From an uncultured Bacteroidales bacterium (GTDB lineage: Bacteria > Bacteroidota > Bacteroidia > Bacteroidales > WCHB1-69), in assembly GCA_905233585.1 (NCBI GenBank), contig CAJOFD010000011.1:1-47712 (forward strand): 47,712 bases of DNA, given 5' to 3'. A model generated the notes under the pieces. It was given only the letters and a program-made list of their open reading frames with translations, ran no database searches and was not told the origin of the DNA. Shown here piece after piece: positions 1 to 47,712 of the stretch. Both the position numbers and the translations under genes were made by a program. Within the stretch, counting starts at the first letter, position 1; each line of letters begins with the position of its first letter.

Positions 1-64
1 GTATCCCCAAAAGTGTGTAAAATTTGATGATACAATTAATTCCTTTTTTCATTTTTCTTCTTTT

Positions 65-556
65 TTAAAATTTTATTCCATATATCTTATGTGTCTCCCT
101 TATTCTCGACCCAAGTGAACTTGCCCTACTATAATTCATATTTATTTCTATATTTGAGAATGACCCAAAGTTACGGTTTACATAGTAATCCCACTCTGGA
201 TAAGTAAGAATACCCATACTATCAACTTTTGGATAGACTATACCATTTTTGATTTCTACCTCTACCGGATTTCTACGTGTTGTGTCTGGTTCTGTTGCAT
301 CTGGTTTAAATACTATTCTTAACTGGTTTTCTCCCCATTTTTCAATGGTCCCAATAAATTCGGTAGTATCATCTATGCAAACAAAAGAATCGGGAATATA
401 ATAGCCTTGAGAATAAAATTGTAAATGATGATATGTTATAAACATATATGTCCCCACCCATTTATCTCGATAATCTCTACTTTCTTCAATGGGTTTCTTA
501 CAAGAAAAACTAACAACTGCAAGAATTAGTGTAAATATATAAATTATTTTTTTCAT
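65..556 (-). CDS. Hypothetical SPII lipoprotein, 163 aa
   Basis: The N-terminus is a lipoprotein signal: KK start, hydrophobic stretch and a lipobox ending at Cys19 (SFSC), followed by KK, so the mature protein is probably anchored in the envelope. After the signal there is a DYRDKWVGTY segment of the kind seen at the start of many small Bacteroidota lipoproteins. I recognise no catalytic motif. The ATG is preceded by a GGAGA stretch on the minus strand, which supports this start. The gene begins 12 nt after the stop of a decayed T9SS C-terminus (569-728), so it was probably once cotranscribed with it. Function is unknown. Confidence 0.7.
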   Translation of the reverse strand: MKKIIYIFTLILAVVSFSCKKPIEESRDYRDKWVGTYMFITYHHLQFYSQGYYIPDSFVCIDDTTEFIGTIEKWGENQLRIVFKPDATEPDTTRRNPVEVEIKNGIVYPKVDSMGILTYPEWDYYVNRNFGSFSNIEINMNYSRASSLGSRIRETHKIYGIKF

Positions 557-568
557 ATTGCATTCTCC

Positions 569-728
569 CTATTTTGTTAAAATCATTCGCTTGATATCAA
601 TAATTTTATCATCCACAACCAAAGTATAAAGACCTGCAGGAAGCGACAATGCATTAATATTCACTATATTATATTCTTTTTGTAAGATAGGATTTTGTTT
701 AATTGTTAAAAATCTGCCTTTTTAAATT
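569..728 (-). pseudogene. Remnant of a T9SS type A C-terminal sorting domain
   Basis: The minus strand here reads about 50 residues with no start codon, entered directly after an in-frame TAA at about 726. They end in LPAGLYTLVVDDK and IKRMILTK before a TAG at 569-571. The PAGLYTLVV...K pattern is the usual end of a T9SS type A sorting domain. The rest of the protein is missing: upstream sequence leads straight to the 3' end of gmhA. This looks like the tail of a deleted secreted protein. Functional relics of this length are not expected. Confidence 0.6.
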
Positions 729-792
729 ATTCTTATTATACTTTACACCCTCAAAAAGTACAACTTTTTTATATAAAATCTTTTCGGAAAAT

Positions 793-1380
793 TCATTCTT
801 TTCCAAAAAGAACATTTTCCACTTCTTCGCAAATAAGGTGTCCAATAGTGATATGTGCTTCTTGAATACGGGGCGTATTTTCCGAAGGAACATTAAGCAG
901 GCAATCACAAACCGGAGCCATTTCCCCTCCTGTTTTTCCTGTAAGACCGATAATGTGCATTTTTTTATCTTTCGCACTATTTATGGCTTTAAGTATATTG
1001 ATAGAATTGCCGGAGGTTGACAAAGCCACCAAAACATCATTTTCAGCACCGCAAGCGGTTATCATACGGGCAAACACCTCTTGGTAACCGTAATCGTTGG
1101 CAACCGCCGTCAAATACGATGTATTGACATGCAAAGCCTCTGCATAAAGCGGAGGTCTGTCAAAATAAAACCGTCCCGACAATTCTGCAGCCAAATGTTG
1201 GGCATCAGCAGCACTTCCGCCATTGCCGCAAAAAAACACCTTGCCTTGTTGTTGATAACAATCAATAATTATTCGGCTTGCTGCAACAATACTGTCAAGC
1301 AAGATATTGTTATTGAGAATATCCTGCTTGACAGCAATCGATTCCTGCAATCGGGAGAGAAATTTTGTTTTACAATCCAT
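793..1380 (-). CDS. gmhA: D-sedoheptulose-7-phosphate isomerase (SIS domain)
   Basis: This 195-aa cytoplasmic protein is a complete GmhA-type SIS protein. The family converts sedoheptulose 7-phosphate to heptose 7-phosphate, the first step of ADP-heptose synthesis for lipopolysaccharide. Visible family signatures are CGNGGSAADAQHLAAEL near residues 51-67, the phosphate-binding STSGNS near 120, GLTGKTGG near 145 and a C-terminal IQEAHITIGHLICEEVE helix with the catalytic His. Length matches the family. It lies 18 nt downstream of rpoD on the same strand, so it is likely the last gene of the htrA-rpoD-gmhA group. Other heptose genes are not in the window. Confidence 0.9.
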   Translation of the reverse strand: MDCKTKFLSRLQESIAVKQDILNNNILLDSIVAASRIIIDCYQQQGKVFFCGNGGSAADAQHLAAELSGRFYFDRPPLYAEALHVNTSYLTAVANDYGYQEVFARMITACGAENDVLVALSTSGNSINILKAINSAKDKKMHIIGLTGKTGGEMAPVCDCLLNVPSENTPRIQEAHITIGHLICEEVENVLFGKE

Positions 1381-1398
1381 TTTTTTGCAAAAAATGTT

Positions 1399-2256
1399 TT
1401 ATATGTAAGATTTTAAACGTTTTGCTCCGTTTTTTCTTAATTTTTTCAGAGCCTTTTCTTTCATTTGTCTTGCTCCTTCTCTGGTCATATTGAAAATTTC
1501 ACCGATTTCGTCCAAAGTATATTCATGACTTTTGTTGATACCAAAGAACATACAAATCAATTCTCTTTCTTTTTCGTCCAAAACTTCCAAAGAACGGCTT
1601 ATTTCTCTATCCAAAGATTCTTTTAATAACAAAGAATCAGTATGGACAACATCATCGCTAACAAAAGTATCAATAAAAACGGTATCATCATCATTATTGA
1701 TAGGAGCATCCATAGACAAATGTCTAGTAGATATTTTTAATATCTCTGCTATTTTATCTGTTGGTAAGTCAACAACTTCTGAAATTTCTTCTATGGTTGG
1801 CGGGCGATTGTAAATTTGTTCCAATCTGGATATTTCTTTTTTTATTCTATTCACAGCACCCAATTGATTGACAGGTAATCGTACAATACGGGATTGGTCT
1901 GCAATGGCATGGGAAATAGATTGTCGTATCCACCAAACAGCATAAGAAATGAATTTGAAACCACGTGTTTCATCAAAACGTTTAGCGGCTTTTATCAATC
2001 CTAAATTACCTTCATTTATCAAATCTTGCAAACCTAAACCTTGATTTTGATATTGCTTTGCTACAGAAACGACAAAACGAAGATTGGCTCGTACCAATTT
2101 GTCCAAAGCCGCTTTGCTTCCCGCTTTTATTTGTTGAGCCAACTCTACTTCTTCATCAGGAGTTATCATGGGCTCTTTCGAAATATCCTGAAGATATTTT
2201 TCAAAAGAAGAGTTATCCCTATTGGTGATTGAATGTGATATTTTTAATTGTCTCAT
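1399..2256 (-). CDS. rpoD: Primary sigma factor RpoD, short Bacteroidota form
   Basis: The 285-aa protein starts with MRQLKISHSITNR, the typical start of the Bacteroidota housekeeping sigma factor, which lacks region 1.1. Region 2 is clear (NLRFVVSVAKQYQNQGL, INEGNLGLIKAAKRFDETRG, FISYAVWWIRQSI), as are region 3 (RIVRLPVNQLG) and region 4.2 near the C-terminus. The 4.2 recognition helix reads TREGARQMKEKAL instead of the common TRERVRQIKEKAI; the flanking Arg, Glu and second Arg are kept. It should recognise the TTTG/TAnnTTTG promoters found in this window. It sits between htrA and gmhA with short gaps. Confidence 0.92.
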   Translation of the reverse strand: MRQLKISHSITNRDNSSFEKYLQDISKEPMITPDEEVELAQQIKAGSKAALDKLVRANLRFVVSVAKQYQNQGLGLQDLINEGNLGLIKAAKRFDETRGFKFISYAVWWIRQSISHAIADQSRIVRLPVNQLGAVNRIKKEISRLEQIYNRPPTIEEISEVVDLPTDKIAEILKISTRHLSMDAPINNDDDTVFIDTFVSDDVVHTDSLLLKESLDREISRSLEVLDEKERELICMFFGINKSHEYTLDEIGEIFNMTREGARQMKEKALKKLRKNGAKRLKSYI

Positions 2257-2282
2257 AAACTTATCTTTAATTCCTAATCTTT

Positions 2283-3689
2283 TTAAATTGTAATTGTGTA
2301 ATAATACATAAATCCGTTTGGATAAAAACCTTCAATAAGTACATTACCTTCTTTGTCGCCAAGTATATCATCAATATCTTTTTCTGTTTCTACCGACCTT
2401 TTATCTATGGCTATAATCACAAATCCTTCTTGTACACCGGCATTTTTCAAAGCTCCATCATACAATTTATTGATTACCACCCCATTTTTCACTCCATATC
2501 GGGACATTGTCTGATTATCGATAGGACTTACTTTGGCTCCTAATATATGTAACGCAATATTTGTATTTTTTCGTATAATTTCAGTAGTCCCTTTTTTATT
2601 TTTCAATTTCACTTTAATAATCAAAGGTTTATTATTGCGTAGAATACGGCAGGATATTTCATCTCCGGGAATATGTTGGTCTAAAATTTCTTTCAATTCA
2701 GAAAAAGAATTCACTTCTTTTTGGTCTATTTGCAACAAAATATCCCCTTCTTGTATGCCTGCTTGTTGGGCAGTATGATTGTCAAAAACTTTAAATACTT
2801 GTATTCCTTTGAGTGATGATAAATTTTGTTGTTCAGCAGTTTGAGCATTTACTTCCACAAAACTTGCCCCAAAATCCACTTTTTGCACCTTGCCATATTG
2901 TTGTATATCTTTTACCACTTTTTTAACAATATTGACAGGTATTGCAAAAGAATAACCTGAATAATTACCTGTTTGGGAAACAATTGCCGCATTTATTCCT
3001 ACCAATTCACCTTTGGTGTTTACCAAAGCACCGCCACTATTACCGCTATTGACAGCAGCATCAGTTTGAATATAGGTTGAAACTTGATTCAATTCACTCA
3101 ATTGATTTAAATTTCTTGCCTTGGCACTGACAATACCTGCGGTAACAGTAGATGTTAAATTGTAAGGATTGCCTACAGCCAAAACCCACTCCCCTATTTT
3201 AACATCATCTGAATTACCATATACAAGTGGTTTTAAATCATTACTTTCTATTTTTAAAACAGCCAAATCGTTGGTTACATCCGTACCTATAATTTTTGCT
3301 TTAAAAGTCCTTTTGTCATTAAGGGTGATATTCACTTGTTCGGCTCCTTCCACCACGTGATTATTGGTAACAATATAACCGTCTGCTGAAATAATAACTC
3401 CCGAACCGTATGTCTGATAAACTCTCGATTGAGGTTGCGGATTGAAAAAATTGAAAAACGGATCTTGAAAAAACATATCCCAAGTGCTATGCTTTTGTCT
3501 CATTTCTGCATTGATATGGACAACAGCATCTATACTTTTTTCAGCAGCATAGGTCAAATCAACGTATGCACTATTGACAACGGTTACCTCTTTTTTGTTT
3601 TTATCCTTGTTTTGTTGTGCACAGCCATTGTTACACAGACACAATAATACAAAAATAATAAGCAGACTGATTTGTTTTCTTGACATCAT
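2283..3689 (-). CDS. Do/HtrA-family serine protease with two PDZ domains
   Basis: This is a periplasmic DegP/HtrA-type protease of 468 aa, which in the family degrades or chaperones misfolded envelope proteins. The N-terminus is lipoprotein-like with Cys23 in NNGC, so it may be membrane anchored. The catalytic triad is visible: His111 (TNNHVVEG), Asp141 (TNDLAVLKI) and Ser218 (NSGNSGGAL). Two PDZ domains follow, around residues 275-370 and 375-465. It lies 26 nt upstream of rpoD on the same strand. Length agrees with Bacteroidota homologues. Confidence 0.92.
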   Translation of the reverse strand: MMSRKQISLLIIFVLLCLCNNGCAQQNKDKNKKEVTVVNSAYVDLTYAAEKSIDAVVHINAEMRQKHSTWDMFFQDPFFNFFNPQPQSRVYQTYGSGVIISADGYIVTNNHVVEGAEQVNITLNDKRTFKAKIIGTDVTNDLAVLKIESNDLKPLVYGNSDDVKIGEWVLAVGNPYNLTSTVTAGIVSAKARNLNQLSELNQVSTYIQTDAAVNSGNSGGALVNTKGELVGINAAIVSQTGNYSGYSFAIPVNIVKKVVKDIQQYGKVQKVDFGASFVEVNAQTAEQQNLSSLKGIQVFKVFDNHTAQQAGIQEGDILLQIDQKEVNSFSELKEILDQHIPGDEISCRILRNNKPLIIKVKLKNKKGTTEIIRKNTNIALHILGAKVSPIDNQTMSRYGVKNGVVINKLYDGALKNAGVQEGFVIIAIDKRSVETEKDIDDILGDKEGNVLIEGFYPNGFMYYYTITI

Positions 3690-3806
3690 TTTATTTTTTT
3701 AGTTAATACGTAGAATCTTTCAAAAAGTTACTTTTTATAATTAAATTTTTTAAAAACATAACGTGAAAAACAATACTTTATTTTCTTTTTTATTTGCAAA
3801 AAAGAT

Positions 3807-3814
3807 TATCTTTG
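3807..3814 (+). promoter_or_regulatory. -7 element TATCTTTG for the DNRLRE gene
   Basis: TATCTTTG matches the Bacteroidota -7 consensus TAnnTTTG and lies 27 nt before the chosen ATG at 3842. No convincing TTTG lies 19-21 bp upstream. It would place the transcript start downstream of the alternative start at 3794, which supports the start at 3842. Confidence 0.55.
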
Positions 3815-3841
3815 CAAAATAATTTTTTTATCGTAATAACC

Positions 3842-5158
3842 ATGAAAAAAAATTTAAGAAATTTGATGATTTTTGGACTTTGCAGTATCAATTTTTTAAA
3901 TGCCCAAACCACTACCGTTACCTTTAAACCCAATGCAACGACAGGCAAAGATGCTGTTATATGGATGTTTGACAATAATTGTATTGGGTTAGGAGAAACA
4001 CAAACCCCTGCAAATCGCAACTTTGGAGCAGAAGAAAATTTATGGATGAGAAGGTGGACATGGAATTCTATCGGCTGTAATGAAGGAACAATACGTTCTT
4101 TGCTATGTTTTACAGAACTAAGTACAATCCCGACAAATGCCGTCATTCTCAGTGCAACTCTAAAACTTTATGGTGTTTCCAATGACATCAACTCGGCATA
4201 TCCGGGAGCACCATATTCCTATCTTGAAAACACCGTAGTTGTCCAAAAAGTTGCAGATAATGCTTATTGGAACGAAAATACTGTTACATGGAATACCATG
4301 CCCGCTGTAGATTCAGACACTTCTTTTTTGTTCACCATAGGACCATCTACCAGCCAATACAATTGGAATTGCACAAACAGTTCCGCAGATTTGGTCAATA
4401 TGGTGCAACATTGGGTAAAATATCCGGGTTACAATAACGGCATGATAATGCAATTACAAACAGAGGGTAAATGGAGAAATCTTGTCTTTGCGTCAAGCGA
4501 CCATGCCGATTCAACCTTGTGGCCGGAATTGACAGTTACTTATGCCATTTGTAATGCAGATTTTTCCGTTTCCATTCCCAATGTAAGCACTCCGAATATT
4601 ATCAAAATCACTCCTATAGATACCAACGGACAACATTTTTGGTATCATGAAGCGGATTTGCTTTCGACCGAACATTCTCCAACACTTGATTTGGAAACTT
4701 ACGGCAACGGGCTTCTTTGTCATAGTCTGTTCCTTTCTGACAATGAAATGTGCGATGCATGTTTTGATATATGTTTTTTAGAATCACTTCAAAGAAACAA
4801 AGCAAATACAGACTTGATTGACAAGAAAAAAGAAATAGACAACCTTATTGTTGAACAGGGAAAAATAATACCGGGAGATATTATTGAAGATGAACCTTTA
4901 AACAACAAAATTGCCGTACATCCCAATCCGACAACAAACAATTGGCAAGTAAAATTCTATGTTAGCGAAAGCCAACCAATATCAGTAAAAATCACCGATA
5001 TAATAGGCTATCGGACTGTTTATTTTGAAACAAGACAAACGAACAAAGGTAAAAACAGTTTTACCGTTTCTTCTGCCTCTATACTGGAAGGCATATATAT
5101 TCTTTATTTGGAAACAGCGGACGGCATTATTTCCACAAAAATAACCAAAACAAATTAA
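3842..5158 (+). CDS. Secreted DNRLRE-domain protein with T9SS type A sorting domain
   Basis: I chose ATG 3842 because it gives a normal signal peptide (MKKNLRNLMIFGLCSINFLNA, cut near Gln22) and lies after the -7 element. Residues about 25-230 look like a DNRLRE/TGF-beta-propeptide-like beta domain: RSLLCFTELSTIP, ATLKLYGVSND, VQKVADNAYWNENTVTWNTMP, and NGMIMQLQTEG with FASSDHAD. The middle carries a Cys-rich stretch (MCDACFDICF). The C-terminal 80 residues are a type A sorting domain (VHPNPTTNNWQV ... ILEGIYILYLE). It is predicted to cross the outer membrane by T9SS and be surface attached or released. Ligand or substrate is unknown. Confidence 0.8.
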   Translation: MKKNLRNLMIFGLCSINFLNAQTTTVTFKPNATTGKDAVIWMFDNNCIGLGETQTPANRNFGAEENLWMRRWTWNSIGCNEGTIRSLLCFTELSTIPTNAVILSATLKLYGVSNDINSAYPGAPYSYLENTVVVQKVADNAYWNENTVTWNTMPAVDSDTSFLFTIGPSTSQYNWNCTNSSADLVNMVQHWVKYPGYNNGMIMQLQTEGKWRNLVFASSDHADSTLWPELTVTYAICNADFSVSIPNVSTPNIIKITPIDTNGQHFWYHEADLLSTEHSPTLDLETYGNGLLCHSLFLSDNEMCDACFDICFLESLQRNKANTDLIDKKKEIDNLIVEQGKIIPGDIIEDEPLNNKIAVHPNPTTNNWQVKFYVSESQPISVKITDIIGYRTVYFETRQTNKGKNSFTVSSASILEGIYILYLETADGIISTKITKTN

Positions 5159-5162
5159 TACA

Positions 5163-5381
5163 ATGAAATATGCAATGCATAATGCATGTTTTGTTAGAAA
5201 TGACCTGCTAAACGAAAAAATAAAACCCGTAAGCGTTGAACAAGGCTATCGTGAAGACAAATGCAGACAAAGCCGTGATAGAAATTATCAACTGTCTTAT
5301 GTAAGAGGAGATGACAGATTAAATCTAATTAAAGGTTTAAAAGTTATCAATATAGAAAATGGACAAGAAGAATTATTATAA
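5163..5381 (+). CDS. Small hypothetical ORF, 72 aa, doubtful
   Basis: This open frame starts 4 nt after the DNRLRE gene. It is charged, has no signal peptide, membrane segment or recognised motif. Its first 20 bases (from 5161) match 18 of 20 bases at 4741-4760 in the preceding gene, and a GTTGAACA word recurs about 70-110 nt further on in both. It may be a decayed partial copy of that gene's Cys-rich region rather than a real protein. Confidence 0.25.
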   Translation: MKYAMHNACFVRNDLLNEKIKPVSVEQGYREDKCRQSRDRNYQLSYVRGDDRLNLIKGLKVINIENGQEELL

Positions 5382-5406
5382 GAAATAGCAAAAAATAAAA
5401 GAATAA

Positions 5407-6324
5407 TTAAGAAATTTCCAACATTTTTAAAATAGGCAATTTTGCTTTCTCCATTGTATTTTCATCCAAAAATACCTCATTATTATCTTCTTTCAAACAA
5501 TTATATATTTTCTCTAAAGAATTCAATTTCATATATTCACAATCATTACAATTGCAAAATTCGGTAGCAGAAGCAATAATAAATTCCTTATCAGGAGAAA
5601 GCGTTTGCATTTTGTGCAAGATACCTGTTTCGGTTGCCACTATAAATGTTTTATTGTCTGATTTTTGTGTATAATCCAACAATTGTGTAGTCGAACCTAT
5701 AAAATCAGCAAATTGCAATACTATTTGTTGACATTCGGGGTGTGCTATCAATTTTGCAGACGGATATTTTGCCTTCAATGTAATAATATTTTCCGCTTTC
5801 AAGGCATTATGGACATGGCAAACACCGTCCCAAAGCAACATATTCCTTCCTGTAAGATTATTAATGTAATTGCCTAAATTTTTATCCGGAGCAAAAATCA
5901 GTTTTTGTTCTTTTGGAAAACTTTCCACCACTTTCACTGCATTGGAAGATGTACAAACAATATCAGACACAGTTTTCATGGCAGCACTACAATTTATATA
6001 AGTAATAACTTTATAATCAGGATATAAATTTTTGAATTGTACAAACTTATCTATAGGACAACTATCTGCCAATGAACAAAACGAATGAATATCAGGAATA
6101 AAAACATGTTTTTCAGGATTTAATATTTTTGCTGTTTCGGCCATAAAATAAACGCCTGCAAAAACAATATTGTCTGCATTTGTTTTTTGGGCATAGTGTG
6201 CCAATGCCAAACTGTCACCTAAACAATCAGCAATGGACTGTACATCTGGAGTGGTATAATAATGTGCTAAAATAACAGCATTTTTTTCCTGTTTTAATTT
6301 TAAAATTTCTTCCTTAATGTTCAT
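5407..6324 (-). CDS. nadA: Quinolinate synthase A
   Basis: NadA condenses iminoaspartate and dihydroxyacetone phosphate to quinolinate for NAD synthesis, using an oxygen-sensitive [4Fe-4S] cluster. The 305-aa length is typical. Visible motifs are AHYYTTPDVQ near residue 20, GDSLAL near 36, FAGVYFMAETAKIL near 55, INCSAAMK near 110, VCTSSNA at 123-129, HPEC at 195-198 and the C-terminal CNCNDCEYMKLNSLEKI. Likely cluster ligands are Cys124, Cys198 and a Cys of the last motif (259 or 262). nadB and nadC are not adjacent. A CAAAAGTA at 6348-6355 (TACTTTTG on the minus strand) is a plausible -7 element. Confidence 0.95.
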   Translation of the reverse strand: MNIKEEILKLKQEKNAVILAHYYTTPDVQSIADCLGDSLALAHYAQKTNADNIVFAGVYFMAETAKILNPEKHVFIPDIHSFCSLADSCPIDKFVQFKNLYPDYKVITYINCSAAMKTVSDIVCTSSNAVKVVESFPKEQKLIFAPDKNLGNYINNLTGRNMLLWDGVCHVHNALKAENIITLKAKYPSAKLIAHPECQQIVLQFADFIGSTTQLLDYTQKSDNKTFIVATETGILHKMQTLSPDKEFIIASATEFCNCNDCEYMKLNSLEKIYNCLKEDNNEVFLDENTMEKAKLPILKMLEIS

Positions 6325-6347
6325 TTCATCTATCGTTTTTTCAAATG

Positions 6348-6355
6348 CAAAAGTA
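6348..6355 (-). promoter_or_regulatory. Candidate -7 element for nadA
   Basis: On the minus strand this reads TACTTTTG, matching TAnnTTTG, 24 nt before the nadA ATG. I see no matching TTTG at the usual distance. Confidence 0.4.
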
Positions 6356-7137
6356 GCATTTTTTGAAAAGATAACATCCTATCATTAATTATAAATTATG
6401 TTTTTTTCAAAAAAATACCAACAATAATAAGATTTGTTAAAATTGTGAATATTGTTTTATTGTATTATTATTCATATTTTTACTGATATATACTTTTTAT
6501 CTTTTTTATGTTCAGAAATATTTTAACTTTGTTAAAAACTAATTTATCATAAATTTTTACACTATGTTTAACATTTTAATGTTTATTATATATTTAATAT
6601 TTTGATTTTCAAATGAAAATTTATATTTAAATTTATATAAAATCATAATAATCAATCAATTTGTCTATTTTATTTATATAGTTGTAAATCAAAATAATAT
6701 TAATTTTATTACTATTTTTATAAACATTGCTTTTTTTTCTTGTTTTTTATAAAAAAAAATTGTATGTTATTAACTAATCAAGCACTTAATAAATAATTAA
6801 ATATTTATGATTTTATTTTTCAATAAAATAACAATTTTATTAACAAAATGTTGATATTTTTATAATAATAGATTATTTGAATACTAAGAAAATAAACGTT
6901 AAAGTTCACTTTTATAGTCTATTGTTTTTATTTAAAAAGAATTTAAAAACAACTTCTCTCCCACTCTATGATTAAAATATGTCATTTTGTCACTATAAAA
7001 ATAAAAAATTTACATTTTAAATGACAAAATAGCAGAAAAAAAGTATTGGCACATGTTTTGTTAAAATATAGTTGTTGCTGAATAAATGAGGCAACAAAAT
7101 AAAAAAAGTATTAATATTAAAAAAATGGAGGTGTATT
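6356..7137. other. Very AT-rich gene-free interval between nadA and hsp20
   Basis: About 780 bp with no open frame resembling a gene, no RNA gene I can recognise and stops in all frames. The only structures I note are near its right end: a 9-bp inverted repeat (ATTTTGTCA at 6984-6992 against TGACAAAAT at 7022-7030) and a 7-bp inverted repeat (7072-7078 against 7091-7097), both in front of hsp20. Confidence 0.7.
6984..7097 (+). promoter_or_regulatory. Two inverted repeats upstream of hsp20
   Basis: ATTTTGTCA (6984-6992) pairs with TGACAAAAT (7022-7030), and TTGTTGC (7072-7078) pairs with GCAACAA (7091-7097), the latter about 40 nt before the start codon. They may be an operator and a 5'-UTR hairpin of the heat-shock gene. 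I found no TAnnTTTG promoter here, and the sequence is not a CIRCE element. Confidence 0.3.
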
Positions 7138-7563
7138 ATGTTACCAGTAATGTTTAAAAACAGTTGGTTTCCAACAATGTTTGAAGATTTCTTAAACAAT
7201 GATTTTATGCCTCGTGCCAATACAACAGCACCGGCAGTCAATGTAAAAGAAGATGAAAAAGCCTATACAATGGAAGTAGCCGCTCCGGGCATCAAAAAAG
7301 AGTTCTGCCGAGTAAGCATCAACGATGAAGGCAAATTGAGTGTTGCAATTGAAAACAAATTTGAACACAAGGAAAGTGATAAAAAACATCACTATTTGCG
7401 TAGGGAATTTTCTTATACCAATTACGAACAAAATTATGAATTGCCTGAAAATGTGGATAAAGAACAAATAAGTGCCAAAGTTGAAGATGGTATTTTAACC
7501 ATTACATTACCAAAATTAACAAAGACAGAACAAAAAGTTACCCGTACCATTAATATAGGATAA
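7138..7563 (+). CDS. Small heat-shock protein, Hsp20/alpha-crystallin family
   Basis: The 141-aa protein is an ATP-independent holdase of the IbpA/Hsp20 family. The short N-terminal arm (LPVMFKNSWFPTMFEDFLNN) precedes the alpha-crystallin domain from about residue 35: VNVKEDEKAYTMEVAAPGIKKE, RREFSYTNYEQNYELPENVD, and the end strand VEDGILTITLPK. Length and arrangement are standard. The start has a strong Shine-Dalgarno sequence (GGAGGTG 6-7 nt before ATG), unusual in this phylum and suggestive of high expression. An intrinsic terminator follows immediately. The gene ends convergently with the comM region. Confidence 0.93.
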   Translation: MLPVMFKNSWFPTMFEDFLNNDFMPRANTTAPAVNVKEDEKAYTMEVAAPGIKKEFCRVSINDEGKLSVAIENKFEHKESDKKHHYLRREFSYTNYEQNYELPENVDKEQISAKVEDGILTITLPKLTKTEQKVTRTINIG

Positions 7564-7584
7564 TTTTCATTGAAAAACACTATT

Positions 7585-7619
7585 AAAAAAACGCTCTAAC
7601 AACAATAGAGCGTTTTTTT
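7585..7619. terminator. Bidirectional intrinsic terminator after hsp20
   Basis: A-rich arm plus ACGCTCTA (to 7598), loop of 7 nt, then TAGAGCG and a T-run (7606-7619). It works for hsp20 on the plus strand and, in the ancestral arrangement, for comM reading in from the right. Confidence 0.85.
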
Positions 7620-7665
7620 TCATTATACAGATGACAAATACAAAATTTTTAAGATATTATTAACT

Positions 7666-7717
7666 TATTTTCCCCAATTTTCTCTGTCTAAACTTCTAAA
7701 GTTAATGGCTTCAGAAA
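7666..7717 (-). repeat. Left copy of the 52-bp direct repeat; orphan 3' end of comM
   Basis: These 52 bp are identical to 9410-9461, the last coding bases of comM. Read on the minus strand they encode the comM C-terminus (SEAINFRSLDRENWGK) and end in TAA (7665-7667), whereas the intact gene now ends in TAG. The left copy sits next to the hsp20 terminator and probably is the original 3' end of comM, separated from the gene by the inserted cassette. Confidence 0.9.
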
Positions 7718-7784
7718 ATTTTTTTAAATATTAATTATTATTATTTTTTATGTTAATAAAAATAATAATGCTAACTATAGTATG

Positions 7785-7815
7785 TTGTAAAAGTACTAAT
7801 AATGATATATTTTTG
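7785..7815 (+). promoter_or_regulatory. Promoter of the cassette regulator; possible operator
   Basis: TTG at 7785-7787, a 20-bp spacer and TATTTTTG at 7808-7815 match the Bacteroidota promoter. The -7 element ends 4 nt before the ATG at 7820, so the transcript should be leaderless or nearly so. Two 6-bp palindromes, CTATAG (7775-7780) and AGTACT (7792-7797), flank or lie within the promoter and might be operator half-sites. The operator idea is weak. Confidence 0.5.
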
Positions 7816-7819
7816 CATT

Positions 7820-8042
7820 ATGGAAGCAAATATATTAGTTATTTTTGGAAAAAATGTGCAAAAATATAGAAAAGCAAAAGGGTTATCACAAGAATCTCTT
7901 GCTTTTGAAGCAAATCTTCATCGTACGTATATTGGTATGATTGAAAGAGCAGAAAAAAAATATTACATTAAAAAATATTGAAAAAATAGCAAATGCACTC
8001 AATATTAGTATTAATAAATTATTAGAATTTGATGATGAATAA
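7820..8042 (+). pseudogene. C-type XRE controller protein, frameshifted at an A8 tract
   Basis: From ATG 7820 the frame encodes FGKNVQKYRKAKGLSQESLA and then ANLHRTYIGMIERAEK, a classic controller-protein/XRE HTH, but it stops at TGA 7979-7981 after 53 residues. A run of eight A (7953-7960) is where the frame is lost. With one A fewer, the frame continues NITLKNIEKIANALNIS to FDDE and a stop at 8040-8042, a full 73-aa regulator. The product would control the downstream endonuclease. The break may be a true mutation, slippage-dependent expression, or a sequencing error. Confidence 0.75.
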
Positions 8043-8607
8043 ATTAAAAGTAAATGATTATGTTATTCTTTTGAAAAATAAAGAAGATATTGTGAAAAAT
8101 TCTGTTGGAATTATTAAAAGTATAAATACAACTTCAATCAAAGTTTTTTTCATAGGTAAAAAGAAGGATATTTTATTAAAATCTACAGATATAAAGTTTT
8201 TAGATATAACAAAGACAGGAAAACCTTATAAAGTTAAAATTTGTAATATTTGTCATGTACTTAAGGATAATTCTGAATTTGAAATTAATCAAACCGATGC
8301 AAAAGGAAGAAAGACCACCCGTCCATCTTGTAGAGAATGTAGAAAAAATATAAATGGAGTAAATCTTAATTCTGAAGATAGTAAAAAAATGGATAAACAA
8401 AAACCATCAGGAGTGGTTACGTGTCCTATTTGTGGGAAAACATCCATCGTTGGAGTTACAGCAAACATAGTGAAAGATCACAATCACAAAACAGGAAAAG
8501 GAAGAGCATGGATATGTGATAGTTGTAATACAGGATTAGGAAGATTTAAAGATGATATTACATTATTAAAAAAAGCAATAGACTATCTTAAAAAATATAA
8601 AGATTAA
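8035..8607 (+). CDS. HNH endonuclease, endonuclease VII-like; probable restriction enzyme
   Basis: The 190-aa protein starts at ATG 8035 (or 8032), overlapping the end of the regulator frame. Residues 1-60 look like a small beta-barrel domain. A first zinc module follows (Cys70, Cys73, Cys99, Cys102), then an HNH/endonuclease VII module: CPIC at 130-133, DHNH at 148-151, and CDSC at 161-164 with NTGLGRFKDD. This is the beta-beta-alpha-metal nuclease layout used by several type II restriction enzymes. It ends 2 bp from the convergent methyltransferase gene, its likely partner. The recognition site cannot be read from sequence. Confidence 0.75.
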   Translation: MNKLKVNDYVILLKNKEDIVKNSVGIIKSINTTSIKVFFIGKKKDILLKSTDIKFLDITKTGKPYKVKICNICHVLKDNSEFEINQTDAKGRKTTRPSCRECRKNINGVNLNSEDSKKMDKQKPSGVVTCPICGKTSIVGVTANIVKDHNHKTGKGRAWICDSCNTGLGRFKDDITLLKKAIDYLKKYKD

Positions 8608-8609
8608 TT

Positions 8610-9383
8610 TTATAAATCAAGAAAATTCACTCTGTTTTTTGAAATATTAACATACTCTTGAGATATATCAAAACCAATAAAATGTCTATTTAATAATTTT
8701 GCCATTTTACAAGTTGTACCGGAACCACACATAGGGTCTAGTACTATATCATTTTCATTTGTCCAAGAGAGAATATGATCTTGTGCAAGTTTTTCAGGAA
8801 ATATAGCTGGATGCTTAAAGGCAAACCTGTCATTTGTTGAACCGCCTAACCCAACAGCATATTCCCAAATATTTGTAAGTGTTTTTTCTTCTTTTAGTTC
8901 TGCTAAAACTTTATTGTTTATTCCATCTGCTTTTTTGCCTGCAACCAACATTTCTTTTCCATGTCGTTTGGTTTTTGTTTTTAAAGGATTAAAAGTTTTG
9001 GGACTTCCTTTGGATAAAACAAACATAAATTCAAAACAATTGGTATAAGCATTTGAACGCATAAAGGGAGTGTTCAATTTTTTATAAATCATTATATCAT
9101 GAATATTAAATCCTATTTTTTGAAAATATAGTGCCTGTTTGAAACTTGTCAAACTTTTATTGCCATTATGAATTTTATCTCCTACAACCCAAACAACAAT
9201 ACCACCTTTTTTAATAATACGGTATATTTCTGTAGCCGTATTTTCAAAATCAAAATTAAATCCTTGATAATTTCGTAAATTATCATAAGGAGGGGAGGTA
9301 AGAATAAGATCAATAGTATTATTGTCAATATTTTTCATTCCTTCAATACAATCGGTGCAATATATATTATCTATATTAATCAT
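8610..9383 (-). CDS. Site-specific DNA methyltransferase (N4-cytosine/N6-adenine type)
   Basis: I start this at ATG 9381-9383, giving 257 aa; an upstream TTG start is less likely. Motif IV (TSPPYDNLR, residues 29-37) comes first and motif I (DPMCGSGTT, 216-224) near the C-terminus, followed by GFDIS, the permuted order of beta-class amino-methyltransferases. TSPPY favours N4-cytosine methylation but does not exclude N6-adenine. The start lies 25 nt after the comM stop on the same strand, so readthrough from the comM promoter could drive it. It would protect host DNA from the adjacent HNH enzyme. Confidence 0.88.
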   Translation of the reverse strand: MINIDNIYCTDCIEGMKNIDNNTIDLILTSPPYDNLRNYQGFNFDFENTATEIYRIIKKGGIVVWVVGDKIHNGNKSLTSFKQALYFQKIGFNIHDIMIYKKLNTPFMRSNAYTNCFEFMFVLSKGSPKTFNPLKTKTKRHGKEMLVAGKKADGINNKVLAELKEEKTLTNIWEYAVGLGGSTNDRFAFKHPAIFPEKLAQDHILSWTNENDIVLDPMCGSGTTCKMAKLLNRHFIGFDISQEYVNISKNRVNFLDL

Positions 9384-9408
9384 AATGATAAACAATGTGT
9401 TATGAATT

Positions 9409-10947
9409 CTATTTTCCCCAATTTTCTCTGTCTAAACTTCTAAAGTTAATGGCTTCAGAAAGATGTTGTATTTCAATATTTTCACTATTATCCAAATCTG
9501 CAATAGTTCTGCTTACTTTCAATATTCTGTCATATGCTCTTGCGGATAACCCTAATTTTTCCATAGCCATTTTCAGTCTGTCTATACATTCCTGATTTAA
9601 AACACAATATTCATTTACCATTTTTGTGGTCATTTGTGCATTACAATGAATATTTTTGTAATTTTTAAATCGTTGATGTTGTATTTCTCGGGCAGCAATC
9701 ACTCTTTTTCTTATTGTTTCACTTTTTTCGCCTTTTCTTTTGTCTGACAAATCTTTAAATGGAACAGGAATTACTTCCACATGCAAGTCAATTCTATCCA
9801 TGAGAGGTCCGGAAATTTTATTTAAATATCTTTGTACTGCTCCAGGTTGGCAGGTACATTCTGTTTCAGGATGATTGTAATATCCGCATGGACAAGGATT
9901 CATTGCAGCGATAAACATAAACGAGGCAGGATATTCCACACTCATTTTGGAACGGGAAATATTTACATATCGTTCTTCCAAAGGTTGTCGCATAACTTCC
10001 AATACAGAACGTTTGAATTCAGGCAATTCGTCTAAAAACAATACACCATTGTGTGCCAATGAAATTTCTCCCGGTTGAGGATTTGAACCTCCGCCCACCA
10101 AGGCAACATCTGAAATGGTATGATGCGGTGCACGAAATGGACGAACAGAAATCAAAGAAGTGTTTTTGCCCAATTTGCCTGCTACAGAATGTATTTTTGT
10201 GGTTTCCAAGGCTTCATGCAAAGTTAAAGGGGGTAGGATAGAAGGTATTCTTTTGGCTAACATTGTTTTTCCGCTTCCTGGAGGACCTATCAATATGGCA
10301 TTATGACCTCCCGCTGCGGCTATTTCCAAGGCTCTTTTGGTATTTTCTTGTCCTTTGACATCTTCAAAATCAAAATCATATTCATTCAATGAATGATAAA
10401 ATTCTTCTCTTGTATTAACAATAGTTTGTTCTAAAGACTTGCCTTCATTGAAAAAATCAATAACATCTTTGATTGTTTCCACTCCATAAACAATCAAATC
10501 ATCTACAATAGCGGCTTCTCTGGCATTGTCTTTTGGAATAATAATGCCTTTAAAGCCTTGTTTGCGTGCTTCTATAGCAATAGGCAAAACGCCTTTTATG
10601 GGTTTTACATAGCCGTCCAAAGACAACTCTCCCATAATGATATATTTTTCTATTTCAGGTGTTTTTATCTGTCCTGAAGCCGATAAAATACCCAATGCAA
10701 TGGTTAAATCGTATGCAGACCCTTCTTTTCTGATGTCTGCTGGAGCCATATTGATGATAATTTTTTTGCCGGGAATTTTATAACCGAAATATTTCAATGC
10801 AGAATCTATTCTCTGTTCGCTTTCTTTTACGGCACTATCAGGCAAACCGACCAAATAAAAATTTACTCCTGTATCAACATTAACTTCAACAGTTATTGTG
10901 ATAGCATTTACTCCATAGATACAACTTCCGTATGTTTTGACTATCAT
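9409..10947 (-). CDS. comM: YifB/ComM-family magnesium-chelatase-like AAA+ ATPase
   Basis: This 512-aa protein is a full-length ComM/YifB relative. In naturally competent bacteria ComM is a helicase that aids branch migration during transformation. The N-terminal lon-protease-like fold (VNVDTGVNFYLVGLPDSAVKE, GELSLDG near 106) is followed by the AAA+ core with Walker A GPPGSGKT at 221-228, Walker B GVLFLDELPEF near 297, AAMNPCPCGYY near 350, and the C-terminal Mg-chelatase lid. Its final 17 codons lie in the right-hand 52-bp repeat brought by the cassette; the stop is TAG rather than the TAA of the left copy. Confidence 0.93.
   Translation of the reverse strand: MIVKTYGSCIYGVNAITITVEVNVDTGVNFYLVGLPDSAVKESEQRIDSALKYFGYKIPGKKIIINMAPADIRKEGSAYDLTIALGILSASGQIKTPEIEKYIIMGELSLDGYVKPIKGVLPIAIEARKQGFKGIIIPKDNAREAAIVDDLIVYGVETIKDVIDFFNEGKSLEQTIVNTREEFYHSLNEYDFDFEDVKGQENTKRALEIAAAGGHNAILIGPPGSGKTMLAKRIPSILPPLTLHEALETTKIHSVAGKLGKNTSLISVRPFRAPHHTISDVALVGGGSNPQPGEISLAHNGVLFLDELPEFKRSVLEVMRQPLEERYVNISRSKMSVEYPASFMFIAAMNPCPCGYYNHPETECTCQPGAVQRYLNKISGPLMDRIDLHVEVIPVPFKDLSDKRKGEKSETIRKRVIAAREIQHQRFKNYKNIHCNAQMTTKMVNEYCVLNQECIDRLKMAMEKLGLSARAYDRILKVSRTIADLDNSENIEIQHLSEAINFRSLDRENWGK
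9410..9461 (-). repeat. Right copy of the 52-bp direct repeat (functional comM end)
   Basis: Identical over 52 bp to 7666-7717; identity is lost at both edges (T/C before, A/G after). It supplies the last comM codons and stop. Perfect identity suggests a recent event or maintenance by recombination. Confidence 0.9.
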
Positions 10948-10970
10948 AAAAATTATTTGCTAAATTTTTA

Positions 10971-11002
10971 CAAAAGTACTTAAAAAATACATATCTGCCA
11001 AA
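10971..11002 (-). promoter_or_regulatory. comM promoter, TTTG-N20-TACTTTTG
   Basis: On the minus strand TTTG (10999-11002), a 20-bp spacer and TACTTTTG (10971-10978) form a near-perfect Bacteroidota promoter 24 nt before the comM ATG. It may also transcribe the methyltransferase gene by readthrough. Confidence 0.7.
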
Positions 11003-11074
11003 ATTTTATTTTTTAATTCCGCAAAGAGATTGTCAAAAACAAAATATTTTTTTAAATTATAGAATTTAAGCATT

Positions 11075-11107
11075 TTTCGCTTAATTGAAAAATAAATGTT
11101 ATCTTTG
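11075..11107 (+). promoter_or_regulatory. Promoter of the ATPase-ybeY-mnmG operon
   Basis: TATCTTTG at 11100-11107 with TTTCG at 11075-11079 and a 20-bp spacer. It overlaps the first codons of a longer possible reading of the ATPase gene, which favours the start at 11136. Confidence 0.6.
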
Positions 11108-11135
11108 TATTTTATTGAAAAGAAAAAAGATATTT

Positions 11136-11606
11136 ATGTTTTATTCGCAAATCGCTATAGATTCCAATATAGACAATCTTTCGGAGGTTGAAAAGTTTAT
11201 TGATGAAATAATGGACAAATATAATATTGACAAACAATATTATGGAATTTTCAGTGTGCCTTTGATAGAAAGTGCCAAAAATGCTATTGTTCATGGAAAT
11301 AAAAATGATATACATAAAAAGGTAACCATTTGTGTACAAGTTAAAAACAAGGGCTTGCAATGTTCCGTATCAGACCAAGGCAATGGTTTCGATTTTGAAT
11401 CGTTGATGAACAAACCGATAGAACAGCATTCTACCAATGGATTTTTAAAAATAAAATCTCTTTGCGAAAACATTTCTTTTGACAACAATGGAGCAACAAT
11501 TTCTTATATGCAAAATATTCCTGTTGTACAACAAAGAAATTCAAGAATAAAATTATTACAAAGGGAGAATAATACAATAGTGAAAACAAAAATATTGCAA
11601 AAATAA
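11136..11606 (+). CDS. Anti-sigma-factor-like HATPase (RsbW/SpoIIAB type)
   Basis: The 156-aa protein is a single GHKL ATPase domain. Motifs seen are the N-box ESAKNAIVHGN (45-55) and the G1 box SDQGNGF (79-85), with NGFLKIKSLCENISF near residue 100. Family members phosphorylate anti-anti-sigma factors or bind sigma factors; the partner here is unknown. I chose ATG 11136 over 11085 because the -7 element lies at 11100-11107. It is followed by ybeY with 1 nt between stop and start, and this ATPase-ybeY-mnmG order is common in Bacteroidales. Confidence 0.8.
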   Translation: MFYSQIAIDSNIDNLSEVEKFIDEIMDKYNIDKQYYGIFSVPLIESAKNAIVHGNKNDIHKKVTICVQVKNKGLQCSVSDQGNGFDFESLMNKPIEQHSTNGFLKIKSLCENISFDNNGATISYMQNIPVVQQRNSRIKLLQRENNTIVKTKILQK

Positions 11607-11607
11607 A

Positions 11608-12036
11608 ATGAAGAATATTTTATTTTATACCGAAAACGTAAATTATGTTTTACCTCATAAAAACAAGATACGCGAATTGTTAAATCTGTTGGCAAAAGAG
11701 GAAAAAAAAGAAATTGGACAACTGACATATATTTTTTGTTCGGATGAATATTTGTTGGAAATAAACAAACAATATCTTCATGCCGATTATTTGACAGATG
11801 TTATCACTTTTGACTATTGTCAAAAAGAGTTTGTTTCAGGTGATATTTTTATTTCCGTAGATAGAGTAAAAGAAAACAGTGTTTTGTTTTCCCAATCTTA
11901 TTTTGATGAAATGTTGCGGGTGGTTGTTCATGGTCTTTTGCATTTGTGCGGGTATAAAGACAAAAAAGAAAAAGAGCAACAACAAATGCGGAAAAAAGAA
12001 AATTATTATATAGAAAAATATAAAAAATTATTGTAA
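11608..12036 (+). CDS. ybeY: rRNA maturation RNase YbeY
   Basis: YbeY is a metal-dependent endoribonuclease for 16S rRNA 3' processing and ribosome quality control. The 142-aa protein has ADYLTDVITFDY near residue 58, SGDIFISVDRV near 77 and the metal motif HGLLHLCGYKDKKEKE near 110. The first two His are kept, but the usual third His after GYD is absent (GYKDK); I believe this is the usual Bacteroidota variant. It follows the ATPase by 1 nt and precedes mnmG by about 40 nt. Confidence 0.92.
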   Translation: MKNILFYTENVNYVLPHKNKIRELLNLLAKEEKKEIGQLTYIFCSDEYLLEINKQYLHADYLTDVITFDYCQKEFVSGDIFISVDRVKENSVLFSQSYFDEMLRVVVHGLLHLCGYKDKKEKEQQQMRKKENYYIEKYKKLL

Positions 12037-12054
12037 ATCAAAATTATATATAAT

Positions 12055-12070
12055 TGTTTCACGTGAAACA
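12055..12070. other. parS-like ParB-binding site before mnmG
   Basis: TGTTTCACGTGAAACA is a perfect 16-bp palindrome identical to the Bacillus subtilis parS consensus. It ends 7 nt before the mnmG ATG at 12078, so it lies in the leader. No parA or parB is in the window. Confidence 0.85.
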
Positions 12071-12077
12071 ACAACAA

Positions 12078-13946
12078 ATGAACGATATTTTCGATGTTAT
12101 TGTAGTAGGAGCAGGTCATGCAGGTTGTGAAGCGGCGATGGCTGCATCACGCTTGGGTGCAAAAACTCTGCTTATTACCATGAATTTGGATACCATTGCC
12201 CAAATGTCTTGCAATCCGGCAATTGGCGGTGTCGCAAAAGGGCAAATAGTTAGAGAAATAGACGCATTAGGCGGATATACTGCAAAAGTAACAGACGAAT
12301 CTACTATTCAATTTAGAATGCTGAACCGATCAAAAGGTCCTGCCATGTGGAGCCCGAGAGCACAATGCGACAAACAACAATTTTCTATTATTTGGAAAAG
12401 ATATTTAGAACACCAACAAAATCTTTTTTTAAGAGAAGATACCGTTGTTGATGTGGAAACAGAAAATAATGCCATTGCTGCTGTAAAAACAAAATTGGGA
12501 AAAACCCTAAAAACAAAAGCACTTGTTTTGACAGCGGGGACTTTTTTGAATGGCAAAATTCATATTGGCGAAGTGAATTTTACCGGCGGTAGAATAGGGG
12601 AGCAGGCAAGTTTTGGCATTACGGAAAAACTGATACATTTGAATTTTAAAACCGCCCGCCTGAAAACGGGTACCCCTGTGAGAATAGACGGCAGAACCAT
12701 AGATTTTTCCAAAATGGAAAAACAACAAGGAGATGACAATCCGCAAGGTTTTTCTTTTTATGACAAAAAGCCTGTGACAAACAAAAAATGTTGTTGGATT
12801 TGTTACACCAACACTCAAATTCACGATACTTTGAGAACAGGGTTTGAATTTTCTCCTATGTTTCAAGGACGAATAAAAGGCGTTGGACCGAGATATTGTC
12901 CGTCTATCGAAGATAAGATAGAAAGATTTGCCGACAAAGAAAGACATCAATTGTTTTTGGAGCCGGAAACAGAAAACGGTATTTCCTATTATTTGAATGG
13001 TTTTTCTTCTTCTTTGCCTGAAGAAATACAATTGAAAGCATTAAGACAAATTGCAGGTTTGGAAAATGCACATATTCTCAAACCCGGCTATGCTATCGAA
13101 TACGATTATTTTGACCCGACCCAACTGAAATCAACTTTGGAGACCAAACAAATAGAAAATCTTTATTTTGCCGGACAAATAAATGGAACAACGGGTTACG
13201 AAGAAGCGGCATCGCAGGGTTTGATGGCCGGAATAAATGCGGTAAGAAAAATCAAAAATCTGCCTCCTTTTATTTTAAAAAGAAATCAATCGTATATCGG
13301 TGTGTTGATAGATGATTTGGTAACAAAAGGAGTGGATGAACCTTATAGAATGTTTACCTCCAGAGCGGAATATAGAATCTTGTTGAGACAAGATTCTGCC
13401 GACACCCGATTATGTCCCTTGGCCTATGAAATAGGAATGATAGACCAAAATACTTTTGCCCAATTTGAACAAAGCCAAAAAAAACTTTGTGCTTTGATTG
13501 GATTTTTTGAAAACATGTGGGTTGAGCCGAATCAGATAAATGAATTTTTGGAACAAAAACAATTGTCATGTTTATCTCAAAAAACAAAATTTTCCCAATT
13601 GTTATTACGACCGCAATTGTCTGTTTTTGAACTGAAATCCGTTTTGCCCCAAATACAGGATTATTTGTATGCAAACGATATTGATGATACAATTTTGGAA
13701 AAGGCGGAAATTTTGGTAAAATATGCAAGTTATATAGAAAAGGAAAAACAGATGGCTGAAAAAATGCAGAATTTGGAAAATATAAAAATTCCGCAGAATA
13801 TGGATTATTTTTCCATACAGTCTCTTTCTACTGAAGCCAGACAAAAATTATCAAAAATACAACCTTTGACCATTGGGCAGGCTTCCCGCATAAGCGGAGT
13901 GTCTTCTTCCGATATTTCGGTGTTGCTTATCTTGTTGGGGAGATAA
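12078..13946 (+). CDS. mnmG: tRNA uridine-34 carboxymethylaminomethyl-modification enzyme, FAD subunit
   Basis: MnmG (GidA) works with MnmE to modify U34 of several tRNAs. ATG 12078 gives 622 aa, the normal length. The FAD-binding [12 protein letters not shown] lies at residues 9-20, [11 protein letters not shown] near 47, [14 protein letters not shown] near 150, [12 protein letters not shown] near 270, and [18 protein letters not shown] near 365. Readings that start earlier from TTG or GTG would translate the parS palindrome (giving MFHVK) and are rejected. It is the last gene of the ATPase-ybeY-mnmG group, and its stop codon abuts a second parS-like site. Confidence 0.95.
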
Positions 13947-13962
13947 TGTTTCACGTGAAAAG
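13947..13962. other. Second parS-like site after mnmG
   Basis: TGTTTCACGTGAAAAG matches the parS consensus at 14 of 16 positions and keeps the TTTCACGTGAAA core palindrome. It begins at the base after the mnmG TAA. With the perfect site at 12055 it brackets the gene. Confidence 0.7.
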
Positions 13963-14189
13963 TTTTCGTAAAAAATTAAATATCAATAGTTTAATTTCAT
14001 TTCTACATTTTTTGACCAGCTTCAAAATAGTGAAAATCGATTTTAAGGCGGTTTTTCTGAAAAGATGACAATTATATTGACTGACACCCTAAAACACGCT
14101 TAAAATTGAAGTTTTTTATAATACACTGATTTAAAACAATTTGAGATAGTACAGTTTTTGGGTGGCTGTATGTTTAACAAAAAATTGCT

Positions 14190-14197
14190 TATCTTTG
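14190..14197 (+). promoter_or_regulatory. -7 element of the structured RNA
   Basis: TATCTTTG followed by CAAAA matches the -7 consensus. A start would fall near 14203. No well-spaced TTTG is visible; the nearest, at 14157-14160, is 29 bp away. Confidence 0.5.
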
Positions 14198-14202
14198 CAA
14201 AA

Positions 14203-14427
14203 ATTTAAATAGTATTTTTATGTAGAACAACAATTTTTGATATAGAAATAGCGGTTCGAAGTTATTCTTGATACTCCAATTTTCCACATTGTCTTTTATA
14301 TAGAAAGACACTAACTCAAGAATAGGTTCTCGAAATGCCGTATGTATTGCGGCGTGGGCAGGCTTGTTGGAGTTAGTGTGGGCGTGGAAACCCGGAGTAT
14401 CAGACAAGATGTTTCCACGCCTTTTTT
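14203..14427 (+). ncRNA. Structured leader or small RNA with alternative anti-terminator and terminator folds
   Basis: A long-range helix can form from TGATACTCC (14269-14277) with GGAGTATCA (14394-14402), then, past a 3x3 internal loop, TTTCCAC (14281-14287) with GTGGAAA (14384-14390). Inside it CACTAACTC (14309-14317) pairs with GAGTTAGTG (14370-14378), leaving a lopsided bubble of 21 and 5 nt. The same GTGGAAA is also part of an intrinsic terminator, GGCGTGGAAAC (14381-14391) with GTTTCCACGCC (14411-14421) plus six T. The two folds exclude each other. Closing stem, bubble and apical stem recall 6S RNA in outline, but identity is not established; a riboswitch or attenuator for the next gene is the other reading. 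Confidence 0.6.
14381..14427 (+). terminator. Intrinsic terminator directly before the XRE gene
   Basis: Eleven perfect base pairs (14381-14391 with 14411-14421), a 19-nt loop and six T at 14422-14427, ending 5 nt before the ATG at 14433. Its left arm overlaps the long-range helix of the RNA. Confidence 0.8.
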
Positions 14428-14432
14428 ATGTC

Positions 14433-14783
14433 ATGGAAAATAAAAATATGCAGCAACAAAGTCTTCATATCGGGCACTTGGTGAAAACCGTTTTTGATGA
14501 AAGCGGGCTTACTGTGGCGGAGTTTGCCAAACGGATATACTGCGACCGCACCAATGTATATAAAATTTTTGCCCGCCGCAGCTTGGATACGGCATTGTTG
14601 GTGAAAATTTCCAAAGCCTTGCAACACAATTTTTTTGTGGATGTGATGAATATGTCCGGCTTGGCGGCGGATATTCCCGTTCGGCATAGTTTGATGCTTT
14701 CTATAAATGATATGTCTGCAGACAATATTGATACGCTGTCTCATTTCTTTGAATCCTTGAAAAATCAGAAAGACAGTGAATAA
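14433..14783 (+). CDS. XRE-family HTH transcriptional regulator, 116 aa
   Basis: ATG 14433 is chosen because the longer reading from 14364 would translate the terminator. The HTH lies at about residues 15-70: HIGHLVKTVFDESGLTVAEFA, CDRTNVYKIFARRSLDTALLVKISKAL. This domain style is frequent in Bacteroidota and is DNA binding. The C-terminal part (SLMLSINDMSADNIDTLSHFF) has no recognised motif. Expression would require readthrough of the terminator ending 5 nt upstream or another promoter. A 15-bp palindrome overlaps the stop codon. Target genes are unknown; the envelope gene group downstream is a candidate only by position. Confidence 0.75.
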   Translation: MENKNMQQQSLHIGHLVKTVFDESGLTVAEFAKRIYCDRTNVYKIFARRSLDTALLVKISKALQHNFFVDVMNMSGLAADIPVRHSLMLSINDMSADNIDTLSHFFESLKNQKDSE

Positions 14784-14790
14784 TATTCAC
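14776..14790. repeat. 15-bp palindrome over the XRE stop codon
   Basis: GTGAATA, A, TATTCAC is a perfect palindrome around a central A, overlapping the stop at 14781-14783. A related GTGAATA...TTCAC word recurs in the hairpin at 14984-15012. It could be an operator; nothing else supports this. Confidence 0.35.
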
Positions 14791-14860
14791 AGGAAAAACA
14801 ATTGAAACTATGGGAAAATTGGTAAAAAACAGAAAAAGTCCTTCGGCTGATATTGACATT

Positions 14861-14948
14861 TTTCGGGGTGGCCGAATATTTCATATAGAAAGATTTCGGG
14901 GTCAGCGGATATTTTGATGAAAAAAAATTCGGGGTAGGCGGATATTTT
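14861..14948. repeat. 33-bp tandem repeat, about 2.7 units
   Basis: Units start at 14861, 14894 and 14927, exactly 33 bp apart. Each has a GC-rich core TTCGGGGTnnnCGnATATTT and an A-rich spacer. On the minus strand the repeat is open and reads an 11-residue unit (KYPPTPNFFSS, KYPLTPKSFYM, KYSATPKNVN). No start signal or normal protein surrounds it, so I treat it as a DNA repeat. The rest of 14791-15128 holds a hairpin and a promoter. Confidence 0.75.
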
Positions 14949-14983
14949 TGCCTGTACTCTTGTCTTGAACCTTTACATATCCC

Positions 14984-15012
14984 CAAAACCGTGAATATTT
15001 TTCACGGTTTTG
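14984..15012. terminator. Hairpin, possible terminator after the XRE region
   Basis: CAAAACCGTGAA (14984-14995) and TTCACGGTTTTG (15001-15012) pair perfectly around a 5-nt loop. Only a broken T-rich tail follows, so termination is plausible but not certain. Confidence 0.5.
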
Positions 15013-15038
15013 TGATTTGTTTTCACTACTCAAAGTGC

Positions 15039-15069
15039 TTGCAAAAGTGCTTTGTAAGTACTTTTGCAA
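15039..15069 (+). promoter_or_regulatory. Promoter with a 10-bp inverted repeat before the envelope operon
   Basis: TTG at 15039-15041, a 17-bp spacer and TACTTTTG at 15059-15066. TTGCAAAAGT (15039-15048) and ACTTTTGCAA (15060-15069) form a perfect inverted repeat that covers both promoter elements, as an operator would. Confidence 0.5.
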
Positions 15070-15128
15070 AAAATAAATTAGTAATTATAAGAACCGACGT
15101 AGCGATGAGATAACCGCTAAAAGAAAAA

Positions 15129-15782
15129 ATGGTAAAACATCATGTTTTTATTGTAATTATTTTAGTTTTATTAATATGTGGATTAGAAAAAGTATCTGCC
15201 CAGAATAGTAAACAATATAAAAAGGCAGTACAAAAAGAATATAAAGCAAAAATAAAAAAATATACAAGTGAAGGTTGGGCAATTTTTGGAACCTCTCATT
15301 CTTTGGAAGTTGCTTTATTAAAACATTATGAAAAACTTAGTGAGGATGGTATTACAGAAGTTTATGGTACGGCTGTTTCCAGTAATAAAAATATTGGCAA
15401 AGACAAATTGATGATGAGTGCATGTATTTCTTATGCTCAAAAATGTGGTAGTAATATCAAAGGACGTATTGTCGAAGATATGGGTTCCGTTGTATCTTTC
15501 GAGGAACTTGAAGAGTTTGAACATTTTTATGCTGCATACGAAAATAATGTACAAGCACAAATAAAAGGAGAGTTGGTTGCATCGTATAGTATCTATCGCC
15601 CTACAAAAATTAATGGAAAAGATGTTTATGAATTTGAAACATATTATATTGTAGATGAAACTGCTGCGTCAAAAGCACGAATCCGTGCTTTTCAAAATGC
15701 CATAAAAGAATCTGCAGTAGCTCAAAAATATGCAGAGATGATTTCCAAATTTATAGAAGAAGGTAATTCTATTAATGAGTAA
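15129..15782 (+). CDS. Conserved secreted Bacteroidota protein, 217 aa
   Basis: A signal peptide (MVKHHVFIVIILVLLICG..., cut near SAQ at 25) is followed by a Lys-rich stretch (QYKKAVQKEYKAKIKKY), then GWAIFGTSHSLEVALLKHYEK, SACISYAQKCGSNIKGR near 105 and FEHFYAAYENNVQAQIKGEL near 130. I recognise the pattern from uncharacterised Bacteroidota proteins but not a function. It should be periplasmic or outer-membrane associated. It is the first gene of a five-gene plus-strand group and is followed by the LPP20-like gene after 6 nt. Confidence 0.75.
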   Translation: MVKHHVFIVIILVLLICGLEKVSAQNSKQYKKAVQKEYKAKIKKYTSEGWAIFGTSHSLEVALLKHYEKLSEDGITEVYGTAVSSNKNIGKDKLMMSACISYAQKCGSNIKGRIVEDMGSVVSFEELEEFEHFYAAYENNVQAQIKGELVASYSIYRPTKINGKDVYEFETYYIVDETAASKARIRAFQNAIKESAVAQKYAEMISKFIEEGNSINE

Positions 15783-15788
15783 TTTATA

Positions 15789-16853
15789 GTGAAAACTATA
15801 TTATTGTCTTTTCTAATAATCTTGCCTTTTTGTGCAATCTCACAAATATTTCCAAATTGGTGGGAAACAAATAGTCGTCAAATACATTATCCGCAACATG
15901 AATGGTATTATGGATTTGTAAAAGGAGAACAGCAACCGAAAGAAACCCTTGAAAATGCTTATGCTCGTCTTAAAACAGATGCTCGGGTAGAAGCGATATC
16001 AAGTATTCGTATGTATATAGAAAAGGAAATATCAAATAATAATCGTAGTGAATTATTACAGACCTCTTCACAATTTGAAGAAAGAATAACAGAGATTTTT
16101 GAAACGAGAACACGTATAAATGTTGAAATGGACATACCAAATCTGAAAATTGAAGTATGGCAAAATCCCAAAACAAATGAAATAGGGGCTTTTGCCTATG
16201 TGTCACGTAATGATTTAATCCGAAAAATAGAAAAACAAATTGCTGTTACTCAAACAAAAATAGATTTAACATTGAGTCATATAAATGAAATGATAAAATT
16301 GGGGCAAAAATTAAATGCTCGCAATGCCACATCAAATATTTTGACTTTGTTTGCCGAAGTGGAACAAGCACAAAAACTTTTGCTTGCAATCAGTGATGAC
16401 ATAGAAATTTTAGGGTTAACAGAAATGAATGTACAACAACAAAAATTACTGCAAATTTGTAATACACTTCAACATGGACTTAAATTGTATATACAATGTA
16501 CAGCTATATTACAAGAAAATCCTTTTTCAAGTTTTCAAAAAGAATTACAGGCAAGTTTATCTGATTTAGGTTGTGAATTTGTTAAACAAGCAGAAGAGGC
16601 AGATTGGTCTATATACATAAATGCAAAATCAAGAGCATATAAGAAATCGGATTTTGAAGGAATATCAATGTATATTTCGTATGTAGATGCGGATTTAAGT
16701 GTTGATAAGCAAATAACAACCCAACGCGTTTATGAAAACGAGTTTCATCAAAAAGGCACTCACACAAATGGATACAAAGAAGCGGCAAGTAGTGCTTACA
16801 AAAACCTTGTCAAAAATATATCAGAATCACTAAAAAATGTAATTAATGAATAA
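15789..16853 (+). CDS. LPP20-like envelope protein, 354 aa
   Basis: The gene begins with GTG 15789 (read as Met) and has a signal peptide (MKTILLSFLIILPFCAIS, then QIFPNWW). The segment after it, FPNWWET ... HEWYYGFVKGEQQPKETLENAYARLKTDARVEAISSI, resembles the start of LPP20/FlgO-region proteins, in which a short helix of repeated Ala precedes a beta domain. Residues about 150-230 are helical and probably coiled coil. A second beta-rich part follows near 250-330 (DWSIYINAKSRAYKKSD). It overlaps the next gene by 8 nt, implying translational coupling. Role is inferred as envelope assembly; unproven. Confidence 0.65.
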   Translation: MKTILLSFLIILPFCAISQIFPNWWETNSRQIHYPQHEWYYGFVKGEQQPKETLENAYARLKTDARVEAISSIRMYIEKEISNNNRSELLQTSSQFEERITEIFETRTRINVEMDIPNLKIEVWQNPKTNEIGAFAYVSRNDLIRKIEKQIAVTQTKIDLTLSHINEMIKLGQKLNARNATSNILTLFAEVEQAQKLLLAISDDIEILGLTEMNVQQQKLLQICNTLQHGLKLYIQCTAILQENPFSSFQKELQASLSDLGCEFVKQAEEADWSIYINAKSRAYKKSDFEGISMYISYVDADLSVDKQITTQRVYENEFHQKGTHTNGYKEAASSAYKNLVKNISESLKNVINE

Positions 16854-18123
16854 AACTATTTGTTTAAGATTGATTCGCAGATTTTTCCTAAATATAAAAA
16901 TAAGGTGTATTTTCTTTTCTTTTCTTTTGTTTCCTATTGTGTTGGCTTCACAAACTCTAAAAAAAGTAGCAGTAATGGAAACAAAAAAAGTAACAACAAC
17001 TGTTACTGATTTTCAGGCAAATATGGTAAGAGGAGGCATGGAAACAGCAGTCTCTAACACAGATGGTTATATTGCTTATGATAGGAGTGCTTTTGATGCT
17101 ATTATGCAAGAACATAAATTTCAAAGATCTGGTGCTGTCAATGAGTCTGAAATAAAAAATTTAGGAGAAATGGCAGGTGTTCAATACGTACTTGTAACGG
17201 AAGCAAGCGTAGAAGATGGATATATGTTTATTCTCGCTAAGATTCTTGATGTGGAAACGGGAAGATATGATAATTCTTATGATGTTTTATGTGAAGTTAA
17301 TCCTATGGAAATAAAAAAAGCTTGTGGGGAACTTGGCAGGAAATTATTTGGAAAACAAATAGTAATTAATGACAATAAAAGTAAAGAAATTGTTTCTGAT
17401 AAAAAAACTACTACCAATTCAGAAATAATAGAGATAAAAATTGGCAATGTCAGTTTTGAAATGGTAAAAGTAGAAGCAGGTACTTTTGTAATGGGTTGTT
17501 CTTCAGAACAAGGAGAAGATTGCGACAGCGATGAATCTCCATATCAGAAAGTAATAATAAGCAAAGATTTCTATATTGGCAAATATGAAGTAACACAAGA
17601 ATTATGGGAAACAATAATGGGCAAAAATCCAAGTAAGTTTATTGATTCAGACAATCCTGTAGAAATGGTTACATGGAAAGAATGTGTTACTTTTTGTTCT
17701 GAATTAAGTCGGATTACAGGGAAATATTTTCGTTTACCAACAGAAGCAGAATGGGAATATGCTGCTCGCGGGGGTCAAAAAGCAACATCTTCTAAATATG
17801 CAGGGAGTTCTTTTTATGATAATGTTGCGTGGTGTTCGGATAATAGCAAATCCAAAACCCATTCAGTTGGACAAAAATCTCCTAATGAATTATATATATA
17901 TGATATGAGTGGAAATGTTTGGGAATGGTGTTATGATTGGTATGGAGGATATTCTGGAGAAATCCAAACTGATCCTATAGGACCTAATTTCGGGCAATAT
18001 CGTATTATCCGTGGTGGTTCTTGGTATGAAAATGGAACAAGTTGTAGAGTTTCTAATAGAAAAACTTTTAATCCTGCAATTGGTTATTATGATATAGGAT
18101 TAAGAATAGTATTAGTTTTGTGA
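16846..18123 (+). CDS. CsgG-like domain fused to SUMF1/formylglycine-enzyme-like domain
   Basis: After a long signal segment (cut near LAS-Q at about 36) residues 40-160 look like the CsgG/LpoB fold (LKKVAVMETKK, GGMETAVSN, AYDRSAFDAIMQEHKFQ, LGEMAGVQYVLVTEASVEDG). Residues about 200-425 form a SUMF1-like domain: FVMGCSSEQGED, FYIGKYEVTQELWETIMG, RLPTEAEWEYAARGG, MSGNVWEWCYDWYG, IIRGGSWYENG. The catalytic Cys pair of true formylglycine-generating enzymes is not evident (only one Cys, in TSCRVSNR), so a binding or structural role is more likely. It overlaps the preceding gene by 8 nt. Confidence 0.8.
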   Translation: MNKTICLRLIRRFFLNIKIRCIFFSFLLFPIVLASQTLKKVAVMETKKVTTTVTDFQANMVRGGMETAVSNTDGYIAYDRSAFDAIMQEHKFQRSGAVNESEIKNLGEMAGVQYVLVTEASVEDGYMFILAKILDVETGRYDNSYDVLCEVNPMEIKKACGELGRKLFGKQIVINDNKSKEIVSDKKTTTNSEIIEIKIGNVSFEMVKVEAGTFVMGCSSEQGEDCDSDESPYQKVIISKDFYIGKYEVTQELWETIMGKNPSKFIDSDNPVEMVTWKECVTFCSELSRITGKYFRLPTEAEWEYAARGGQKATSSKYAGSSFYDNVAWCSDNSKSKTHSVGQKSPNELYIYDMSGNVWEWCYDWYGGYSGEIQTDPIGPNFGQYRIIRGGSWYENGTSCRVSNRKTFNPAIGYYDIGLRIVLVL

Positions 18124-18274
18124 GTTTTAAATTAAAAATAATATATCAATGGATTATTTAGGCTGTCCACCTATTGTTTTTCTGTATTTAAACTAAAAAA
18201 TATAGCGAGAGTGTCCGAAAAGCGTTACGAGTAGGAAATTTAATAGAGTTTTAATTTTAATAAAAAGTAAGAAA

Positions 18275-18868
18275 ATGAAAAGTTCAAATTTGACAAAGAA
18301 AAGTTTAATTGTTGCATCATTATTTGTAATGACAATATTTGTTTTTAGTTCATGTACAACTACTTTGACGACTGCATATACAAGGACACTTGAGCCTGTA
18401 CATGAACGTATAATGGCGGATATAGATGTGAAGGGAGAAAAAGTAGTAGGTACTTATAGTGGATATGCTGGCTCCGATATGGAAAGTGTAAAAGGGAATG
18501 CCGTTTACAATGCCCTTGCTAATGGGACAAAAGGAGATTTGTTGGTTGCTCCACAATATGAAATTGTTAAAGAAGTTTCAAGTAAAGGTATGACTTCAAC
18601 AATTAAAGTAACAGTAGTAGGTTACCCTGCTTTTTATAGAAATTTCCGTCCTGTTCCTAAGGTTGCCGGTTATGATTTTAAGGAATTTGCTCCACAAAAT
18701 CCTTTTGTAATCATGACAAAAGACAAAGATGGCAATTTTTTGGAATATAAGGTTTTCGGCTCTAATGGTCTTGAATCGGACATGGATGCAGAATCGGATA
18801 TAGTAATTAGAGTGGATAAGAAAATAGAAAGTAAAAAGATGTTAAAAAAAGAAGAAACAAAAAAATAA
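18275..18868 (+). CDS. Conserved SPII lipoprotein, 197 aa
   Basis: A lipobox ends at Cys27 (VFSSC) and is followed by TTTLTTAYTRTLEPVHERIMADIDVKG. The mature domain is beta-rich (VVGTYSGYAG, GDLLVAPQYEI, STIKVTVVGYPAFYRNFRPV). Similar small lipoproteins occur across Bacteroidota, without assigned function as far as I know. The acidic and Lys-rich C-terminus is probably disordered. It lies 150 nt after the CsgG/SUMF1 gene; I see no promoter or terminator between them, so operon membership is likely. Confidence 0.7.
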   Translation: MKSSNLTKKSLIVASLFVMTIFVFSSCTTTLTTAYTRTLEPVHERIMADIDVKGEKVVGTYSGYAGSDMESVKGNAVYNALANGTKGDLLVAPQYEIVKEVSSKGMTSTIKVTVVGYPAFYRNFRPVPKVAGYDFKEFAPQNPFVIMTKDKDGNFLEYKVFGSNGLESDMDAESDIVIRVDKKIESKKMLKKEETKK

Positions 18869-18900
18869 ACAATGTTTCATCTTTTAACGATTTCTGGTTT

Positions 18901-18930
18901 TATGGGACACTTAAATTGTTGTGTCCCATA
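18901..18930. terminator. 10-bp hairpin between two envelope genes
   Basis: TATGGGACAC (18901-18910) pairs perfectly with GTGTCCCATA (18921-18930) around a 10-nt loop. There is no T-run, so it may be a processing or stability element rather than a terminator. Confidence 0.4.
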
Positions 18931-18967
18931 AAATTTGAAAATAAATATTAATAAAAACATAAAAATT

Positions 18968-19993
18968 ATGCAAAGTATTAATTTTAGGAAATTTATCCCT
19001 TTAATTGTAACAATGATGTTTTATTTGATTTGGGGTAATGGTATTATTTCCGCACAGAATGATGCCAACAATTTGGCTGTATACGTTACAGGTACACAAA
19101 ACGATCAAAAACTATCTATTTCATTGCAAAGTATGGTGGAAAATAGAACAATTATAAAACTTAGCACCGAAGAAAATTTTCATTTGATTGAGCGTTATAG
19201 TGAATTTATAAAACAGATTCAAAATGAACAAACTTCTGGATACGTGTCAGATGGAAAAATTGCAGAAGTTGGGTTAAATTGCGGGGCAAAGAAAATTTGC
19301 GTAGTGAATGTTACTATCAATAACAAGTATTTGTATATTAATGCACGAATGGTTGATGTTGTTGAAAAAAACACCGTTAAATCGGCTGTTGCTGAACTGA
19401 AAAATTATAATTCTATACCTCAGTTAACCCAAATATTGGATACTGCATTAAACAATATGCTTGCATCAACACCACAAGCTGTCCAAAATACTGTACCTAT
19501 AGCACAAAAGGAAACAACAACAGATAAAAATTCTTCAAAAGTAACAGGAGGAGTAACAAAATCACAAAAAGTTCCTCAAAAACCCGCTGAAATAGTCGGT
19601 AATAACACTAAGGCAGATATGGATGTTTATATGAAGCGACTGAGGAAAGAGAAAGGCGGATTTTTGGATATGAATAGTTTGGCTTATCAAGAATATTCAA
19701 AATATCATAAAAAAGGAGTTGCAGGAGGAATATGTCTTGGGATGTTTAGTCCTGTGTTTATAACAGGTGTGATGATGAGCATATTCGATTTCTATATTTC
19801 AGGGGCTGTTCTTACAGGAGCAGGTGTTGCCTTGCTAATAAGTGGTATAGTAGAATTAGGAACAAGGAACAAGCATTTGCAAAAGAGTTATCAATATTAT
19901 ATTGGCAAAGAAAAGAAAACCGCTACCCTTAGTGTTCATCCCTATTTCGGTTTCAATAACACGATAGGTACAGGGCTTACATTGCGGTTTTAG
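18968..19993 (+). CDS. CsgG-like membrane protein, 341 aa
   Basis: ATG 18968 gives a signal segment (about residues 5-30, ending IISAQ). Residues 35-150 look like a divergent CsgG/LpoB-type domain (NNLAVYVTG, LSISLQSMVENRTII, FHLIERYSEFIKQI, GLNCGAKKICVVNVTINN, YINARMVDVVE). A Ser/Thr/Lys-rich linker (about 160-215) is followed by two membrane-spanning or hydrophobic segments around 240-290 (GGICLGMFSPVFITGVMM; ISGAVLTGAGVALLISGI). The C-terminus resembles an outer-membrane strand (SVHPYFGFNN ... LTLRF). It closes the five-gene group; a terminator follows at 20040. Confidence 0.65.
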   Translation: MQSINFRKFIPLIVTMMFYLIWGNGIISAQNDANNLAVYVTGTQNDQKLSISLQSMVENRTIIKLSTEENFHLIERYSEFIKQIQNEQTSGYVSDGKIAEVGLNCGAKKICVVNVTINNKYLYINARMVDVVEKNTVKSAVAELKNYNSIPQLTQILDTALNNMLASTPQAVQNTVPIAQKETTTDKNSSKVTGGVTKSQKVPQKPAEIVGNNTKADMDVYMKRLRKEKGGFLDMNSLAYQEYSKYHKKGVAGGICLGMFSPVFITGVMMSIFDFYISGAVLTGAGVALLISGIVELGTRNKHLQKSYQYYIGKEKKTATLSVHPYFGFNNTIGTGLTLRF

Positions 19994-20039
19994 CAATAGA
20001 GTTCTATATTTTTTCATAAAAACATTCTAAACTCAAACC

Positions 20040-20062
20040 AAGCCGACAGAAAATGTCGGCTT
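20040..20062 (+). terminator. Intrinsic terminator after the envelope operon
   Basis: AAGCCGACA (20040-20048), a 5-nt loop, TGTCGGCTT (20054-20062), then ATTTTAT. A perfect 9-bp stem. Confidence 0.75.
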
Positions 20063-20132
20063 ATTTTATAAAATTACATATAAAATCCGTTGGTGGAATT
20101 AAAGAAACGTGTTTAAATTTGTCAACATTGGA

Positions 20133-20177
20133 ATTTTTGTACAAATCTAAAGTTCAACTTTAGATTTGTACAAAAAT
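20133..20177. repeat. 45-bp perfect palindrome (22-bp arms, one central C)
   Basis: The 22 bases 20133-20154 are the exact reverse complement of 20156-20177, with only C20155 between. Pairing ends at both edges. The arms contain TTTGTACAAA-like and TCTAAAGTT words. It lies in the 300-bp gap before the C1 peptidase gene. Confidence 0.9.
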
Positions 20178-20252
20178 AGTATAATTTTTTGAAATAGCAA
20201 TAAAGTTTGTATAGAAAAAATAAAAAATACCAATAAATAAGAAAAATAATGC

Positions 20253-20260
20253 TAATTTTG
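20253..20260 (+). promoter_or_regulatory. -7 element TAATTTTG of the C1 peptidase gene
   Basis: TAATTTTG followed by CAATC lies 35 nt before the ATG at 20296. No TTTG is found at 19-21 bp. Confidence 0.5.
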
Positions 20261-20295
20261 CAATCTGAAAACAGAAATTTATAAACAAATATAAT

Positions 20296-21432
20296 ATGAA
20301 TATACTGAAAAGATTGGCAACCATAGCTTTGTTGTTAGGTGCAGGCAGTATGGTTTTTGCACAGGAAACGGAAAAGAAAGACGTTTATCAAATTACCGAT
20401 GTTGTTACAGTAAAACATACTCCTGTTGACAATCAAGGGAGTTCCGGAACTTGTTGGTGTTTTGCCGGCACAGGTTTGGTAGAAGCCGAAATTTTGCGTA
20501 AATACGGCAAAGAGTTCAATTTGTCGGAAATGTTTTTTGTCCGTAATGTTTGGACAGACAAAATAGTGAAATATGTAAAAATGCATGGCTGTACAAGTCT
20601 TAGTCAGGGAGGAGAGGTTTGTGATGTATTTTATGCCTTGAACAAACATGGTATGGTACCGGAAACAGACTATACTGGTAAGGTTATAGGTGAAACCCGC
20701 CACATGCACAATGAAATGAACGAAGTGATTACAAACTTTGCCAAGTCCATTACCAAACGCAGCAATGGTCGGTTGACACCCAATTGGCAAAATCTTTTGC
20801 CAAGCATTTTTGATGTTTATCTGGGAGAAGTGCCGGAAACGTTCACCGTTGACGGAAAAAAATATACCCCCAAAACATTTGCAGAAGCCTATCCACTTCC
20901 TTGGGAAGAATATTTGGAAATAGCCTCTTTTACAGACCAACCTTACAATAAACAATTTATGGTGGAAATACCTGACAATTGGACATGGACACCTGCTTAT
21001 AATGTGGAATTTGATGCTTTGATGCAAGCCTTGGACTATGCTCTTGAACATGGATTTGCAGTAGGTTGGGCTCAAGATGTCAGCGACAAAGGTTTTTCCC
21101 GTCAGCATGGTCTTGGTATTGTTCCGGAAAATATTGAAAGCGAAAAACTTTGGAAAGAAATAGTTCCTGAAAAACAAATTACCGCAGCAGATCATCAAAA
21201 AGCCTTTGACAATTGGGAAATAACCGATGACCATTCTATGCTGATAGTAGGTATTGCCAAAGACCAAAATGGGAATAAATATTATAAAATAAAAAATTCT
21301 TGGGGAGAAGCAGGTCCATACAATGGTTATTGGTATTGTTCTGATGCTTATGTCCGTTTGCATACCGTTTTCTTCACTTTGCACAAAGATGCTTTATCTA
21401 AAGATATGAAGAAAAATTTGCAGATAAAATAA
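20296..21432 (+). CDS. C1-family cysteine peptidase (bleomycin hydrolase/aminopeptidase C-like)
   Basis: The 378-aa protein has a signal peptide (MNILKRLATIALLLGAGSMVFAQ), so unlike cytoplasmic PepC it is exported. Papain-type catalytic residues are visible: Gln47 and Cys53 (DNQGSSGTCWCFAG), His313 (DDHSMLIVG) and Asn334 (KIKNSWGE). The large insert between Cys and His, with NLSEMFFVRN and SLSQGGEVCDVFYAL, is typical of the bleomycin-hydrolase branch. It should hydrolyse peptides in the periplasm. It is a single-gene unit between a terminated operon and ssb. Confidence 0.9.
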   Translation: MNILKRLATIALLLGAGSMVFAQETEKKDVYQITDVVTVKHTPVDNQGSSGTCWCFAGTGLVEAEILRKYGKEFNLSEMFFVRNVWTDKIVKYVKMHGCTSLSQGGEVCDVFYALNKHGMVPETDYTGKVIGETRHMHNEMNEVITNFAKSITKRSNGRLTPNWQNLLPSIFDVYLGEVPETFTVDGKKYTPKTFAEAYPLPWEEYLEIASFTDQPYNKQFMVEIPDNWTWTPAYNVEFDALMQALDYALEHGFAVGWAQDVSDKGFSRQHGLGIVPENIESEKLWKEIVPEKQITAADHQKAFDNWEITDDHSMLIVGIAKDQNGNKYYKIKNSWGEAGPYNGYWYCSDAYVRLHTVFFTLHKDALSKDMKKNLQIK

Positions 21433-21513
21433 AAAAATCACGTTTTGAACAAAAAAAAATTATATCTTCGCATTATAAATAATTTAATTAATAAATAAAA
21501 ATATAACAAGATT

Positions 21514-21948
21514 ATGGCTGGAATAAATAAAGTCATTTTAGTAGGTCATTTAGGACGAGATCCGGAAGTTAGAACAATAGAAAATGGAGCCAAAGTTGCA
21601 CGATTCACGTTGGCTACAACCGAATCGTACAAAGATAAAAATGGGGAAAGAAAAGACAATACCGAATGGCACAATATTGTATGCTGGCGAGGTTTGGCAG
21701 ATATTGCAGAACGATTTCTTAATAAAGGAAAAATGATATATGTAGAAGGCAAACTTCGTACTCGTTCATGGGAAGATAATGGAATAAAAAAATATGCAAC
21801 CGAAATTGTTGCTGATACTTTTACAATGTTGTCTTCTAGTGGAACACAACAAAATACGGCAACTCAACCGGTCGCAGAATCAACAGAAAAAGAACCAAAC
21901 GATTTGCCTCCATTTTTATCAGAAGATGAAGGCGATTTGCCTTTCTAA
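21514..21948 (+). CDS. ssb: Single-stranded DNA-binding protein
   Basis: The 144-aa protein carries the OB fold (NKVILVGHLGRDPEVRTIENG, VARFTLATTESYKDKNGER, TEWHNIVCWRGLADIAE, KGKMIYVEGKLRTRSWED) in the first 105 residues, a Gln/Thr/Glu-rich linker, and the acidic tip DEGDLPF that binds partner proteins. It coats single-stranded DNA in replication and repair. A weak promoter (TATCTTCG at 21463-21470) precedes it. The next gene starts 3 nt after its stop. Confidence 0.95.
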   Translation: MAGINKVILVGHLGRDPEVRTIENGAKVARFTLATTESYKDKNGERKDNTEWHNIVCWRGLADIAERFLNKGKMIYVEGKLRTRSWEDNGIKKYATEIVADTFTMLSSSGTQQNTATQPVAESTEKEPNDLPPFLSEDEGDLPF

Positions 21949-21951
21949 ACA

Positions 21952-22626
21952 ATGATAACTATTGATAATCAAGTTTTTGATTTTTTGCAAAAACTTGAAA
22001 AAAATAATGATAGGAATTGGTTTTCCGCACATAAAGATGAGTATCAACAAGCACGACAAAGTGTTGAAGTGTTTGTTGATGCTTTGATTGATAAAATTGT
22101 ACTCTTTGACAATTCTATTGTTGGTAATAGCGGGAAAAAATGTATTTTCCGCATTTACAGAGATGTGCGTTTTTCTTTGGACAAATCTCCCTATAAAACA
22201 CATTTTGGGGCATTTATTACCCCAGGCGGAAAAAATGTGAATATGGCAGGTTATTATGTTCATATTCAGAATAATAATTCTTGTTTGGCCGCAGGTTTAT
22301 GGTGTCCGGAAAGCAACAATTTGAAAAAAATAAGGCAAGAAATTTATTATGCTCCGGAAGATTTGTTGAATATATTGCAAGAAAAATCTTTTAAAAAAGA
22401 ATGGAAAAACTTATCTTCAGAGGGTATGTTAAAACGTCCGCCCAAAAATTATCCTGCTGATTTTGAACATATAAAATTGTTGAAATATAAGAGTTTTTGT
22501 GCAGACAAAGCCTTAACGAATCAAACTGTTTGCAGCACAGATTTTCTTTCTCTTTGTGAAAAGGCTTTTTGTTCCGCAAAGGATTTGGTAAAATATATGA
22601 ATTATTTACTAAAATTGGAAGATTAA
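21952..22626 (+). CDS. DUF2461-family protein
   Basis: The 224-aa protein shows the DUF2461 signatures: FLQKLEKNNDRNWFSAHKDEY near residue 10, IFRIYRDVRFSLDKSPYKTHFGAFI near 65-90, and AGYYVHIQ near 100. The family is conserved in bacteria without an assigned biochemical function. It is predicted to be cytoplasmic; no signal or membrane segment is seen. It lies 3 nt after ssb and 1 nt before dapD, so all three should be cotranscribed. Confidence 0.88.
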   Translation: MITIDNQVFDFLQKLEKNNDRNWFSAHKDEYQQARQSVEVFVDALIDKIVLFDNSIVGNSGKKCIFRIYRDVRFSLDKSPYKTHFGAFITPGGKNVNMAGYYVHIQNNNSCLAAGLWCPESNNLKKIRQEIYYAPEDLLNILQEKSFKKEWKNLSSEGMLKRPPKNYPADFEHIKLLKYKSFCADKALTNQTVCSTDFLSLCEKAFCSAKDLVKYMNYLLKLED

Positions 22627-22627
22627 A

Positions 22628-23434
22628 ATGGAACAAGTTGTTAATGATATTTGGGCGAATCCGCAATTGTTGCAACGTAAAGAGAATCAAGATATTGTTT
22701 TGTCTATTGTTGATTCTTTGGATAAAGGTTTGTTGCGTGTTGCAGAGCCTCAAGGCGAAATTTGGATAGTTAATGAATGGATAAAAAAGGCTATTTTGTT
22801 GTACTTTCGTATGAAACAAATGGAAAAAATAGAAATAGGTCCTTTTGAATATTATGATAAAATTCCATTAAAGAAAAATTTTGAAAAACAAGGAATTAGA
22901 GTTGTTCCTCCTGCTGTTGCCCGCTATGGTTCTTTTTTGTCAAAAGGTGTTGTTATGATGCCTTCGTATGTTAATATCGGGGCTTATGTGGGAGAAGAAA
23001 CAATGGTTGATACATGGGCAACTGTCGGTTCTTGTGCCCAGATAGGCAGGTCTGTGCATCTTAGTGGAGGTGTTGGAATAGGGGGGGTATTGGAACCCTT
23101 ACAGGCACAACCTGTTATTGTTGAAGACAATTGTTTTATTGGTTCCCGTTGCATTGTTGTCGAAGGGGTTCATTTGCATAAAGGTGTTGTATTAGGTGCA
23201 AATGTTGTTTTGACTCAATCAACAAAAATAATAGATGTTACGGCTTCTAATCCAATAGAATATAAAGGAGAAGTACCTGAAAATTCTGTTGTTATTCCCG
23301 GTTCGTACAAAAGACAATATCCTGCAGGAGAATATAGCGTATCTTGTGCTTTGATTATTGGAAAACGAAAAGAATCAACAGACAGGAAAACTTCTTTGAA
23401 TGAAACGTTAAGAGAATTTAATGTTTCGATTTAA
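22628..23434 (+). CDS. dapD: Tetrahydrodipicolinate N-succinyltransferase
   Basis: DapD transfers succinyl from succinyl-CoA to tetrahydrodipicolinate in the lysine and meso-diaminopimelate pathway. The 268-aa length is right. An N-terminal helical part is followed by a left-handed beta-helix with hexapeptide repeats from about residue 105 (VVMMPSYVNIGAYVGEETMVDTW, GSCAQIGRSVHLSGGVGIGG, DNCFIGSRCIVVEGV). It ends convergently with the HhH gene with a 4-bp overlap, so no terminator separates them. Confidence 0.95.
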   Translation: MEQVVNDIWANPQLLQRKENQDIVLSIVDSLDKGLLRVAEPQGEIWIVNEWIKKAILLYFRMKQMEKIEIGPFEYYDKIPLKKNFEKQGIRVVPPAVARYGSFLSKGVVMMPSYVNIGAYVGEETMVDTWATVGSCAQIGRSVHLSGGVGIGGVLEPLQAQPVIVEDNCFIGSRCIVVEGVHLHKGVVLGANVVLTQSTKIIDVTASNPIEYKGEVPENSVVIPGSYKRQYPAGEYSVSCALIIGKRKESTDRKTSLNETLREFNVSI

Positions 23435-24402
23435 TCATTTACAGATAAATACGGAACCAATTTGTTGAATAAATTGTCGTAAATAAAAATAACATCTTTT
23501 ATTTCGGCAATGGATTTGAATTTTCCTTTTTTTTGTCGAGTAGTTACAATTTCTTTAGCAAGCCATGGTTCAATATAAGGGTGTGATGCTAAAGTTTTTT
23601 CCGAAGCGGTATTGATATTGATTATTTTAATATCATTTTGATTGACAAATAAATAATCTTTTATTTGTTTATATTTAGTACTGTCTTTTAGAATTTCTTG
23701 TATTTGTTCAATGCAGTAAAATCCGCCCAATTTTTGTCTGTAATTGACAATTTTTGTAGAAATTTTAGGTCCTATGCCGTAAATTTTCTGTAATTCAGCG
23801 GTATCGCATTTATTCAGATTAATGGCAAGTTTTTTCTTTGATTGCGGCTTGGGTTCCGATTTTGTTGATGTCTGTACATTGGGTTGGTTGTCAATTTGAA
23901 TATAATCATATAATTGAGCAAAAATGCTTTCATCAATACAATATATCTTTAACAAATCTTCTTTTTTTTGTATTTTTCCCCGTTTGGATAAATATTTATA
24001 GATTTGTTCTGCATTTTTGTTATTAAAACCTAAGCGTTTCCAATCGTTTATACTCATGGTATCGGGACAAAAATTGAAAAGATGGAGTTTTGTTTTGGTT
24101 GCCGTTTTGTTGTATTCTTTTGAATAAGCGTAATTTTTGGGATAAAAATAGATTTTGTTTTTTCTGCTTTCTTCAAGAGAATCAGCTATTTGTCTTTGTC
24201 TTTCCAAAAATGCAACAATCGTTTCGTTTTGTTGTTCATCAAAAGAAGTGTTTTTATTATTATCAATAATTATGATAGATAAAACTATGATAATGATGAA
24301 AATAATTGCCAATAAAACACAAATGCCCCGAATTTCTGAACGAGAGAAATTAAAAACATCTTTTAGTTTAATCCGAAATCTTTTGTAATATTTTTCAGCC
24401 AT
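23431..24402 (-). CDS. Membrane-anchored helix-hairpin-helix (ComEA-like) protein
   Basis: The 323-aa protein has one transmembrane segment (about 26-48) and three HhH motifs: around residue 115-165 (WKRLGFNNKNAEQIYKYLSKRG), about 193-240 (INLNKCDTAELQKIYGIGPKIS, YRQKLGGF) and about 258-320 (ININTASEKTLASHPYIEP, TRQKKGKF). The middle copy is closest to ComEA, a DNA receptor in competence. With a TM anchor and extracytoplasmic HhH repeats it may bind DNA outside the membrane. It overlaps ccsA by 8 bp and dapD by 4 bp. Confidence 0.8.
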   Translation of the reverse strand: MAEKYYKRFRIKLKDVFNFSRSEIRGICVLLAIIFIIIIVLSIIIIDNNKNTSFDEQQNETIVAFLERQRQIADSLEESRKNKIYFYPKNYAYSKEYNKTATKTKLHLFNFCPDTMSINDWKRLGFNNKNAEQIYKYLSKRGKIQKKEDLLKIYCIDESIFAQLYDYIQIDNQPNVQTSTKSEPKPQSKKKLAINLNKCDTAELQKIYGIGPKISTKIVNYRQKLGGFYCIEQIQEILKDSTKYKQIKDYLFVNQNDIKIININTASEKTLASHPYIEPWLAKEIVTTRQKKGKFKSIAEIKDVIFIYDNLFNKLVPYLSVND

Positions 24403-25147
24403 AGATATGTAAACTTTGTCCGATGTTTGTTAAATATTTTACCCCAAACCAAGTGAATAATAAACAACAAAAAGCAAATATATTCAAAAAATGAAGATAT
24501 TTCTTTTTATGATAAAAATTAATAGCTAAAAATGAATATATAATTACGGACAACAAAGCAAAAACTTCTTTAATGTCCCAAGCCCAAAAATTTGCCCAAA
24601 TGGTTTTTGCCCACAAGGCTCCCATAAACATTGCACAGCAAAGAAAAGATAATCCGATATTGTTAATTTTTTCTTGAAAAGCAAAAGTATTTTTGTGTTT
24701 TATTAAAGCAAACACAGAATAAACGGCATTTATTCCCAACAACGCATAGGCAATCATATAACAACATACATGGGGCAAAAACCAAGGGCTTTGCAATGCC
24801 GGTGGCAGTTCGTGATGAATAGTTGTTGTTTGTAACAAGACAGAAACGACAAACAGTAAACAAATAATATTGCCTATCGATAAAATAAATGATTGTTTGA
24901 GTTTAAAAAAAACAATCCATGCAAATAGTAAAACAAAAAAACAAAACCAAATTTTTGTGCCAAATTCAGATTGAAAAATGGCTTTTTGGGTGTAAAAAGA
25001 AAGAAAAACCGGTAAAAAAATGGCAAAACCAAAAGCAATTGCAGAAAAAATTTGAATTATTTTATCTTTTTTTAGTACTAAGCCTAAAAAACTTAAAATA
25101 AAACAAATAATTTGTCCCAATAATAAAATGAAAATCAGTTTTTCCAT
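24395..25147 (-). CDS. CcsA/ResC-family cytochrome c assembly protein
   Basis: The 250-aa protein is almost entirely hydrophobic with about eight membrane segments. The haem-handling signature WANFWAWDIKEVFAL near residue 190 is the WWD-type motif of the cytochrome c assembly family (CcsA/ResC), and a His lies in PHVCCYMIAYALLG near 127. In system II CcsA acts with CcsB/ResB; no ccsB is in the window, and the fused CcsBA form common in this phylum is not used here. It sits between the C69 dipeptidase and HhH genes on the same strand. Confidence 0.8.
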   Translation of the reverse strand: MEKLIFILLLGQIICFILSFLGLVLKKDKIIQIFSAIAFGFAIFLPVFLSFYTQKAIFQSEFGTKIWFCFFVLLFAWIVFFKLKQSFILSIGNIICLLFVVSVLLQTTTIHHELPPALQSPWFLPHVCCYMIAYALLGINAVYSVFALIKHKNTFAFQEKINNIGLSFLCCAMFMGALWAKTIWANFWAWDIKEVFALLSVIIYSFLAINFYHKKKYLHFLNIFAFCCLLFTWFGVKYLTNIGQSLHIYG

Positions 25148-25153
25148 ATTTTA

Positions 25154-26731
25154 TTACCAAAGTTCATCATATTTTGTCCACAACAAATCTCCCAAATCCC
25201 AAGCCATTTTTACTGCCAAATTGGCTTGTTCATTGGTGTAATTGGTTAAAAATAGAATAGTTTTTGCAGGTTTTTTAGTATCAAATTTATCAAGAGCCTC
25301 TTTTTCAATAGATTGTTGTTTGTTTACTAGATTTTTTTGAAAAGGATTCCATGTTTGTTGCACATCTTTTTGCATATCACCCCAACGTCTGGCGGCTATT
25401 GTTCCCACACGATTGAAAGCCCACCAAGCAGATTCTTTGCTAAAACCTGTTTTTCGTCCACAAGTTTTGTATGTATTTGGCAAATCGGTAACAGAACCAT
25501 AAATTGGAACATAGACTGAAGAAGCAACATTGTCAAGGGCAAACCATACAAGTCCGCCAATTTCGTCTGGTAACCAGTTCCGGCATTGGATAATTGTTCC
25601 ATACATGGTAAAACGTACGGCAATAGGGCGTTCTCCAAGAGCGTTCCAGCCGCCATTTACTTTATGAATTTTTAACTCTTCAGGGTTCATAAAAGGGTTG
25701 GCAAGTGGAGAAATAACCATTTTACCTTCTTGATTGGCAACCGTAATATTTTTTCTCATATCAAATTCAGTTCCTTCGTAGTAATCTTTGAAAATAGACA
25801 TCATTTTTTCCAAACTTACCAAAGAATCGGGTTTGACGGAAAAAGGATAATTTTCTGCATTGGGGTCAAGTTTAAGACTTGGTGCCAAAAGGTCAAAAAC
25901 TCTCCATTCACGTCTGCGGCATGCCAACATCGTACGACTTTGAGGGGCATAAACATAGCAAAATATAAAAGGTTCATCTTTTTTCCACCAGCCACTATCA
26001 AGAGCGAGAGAAAAAATATTATCGGAAAACAAGAAAAAATCTTTGTCGTTGGTATCTATTTCTTTGATAGTGCTTGCATTGGCACAAACGGCAATATGTT
26101 CATCGGGGACACGTTGGGCTACCCAAACTGCTCCTTTGTTCCCTTTACCAGGACCATAAATTTCCAAATGCCATACTTCATTTTTATCCGCAATGGTCAA
26201 ACATTCACCAGCATCTATCCAACCATATTCTTTTAATAAGTTTCCACTAGTATGAATGGCTTGTCTTGCTGTTGTGCAACGTTCTAAAAGAAGTGCGCAA
26301 AGTCTTTGACAATCAATAAGTCCATTATCAGATTGAAGACTTGTTCTTCCTCCAATGGTGGATTCTCCTATGCCTAATTGTTTTTCGTTCAAACATGGAT
26401 ATGCAGAATTAATATAAGCAAAAGTATGAGACATTTGAGGAATAACTCCAATACTGTCGCTGCGATATGATTTCATTTTTGTTGTATCGCACCATACCCT
26501 TTTGCACATAGTTACAGTTTCGCTTGCTTTGTGGTCTTGGGCAGGGATAATAAAAACATTGGAGCGAGTGCGATGACTGTCGTCTGTGTGAGAAGTGCGG
26601 ACAGAACCATCGTCTGTTGCTTTTTTCCCCATGGTAATAGTTGTACATTCGTCTCTAAAAGCATCTGTTGTTTGGGGAAAAACAGAAAAATTAAAAATTA
26701 AAATACTGATAATAAATATAATCTTTTTCAT
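25154..26731 (-). CDS. C69-family dipeptidase, secreted
   Basis: ATG 26731 gives 525 aa with a signal peptide (MKKIIFIISILIFNFSVFP, then Q). The mature protein soon reaches Cys29 in DECTTITMGKKATDDGS, the N-terminal nucleophile region of peptidase family C69 (PepD-like). Further family signatures are YINSAYPCLNEKQLGIGESTIGG, GWIDAGECLTIADKNEVWHLEIYG and WWAFNRVGTIAARRW. It would cleave dipeptides outside the cytoplasm. An earlier start at 26767 would run into the 3' end of the response-regulator gene and spoil the signal peptide. It follows that gene by 7 nt. Confidence 0.88.
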   Translation of the reverse strand: MKKIIFIISILIFNFSVFPQTTDAFRDECTTITMGKKATDDGSVRTSHTDDSHRTRSNVFIIPAQDHKASETVTMCKRVWCDTTKMKSYRSDSIGVIPQMSHTFAYINSAYPCLNEKQLGIGESTIGGRTSLQSDNGLIDCQRLCALLLERCTTARQAIHTSGNLLKEYGWIDAGECLTIADKNEVWHLEIYGPGKGNKGAVWVAQRVPDEHIAVCANASTIKEIDTNDKDFFLFSDNIFSLALDSGWWKKDEPFIFCYVYAPQSRTMLACRRREWRVFDLLAPSLKLDPNAENYPFSVKPDSLVSLEKMMSIFKDYYEGTEFDMRKNITVANQEGKMVISPLANPFMNPEELKIHKVNGGWNALGERPIAVRFTMYGTIIQCRNWLPDEIGGLVWFALDNVASSVYVPIYGSVTDLPNTYKTCGRKTGFSKESAWWAFNRVGTIAARRWGDMQKDVQQTWNPFQKNLVNKQQSIEKEALDKFDTKKPAKTILFLTNYTNEQANLAVKMAWDLGDLLWTKYDELW

Positions 26732-26738
26732 TTTTTTG

Positions 26739-27899
26739 TTAATTATTAATGAGTACATATTTTTCAATATCTTTCACCGAAATTGTTTTATTGCAAAGAA
26801 TGGTTAGTCGTTCAATAACATTTCTAAATTCTCGAATATTACCATACCAAGGCAATTTTTGCAATGCTGTAATGGCTGCAGGTTCTATTTCGAAAAGAGG
26901 CAAGTTTTCAGATTCGCAAATTTGGGAGATAAAATGTTGTGCCAAAAGCGGAATATCTTCAATTCGGTTTCTCAAGGGAGGAACATCAATGATAATGACA
27001 CTCAACCGATAATAAAGGTCTTCTCTAAAATTTTTGTTTTTAATTTCTTCTTGCAGGTTTTTGTTGGTTGCCGCAATAACGCGAACATCAACATTAATAT
27101 CTTTTTCTCCACCGACTCTCATTATTTTTCCTTCTTGAAGAGCCCGTAACATTTTTGCTTGAGCAGCTAAATTCATATCCCCGATTTCATCTAAAAACAA
27201 AGTTCCTTTATCGGCCAATTCAAAATTTCCCTTTTTTTGTTTGATAGCAGAAGTAAAAGAGCCTTTTTCATGTCCAAATAGTTCACTTTCGATCAATTCT
27301 AATGGAATAGCCGCACAATTGACTTCTATAAGAGGATTGCCTGCACGATTACTTTTTTCGTGTAGCCAATGGGCAACAAGTTCTTTTCCCGTACCGTTTT
27401 CTCCTGTTATCAATACGCGGGTATTAGTTGGAGCAACCTTTTCTATCATTTCTTTCACTTCAACAATAGCAGGAGAATTACCAATAATTTCATATTTTTT
27501 GTCTATTTTTTTCTTTAAGCGTTTAGTTTCTGACATCAAAAATTCTTTTTCCGTAGCATGTCTTACAGAAACGAGAATTCTGTTTAAATCAAGCGGTTTT
27601 TGAATAAAATCAAAAGCTCCTTTTTTTAGGGCTTCAACAGTTGTTTCTATGTCTGCATGTCCCGAAATCATAATGACAGGTGTAGAATAACGGTCTTCAA
27701 AAGCATCTAAAAATTCCAAACCATTCATTTCAGGCATTTTAATGTCACAAAAGATGACTTCAAAATGTTCTTTTTCAAGTATTTGTAAAGCTTCTTTAGC
27801 AGAGGAGGCTTCGCTTACAGAATAATTTTCTCTTTCAAAGACATCACGAAGAACTTCACGAATATATGCCTCATCATCAATAATAAGGATTTTTGTCAT
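26739..27899 (-). CDS. NtrC-type sigma-54 response regulator lacking the DNA-binding domain
   Basis: ATG 27899 gives 386 aa. The receiver domain covers residues 1-120 (ILIIDDEAYIREVL, phospho-acceptor Asp52 in FCDIKMPEMNG). The AAA+ domain runs from about 140 to 365: IIGNSPAIVEVKEMI, Walker A GENGTGKE, GHEKGSFTSAIKQKKG, Walker B GTLFLDEIGDM, FREDLYYRL. The sigma-54 contact loop is GSFTSA instead of GAFTGA. The protein ends at LTILCNKTISVKDIEKYVLINN, with no Fis-type HTH. It might act from solution or through a partner. No sensor kinase or rpoN is in the window. Confidence 0.9.
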   Translation of the reverse strand: MTKILIIDDEAYIREVLRDVFERENYSVSEASSAKEALQILEKEHFEVIFCDIKMPEMNGLEFLDAFEDRYSTPVIMISGHADIETTVEALKKGAFDFIQKPLDLNRILVSVRHATEKEFLMSETKRLKKKIDKKYEIIGNSPAIVEVKEMIEKVAPTNTRVLITGENGTGKELVAHWLHEKSNRAGNPLIEVNCAAIPLELIESELFGHEKGSFTSAIKQKKGNFELADKGTLFLDEIGDMNLAAQAKMLRALQEGKIMRVGGEKDINVDVRVIAATNKNLQEEIKNKNFREDLYYRLSVIIIDVPPLRNRIEDIPLLAQHFISQICESENLPLFEIEPAAITALQKLPWYGNIREFRNVIERLTILCNKTISVKDIEKYVLINN

Positions 27900-27925
27900 A
27901 AAATGGATTTTTATTTTGTTTTGAG

Positions 27926-27933
27926 CAAAGGTA
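27926..27933 (-). promoter_or_regulatory. -7 element of the response-regulator gene
   Basis: On the minus strand this reads TACCTTTG, 26 nt before the ATG at 27899, in the gap after comF. It suggests the regulator gene can be transcribed separately from comF. Confidence 0.5.
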
Positions 27934-27951
27934 CAATTTTTTTCAAGAACA

Positions 27952-28650
27952 TTAGGTTGCGGTAGCAAGGCAGGCTATACTTATTTTTGTACCGGCTGTC
28001 TGCAACAGACAATTAGCTGCCGATTCCAAAGTTGCTCCTGTAGTTATGACATCATCTATAAGCAATATATGTTTGTTTTGTAACATTTCAGGATTAATTA
28101 CCTTGAAAATTTCTTCCACATTTTTCCATCTTTCGTATCGTGATTTTTTTGTCTGTGTATCAGTTTGATATATTCTTACAAAAGAACTTGTGTCCAAAGG
28201 TTTGTTCATGGCTTGTTGCAGACCTATTCCAATTTGTTCGCTTTGGTTGTAGCCTCTTTTTTGTTGTTTTTTGGGGTGAATAGGAATAGGAACAATAACA
28301 TCAATGGAATTAAATGTGGGGTCGCCAATAATATTGCACCCCATTAAGTAACCAAGTTTTATTCCAATTTGTTTGTAATTTTTATATTTTAATTCATGAA
28401 TAAGATGTTGTATTGAGCCTTCTTTTTTGAAAAAACAAAAGGCCGTAGCCCTTTCAAATTTGACACGTCCCATCAGTTTTTCTTCAACGGGATTGTTTGT
28501 TTGCAAATGAAAATTTGTTTTAGGCAGATTTTCAATACATTTTAAACATAAAACATCTTCACTTGTTACCAAAACATTTCCGCAACAAGCACAATATTTG
28601 GGGTAAAAAAGTCTGAAAAAATCAAGAAAAATATTGTTATCTTTCGTCAT
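27952..28650 (-). CDS. ComF-family phosphoribosyltransferase
   Basis: The 232-aa protein has an N-terminal zinc finger (CACCGN near 20 and CLKC near 36), then a phosphoribosyltransferase domain with VIVPIPIHPKKQQKRGYNQSEQ near 120 and the PRPP motif ILLIDDVITTGATLES near 195. ComF is needed for DNA uptake in transformable bacteria and is widespread without proven substrate. The start is 8 nt after the SDR stop. Confidence 0.9.
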   Translation of the reverse strand: MTKDNNIFLDFFRLFYPKYCACCGNVLVTSEDVLCLKCIENLPKTNFHLQTNNPVEEKLMGRVKFERATAFCFFKKEGSIQHLIHELKYKNYKQIGIKLGYLMGCNIIGDPTFNSIDVIVPIPIHPKKQQKRGYNQSEQIGIGLQQAMNKPLDTSSFVRIYQTDTQTKKSRYERWKNVEEIFKVINPEMLQNKHILLIDDVITTGATLESAANCLLQTAGTKISIACLATAT

Positions 28651-28658
28651 ATTGTTAT

Positions 28659-29492
28659 TTATTCCGATAAATATGGAGAAAGAATATCAAAAGTTTGTTG
28701 CAACAATAGATTTTTTTGAGGAGAGTTTTTTATTTTGTCGGACACATGGTGTATTTTTCTGTTTTTAAACATTTCACCGGATAGGTTATTTATTTCATTT
28801 ATAGCAATATAAGACATTGTATCTGCACCTTGTTTGGGGGTACGGATAATAGGTCGGAAAAAGATGTCACAAAGGGTATCTATTACTTTGTTGTCCATTT
28901 TAATAATTTTGGTGCTGACAATGCCAGGATCGGCACAATTGACAAGAATGTTTTTGTCTTTCCATTTTTCTGCCCAATACAAAGTAGCATAATATAATGC
29001 AAGTTTAGAATTGGAATAATTGACAAAACGATTATAATGGGTGAGGGGAGGAGCAAAAAAATTGTTGAAAATTTTTCCGTATTTGTAAGTCAACGAAACC
29101 ATATTGACAATTTTTGTTCCTGCGGTAAAGTGAGGATAAAGCAATTCTGTTAGTAAAAAATGTCCTAAGAAATTTACTCCGATAGTATAATCAAAACCTT
29201 GTTTTGTGGTTTTAGGAACAGATGGCAAAGTACCTGCATTGTTAAGCAGAATATCTATTTTATCAACATTTATGGTTTTGCAAAAATCAATAATGGAATC
29301 AAGGTCTTCCAAATTTAATTGTTTAACGGAAATATGTTCCCATTGAGTTATTTGTTTCAGTTCTTCACAAATTTTTTCTCCCTTTTGTTGTTTTGTGGTG
29401 GTCATTATAATTTTACAACCTGCTTTGGCAAGAGCAATTGTATGTTCTTTTCCCATTCCTCCGTCCGCACCTGTGATAACTGCAGTTTTCAT
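28659..29492 (-). CDS. Short-chain dehydrogenase/reductase
   Basis: The 277-aa protein is a classical SDR. The cofactor motif TGADGGMG lies at 7-14, NNAG near 86, the catalytic Ser in NMVSLTYKYG near 128 and YSNSK (Tyr-x3-Lys) near 159. The overall pattern resembles retinol-dehydrogenase-like SDRs (CADPGIVSTKI). The substrate cannot be predicted. It lies between pdxJ and comF on the same strand. Confidence 0.85.
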   Translation of the reverse strand: MKTAVITGADGGMGKEHTIALAKAGCKIIMTTTKQQKGEKICEELKQITQWEHISVKQLNLEDLDSIIDFCKTINVDKIDILLNNAGTLPSVPKTTKQGFDYTIGVNFLGHFLLTELLYPHFTAGTKIVNMVSLTYKYGKIFNNFFAPPLTHYNRFVNYSNSKLALYYATLYWAEKWKDKNILVNCADPGIVSTKIIKMDNKVIDTLCDIFFRPIIRTPKQGADTMSYIAINEINNLSGEMFKNRKIHHVSDKIKNSPQKNLLLQQTFDILSPYLSE

Positions 29493-29523
29493 TTTGCAAA
29501 AGTTAGTGGTAGTGTATTTAATT

Positions 29524-30240
29524 TTATTTTAAACAACGTAAATACATTTGTATTGTATTTTCCAAGCCGAAATATAGGGCATCGCAAATGAGTGCGTGTC
29601 CGATAGACACTTCTTTAAGCCATGGAATAGATTGATAGAAAAATTTTAAATTTTCTAAATTCAAATCATGACCAGCATTTAGTTCCAATCCGACTTTTTG
29701 TGCTTCTTTGGCGGCAAGGACAAAGTTTTTTATGGCTTCGTTTTTGTCTTGTCGGTAATTGGAGGCATAACTTTCGGTGTACAATTCTACGCGGGTGCAC
29801 AATGTATCAGCTGCTCCGTTCACCATTTTTTCTTCAGCATTCACAAAAATAGAAACACGAATACCTTTTTGTTGAAAGGTTTTTACTATATCTTTTAAAA
29901 AATTCCGATTTTTGATAGTATCCCATCCTGCATTAGATGTTATTGCTTCTGGTGGGTCTGGCACAAGTGTTACTTGATTGGGAACGACTTTTAAAACTAA
30001 ATCAACAAATTCTTTTGAAGGGTAACCTTCAATGTTAAATTCAGTTGTAATAAGTGGTTTTAAGTCTATTACATCTTGATAACGAATATGTCTTTCATCG
30101 GGGCGAGGGTGAACTGTAATTCCTTCTGCTCCAAATCTTTGGCAATCTTTTGCAACTTGCAATACATTAGGAAGATTATGACCTCTGGCATTGCGAAGGG
30201 TCGCTATTTTGTTGATATTTACGCTTAAACGACAAGACAT
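29524..30240 (-). CDS. pdxJ: Pyridoxine 5'-phosphate synthase
   Basis: PdxJ condenses 1-deoxyxylulose 5-phosphate with 3-amino-2-oxopropyl phosphate in the DXP-dependent vitamin B6 pathway. The 238-aa protein is full length: LSVNINKIATLRNARG at the start, GITVHPRPDERHIRYQDV near 40, TLVPDPPEAITSNAGWD near 96, VSIFVNAEEKM near 130, LNAGHDLNLEN near 190 and EVSIGHALICDALYFGL near 213. pdxA is not in the window. It starts 12 nt after the superoxide reductase gene. Confidence 0.95.
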   Translation of the reverse strand: MSCRLSVNINKIATLRNARGHNLPNVLQVAKDCQRFGAEGITVHPRPDERHIRYQDVIDLKPLITTEFNIEGYPSKEFVDLVLKVVPNQVTLVPDPPEAITSNAGWDTIKNRNFLKDIVKTFQQKGIRVSIFVNAEEKMVNGAADTLCTRVELYTESYASNYRQDKNEAIKNFVLAAKEAQKVGLELNAGHDLNLENLKFFYQSIPWLKEVSIGHALICDALYFGLENTIQMYLRCLK

Positions 30241-30252
30241 TGTTATATATTT

Positions 30253-30639
30253 TTAATCAATATTGGTTTTCCACAATCCATGTAGATTACAATATTCATA
30301 AACAGCAATAGGTTTTTGTTTACAAATGCAAAATTCTGCAACTGGTTGGTCCTTTTGTGGATTCAGATAAGCAATTTGTCCGCCATTTTCGGTTTCCAAA
30401 TAAATGAAAGCAATATGATGTGCTTCCAGCATAGGGTGCAGAGTGCTACCGACTTCTACTTTTAATGTGCAGTCATCAATGCGAGTAACAACGGGTACAT
30501 GTTTTTCTGCACTTGCATCTACGGTATTTGCAATGAGTTCTTCCATAGGTTCTCCGCAACAAACTACTTTTACTCCACTATCAACGTGTTTTACAACAAC
30601 ATTTCCACAATGTTTACAGATATAAAATTTTGTTTCCAT
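30253..30639 (-). CDS. Desulfoferrodoxin (superoxide reductase, two-iron form)
   Basis: The enzyme reduces superoxide to peroxide without releasing oxygen and is typical of anaerobes. The 128-aa protein has the N-terminal desulforedoxin centre I (Cys8, Cys11, Cys27, Cys28) and the catalytic centre II with EKHVPV (His48), HPMLEAHHI and CNLHGLW near the end, all ligands of the Fe(His)4Cys site. Length is that of two-domain desulfoferrodoxins. Rubredoxin or another donor is not adjacent. Confidence 0.95.
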   Translation of the reverse strand: METKFYICKHCGNVVVKHVDSGVKVVCCGEPMEELIANTVDASAEKHVPVVTRIDDCTLKVEVGSTLHPMLEAHHIAFIYLETENGGQIAYLNPQKDQPVAEFCICKQKPIAVYEYCNLHGLWKTNID

Positions 30640-30702
30640 AATAATATCTTTTAAGAAAAAACGAATAAGATAAAAGAAAATTGTATGTTTTCCAAATTCA
30701 AA

Positions 30703-31392
30703 TTATTGGGGATTTATTTCCAATAGTTCCACTTCAAAAATGAGCATAGAACCTGCAGGAATATTATTGCCAACGGCTCTGTCTCCGTATGCCAAATCGG
30801 AAGGAATCCAAAATTTATATTTGCTGCCTACGGTCATTAGTTGCAAACCTTCAGTCCAGCCCTTTATCACTTGATTCAAAGCAAAAGTTATCGGTTCTCC
30901 GCGGTCAATGGACGAATCGAAAACAACGCCATTGTGCAAATATCCTTTGTAGTGTACTTTTACTTTGTCTGTTGCAAGCGGTTTTTTGCCTTTTTTGTTT
31001 TCTTGTAAAATTTGGTATTGCAATCCTGAAGCGGTTTCTTTAATGTTAGGATTTTTTTTGTTTTCTGCCATAATGTTGGCGGCAATATTTTTATTGTATT
31101 GAATTTCAGATTTTTGTTTTTCATTCAATGCTTGTTGGACATACATATTGAAATATTGTCCTAATTCATTGATTTGATTCTTGTCAATTTTGGGTTGTTT
31201 GGCTTGATAAGCGTCAAGAATGCCGGCTACAAAAGCTTCAACATTGATGTTTATTTGATGATATTGAAAATACGCACCTGTTTGATAGCCGTTGGCATAG
31301 GCGGCAGAATCTGTTTTTGAAGAAAATGTTTGTGCATACGAAAACATTGTTACGCAAGAGAAAAATAAGACTAAAGAAATTTTTTTATTCAT
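30703..31392 (-). CDS. FKBP-type peptidyl-prolyl isomerase, exported
   Basis: The 229-aa protein has a signal peptide (NKKISLVLFFSCVTMFSYA), an N-terminal FkpA-like dimerisation domain (DSAAYANGYQTGAYFQY ... VEAFVAGILDA) and a C-terminal FKBP domain from about 125: VKVHYKGYLHNGVVFDSSIDRGEP, ALNQVIKGWTEGLQLM, KFWIPSDLAYGDRAVG, IPAGSMLIFEVELL. It should assist folding in the periplasm. It is downstream of an outer-membrane protein gene on the same strand, a sensible client, though this is inference. Confidence 0.92.
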   Translation of the reverse strand: MNKKISLVLFFSCVTMFSYAQTFSSKTDSAAYANGYQTGAYFQYHQININVEAFVAGILDAYQAKQPKIDKNQINELGQYFNMYVQQALNEKQKSEIQYNKNIAANIMAENKKNPNIKETASGLQYQILQENKKGKKPLATDKVKVHYKGYLHNGVVFDSSIDRGEPITFALNQVIKGWTEGLQLMTVGSKYKFWIPSDLAYGDRAVGNNIPAGSMLIFEVELLEINPQ

Positions 31393-31416
31393 TATATTTT
31401 TGTTTTTTAATTGTTA

Positions 31417-32142
31417 TTAATATTTTTTACTTTTTTTTGAAAACCAATCTTTGTGGTTAAAACAATACGACAAACCGCCGCCAAGTTGTAAGTCCAAACC
31501 ATTAAAAAAGTTTAATTTGTTTTTTAAATTGCCGTTAAAACTTGTCAGACCTGCTGCATAGGCATTGTAGAAACATAACGATAATCCTTTGTAGAGGTGA
31601 ATTTCCACACCCAAGCAAAGTTTTAGTCCAAAACAAAAACCACTAATATCTTTGGAACGGACATCAGACAATTCAGTTGTTTTGTTGTCTTCTCCTGCAA
31701 CAACCTCCACTTGTTTGCCTTTGGCTTTTGTTTGACAGACAAATTGAAAGTCAGGACCTCCGGAAAAAGTGAATTTCACCTTTTCACCTACGGCTATTTC
31801 GGGGAAAAGATATAAATTGACAGAACGAATATCATATCTGAATCCATAAGCCGTTTTTTGTGTAGCAACAACATCTTCTCTGTATATCCATTGGGCTTGT
31901 TGTTTCCATTCCAATTGTACTCCTAATCGCATGTTGGGAGCCAATTGAAAAACGTTTTCTTTGTATGTTACATTGACATGATAGGAGTGATAAGGTGAAA
32001 AAGAATAATAATAGTCTGATTTTTGTTGAGTACTATAGAAAATGGATTGCAAATAGCCTCCATTAATGCTGATGTTGGATTGTGCAAAAGCAATATCCGA
32101 CATCAGCATTAGGCAAAGACTATAAAAGACAATCTTTTTCAT
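31417..32142 (-). CDS. Outer-membrane beta-barrel protein, 241 aa
   Basis: A signal peptide (cut after AFA, near 20) is followed by alternating amphipathic strands typical of an 8- to 10-strand barrel (SINGGYLQSIFYS, RLGVQLEWKQQAQW, VNLYLFPEIAVGEKVKFTFSGGPDF, LKLCLGVEIHLYKGLSLCFYNAYAAG, LDLQLGGGLSYCF). It fits the OMP_b-brl type. No ligand or enzymatic motif is seen. It begins 5 nt after the M20 peptidase stop. Confidence 0.7.
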   Translation of the reverse strand: MKKIVFYSLCLMLMSDIAFAQSNISINGGYLQSIFYSTQQKSDYYYSFSPYHSYHVNVTYKENVFQLAPNMRLGVQLEWKQQAQWIYREDVVATQKTAYGFRYDIRSVNLYLFPEIAVGEKVKFTFSGGPDFQFVCQTKAKGKQVEVVAGEDNKTTELSDVRSKDISGFCFGLKLCLGVEIHLYKGLSLCFYNAYAAGLTSFNGNLKNKLNFFNGLDLQLGGGLSYCFNHKDWFSKKSKKY

Positions 32143-32146
32143 TTTT

Positions 32147-33520
32147 TTATGCCATCATTTCGGCAAAATATTTGTAGAAATATGGAATGGTTTCAATTCC
32201 TTTGAAAAATTGTTCTAAAGGATAATTTTCGTTTGGAGAATGTATTGCATCGCTACCCAAACCAAAACCCATTAAAATGGCTTTTGTTTTCAATATTTTG
32301 TCAAACCCTGCAATGATAGGAATACTTCCGCCGCTTCGTGTTGGAATAGGTTTTTTGCCATAGGTTGTTTCAAATGCTTTTTCTGCGGCTTTGTAAGCAG
32401 GCATATCTATTGGGCATACATAGCAATCTCCACCATGTAGAAATTCCACTTCTACTTTTACGCTTGCAGGGGCAATAGATTTAAGATATGCTGAAAATTG
32501 TTTACCGATTTTATTAAAATCTTGATTAGGAACAAGTCTTGTAGATATTTTGGCATGAGCTTCTGACGGGATAACTGTTTTGGCACCTTCGCCAGTGTAA
32601 CCACCCCAAATGCCACAAACATCAAAGCTTGGGCGAATGCCGGTGCGTTCAGTGGTGCTATAGCCTTTTTCTCCGCAAACATCATCGATATTCAATTCTT
32701 TTTTGTATTTGTCCAAATCAAACGGGGCTTGTGCCATTAGTGAACGTTCATAGTCGGAAACTACCAACACATCGTCATAAAAATGAGGTATGGTAATGTG
32801 TCCGTTTTCGTCTATCATTTGGGCAATAAGTTTGCACAAAGTATTGATAGGATTGGCTACTGCACCACCATACAATCCGGAATGAAGGTCTCTGTTGGCA
32901 CCTGTAACCTTTACTTCCCAATAACTCAAACCTCTTAAACCTGTGGTAATAGACGGGATATTGGGAGCAATCATACTGGTGTCGGATACCAAGATAATGT
33001 CGGCCTTGAGCATATCTTTGTGGTCTTGGCAAAAACCATACAGATGTTCACTGCCGATTTCTTCTTCACCTTCAAGCATAAATTTTACATTGCAGGGCAA
33101 TTGGTTGGTTTTTACCATAAATTCAAATGCTTTGGCGTGCATAAACGATTGACCTTTGTCATCATCTGCCCCTCTTGCCCAAATTTTGCCGTCTTTTATT
33201 TCCGCTTCAAAAGGTTTGGTGTTCCACAAATCGATAGGATCTATTGGCATAACATCGTAATGTCCATAAACCAAAACGGTTGGTTTGTTGGGGGCAATAG
33301 TTTTTTCTGCATAAACAACAGGATTTCCCCCTTTGGTAGGCATTACTTCACATTTGTCAACACCGGCTTCCAAGAGCAATTTGTGCCAATATTGGGCACA
33401 TTTTTCCATATCGGGTTTGTGTTCTTCCATAGAAGAAATTGAAGGAATGCGTATTAGTCCGAACAATTCTTCAAAAAAACGTTCTTTGTTTGCTTCAATG
33501 TATGATTTTATCTGTTCCAT
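32147..33520 (-). CDS. M20-family dipeptidase
   Basis: The 457-aa protein has the M20 metal sites: VYGHYDVMP near 83-91 (His, Asp), ARGADDDKGQSF near 115, the catalytic EGEEEIGSEH near 148, a Ser-Asp pair in VSDTSM near 178, and a C-terminal His in GSDAIHSPNENYPL near 432. No signal peptide is present, so it is cytoplasmic. Length and PSITTGLRGLSYWEVKVTG place it with CNDP-like dipeptidases. It has its own promoter and heads the group M20-OMP-FKBP. Confidence 0.93.
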   Translation of the reverse strand: MEQIKSYIEANKERFFEELFGLIRIPSISSMEEHKPDMEKCAQYWHKLLLEAGVDKCEVMPTKGGNPVVYAEKTIAPNKPTVLVYGHYDVMPIDPIDLWNTKPFEAEIKDGKIWARGADDDKGQSFMHAKAFEFMVKTNQLPCNVKFMLEGEEEIGSEHLYGFCQDHKDMLKADIILVSDTSMIAPNIPSITTGLRGLSYWEVKVTGANRDLHSGLYGGAVANPINTLCKLIAQMIDENGHITIPHFYDDVLVVSDYERSLMAQAPFDLDKYKKELNIDDVCGEKGYSTTERTGIRPSFDVCGIWGGYTGEGAKTVIPSEAHAKISTRLVPNQDFNKIGKQFSAYLKSIAPASVKVEVEFLHGGDCYVCPIDMPAYKAAEKAFETTYGKKPIPTRSGGSIPIIAGFDKILKTKAILMGFGLGSDAIHSPNENYPLEQFFKGIETIPYFYKYFAEMMA

Positions 33521-33546
33521 AACATTACTTTTTTAATTTAATGTTG

Positions 33547-33577
33547 CAAAATTACAAAAAAATAGTAATACCACAAA
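33547..33577 (-). promoter_or_regulatory. Promoter of the M20 peptidase gene, TTTG-N19-TAATTTTG
   Basis: On the minus strand TTTG (33574-33577), 19 bp, TAATTTTG (33547-33554), 26 nt before the ATG. A good consensus match. Confidence 0.7.
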
Positions 33578-33637
33578 TATTTATGAAAAATATTCCAATA
33601 AAAATGGAACAACAAAAAAATTTATCTTGTTTGGATT

Positions 33638-34279
33638 TCAAAAAAGTGGATGGAAACAAGTGTCTTGTTCTGTAACCCAGTTAGTATAGTCTTTATAAAA
33701 CCATTTTCCGTTTTTTTGTATCAGCCATTGATTTAATTCCGGGTCTTCGTTTTCATCACAAAAAACAAAAGAGGTTAAAATATCAAAACTGTTAACCAAA
33801 TTCCATTTTTCGTCGGCAATTTCATAGACAAAGCATGTATTTGTATTGCTTATTTGAGCCCAATTGGGCACCAAAGCAATGGCTGTTTTTTCACCTTCTT
33901 TCAAAATGGAACAATAAGACAATGCTGTAGCATATTGAAAATGCAAAGGCTCAATATTTTTTAATTTTAAGACCATCTCAACATTGTTGTCTATATACCA
34001 TTCCATAGCATTTGTTAGTGTTTCATTGGGAATGCTATCCAAATAATGTTGTTGTTTTTGCGACCACAACAAAACGGTGATTGTATCTTGATTTTGTGCT
34101 GAAAGATAGTTATCAACCCATATTTGTGGACAATAGGGAAGAAATAGATTGTCTGTTGTATTTTGAGTTATTTCAGATTCAACATCATTTTGTGCATTGT
34201 TTAGGTTATTACTGCAAGCCCAAAGGCATATTGTGCAAAATAATACTAAAATTGTTTTGCTGGAAGTTTTTATATTCAT
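33638..34279 (-). CDS. Hypothetical SPII lipoprotein, 213 aa
   Basis: ATG 34279 gives a signal with lipobox LWAC (Cys22) followed by SNN. A longer reading from 34426 would overlap the CDF gene by more than 100 bp and hide the signal, so it is rejected. The mature protein has short conserved-looking segments (LPYCPQIWVDNYLSAQNQDTITVLLW, WYIDNNVEMVLKLKNIEPLHF, GEKTAIALVPNWAQIS) but I recognise no family. It begins 22 nt after the CDF stop. Confidence 0.65.
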   Translation of the reverse strand: MNIKTSSKTILVLFCTICLWACSNNLNNAQNDVESEITQNTTDNLFLPYCPQIWVDNYLSAQNQDTITVLLWSQKQQHYLDSIPNETLTNAMEWYIDNNVEMVLKLKNIEPLHFQYATALSYCSILKEGEKTAIALVPNWAQISNTNTCFVYEIADEKWNLVNSFDILTSFVFCDENEDPELNQWLIQKNGKWFYKDYTNWVTEQDTCFHPLF

Positions 34280-34301
34280 TTGATTAAAATATTTTGTGTT
34301 T

Positions 34302-35426
34302 CTATTCGCTATAATTATGGTCAATAATAATGGTAATTGTTTTGTCTGGAATAATTTGTTGCAATTCTTCGGTAAGTGTTTGGGCAAAAGACGTTTCATC
34401 ATGTACAGAAATATCAGGAACAACATCTACCGAAATACGTTGTTCTGTTTCAAAGAAATAGAAACCATGCACTTGTACAATATCTTTGTGTTTTGCAAGA
34501 GTTTGCAATACAATTGTCTGTAGTTCTGTTTGCCGATTTTCTCCTGTGGCAATGGCATATACTCCAACGGTCATTATAATACCGTGTTTTGCAAACATTT
34601 GTTCTGAAATACGACGGGTAAGTCCATGTATTTCGTAGGCAGTCATAGTATCGTAAACGTTGATGTGTAGAGAACCTATTATCAAATTGGGACCGTAATT
34701 ATGCAAAATGATGTCATAAACTCCATGTACGCTTTCAAATGCCAATGTTTCTTTTTTTATTTGACTGACCAAATCTTGTGAAAGCCTTGCACCCAATAGT
34801 TCATTGATAGGCGAAGCCAACATTTCAATACCTGCTTTGATGATAACAATGGAAATAAGTGTGCCTAAAATGCCGTCAAGAGAAATATTCCACAATAGCA
34901 TTATTCCTGCTGAAACAAGTGTGGAAAGGGTGATGATGGAATCGAATAAGGCATCGGAACCGGAGGCTATAAGAGCATCGCTTTTAAGTTTTTGCCCTTG
35001 TCGTTTGACAAATAGCCCCAGTATCAACTTTACGACAATAGCCACAACAATAACAACAAGTGTAGTAGTCGTATATATCGGTGTGGTAGGAGAGAATATT
35101 TTATTGACAGATTCTATCAATGAAGTAATGCCTGCTGAAAGCACAATAACCGCAATAATAATAGCACTGAAATATTCTATTCTGCCAAAACCAAAAGGGT
35201 GTTTTCTGTCGGCAGGGCGTTGAGATAATTTGGTGCCTATGATGGTGATGACACTTGACAAGGCGTCACTCAAATTGTTTACGGCATCCATAACAATGGC
35301 AACAGAATTGGCCAAAAGACCGATTATTGCTTTAAAACCTGCCAAAAGTACATTGGCAATAATACCTATCCAACTTATACGGATAATTTGTGAAGACCGA
35401 TTTCTTTTATTTTGAAATTTTTCCAT
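34302..35426 (-). CDS. Cation diffusion facilitator family transporter
   Basis: The 374-aa inner-membrane protein is a CDF antiporter, exporting zinc, iron, manganese or similar. Six membrane segments are visible in the first 210 residues. Metal-site motifs are DAVNNLSDALSSV near 47 and SDALFDSIITLSTL near 157; HPFGFGRIEYFSA near 77 is the typical cytoplasmic loop. The C-terminal cytoplasmic domain is longer than usual (about 165 residues) and ends in IIDHNYSE. The metal cannot be assigned. Confidence 0.9.
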   Translation of the reverse strand: MEKFQNKRNRSSQIIRISWIGIIANVLLAGFKAIIGLLANSVAIVMDAVNNLSDALSSVITIIGTKLSQRPADRKHPFGFGRIEYFSAIIIAVIVLSAGITSLIESVNKIFSPTTPIYTTTTLVVIVVAIVVKLILGLFVKRQGQKLKSDALIASGSDALFDSIITLSTLVSAGIMLLWNISLDGILGTLISIVIIKAGIEMLASPINELLGARLSQDLVSQIKKETLAFESVHGVYDIILHNYGPNLIIGSLHINVYDTMTAYEIHGLTRRISEQMFAKHGIIMTVGVYAIATGENRQTELQTIVLQTLAKHKDIVQVHGFYFFETEQRISVDVVPDISVHDETSFAQTLTEELQQIIPDKTITIIIDHNYSE

Positions 35427-35519
35427 AAGTTATATTTTGTTCTTTTTATTTATGATAAAAATAAAAATATACAAATGTATATAAAAAATATATGTTACTG
35501 TTGTTTGGTAACAATATTT

Positions 35520-35552
35520 TTTGAGTTTTAATGAAAATATATTGTACTTTTG
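35520..35552 (+). promoter_or_regulatory. Promoter of the VanX-type gene, TTTG-N21-TACTTTTG
   Basis: TTTG at 35520-35523, a 21-bp spacer, TACTTTTG at 35545-35552, 23 nt before ATG 35576. It excludes the longer reading from 35531. Confidence 0.7.
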
Positions 35553-35575
35553 CAAACAACAACAAAAGACCGATT

Positions 35576-36346
35576 ATGAAACAAAAAAATTTATGGATAA
35601 GCACTTTTCTTTTTTGTAGTGCAATGCTATTTTCCTCATGTTCACAAAAAGAGAATCTTGAAAAACAACAAGTTGTTCCAAGAGAAGAAGACAATAGTCA
35701 GTTTGTAACCCTTACCGATGCTGTTCCTGATGCGATACTTGAAATTCGCTATTATAGTACTTACAATTTTGTTGGACAGCGTATAGACGGTTATTTGGAA
35801 CCGACGGCATTGCTTACCCGTGAGGCTGCTGATAGTTTGCATGCTGTGAGCGAAGATGTGAAAAAACTTGGTTATCGGTTAAAAATTTATGATGCTTATC
35901 GTCCGCAAATGGCTGTAGATCATTTTGTCCGTTGGTCAAAAGCCATAAATGACACTTTAATGAAACCATATTTTTATCCTGATTTGGACAAAAGTGTACT
36001 TTTCCCGCAAGAATATATTTGTGAGCGGAGTGGACACACAAGAGGTTCAACTGTTGATTTGACTCTTTTTGATATGGTAACGGAAAAAGAATTGGATATG
36101 GGTGGCACTTTTGATTGGTTTGGTCATGAAAGTCATCCCGATTTTGGTGGAAATCCGGAAACTTCGGAATATATTCCCAACGATAGCATTACAGCGGAAC
36201 AATTCAACAACCGCATGATACTTAGAGCAGCGATGATGCGACATGGATTTAAACCTTTTTTCTCCGAATGGTGGCATTTTACCTTGGCAAATGAGCCTTT
36301 CCCTGATACTTATTTCTCTTTTCCCGTACAACAGATAAACAGATAA
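35576..36346 (+). CDS. D-alanyl-D-alanine dipeptidase, VanX/DdpX type, lipoprotein
   Basis: The 256-aa protein has a lipobox at Cys22 (LFSSC). The M15D zinc-peptidase motifs are present: YDAYRP at 105-110, SGHTRGSTVDL with His154 and Asp161, and EWWHF with Glu231 and His234. Such enzymes cleave D-Ala-D-Ala. With no vanH, vanA or regulator nearby and an envelope anchor, a role in peptidoglycan D-Ala recycling is more likely than glycopeptide resistance; this is inference. Confidence 0.9.
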   Translation: MKQKNLWISTFLFCSAMLFSSCSQKENLEKQQVVPREEDNSQFVTLTDAVPDAILEIRYYSTYNFVGQRIDGYLEPTALLTREAADSLHAVSEDVKKLGYRLKIYDAYRPQMAVDHFVRWSKAINDTLMKPYFYPDLDKSVLFPQEYICERSGHTRGSTVDLTLFDMVTEKELDMGGTFDWFGHESHPDFGGNPETSEYIPNDSITAEQFNNRMILRAAMMRHGFKPFFSEWWHFTLANEPFPDTYFSFPVQQINR

Positions 36347-36354
36347 ATATACAA

Positions 36355-36953
36355 AAGATTCATATTGTTGTCAATCATTATTTTTACTGATAAATTGTAA
36401 GGTTTGGGGTAAAAAAACAGAATCTTGTAGGTTTTTGGTTGAGTATTTCCGTTGACAACATTATCATGCAAAACTTGTATTTCCGCCTCGGGGTTTTCTA
36501 TAGTTGCTTGTCGGATAATAATTTTGGCATGTGGACTTTCTGTTTCCGCAGTTACTGTTGGAAGTTGATTTGTACATATTTGAAGCCGTTTCATTGCCTT
36601 TCATTTTGAACTTTGCCCCAAAATAAACAGAATTGGGACCGTTGGTAAAATGATAGCAACTATATATACACGCCTGCAAGTAAGAGTACCATTGGTAGCG
36701 ATACCGATTTTATTGCAACAGATAACAACGGCATATTTGTCAGAATGCCCGTTTGTCCGTTTCAAAGCAGGATTCTTCCTCTGCTTTTGTTGGATGCAGT
36801 TCCAGAAAATATTCCAGTGGCTTCATCGTAAGAATGCCAACCTTTAGGTGAACTTGTGGAAATACTTGTCCATTGTTCAAAGCCAGAGTTGGGCAGCAGT
36901 TGTCCATAACAAAGGAAAAGAAAAAACAATAATCTGCCAGACAAACATATTTA
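36355..36953 (-). pseudogene. Frameshifted remnant of a secreted protein (possibly PCMD-like)
   Basis: On the minus strand a signal-like start (MFVWQIIVFSFPLLWTTAAQ) and then, in shifting frames, LPNSGFEQWTSISTSSPKGW, HSYDEATGIFSGTAS, NPALKRTNGHSDKYAVVIC, NGTLTCRRVYI, FTNGPNSVYFGAKFKMKGNE and PHAKIIIRQATIENPEAEIQ are read in an order that makes sense as one protein. At least three frame changes and stops interrupt it. The NSGFEQW...PKGWHS start resembles secreted Bacteroidota proteins with a PCMD-type domain. The end runs to a TAA near 36310-36312, inside the vanX-like gene's 3' end. Confidence 0.65.
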
Positions 36954-36964
36954 TTTGTAATTGG

Positions 36965-38392
36965 TTACTTATTTTTTGTTTGATACACTTGAGATAGAAA
37001 CTGATTGTACAATACTTCTTTTTCATAATTCCATTCAGGAGGAAGACATTCGGGGCACCAGTGTCCTCCTTCTAAAATTAATGTCGGAGAGGCATGAAAA
37101 TGATGTCCGCAATGACAAGTCCATATCAGTTTTTCCGCAGGGTTTCCAGAATATTTTTCTGAAATCAGTTTTCCTCCACGGAAAACAGCGGCTTGTTGCA
37201 ATTCAGAAACAGAAAGTTGCGAAAGTTTTTTTGTTTCATCGAAACCATGTTGTATTATAACTGCTTTTTCTTGAGGGGCAGGTTCGGACATATCCCATTC
37301 TTTCCAATTGGGAATGGAATTGTATTGTTTCATGCTACCATAATAGGCTTTAATTCTTTTTTGATCTTTGTGTTTAATCCAATATTGTGTTCCATATGTC
37401 TTTTTGTGGGCAAGCATACGCAAAACACCTTTCAATACAAACGGTGGCACCATTTTGGCCAATTTGAAAAATTCAGGCAAACCCTTGCTCATTTGTTGGA
37501 AATAGTCATCAAGAGGAATATTGGAACGAAAATGTAAAAAGTTTTCAAGAATATCTGCATCTAAATAATATTGTCCATGAAAATTTTTCAATACAAACCA
37601 ATTTGCGTTGAATATTTTTTCCGGTGGCGGACAATGTACTGCTTTTAAAATTCTACATTCAAAATCATAATTTGTCATTCGGTATTGGGGACCGCTGCTG
37701 ATATTATAAAAATGATTCCAAAATTCATCGGGGATAGTATTTCTGCAAATACGTTCCAAAAGTCTGCCGGAGTCTTCCACAGTCGCCCATTCTAAAACTC
37801 CTTTGATGGGGACATGAAACATAATGGGGTCAAAATTTTTGAGAATACCGGGATAGAGAATGCCGGATTGACGCAGACTGACCCAATGTTTAAGTCCAGA
37901 ATCGGCAAAAATGCGTTCCGCAATAATTTTACTGACACCATAATAATCGAATTCACTGGCAAAAACGGGGTCTCCAATACGCCCCCAATGCAAAGGAGCA
38001 TTGCGATCTGAAGTTTGTGCAACAGAACCGATATAAACAACTTTTATATTATCTGCATTTGGTTGTGCCAAAACTGCTTTCACAATGTTTTGGGCTGCTG
38101 TAACATTTACATTAAGTGTTTCTTCTGGAAAATAATCTGCCGAGGGGGAAACCATACCTCCGACATGGAGAACCATATCTGACCCGGTTACGCCTTGCAA
38201 TACATCTTTATAGTTGAGCAAATCGCCCCAAACAATATTGATTTTATCTTTAAATGGGGCTAATTTCCGTTTGTTTTTGTTTTTAGGACGTGCCAATACG
38301 GTAACATGATATTCTTCAGGGTGCTTTAATAGTTCTTTCAATCCGGCAAAACCCATGTTTCCAGTTGCTCCAGTGAGAAATATGTTTTTCAT
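36965..38392 (-). CDS. Extended SDR NAD-dependent epimerase/dehydratase with C-terminal zinc ribbon
   Basis: The 475-aa protein starts with MKNIFLTGATGNMGFAGLKELL, the Rossmann motif TGATGNMG. It keeps YVV-type features of extended SDRs: VYIGSVAQTSDRN near 123 and YYGVSKIIAE (Tyr-x3-Lys) near 150. Residues about 280-400 are an unassigned helical part. The C-terminus adds a likely zinc-binding ribbon, CHCGHHFHASPTLILEGGHW followed by CPEC, near residues 430-455. The fusion is unusual for an SDR. The substrate is unknown. Confidence 0.82.
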   Translation of the reverse strand: MKNIFLTGATGNMGFAGLKELLKHPEEYHVTVLARPKNKNKRKLAPFKDKINIVWGDLLNYKDVLQGVTGSDMVLHVGGMVSPSADYFPEETLNVNVTAAQNIVKAVLAQPNADNIKVVYIGSVAQTSDRNAPLHWGRIGDPVFASEFDYYGVSKIIAERIFADSGLKHWVSLRQSGILYPGILKNFDPIMFHVPIKGVLEWATVEDSGRLLERICRNTIPDEFWNHFYNISSGPQYRMTNYDFECRILKAVHCPPPEKIFNANWFVLKNFHGQYYLDADILENFLHFRSNIPLDDYFQQMSKGLPEFFKLAKMVPPFVLKGVLRMLAHKKTYGTQYWIKHKDQKRIKAYYGSMKQYNSIPNWKEWDMSEPAPQEKAVIIQHGFDETKKLSQLSVSELQQAAVFRGGKLISEKYSGNPAEKLIWTCHCGHHFHASPTLILEGGHWCPECLPPEWNYEKEVLYNQFLSQVYQTKNK

Positions 38393-38427
38393 TTTTATTA
38401 GTTATATGGCAGACGTTTTTAAAGATA

Positions 38428-38435
38428 CAAAAGTA
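38428..38435 (-). promoter_or_regulatory. Candidate -7 element of the epimerase gene
   Basis: On the minus strand TACTTTTG, 36 nt before the ATG at 38392. No matching TTTG is visible upstream. Confidence 0.4.
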
Positions 38436-38548
38436 TTAAAATTCATAAATGATAAAAATTTTAGTGATAGGAATTTTTCAACAGCAAATCTTTAACTATC
38501 AAAAAAGAAAATTTTTTATATTGCAGTCAAAATAAATATTTGTAAATT

Positions 38549-38580
38549 TTTGAATACTATGAAAAAATATTATATCTTTG
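38549..38580 (+). promoter_or_regulatory. Promoter TTTG-N20-TATCTTTG of the 166-aa lipoprotein gene
   Basis: TTTG at 38549-38552, 20 bp, TATCTTTG at 38573-38580: a full consensus match, 28 nt before the ATG at 38609. Confidence 0.75.
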
Positions 38581-38608
38581 CAAAATAAAAATTAAAAAAT
38601 TCATTATT

Positions 38609-39109
38609 ATGAGCAAGATTAAATTTGTAGTAGTAGTTTGTTTATGTGCAATTACTTTGTTCGGTTGCAAAAAAAACAAAAAAGTGGCAGACCCTGAAGG
38701 TACAATAGAATTGAGTATGAGAAATAATTCTAATGGAAACACACAGTTGGTGTTTTATTTGCCTAATGGTCAAAAATTAATTTCATTGCATATTGATGAC
38801 GGAAATAATTTTTGCTATGGCTGGGGTAGCGATAGCTGGGGTCTTTATGGTGATGTTTCTTTAGTAAAAGTTGATGCCAATTGTTTAGGCAATATTACAA
38901 CTATACCCACATCGGGATGGGCAAAACAAGTTGCTGTAAAACCGGGAAATGCTTATATTGCCAAAGTAGAATGTACATCATCAGAAAATGATACTTACAA
39001 AGGATATACGTTTTATTGCCGGATATATGTAACCTCTTGGACGACATCGGCAACAAACAATGGTATTATTGGTGCAGAAGTAAAATACCAATATCCAATG
39101 CCATTATAA
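38609..39109 (+). CDS. Hypothetical SPII lipoprotein, 166 aa
   Basis: A lipobox ends at Cys20 (TLFGC), followed by KKNKK. The mature part appears to be a small beta-sandwich (GTIELSMRNNSNGNTQLVFYL, HIDDGNNFCYGWG, AYIAKVECTSSENDTYKGYTF). Three Cys in the mature region could pair. No family recognised. It is a single-gene unit with its own promoter and a strong terminator. Confidence 0.75.
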   Translation: MSKIKFVVVVCLCAITLFGCKKNKKVADPEGTIELSMRNNSNGNTQLVFYLPNGQKLISLHIDDGNNFCYGWGSDSWGLYGDVSLVKVDANCLGNITTIPTSGWAKQVAVKPGNAYIAKVECTSSENDTYKGYTFYCRIYVTSWTTSATNNGIIGAEVKYQYPMPL

Positions 39110-39129
39110 TATGCAGAAATATGAGTTTT

Positions 39130-39166
39130 AAGAAGGAACCTGCAAACATTTGCAGGTTCCTTCTTT
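39130..39166 (+). terminator. Strong intrinsic terminator
   Basis: AAGAAGGAACCTGCAAA (39130-39146) is complementary to 39149-39165, followed by more T. One of the longest stems in the window. Confidence 0.9.
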
Positions 39167-39217
39167 TTTATTAAGTTTCAAGAGTTTATTTGTTGTAAAA
39201 AAGGAGGCTGTTTTTTC

Positions 39218-39250
39218 TTGTTTTTTATGTCAAAAAAATTCGTAACTTTG
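39218..39250 (+). promoter_or_regulatory. ileS promoter
   Basis: TTG at 39218-39220, 22-bp spacer, TAACTTTG at 39243-39250, 55 nt before the ATG at 39306. Confidence 0.55.
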
Positions 39251-39305
39251 CAAGTTTAAACATAAATATTAATTGTCTAATTTGAAAAATAAACGGAATA
39301 TTTTT

Positions 39306-42300
39306 ATGGCGACAAAATATAATGAATATAAGCAGTTGAGTCTTACTCAAATAGGAGATGAAATCCGTCAATATTGGAACGAAAATGATATTTTTTCCAA
39401 AAGTTTGAAATTATCAGAAGGCAATACTCCTTTTGTGTTTTTTGAAGGACCTCCTTCTGCTAATGGCAAGCCGGGTATACACCATGTTATGGCTCGCAGT
39501 ATCAAAGATATATTTTGCCGATACAAAACACAAAAAGGTTTTTATGTGAAACGAAAGGCAGGTTGGGATACGCATGGATTGCCTGTAGAATTGGGAGTGG
39601 AAACCAAATTGGGGATAACCAAAGAAGATATTGGTAAAAAAATCTCTGTTGATGATTACAATCGTGCATGTCGTGAGGAGGTAATGAAATACAAAGACCT
39701 TTGGGACGAATTGACACGAAAAATGGGCTATTGGGTGGACTTGAATGACCCATATATCACATTTACAAATGAATACATTGAAACACTTTGGTTTTTGCTT
39801 TCTGAGTTGTACAAAAAAGGTTTGTTGTACAAAGGTTATACCATACAACCGTTTTCTCCTGCTGCAGGAACTGGATTGAGCTCTCATGAATTGAATATGC
39901 CGGGTTGTTATCGTGATGTGAAAGATACAACTTGTATTGCCATGTTCCGCTTAAAAGCAGGGCAAAATCTTCCTTTTGGGACAGAGATGCAATCTGAAAA
40001 TGTATATCTATTAGCTTGGACAACAACACCTTGGACATTGCCTTCAAATACGGCTCTTTGTGTCGGTCCGAATATTGATTATATTTTGATAAAAACATAT
40101 AATCCTTATAGTGGACAAATCGCTCATGTTGTAATTGCCAAACCATTGTTAAACAGTATTTTTCCTGCAGAAAATGCTGAAATTCCATTTGAAGAATACC
40201 AACAGGGAGATAAAAAAATACCATTCCAAATAATTGGTAATGAGGTTAAAGGAAAAGATTTGAAAGATATTGCCTATGAACAATTGATACCATGGGTTAA
40301 TCCGGGCGAAAATGCTTTTCGTGTTATTCTTGGCGATTATGTAACAACGGAAGATGGTACCGGTATTGTTCATATCGCTCCGACTTTTGGTGCCGATGAC
40401 GACCGTGTAGCAAAACAAGCGGGGATTCCTCCTCTTGTGATGATAGACAAAGACGGCAAACAACAACCGATGGTGGATAGGTCTGGCAAGTTTTTCATGA
40501 TAAAAGATTTAAATCCAGATTTTGTCAAAAATAATATCAATGTTGATTTATATAAATCTTTTGAAGGCAAGTATGTAAAAAATGCTTATGACCCTCAAAA
40601 AACAGAAAAAGACCCGACCTTGGATGTAGATATTGTGGTGATGTTGAAAACAGAAAACAAATTGTTTAAAAGCGAAAAACATACCCATAGTTATCCTCAT
40701 TGTTGGCGAACTGACAAACCTGTGCTGTATTATCCTTTAGATAGTTGGTTTATAAAAACAACTGCACTGAAAGACAGAATGATAGATTTGAATAAGACTA
40801 TCAATTGGAAACCCGAAGCCACAGGTAGCGGCCGATTTGGCAATTGGTTGGAAAATTTGGTGGATTGGAATTTGTCCCGTTCCCGTTATTGGGGAACACC
40901 GCTCCCAATTTGGCGTACGGAAGACGGATCTGAAGAAAAATGTATTGGAAGTGTCGAACAACTTCGCAACGAAATAGACAAAGCGGTAGAAGTTGGATTT
41001 ATGAAAGAAAATCCATATAAATCCAACAATTATAATGATTTTGATTTACACAGACCTTACATCGACCAAGTGGTCTTGGTATCCGAAAAAGGGCAAAAAA
41101 TGATGCGAGAACCCGATTTGATTGATGTTTGGTTTGACAGCGGTGCAATGCCTTATGCTCAATGTCATTATATGGGGAAAGAAAATCAACTCAATGCAAC
41201 AAATTTCCCTGCTGATTTTATTGCCGAAGGTGTGGACCAAACAAGAGGATGGTTTTTTACTCTTCATGCAATTGCGACAATGATATTTGATAAAGTAGCG
41301 TATAAAAATGTCATTTCCAATGGTTTGGTCTTGGATAAAAATGGCAATAAAATGTCAAAACGATTAGGTAATGCCGTAGATCCTTTTGAAACAATAGAAA
41401 AATATGGTCCCGATGCTACCCGTTGGTATATGATAACCAATTCCCAACCTTGGGATAATCTTAAATTTGATGTGGAAGGTATAGATGAGGTTAGCCGTAA
41501 ATTTTTCGGCACACTATATAATACTTATAGTTTCTTTGCTTTATATGCCAATATAGATAATTTTACTTATGCGGAAAAGGAAATAGATATTGCCAAACGT
41601 CCTGAAATAGACCGTTGGATTTTATCGGAATTGAACACATTGATAAAAAATGTGGATATTTATTACAACGATTATGAACCGACAAAAGCAGGTCGGGCTA
41701 TTCAAGAATTTGTAGATTCTTATTTAAGCAATTGGTATGTAAGACTTTGTCGCCGCCGCTTTTGGAAAGGAGAATATTCTGAAGATAAAATATCGGCATA
41801 TCAAACACTTTATACTTGTTTGGAAACATTATTACAATTGATGGCTCCAATTGCTCCGTTTTTTGCAGAACGTATGTTTTGTGATTTGAACAATGTTACC
41901 CGAAAAGTAAACGTAGAATCGGTACATCATACAAAATTTCCGGAAGCAAACGAAACATTGATAGATAAGGAATTGGAAGAAAGAATGCAATTGGCACAAA
42001 AAATTTCTTCTATGGTGCTTTCTCTTCGAAAACGCAACAAATTACGTGTTCGTCAGCCTTTGGCAAAAATTATGATTCCTGCGGCAAACGATCATTTTAT
42101 CGCTCAGATAAATGCTGTAAAAGAATTGATTTTAAGTGAAGTAAATGTAAAACAAATTGATTTCTTAACCAAAGAAAACAATATTTTGGTAAAAACCGTT
42201 AAACCGAATTTTAAGACTTTAGGTCCTAAATATGGTAAAATAATGAAGTCTATTGCTGCTAAAGTAGTGACTTTGTCTCAAGAAGAAATAGGACAAATAG

Positions 42301-42719
42301 AACAACAAGGACAAATTGTTTTAACAGTTGAAAACCAAGAAGTTGAATTGCAATTAGCAGATGTGGAAATTTTTACCCAAGATATTCCGGGTTGGATTGT
42401 GGTTAACGAAGGTAATTTGACCGTAGCCTTGGATATTGTTTTGAATGAAGAACTCATAATTGAAGGTTTGGCAAGAGAAGTTATCAACCGTATTCAAAAC
42501 TATCGTAAAGACAGTCAATTAGATGTTGTTGATAAAATACGTGTTCAGATAACAAAACACCCACAAATGGAACAAGTTTTGGTGTTATTTGGACAACATA
42601 TAGCTTCAGAAACTTTGGCAGAACAAATTATTTTGGTAGAACAAATTGATGCTGAAGACAAAATAAGTGCAGAATTGGTAAAAGATTTGACTGTGGAAAT
42701 GTTGATAGAAAAAGCATAA
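39306..42719 (+). CDS. ileS: Isoleucyl-tRNA synthetase
   Basis: ATG 39306 gives 1137 aa, the long form typical of this phylum. The HIGH region is EGPPSANGKPGIHHVMAR (48-64), followed by KRKAGWDTHGLPVELGVE. The editing domain includes WTTTPWTLPSNTALCVG near 240 and EDGTGIVHIAPTFGADD near 355. SRSRYWGTPLPIW lies near 525 and the KMSKS loop is NKMSKRLGN near 680. The anticodon-binding and C-terminal domains follow. The extra residues read from 39273 lack a good start and are rejected. The next gene starts 3 nt after its stop. Confidence 0.96.
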   Translation: MATKYNEYKQLSLTQIGDEIRQYWNENDIFSKSLKLSEGNTPFVFFEGPPSANGKPGIHHVMARSIKDIFCRYKTQKGFYVKRKAGWDTHGLPVELGVETKLGITKEDIGKKISVDDYNRACREEVMKYKDLWDELTRKMGYWVDLNDPYITFTNEYIETLWFLLSELYKKGLLYKGYTIQPFSPAAGTGLSSHELNMPGCYRDVKDTTCIAMFRLKAGQNLPFGTEMQSENVYLLAWTTTPWTLPSNTALCVGPNIDYILIKTYNPYSGQIAHVVIAKPLLNSIFPAENAEIPFEEYQQGDKKIPFQIIGNEVKGKDLKDIAYEQLIPWVNPGENAFRVILGDYVTTEDGTGIVHIAPTFGADDDRVAKQAGIPPLVMIDKDGKQQPMVDRSGKFFMIKDLNPDFVKNNINVDLYKSFEGKYVKNAYDPQKTEKDPTLDVDIVVMLKTENKLFKSEKHTHSYPHCWRTDKPVLYYPLDSWFIKTTALKDRMIDLNKTINWKPEATGSGRFGNWLENLVDWNLSRSRYWGTPLPIWRTEDGSEEKCIGSVEQLRNEIDKAVEVGFMKENPYKSNNYNDFDLHRPYIDQVVLVSEKGQKMMREPDLIDVWFDSGAMPYAQCHYMGKENQLNATNFPADFIAEGVDQTRGWFFTLHAIATMIFDKVAYKNVISNGLVLDKNGNKMSKRLGNAVDPFETIEKYGPDATRWYMITNSQPWDNLKFDVEGIDEVSRKFFGTLYNTYSFFALYANIDNFTYAEKEIDIAKRPEIDRWILSELNTLIKNVDIYYNDYEPTKAGRAIQEFVDSYLSNWYVRLCRRRFWKGEYSEDKISAYQTLYTCLETLLQLMAPIAPFFAERMFCDLNNVTRKVNVESVHHTKFPEANETLIDKELEERMQLAQKISSMVLSLRKRNKLRVRQPLAKIMIPAANDHFIAQINAVKELILSEVNVKQIDFLTKENNILVKTVKPNFKTLGPKYGKIMKSIAAKVVTLSQEEIGQIEQQGQIVLTVENQEVELQLADVEIFTQDIPGWIVVNEGNLTVALDIVLNEELIIEGLAREVINRIQNYRKDSQLDVVDKIRVQITKHPQMEQVLVLFGQHIASETLAEQIILVEQIDAEDKISAELVKDLTVEMLIEKA

Positions 42720-42722
42720 GCA

Positions 42723-44804
42723 ATGACAATAGCACATTCATTGTGGTTTTTGCCTTTATGTATATTGGTAGGCATAATTTATGCTGCCATTTTGTATTGG
42801 AAAACAGATAGACCTGATTTCCCGCATAAGGCAAAAATTGTTATGGCAATATGCCGTATATTTGTGGTTGCCTTGATTGTCTTTTTGCTGTTTAATCCGA
42901 TGTGGAAAAATGTGCATAAAGAATTGGAAAAGCCTATTGTTGTTGTTGGTATTGATAATTCCCAATCGCTTGTTTTGACTGATAAAGCCGATTATTATCA
43001 AGGTGATTTTCAAAACAAATTGCAAAGTTTTTTAGCATATTTGGACAAAAAATACACCGTTGAAACATATCTGATAGGTGATAGTTTGAAACAACATATC
43101 CGTACGCCGGATTTTTCGGACAAAAAAACCGATTTGGCGGCCTTTTTTAACTATGCCAATGCTTTTTATTATCATCGCAATGTCGGGGCTTTTGTGCTTT
43201 TATCAGATGGGATTTTCAACGAAGGGACCTCTCCTGTTAGTACAATAAAATCCAAAGCAATACCTGTTTATGTTATGGCGATGGGCGATACGAGTGTAAA
43301 ACAGGATTTGAAAATTGCCAAAATCAATTATAATAAAAAAGTGTTCATTAATAATGTTTTTCCTATCAAAGTGTTGGTGCAAGCCGAACAATTGAGTGGG
43401 AAAAAGACAAAAATGACCGTTTTTCAAAACAAAGAAAAAATTTTTGAAAAAGATATTAATCTTGACAATAACAAATTTCAACAATGGGAAAATTTGAGCA
43501 TTGAAGCCAAAAAAGCGGGACTTTTGCATTATCGTATAGAACTCTCGGAAATAGAAGGGGAATTGACCAAAGTGAACAATGTTGCCCATATTGTTATAGA
43601 AGTATTGGATAGCCGTAAAAAGGTGTTGATAATTTATCGTTCTCCGCATCCCGATGTATCTGCTTTGACTGCGGCATTGCAAACTTCAGAGGTTTATCAA
43701 GTAGAAAGTTTTGCTGTAGAAAAATTCTCAGGCAATTTATCTGCATTCGATTTGTTGGTATTACATGGTTTGCCTTCGGTGGATTTTCCTGTCAGACCTT
43801 TGATAGACCAAATGACGAAATTGGAAATGCCTTGTTTTTATTTTATTGGCAAACAAAACAATTATTTGTTGTTCAATCGGTTAAATGCAGGTGTGCAAAT
43901 CAACAATGTTCTATCTCACCAAGAAAATGAAGTTACGGGAGTATTGAATACCAACTTTTCAAATTTTTCTTTAACTACACAAAATGAAGATATATTATCA
44001 TCTTTCCCGCCGATGAAAGTGCCGTTTGGACAATATAATTTGGCTCCAACGGCTTCTGTTTTGTTATTTCAAAAAGTTGGCAATGTAAAAACTTCTTATC
44101 CTTTATTGCTTTATAATCAAGGGGAACAGGCAAGGCAAGTTGTTTGCTTGGGTGATGGTTTGTGGAGGTGGCGTTTGCACAATTTTTTACTTGCAGAATC
44201 TCATGAACAATTTAATGAATTGATATTGAAATCTTTTCAATATATGGGAACTAAGGCAGACAAAAGTTTCTTTCGGGTGGAAGCAAAATCGGTATGTTAT
44301 GAGAATGAACCTATTGTTTTTGAAGCAGAATTATATAACAAAAATTATGAATTGACTGTTGATGCAGATGTTGAATTGGATTTAACAGATGGAGAACAAC
44401 ATATTCATCATTTTATTTTTTCCAAAGAAAGACAACGATTTTCACTCAATGCCGGTCTTTTCCCGCCTGGAGATTATCATTGGAAAGCATCAACGATGTA
44501 TGATGGAGACAAATATACCTTATCAGGTTCTTTTACTATTCAGCCTATTAATGTAGAAGGAATAGATTTGACTGCTAATATGCAGATGTTAAACAATTTA
44601 TCCACTCAAACAAATGGGCAGATGTTTGCAGATACCGATTTTGATGGCATAGAAAAAGCCTTGGAAAATAATGAACAAATTCGTTCTATTGCTCATTATC
44701 AAGAAAAATATCTTCCTTTGTCTGAAAACATTATTATTTTGAGTTTGATAATGCTTTTATTGATAATGGAATGGTTTTTACGAAAGTTCAACGGAGCTTA
44801 TTAG
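42723..44804 (+). CDS. Membrane protein with vWA-like domain, 693 aa
   Basis: Two membrane segments lie at about residues 7-27 and 40-60 and a third at the C-terminus (about 670-688, NIIILSLIMLLLIMEWFL). Between them, residues about 75-210 resemble a von Willebrand A-like fold with a MIDAS-like DNSQS at 80-84 and GAFVLLSDGIFNEG near 160. The middle part (LDSRKKVLIIYRSPHPDVSALTAAL ... FDLLVLHGLP) resembles the glutamine-amidotransferase-like domain found in related Bacteroidota proteins. This layout suggests an envelope or BatA-like protein, but the role is unknown. It is coupled to ileS by a 3-nt gap. Confidence 0.7.
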   Translation: MTIAHSLWFLPLCILVGIIYAAILYWKTDRPDFPHKAKIVMAICRIFVVALIVFLLFNPMWKNVHKELEKPIVVVGIDNSQSLVLTDKADYYQGDFQNKLQSFLAYLDKKYTVETYLIGDSLKQHIRTPDFSDKKTDLAAFFNYANAFYYHRNVGAFVLLSDGIFNEGTSPVSTIKSKAIPVYVMAMGDTSVKQDLKIAKINYNKKVFINNVFPIKVLVQAEQLSGKKTKMTVFQNKEKIFEKDINLDNNKFQQWENLSIEAKKAGLLHYRIELSEIEGELTKVNNVAHIVIEVLDSRKKVLIIYRSPHPDVSALTAALQTSEVYQVESFAVEKFSGNLSAFDLLVLHGLPSVDFPVRPLIDQMTKLEMPCFYFIGKQNNYLLFNRLNAGVQINNVLSHQENEVTGVLNTNFSNFSLTTQNEDILSSFPPMKVPFGQYNLAPTASVLLFQKVGNVKTSYPLLLYNQGEQARQVVCLGDGLWRWRLHNFLLAESHEQFNELILKSFQYMGTKADKSFFRVEAKSVCYENEPIVFEAELYNKNYELTVDADVELDLTDGEQHIHHFIFSKERQRFSLNAGLFPPGDYHWKASTMYDGDKYTLSGSFTIQPINVEGIDLTANMQMLNNLSTQTNGQMFADTDFDGIEKALENNEQIRSIAHYQEKYLPLSENIIILSLIMLLLIMEWFLRKFNGAY

Positions 44805-44980
44805 AGACACAACAAATTGGTACAATTCAAAGAAATGTTTCATTAAAAAATACAAAAAATCAATATGATGACGATTTTTGCATTTTTTAGGAAAAAATTA
44901 TAAAATTTTTTATCCGTTTCAGTCGGTTATTATATAGTAAAAGGAGGCAGTTTTGTGTATTTTGGTTACGCGTTTAGACA

Positions 44981-45010
44981 AAAAAAGCGGAATTAAACTT
45001 CCGCTTTTTT
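44981..45010. terminator. Bidirectional terminator between the vWA-like gene and the EF-G paralogue
   Basis: AAAAAAGCGGAA (44981-44992), a 6-nt loop, TTCCGCTTTTTT (44999-45010). It serves both convergent transcripts. The remaining 44805-44980 holds nothing else I recognise. Confidence 0.88.
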
Positions 45011-45031
45011 GTTATGAAGAAGAATAAAATT

Positions 45032-47170
45032 TTAATCTTCGTCTGTTTGAGATTCTTCGTATGCTTTAAGCAATGCGGATTGAACGTCAGCAGGAACTTG
45101 TTGGTATTCTGCAAATTTCATTCCGTATGATGCTCTACCGCTTGTCAAAGAACTCAAAGAAGTGGAATATTTGTTCATTTCAGCCAAAGGCACTTTTGCC
45201 CGCAATTTTTGGAACTTGCCTTCGCTGTCCATTCCCATTACTATACCTCTACGTCCTTGTAGGTCGGTCATTACACCTCCCATGCTTTCAGATGGAACAA
45301 AAACTTCAACATCGTATATAGGTTCAAGAATACGAGGACCAGCATTTTTGAAAGCGTCTTTAAAAGCATTACGTCCTGCCAATTTGAATGCCATTTCGTT
45401 AGAATCAACAGGGTGCATTTTGCCATCGTAAATATTTACGACAATATCACGTGCATAAGAACCGGTAAGAGGTCCTTCTTCCATTTTTTCCATAATACCT
45501 TTTAATATCGCAGGCATAAAACGGGCATCAATAGCACCGCCGACAATACAGTTGTTGAATATCAACTTACCGCCCCAAGGCAAATCGTGAGTTTCGGTTC
45601 CACGAATAGGATATTTGGTTTGGTTGGGCATTCCGTCGTAATAAGGTTCTATCAACATGTGAACTTCACCGAATTGTCCTGCACCGCCAGATTGTTTTTT
45701 ATGACGATACATGGCTTCTGCCGATTTGGTGATTGTTTCACGATATGGGATTTTGGGAGCATAGTATTCAATCTCAATTTTGTTGAGTTTTTCTATAATC
45801 CATTTAATAATATTAAGGTGTTGTTCTCCTTGACCTGAAATGATTGTTTGTTTCAATTCTTTGGATTGTTCCATTAAGAAAGTCAAGTCTGTTTTTTTGA
45901 TTTCATTCAAAAGAGCACCCAATTTTTCGTCTTCAGTATTGTTTTTAGCCTTAACAGCCGTACGGAATTTTGGTTCAGGATATTCTGTCGGTTCTATTGT
46001 ATCGTTAGGATTTTTTACAGAATTGAGGGTGTTTTGAGAGAACACACTTTTTAATTTGATGGTTGCTGCGATATCACCGGCCACAACTTTTTCTACTTTT
46101 TCGCGGTTTTTGCCTGCCACGCAAAGTATTTGGGAAATACGTTCTTTAGAAGCGTTTGCTGCATTGACAACATCCATTGCTTCTGTCAATTCACCGGCAT
46201 ATACTTTAAAGAAAGAAACTTCACCCAAGTGCTGTTCTATTGCTGTTTTGAAAACGAAAGCGGAAAATGGTTCTGCAACATTGCAGTTAAGTGTTTTCCC
46301 TGAAGTAAGTTTTACAGGGTGTGCCACTTCGTTTGGTGCAGGACAATTGTTTTTGATAAAGTCCATTAATTTTTCAACACCTTGGTCTGTTTTTGCAGCA
46401 CAACAAACAACAGGGAAAATGCCTCTGTCGCGAATACCTAATTTCAAACCTTTGATAATTTCTTCTTCTGAAAGAGTTTCGCCTTCCAAATATTTTTCCA
46501 TCAAAGCCTCTTCGTTTTCCGCTGCATTTTCAATCAACGTTGCTTGCAATTGAGCGGCTTTGTCTGCTTCTGAAGCCGGAATGTCTTCAACAATTGTTTT
46601 TCCACCATTAGCAGGGAATTTTAACAATTTCATTTGTAAAAGATCTACAACGGCATCAAAGCCTGCACCTGCATTAACAGGATATTGAATCAAGGTAACG
46701 CTATTGCCAAATTCTTCTTTTAATTGACGGAAAGTTTCATCAAAATTGGCTTTGTCGTGGTCCAATTGATTAACAACAAAAACAAGTGGTTTTTCGGCTT
46801 TTTTTGCCCATCTCCATTGTATTTCCGTACCAACTTCCACCCCGTTTTGTGCATTGACAACCATTAAACTTGCATCGGCAACTCGCAATGCTCCAACAAC
46901 TTCACCAACAAAATCGTCAAAGCCGGGACAATCTATCATATTGATTTTTATGCCATTGTGTTCTGCATACAAAACTGTGGAATAAATAGAATTTTGTCTT
47001 TCCAATTCAATGTCCCGATAGTCTGAAACTGTGTTTTTGTCTTCAACGCTGCCTCTACGGGAAATAACTCCGCCATGAAACAACATGGCTTCTGCTAAAG
47101 TTGTTTTACCTGCACGAGAACCTCCCAAGAGGGCAACATTTCTAATGTCATTTGTCTGATATACTTTCAT
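45032..47170 (-). CDS. Elongation factor G paralogue (EF-G2-like) with altered GTPase motifs
   Basis: The 712-aa protein has all EF-G domains. The P-loop is GGSRAGKTT (16-24) and G4 is NQLD (134-137) instead of NKMD. Switch I reads ERQNSIYS (57-64) where translocating EF-G has ERGITI, and G3 is DCPGF (80-84), so the catalytic His of DxPGH is Phe. Domain IV and V signatures are present (KKQSGGAGQFGEVHM near 485, GRRGIVMGMDSEGKFQKLRAKVPLAEM near 640). The sequence matches the type of Bacteroides EF-G2, reported to lack GTPase activity and to support gut colonisation. The canonical fusA is not in the window. Confidence 0.88.
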   Translation of the reverse strand: MKVYQTNDIRNVALLGGSRAGKTTLAEAMLFHGGVISRRGSVEDKNTVSDYRDIELERQNSIYSTVLYAEHNGIKINMIDCPGFDDFVGEVVGALRVADASLMVVNAQNGVEVGTEIQWRWAKKAEKPLVFVVNQLDHDKANFDETFRQLKEEFGNSVTLIQYPVNAGAGFDAVVDLLQMKLLKFPANGGKTIVEDIPASEADKAAQLQATLIENAAENEEALMEKYLEGETLSEEEIIKGLKLGIRDRGIFPVVCCAAKTDQGVEKLMDFIKNNCPAPNEVAHPVKLTSGKTLNCNVAEPFSAFVFKTAIEQHLGEVSFFKVYAGELTEAMDVVNAANASKERISQILCVAGKNREKVEKVVAGDIAATIKLKSVFSQNTLNSVKNPNDTIEPTEYPEPKFRTAVKAKNNTEDEKLGALLNEIKKTDLTFLMEQSKELKQTIISGQGEQHLNIIKWIIEKLNKIEIEYYAPKIPYRETITKSAEAMYRHKKQSGGAGQFGEVHMLIEPYYDGMPNQTKYPIRGTETHDLPWGGKLIFNNCIVGGAIDARFMPAILKGIMEKMEEGPLTGSYARDIVVNIYDGKMHPVDSNEMAFKLAGRNAFKDAFKNAGPRILEPIYDVEVFVPSESMGGVMTDLQGRRGIVMGMDSEGKFQKLRAKVPLAEMNKYSTSLSSLTSGRASYGMKFAEYQQVPADVQSALLKAYEESQTDED

Positions 47171-47266
47171 TGTATTTTATTTATTTACGTAAATAATATT
47201 ATTTTCTTGATAAACAAATGTTTACACTTCTCTTTTAAAAAAAGACAATAATGTAACAATAGTTGG

Positions 47267-47274
47267 CAAAGATA
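47267..47274 (-). promoter_or_regulatory. -7 element of the EF-G paralogue gene
   Basis: On the minus strand TATCTTTG, 97 nt before the ATG, leaving a leader of about 90 nt. A TTTG at the normal distance is not seen, which may mean an activator is needed. Confidence 0.5.
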
Positions 47275-47354
47275 CAAAAAATGACAATATAATATTCATT
47301 TTTTTTATAAAAATATTTTTTATTATAAATTCAATAAAATATTGGAAAAAAATA

Positions 47355-47362
47355 TATCTTTG
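47355..47362 (+). promoter_or_regulatory. -7 element of the right-edge leader
   Basis: TATCTTTG followed by CAAAATAA; a transcript would start near 47368. No TTTG is seen 19-21 bp upstream. Confidence 0.5.
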
Positions 47363-47420
47363 CAAAATAAATAAAAAAAGAAAGAATATGTTGGACAACA
47401 AATCCGATATTAAAATATAT

Positions 47421-47457
47421 CCATTACAAATAATTGATTTTCAATTATTTGTAATGG
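47421..47457. repeat. 17-bp perfect inverted repeat
   Basis: Bases 47421-47437 are the exact reverse complement of 47441-47457, with a TTT loop. The right arm ends in the first two G of the G tract. Confidence 0.85.
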
Positions 47458-47465
47458 GGGGGGGG
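47456..47465 (+). repeat. Homopolymeric G10 tract
   Basis: Ten consecutive G in a very AT-rich region; the longest G run in the window. Such tracts are slippage-prone. Confidence 0.9.
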
Positions 47466-47492
47466 TAGAAAACCCTTTTAACAAATTCTTTT

Positions 47493-47533
47493 ACGCAAAT
47501 ATACCTGAAAAACAGGTGTGTTTGCGTTTTTTT
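47493..47533 (+). terminator. Intrinsic terminator before the right-edge lipoprotein gene
   Basis: ACGCAAA (47493-47499) with TTTGCGT (47521-47527), a 3x3 internal loop, ACCTG (47503-47507) with CAGGT (47513-47517), then a T-run to 47533. It ends 27 nt before the ATG at 47561. Confidence 0.8.
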
Positions 47534-47560
47534 ATTTGTAAAATTTAAATATCAGTATAA

Positions 47561-47712
47561 ATGAAAAGAAAAATTATTTTATCAATTTTAGCGAGCCTAT
47601 TGGTTTTTACAGGTTGCAAAAAAGAATTTACCATAACCGTAACTTCCAACAATGAGGCTTGGGGAAGTGTGAAGGGTGGCGGCACTTTTGCCAAAGGTAC
47701 GGAAATTGAACT
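47561..47712 (+). CDS. Lipoprotein with InlB B-repeat-like start, partial
   Basis: The gene runs off the window after 50 codons. A lipobox ends at Cys19 (FTGC), then KKEFTITVTSNNEAWGSVKGG and GTFAKGTEIE, the typical opening of an InlB B-repeat-like (divergent InlB) module found in Bacteroidota surface proteins. It is probably surface exposed. The G-tract leader and terminator stand immediately upstream. Confidence 0.7.
   Translation, partial: MKRKIILSILASLLVFTGCKKEFTITVTSNNEAWGSVKGGGTFAKGTEIE

Follow-up and report, generated by a model that had tools for sequence, protein, structure and literature searches.

The non-coding element between positions 14204 and 14428 of the window, the term used here for the entire 47,712-nucleotide stretch of Bacteroidales DNA under analysis, is probably (at a rough probability of 0.6) the 5' leader of the message of the adjoining helix-turn-helix (HTH; XRE) regulator gene and one of a Bacteroidales family of attenuator RNAs with two states. 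The element is real and exceeds what can be expected by chance, with a minimum free energy (MFE) of -69.8 kcal/mol compared to -48.7 ± 4.3 kcal/mol in dinucleotide shuffles (z-score -4.9; 0/200). It lies in the 5' leader of a gene on the same strand and can adopt two exclusive conserved folds, one of which places a hairpin directly before a U-run. A new RNA family of cis-acting attenuators provides the best fit to this succession of promoter, leader, exclusive folds, U-run and gene. An initial annotation had read the region as attenuator-like and upstream of an XRE regulator, and this reading is strengthened by the covariation of both folds, by the appearance of a terminator hairpin once one alternative helix is enforced, and by the linkage of the RNA to HTH genes across many genomes.

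The element is situated between mnmG (gidA), which ends at 13946, and the gene for a 116-aa Cro/C1-type HTH regulator (14433..14783, + strand), in which a further in-frame ATG (14448) agrees with where the related proteins begin. A candidate -7 promoter box of the Bacteroidetes TAnnTTTG type (TATCTTTG / TATCTTTGC; about 14190-14198, + strand) was recognised in the sequence and predicts a transcription start near 14204, in agreement with the start near 14203 given in the initial annotation. On the basis of this promoter, the folding z-score and the covariance-model family, the leader RNA is predicted to extend from the start site to the end of the U-run (14204..14428, + strand), with the folded part reaching from approximately 14238 up to the T-run (14422-14427, + strand). 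The in-frame ATG at 14433 is located 5 nt beyond this T-run, as had been noted previously. TAnnTTTG motifs are found no more than 110 nt upstream of 59/102 copies of the RNA (33/61 high-scoring and 26/41 lower-scoring copies), compared to 8 % of random places. Against the attenuator, many copies closely follow a same-strand gene and have no obvious promoter of their own. The motif TATTAACGAAA is present in the leaders of 33/98 copies, in most cases some 45 nt ahead of the RNA, compared to 5 % of random places. Two further features of the locus were observed. Just past mnmG, the sequence TGTTTCACGTGAAAAG (13947-13962) fits 14/16 positions of the parS consensus; a parS-like site is expected near the replication origin. 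Three imperfect direct copies of TTCGGGGTnnGCGGATATTT (14858-14950) occur 3' of the HTH gene and are possibly the remnant of an insertion sequence.

The first of the two folds is a long rod, all segments of which are encoded on the + strand. Its outer helix is formed by segments b (14268..14277; changes on both sides in 7/9 pairs) and b' (14394..14403), and its second helix by segments c (TTTTCCAC, 14280..14287; 99.7 % paired) and c' (GTGGAAA, 14384..14390). These correspond to the long-range helix with internal loop described in the initial annotation, which is supported by compensatory changes. The inner helix that it described, between segments d (14308..14317) and d' (14370..14379), was likewise recovered with compensatory changes among 49 copies, along with the apical hairpin e (GCCG...CGGC, 14337..14353), which is derived from both the covariation alignment and folding. 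The covariation of long-range and inner stems across homologues thus answers the doubt, raised with the original proposal, that these stems may not covary. A variable local hairpin, P5 (14290..14310), shows changes on both sides in 6/6 pairs. On the 5' side, the P2 hairpin or dyad (ATAGC...GTTAT, 14248..14265; 94 % paired) has the form GATAGC-N7-GCTATC in relatives and is weak in the window copy itself, and the 5' arm of a closing helix P1 (TGATATAGAAA, 14238..14248) can, according to the MFE fold, pair with 14423-14433 beyond the U-run, which would be possible only after readthrough. In alignment A3, which comprises the 49 high-scoring (tier-1) copies and served for the covariation counts of both folds, 93.4 % of the cells of the rod (P2, b, c, P5, d and e) are paired, with 26 pairs showing changes on both sides compared to 15.2 in shuffles. 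When helix partners were swapped between copies, b was weakened by 12.6 s.d. (z -12.6) and d by 13.0 s.d. (z -13.0). Among otherwise similar tier-1 copies, stems b and d are hypervariable, with column entropies of 1.55 and 1.18 compared to 0.12-0.37 for a, c, e and t3, and their variants usually have both arms altered and are reassorted in a barcode-like manner.

The second fold consists of a helix a-a' with a distal extension (GCGUUU/AAAUGC), followed by a 3' hairpin with the arrangement GGCGUGGAA..CUUG..GGG/CCC..CAAG..UUCCACGCC. Segment a (14251..14271, + strand) was assigned on the basis of partner swapping, covariation and folding, and its apical partner a' (14316..14340, + strand) on covariation and on its pairing in the growing chain. 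The 5' side of the 3' hairpin is provided by e3 (GGCGTGG) and the adjoining CTTG (14351..14366, + strand; 99 % and 98 % paired, with compensatory changes), and its 3' arm by t3 (CAAG...TTTCCACGCC, 14405..14421, + strand), which is identified by covariation and constrained folding. Between them, a small hairpin h (GGG-CGTGGAAA-CCC, 14380..14393, + strand) is altered from GGG/CCC to AGG/CCU in seven copies, and in tier-2 copies takes forms such as AGGU/ACCU, GGUA/UACC and GGUGU/ACACC; for copies other than tier-1, only inspection and hairpin h served to check the alternative fold. Since h encloses c' in its loop, it is incompatible with the rod. Over the 49 copies, 94.7 % of the cells of the alternative fold are paired, with 16 pairs showing changes on both sides compared to 7.2 in shuffles (45 cells compared to 12.2), a test that is weakened because the fold was picked after inspection of the sequences. 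Six of the 16 covarying pairs are in P5, which is common to both folds, and a slid-register control gave 6-11 pairs. Partner swapping weakened a-a' by 4.2 s.d. and e3-t3 by 3.7 s.d. Three short sequences are claimed by both folds, UUGA by a and b, UC by d and a', and GGC by e and e3. The rod and the alternative fold are mutually exclusive, and both are conserved with compensatory changes.

The initial annotation had proposed a different competition, in which an 11-bp terminator (GGCGTGGAAAC/GTTTCCACGCC; c'-t3) draws on the GTGGAAA segment. The existence of two states was borne out, but the segments for which competition is conserved are for the most part other than GTGGAAA, and the partner of the 3' arm in the supported alternative is the apical GGCGUGGAA. 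The c'-t3 helix can form in the window copy, where its probability is 0.16 at full length, but changes on both sides are absent among the 49 homologues and partner swapping weakened it by only 0.4 s.d. It was thus rejected as the conserved alternative and retained as a physical competitor in the window copy. The same helix bears on the notion of a static structured leader that ends in an ordinary local terminator and undergoes no regulated switching. While c'-t3 is pairable in 94 % of the cells, e3-t3, h and a-a' show the changes on both sides that it lacks, and such a leader appears very improbable.

Equilibrium calculations on growing or constrained chains, rather than a kinetic simulation, were used to follow the two folds. 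In the window copy, a-a' has a probability of 0.93-0.99 at transcript ends 14326-14370 and is later replaced by d, c and b, with the rod being dominant at full length. Among 48 copies, the probability of the e3-t3 terminator rises from 0.02 in the free chain to 0.81 with a-a' enforced, at a mean cost of approximately 11 kcal/mol, and exceeds 0.5 in 41/48 of the constrained copies. With a-a' enforced in the window copy, e3-t3, which there comprises 7 bp only, attains 0.59 in competition with c'-t3, and t3 is taken up in a hairpin before the U-run in either case. Given that the rod is more stable by this mean of about 11 kcal/mol, the terminated state would have to be reached kinetically or be stabilised by an unseen factor, which counts against the attenuator. 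A further point against it is that some relatives have an interrupted U-run (CGCCAUUUGUAUG).

For the attenuator, these calculations suggest the following course of events. Transcription would start some 35-45 nt ahead of the folded part, and the 5' segment of the emerging RNA would pair first with the apical segment (a-a'). Where a-a' persists, the apical GGCGUGGAA and the 3' arm would form the hairpin before the U-run, leading to termination and a small RNA of about 225 nt. Where the descending strands invade and complete the rod (b, c, d and hairpin e), the 3' arm would be left free, with readthrough and production of the HTH protein, after which the closing helix P1 could bury the U-run. 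The rod should therefore be the readthrough state, and a-a' together with the 3' hairpin the terminated state. We infer that termination takes place and that the choice between the folds is regulated; candidates for the deciding signal are a ligand, the HTH protein or the speed of transcription. The P2 dyad could also serve as a DNA operator for an HTH dimer.

Several searches place the window copy in a larger family. A DNA search of the same genome recovered four copies (73-100 % identity). A covariance model derived from six copies (R1; rough E-values) matched 52/104 genomes of the family and 61/393 of the order and, in a phylum-wide draw of 395 genomes, two genomes besides the window's own, of the same class and another order, all of which are undercounts as the R1 searches were strictly filtered. 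With a broader model built from 31 diverse copies (R2; alignment fitted to the rod, rough E-values), at least 28 copies were distinguished in the 2.28-Mb source genome (a draft of 78 contigs), and copies were found in 19/40 order-wide genomes, with up to 26 in another genome. The hosts, as named in their record titles, include rumen and hindgut Bacteroidales metagenome-assembled genomes, one of which is labelled Paludibacteraceae, and the RNA also occurs beside HTH homologues in Phocaeicola massiliensis, Bacteroides finegoldii and Parabacteroides distasonis. No family of Rfam 15, including the riboswitch models, was matched by any RNA examined, and text searches of the literature recovered no description of it; the family is widespread in gut Bacteroidales and apparently undescribed. 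The weak Rfam matches at 14100-14500 (ten up to E 10; ctRNA_pND324 and others, E 0.75-10) were judged to be due to chance, and DUF805b matches are confined to a few loci, where they lie 3' of the RNA and are distinct from it.

The genes that follow the RNA are likewise recurrent. The window protein matches HTH_3 (E 7e-4) under the gathering score and a paralogue on contig C9 matches HTH_26 (E 3e-9) over it, and there are 11 further genes of this family in the source genome (12 homologues in all). Among the 102 copies, 48 lead into the HTH family (41/61 high-scoring and 7/41 lower-scoring), and the HTH genes directly after high-scoring copies encode Cro/C1-type proteins of 70-116 aa. A same-strand ORF starts within 250 nt of 57/58 high-scoring and 34/38 lower-scoring copies, compared to 46 % of random places, and in many copies the start codon lies directly on the U-run. 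For 26 of the 28 copies listed in the source genome, an ORF on the same strand lies within about 320 nt; eight copies precede HTH genes, and most of the others precede genes with exported-looking products, an enrichment which is suggestive only, as 21/47 window ORFs pass the same crude signal-peptide test. When the search was started from the protein, the RNA was found directly upstream of about ten of the 11 HTH genes with complete upstream sequence in the source genome (the exception being C16), as well as of HTH genes in B. finegoldii, P. massiliensis and P. distasonis. R2 also identified the RNA upstream of HTH genes at eight loci outside its training set; it detected none upstream of good homologues at four other loci, which counts against the attenuator, likewise none at a fifth, and none (0/7) upstream of weak HTH relatives. 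Individual copies differ in their surroundings. One copy in the source genome (C48:1087-1297) precedes a MutS_I and bAvd-like gene that resembles an accessory gene of diversity-generating retroelements. Nine loci that precede exported-protein genes form a subgroup in which the ends are near-palindromic (TTTGTACAT...ATGTGCAAA) and another small element (GTGCCGATGGGATATAAATGGCAC) lies immediately before the start codon, with DUF805b called by Rfam in only one of them (L209).

This gene linkage bears on two other explanations. The RNA may be a small RNA acting in trans, 6S-like or another abundant non-coding RNA, whose position before genes is incidental; it would normally end at the U-run, with leaky readthrough accounting for expression of the HTH gene. 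The presence in many copies of a U-run and a separate TAnnTTTG promoter, the rod-like shape, the length of about 190-225 nt, the stability of the rod state, and a high copy number reminiscent of multicopy Bacteroides small RNAs such as FopS (PMC11697453) agree with this; however, there is no Rfam 6S match in the genome or region, a same-strand gene is nearly always directly downstream with start codons abutting the U-run, and a conserved second fold would be unnecessary. A trans-acting role is thus considered unlikely. The element may also be a DNA-level mobile or recombination unit, such as a MITE-like element or integron-like cassette site, with the RNA features as by-products or later co-opted. 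This could account for the 28 copies in one genome, for near-identical cores with differing flanks and HTH genes, for the near-palindromic ends of the above subgroup, and for chimeric copies with mismatched b and d arms (L118 and the second copy of L136; for example, b CTTGAGTTC and b' GGATGTC), which are presumably recombinants with a broken rod. Furthermore, at nine loci isolated 5' fragments of the RNA, consisting of the leader and GATAGC...CCTTGAnnnTCAAATT, pass abruptly into another copy with its own leader or into R-M, DUF1016, MNT-HEPN or KilA-N genes, which suggests that the RNA contains a single site of cassette-like recombination. By contrast, the promoter, U-run and G-U-tolerant helices are at fixed positions, the linkage to a single HTH family is tight across distant genera, neither an integrase nor a target duplication was seen within the loci read, and there is no match in viral or phage collections, and such a unit appears even less likely than a trans-acting RNA. 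A viral, phage or plasmid origin was also rejected, as the window element has no DNA match in phages or plasmids and the family patterns have none in viral contigs.

The attenuator may be part of a wider scheme, which we put forward tentatively. The RNA could represent a new class of sensing leaders, present in tens of copies per genome in gut Bacteroidales, where refolding between the rod and a two-hairpin terminator switches a regulon of small Cro/C1 regulators and exported proteins; either a ligand or the HTH proteins, each acting on its own leader, would set the fold. If this is correct, a dominant order of the gut, the Bacteroidales, possesses a leader-RNA regulon that is large and apparently unnamed, the RNA would rank among the more abundant structured families in some of their genomes, and the control of many tiny XRE and exported-protein genes would be explained. 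As exact base pairs are predicted and relatives are present in B. finegoldii and Parabacteroides distasonis, both of which are cultured, these predictions are directly testable.

Several known RNAs share features with the element. The initial annotation had remarked on a likeness to 6S RNA, which was not upheld: neither 6S RNA (RF00013) nor 6S-Flavo (RF01685) has a match in the genome at E <= 10 or is among the ten matches near the region up to E 10, and the at least 28 copies nearly all precede a gene. Bacteroidales-1 (RF01693) also has no match in the source genome, while the control genome does match. Both 6S RNA and Bacteroidales-1 are similar to the element in their length, rod-like fold and possession of an alternative fold. 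They differ from it in terms of its copy number and placement before genes, and 6S RNA differs further in its open central bubble, in place of which the covarying hairpin P5 is found mid-rod. FopS and SnoA (PMC13370916) of B. thetaiotaomicron were rejected as identities, both being different RNAs. FopS, which has a single-stranded 5' seed and a terminator hairpin and acts in trans on susC messages, is likewise a paralogous family with many copies per Bacteroidales genome and sigma-ABfr promoters (PMC11697453), whereas the window RNA is a long rod encoded before HTH genes. A survey of human microbiomes places HTH-XRE genes among the most frequent neighbours of candidate structured RNAs (100/3161; PMC8040213), and this type of neighbour is shared with the element; for those candidates, the main text of the survey gives no model, mechanism or family. 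Transcription attenuators and riboswitch platforms have in common with the element the promoter-bearing 5' leader, exclusive helices, hairpin before a U-run and adjoining gene. They differ in that no known aptamer or leader peptide was seen here, that nearly the whole 190-nt RNA refolds between a rod and two hairpins, and that many copies per genome precede HTH and exported-protein genes, the regulation of which is predicted.
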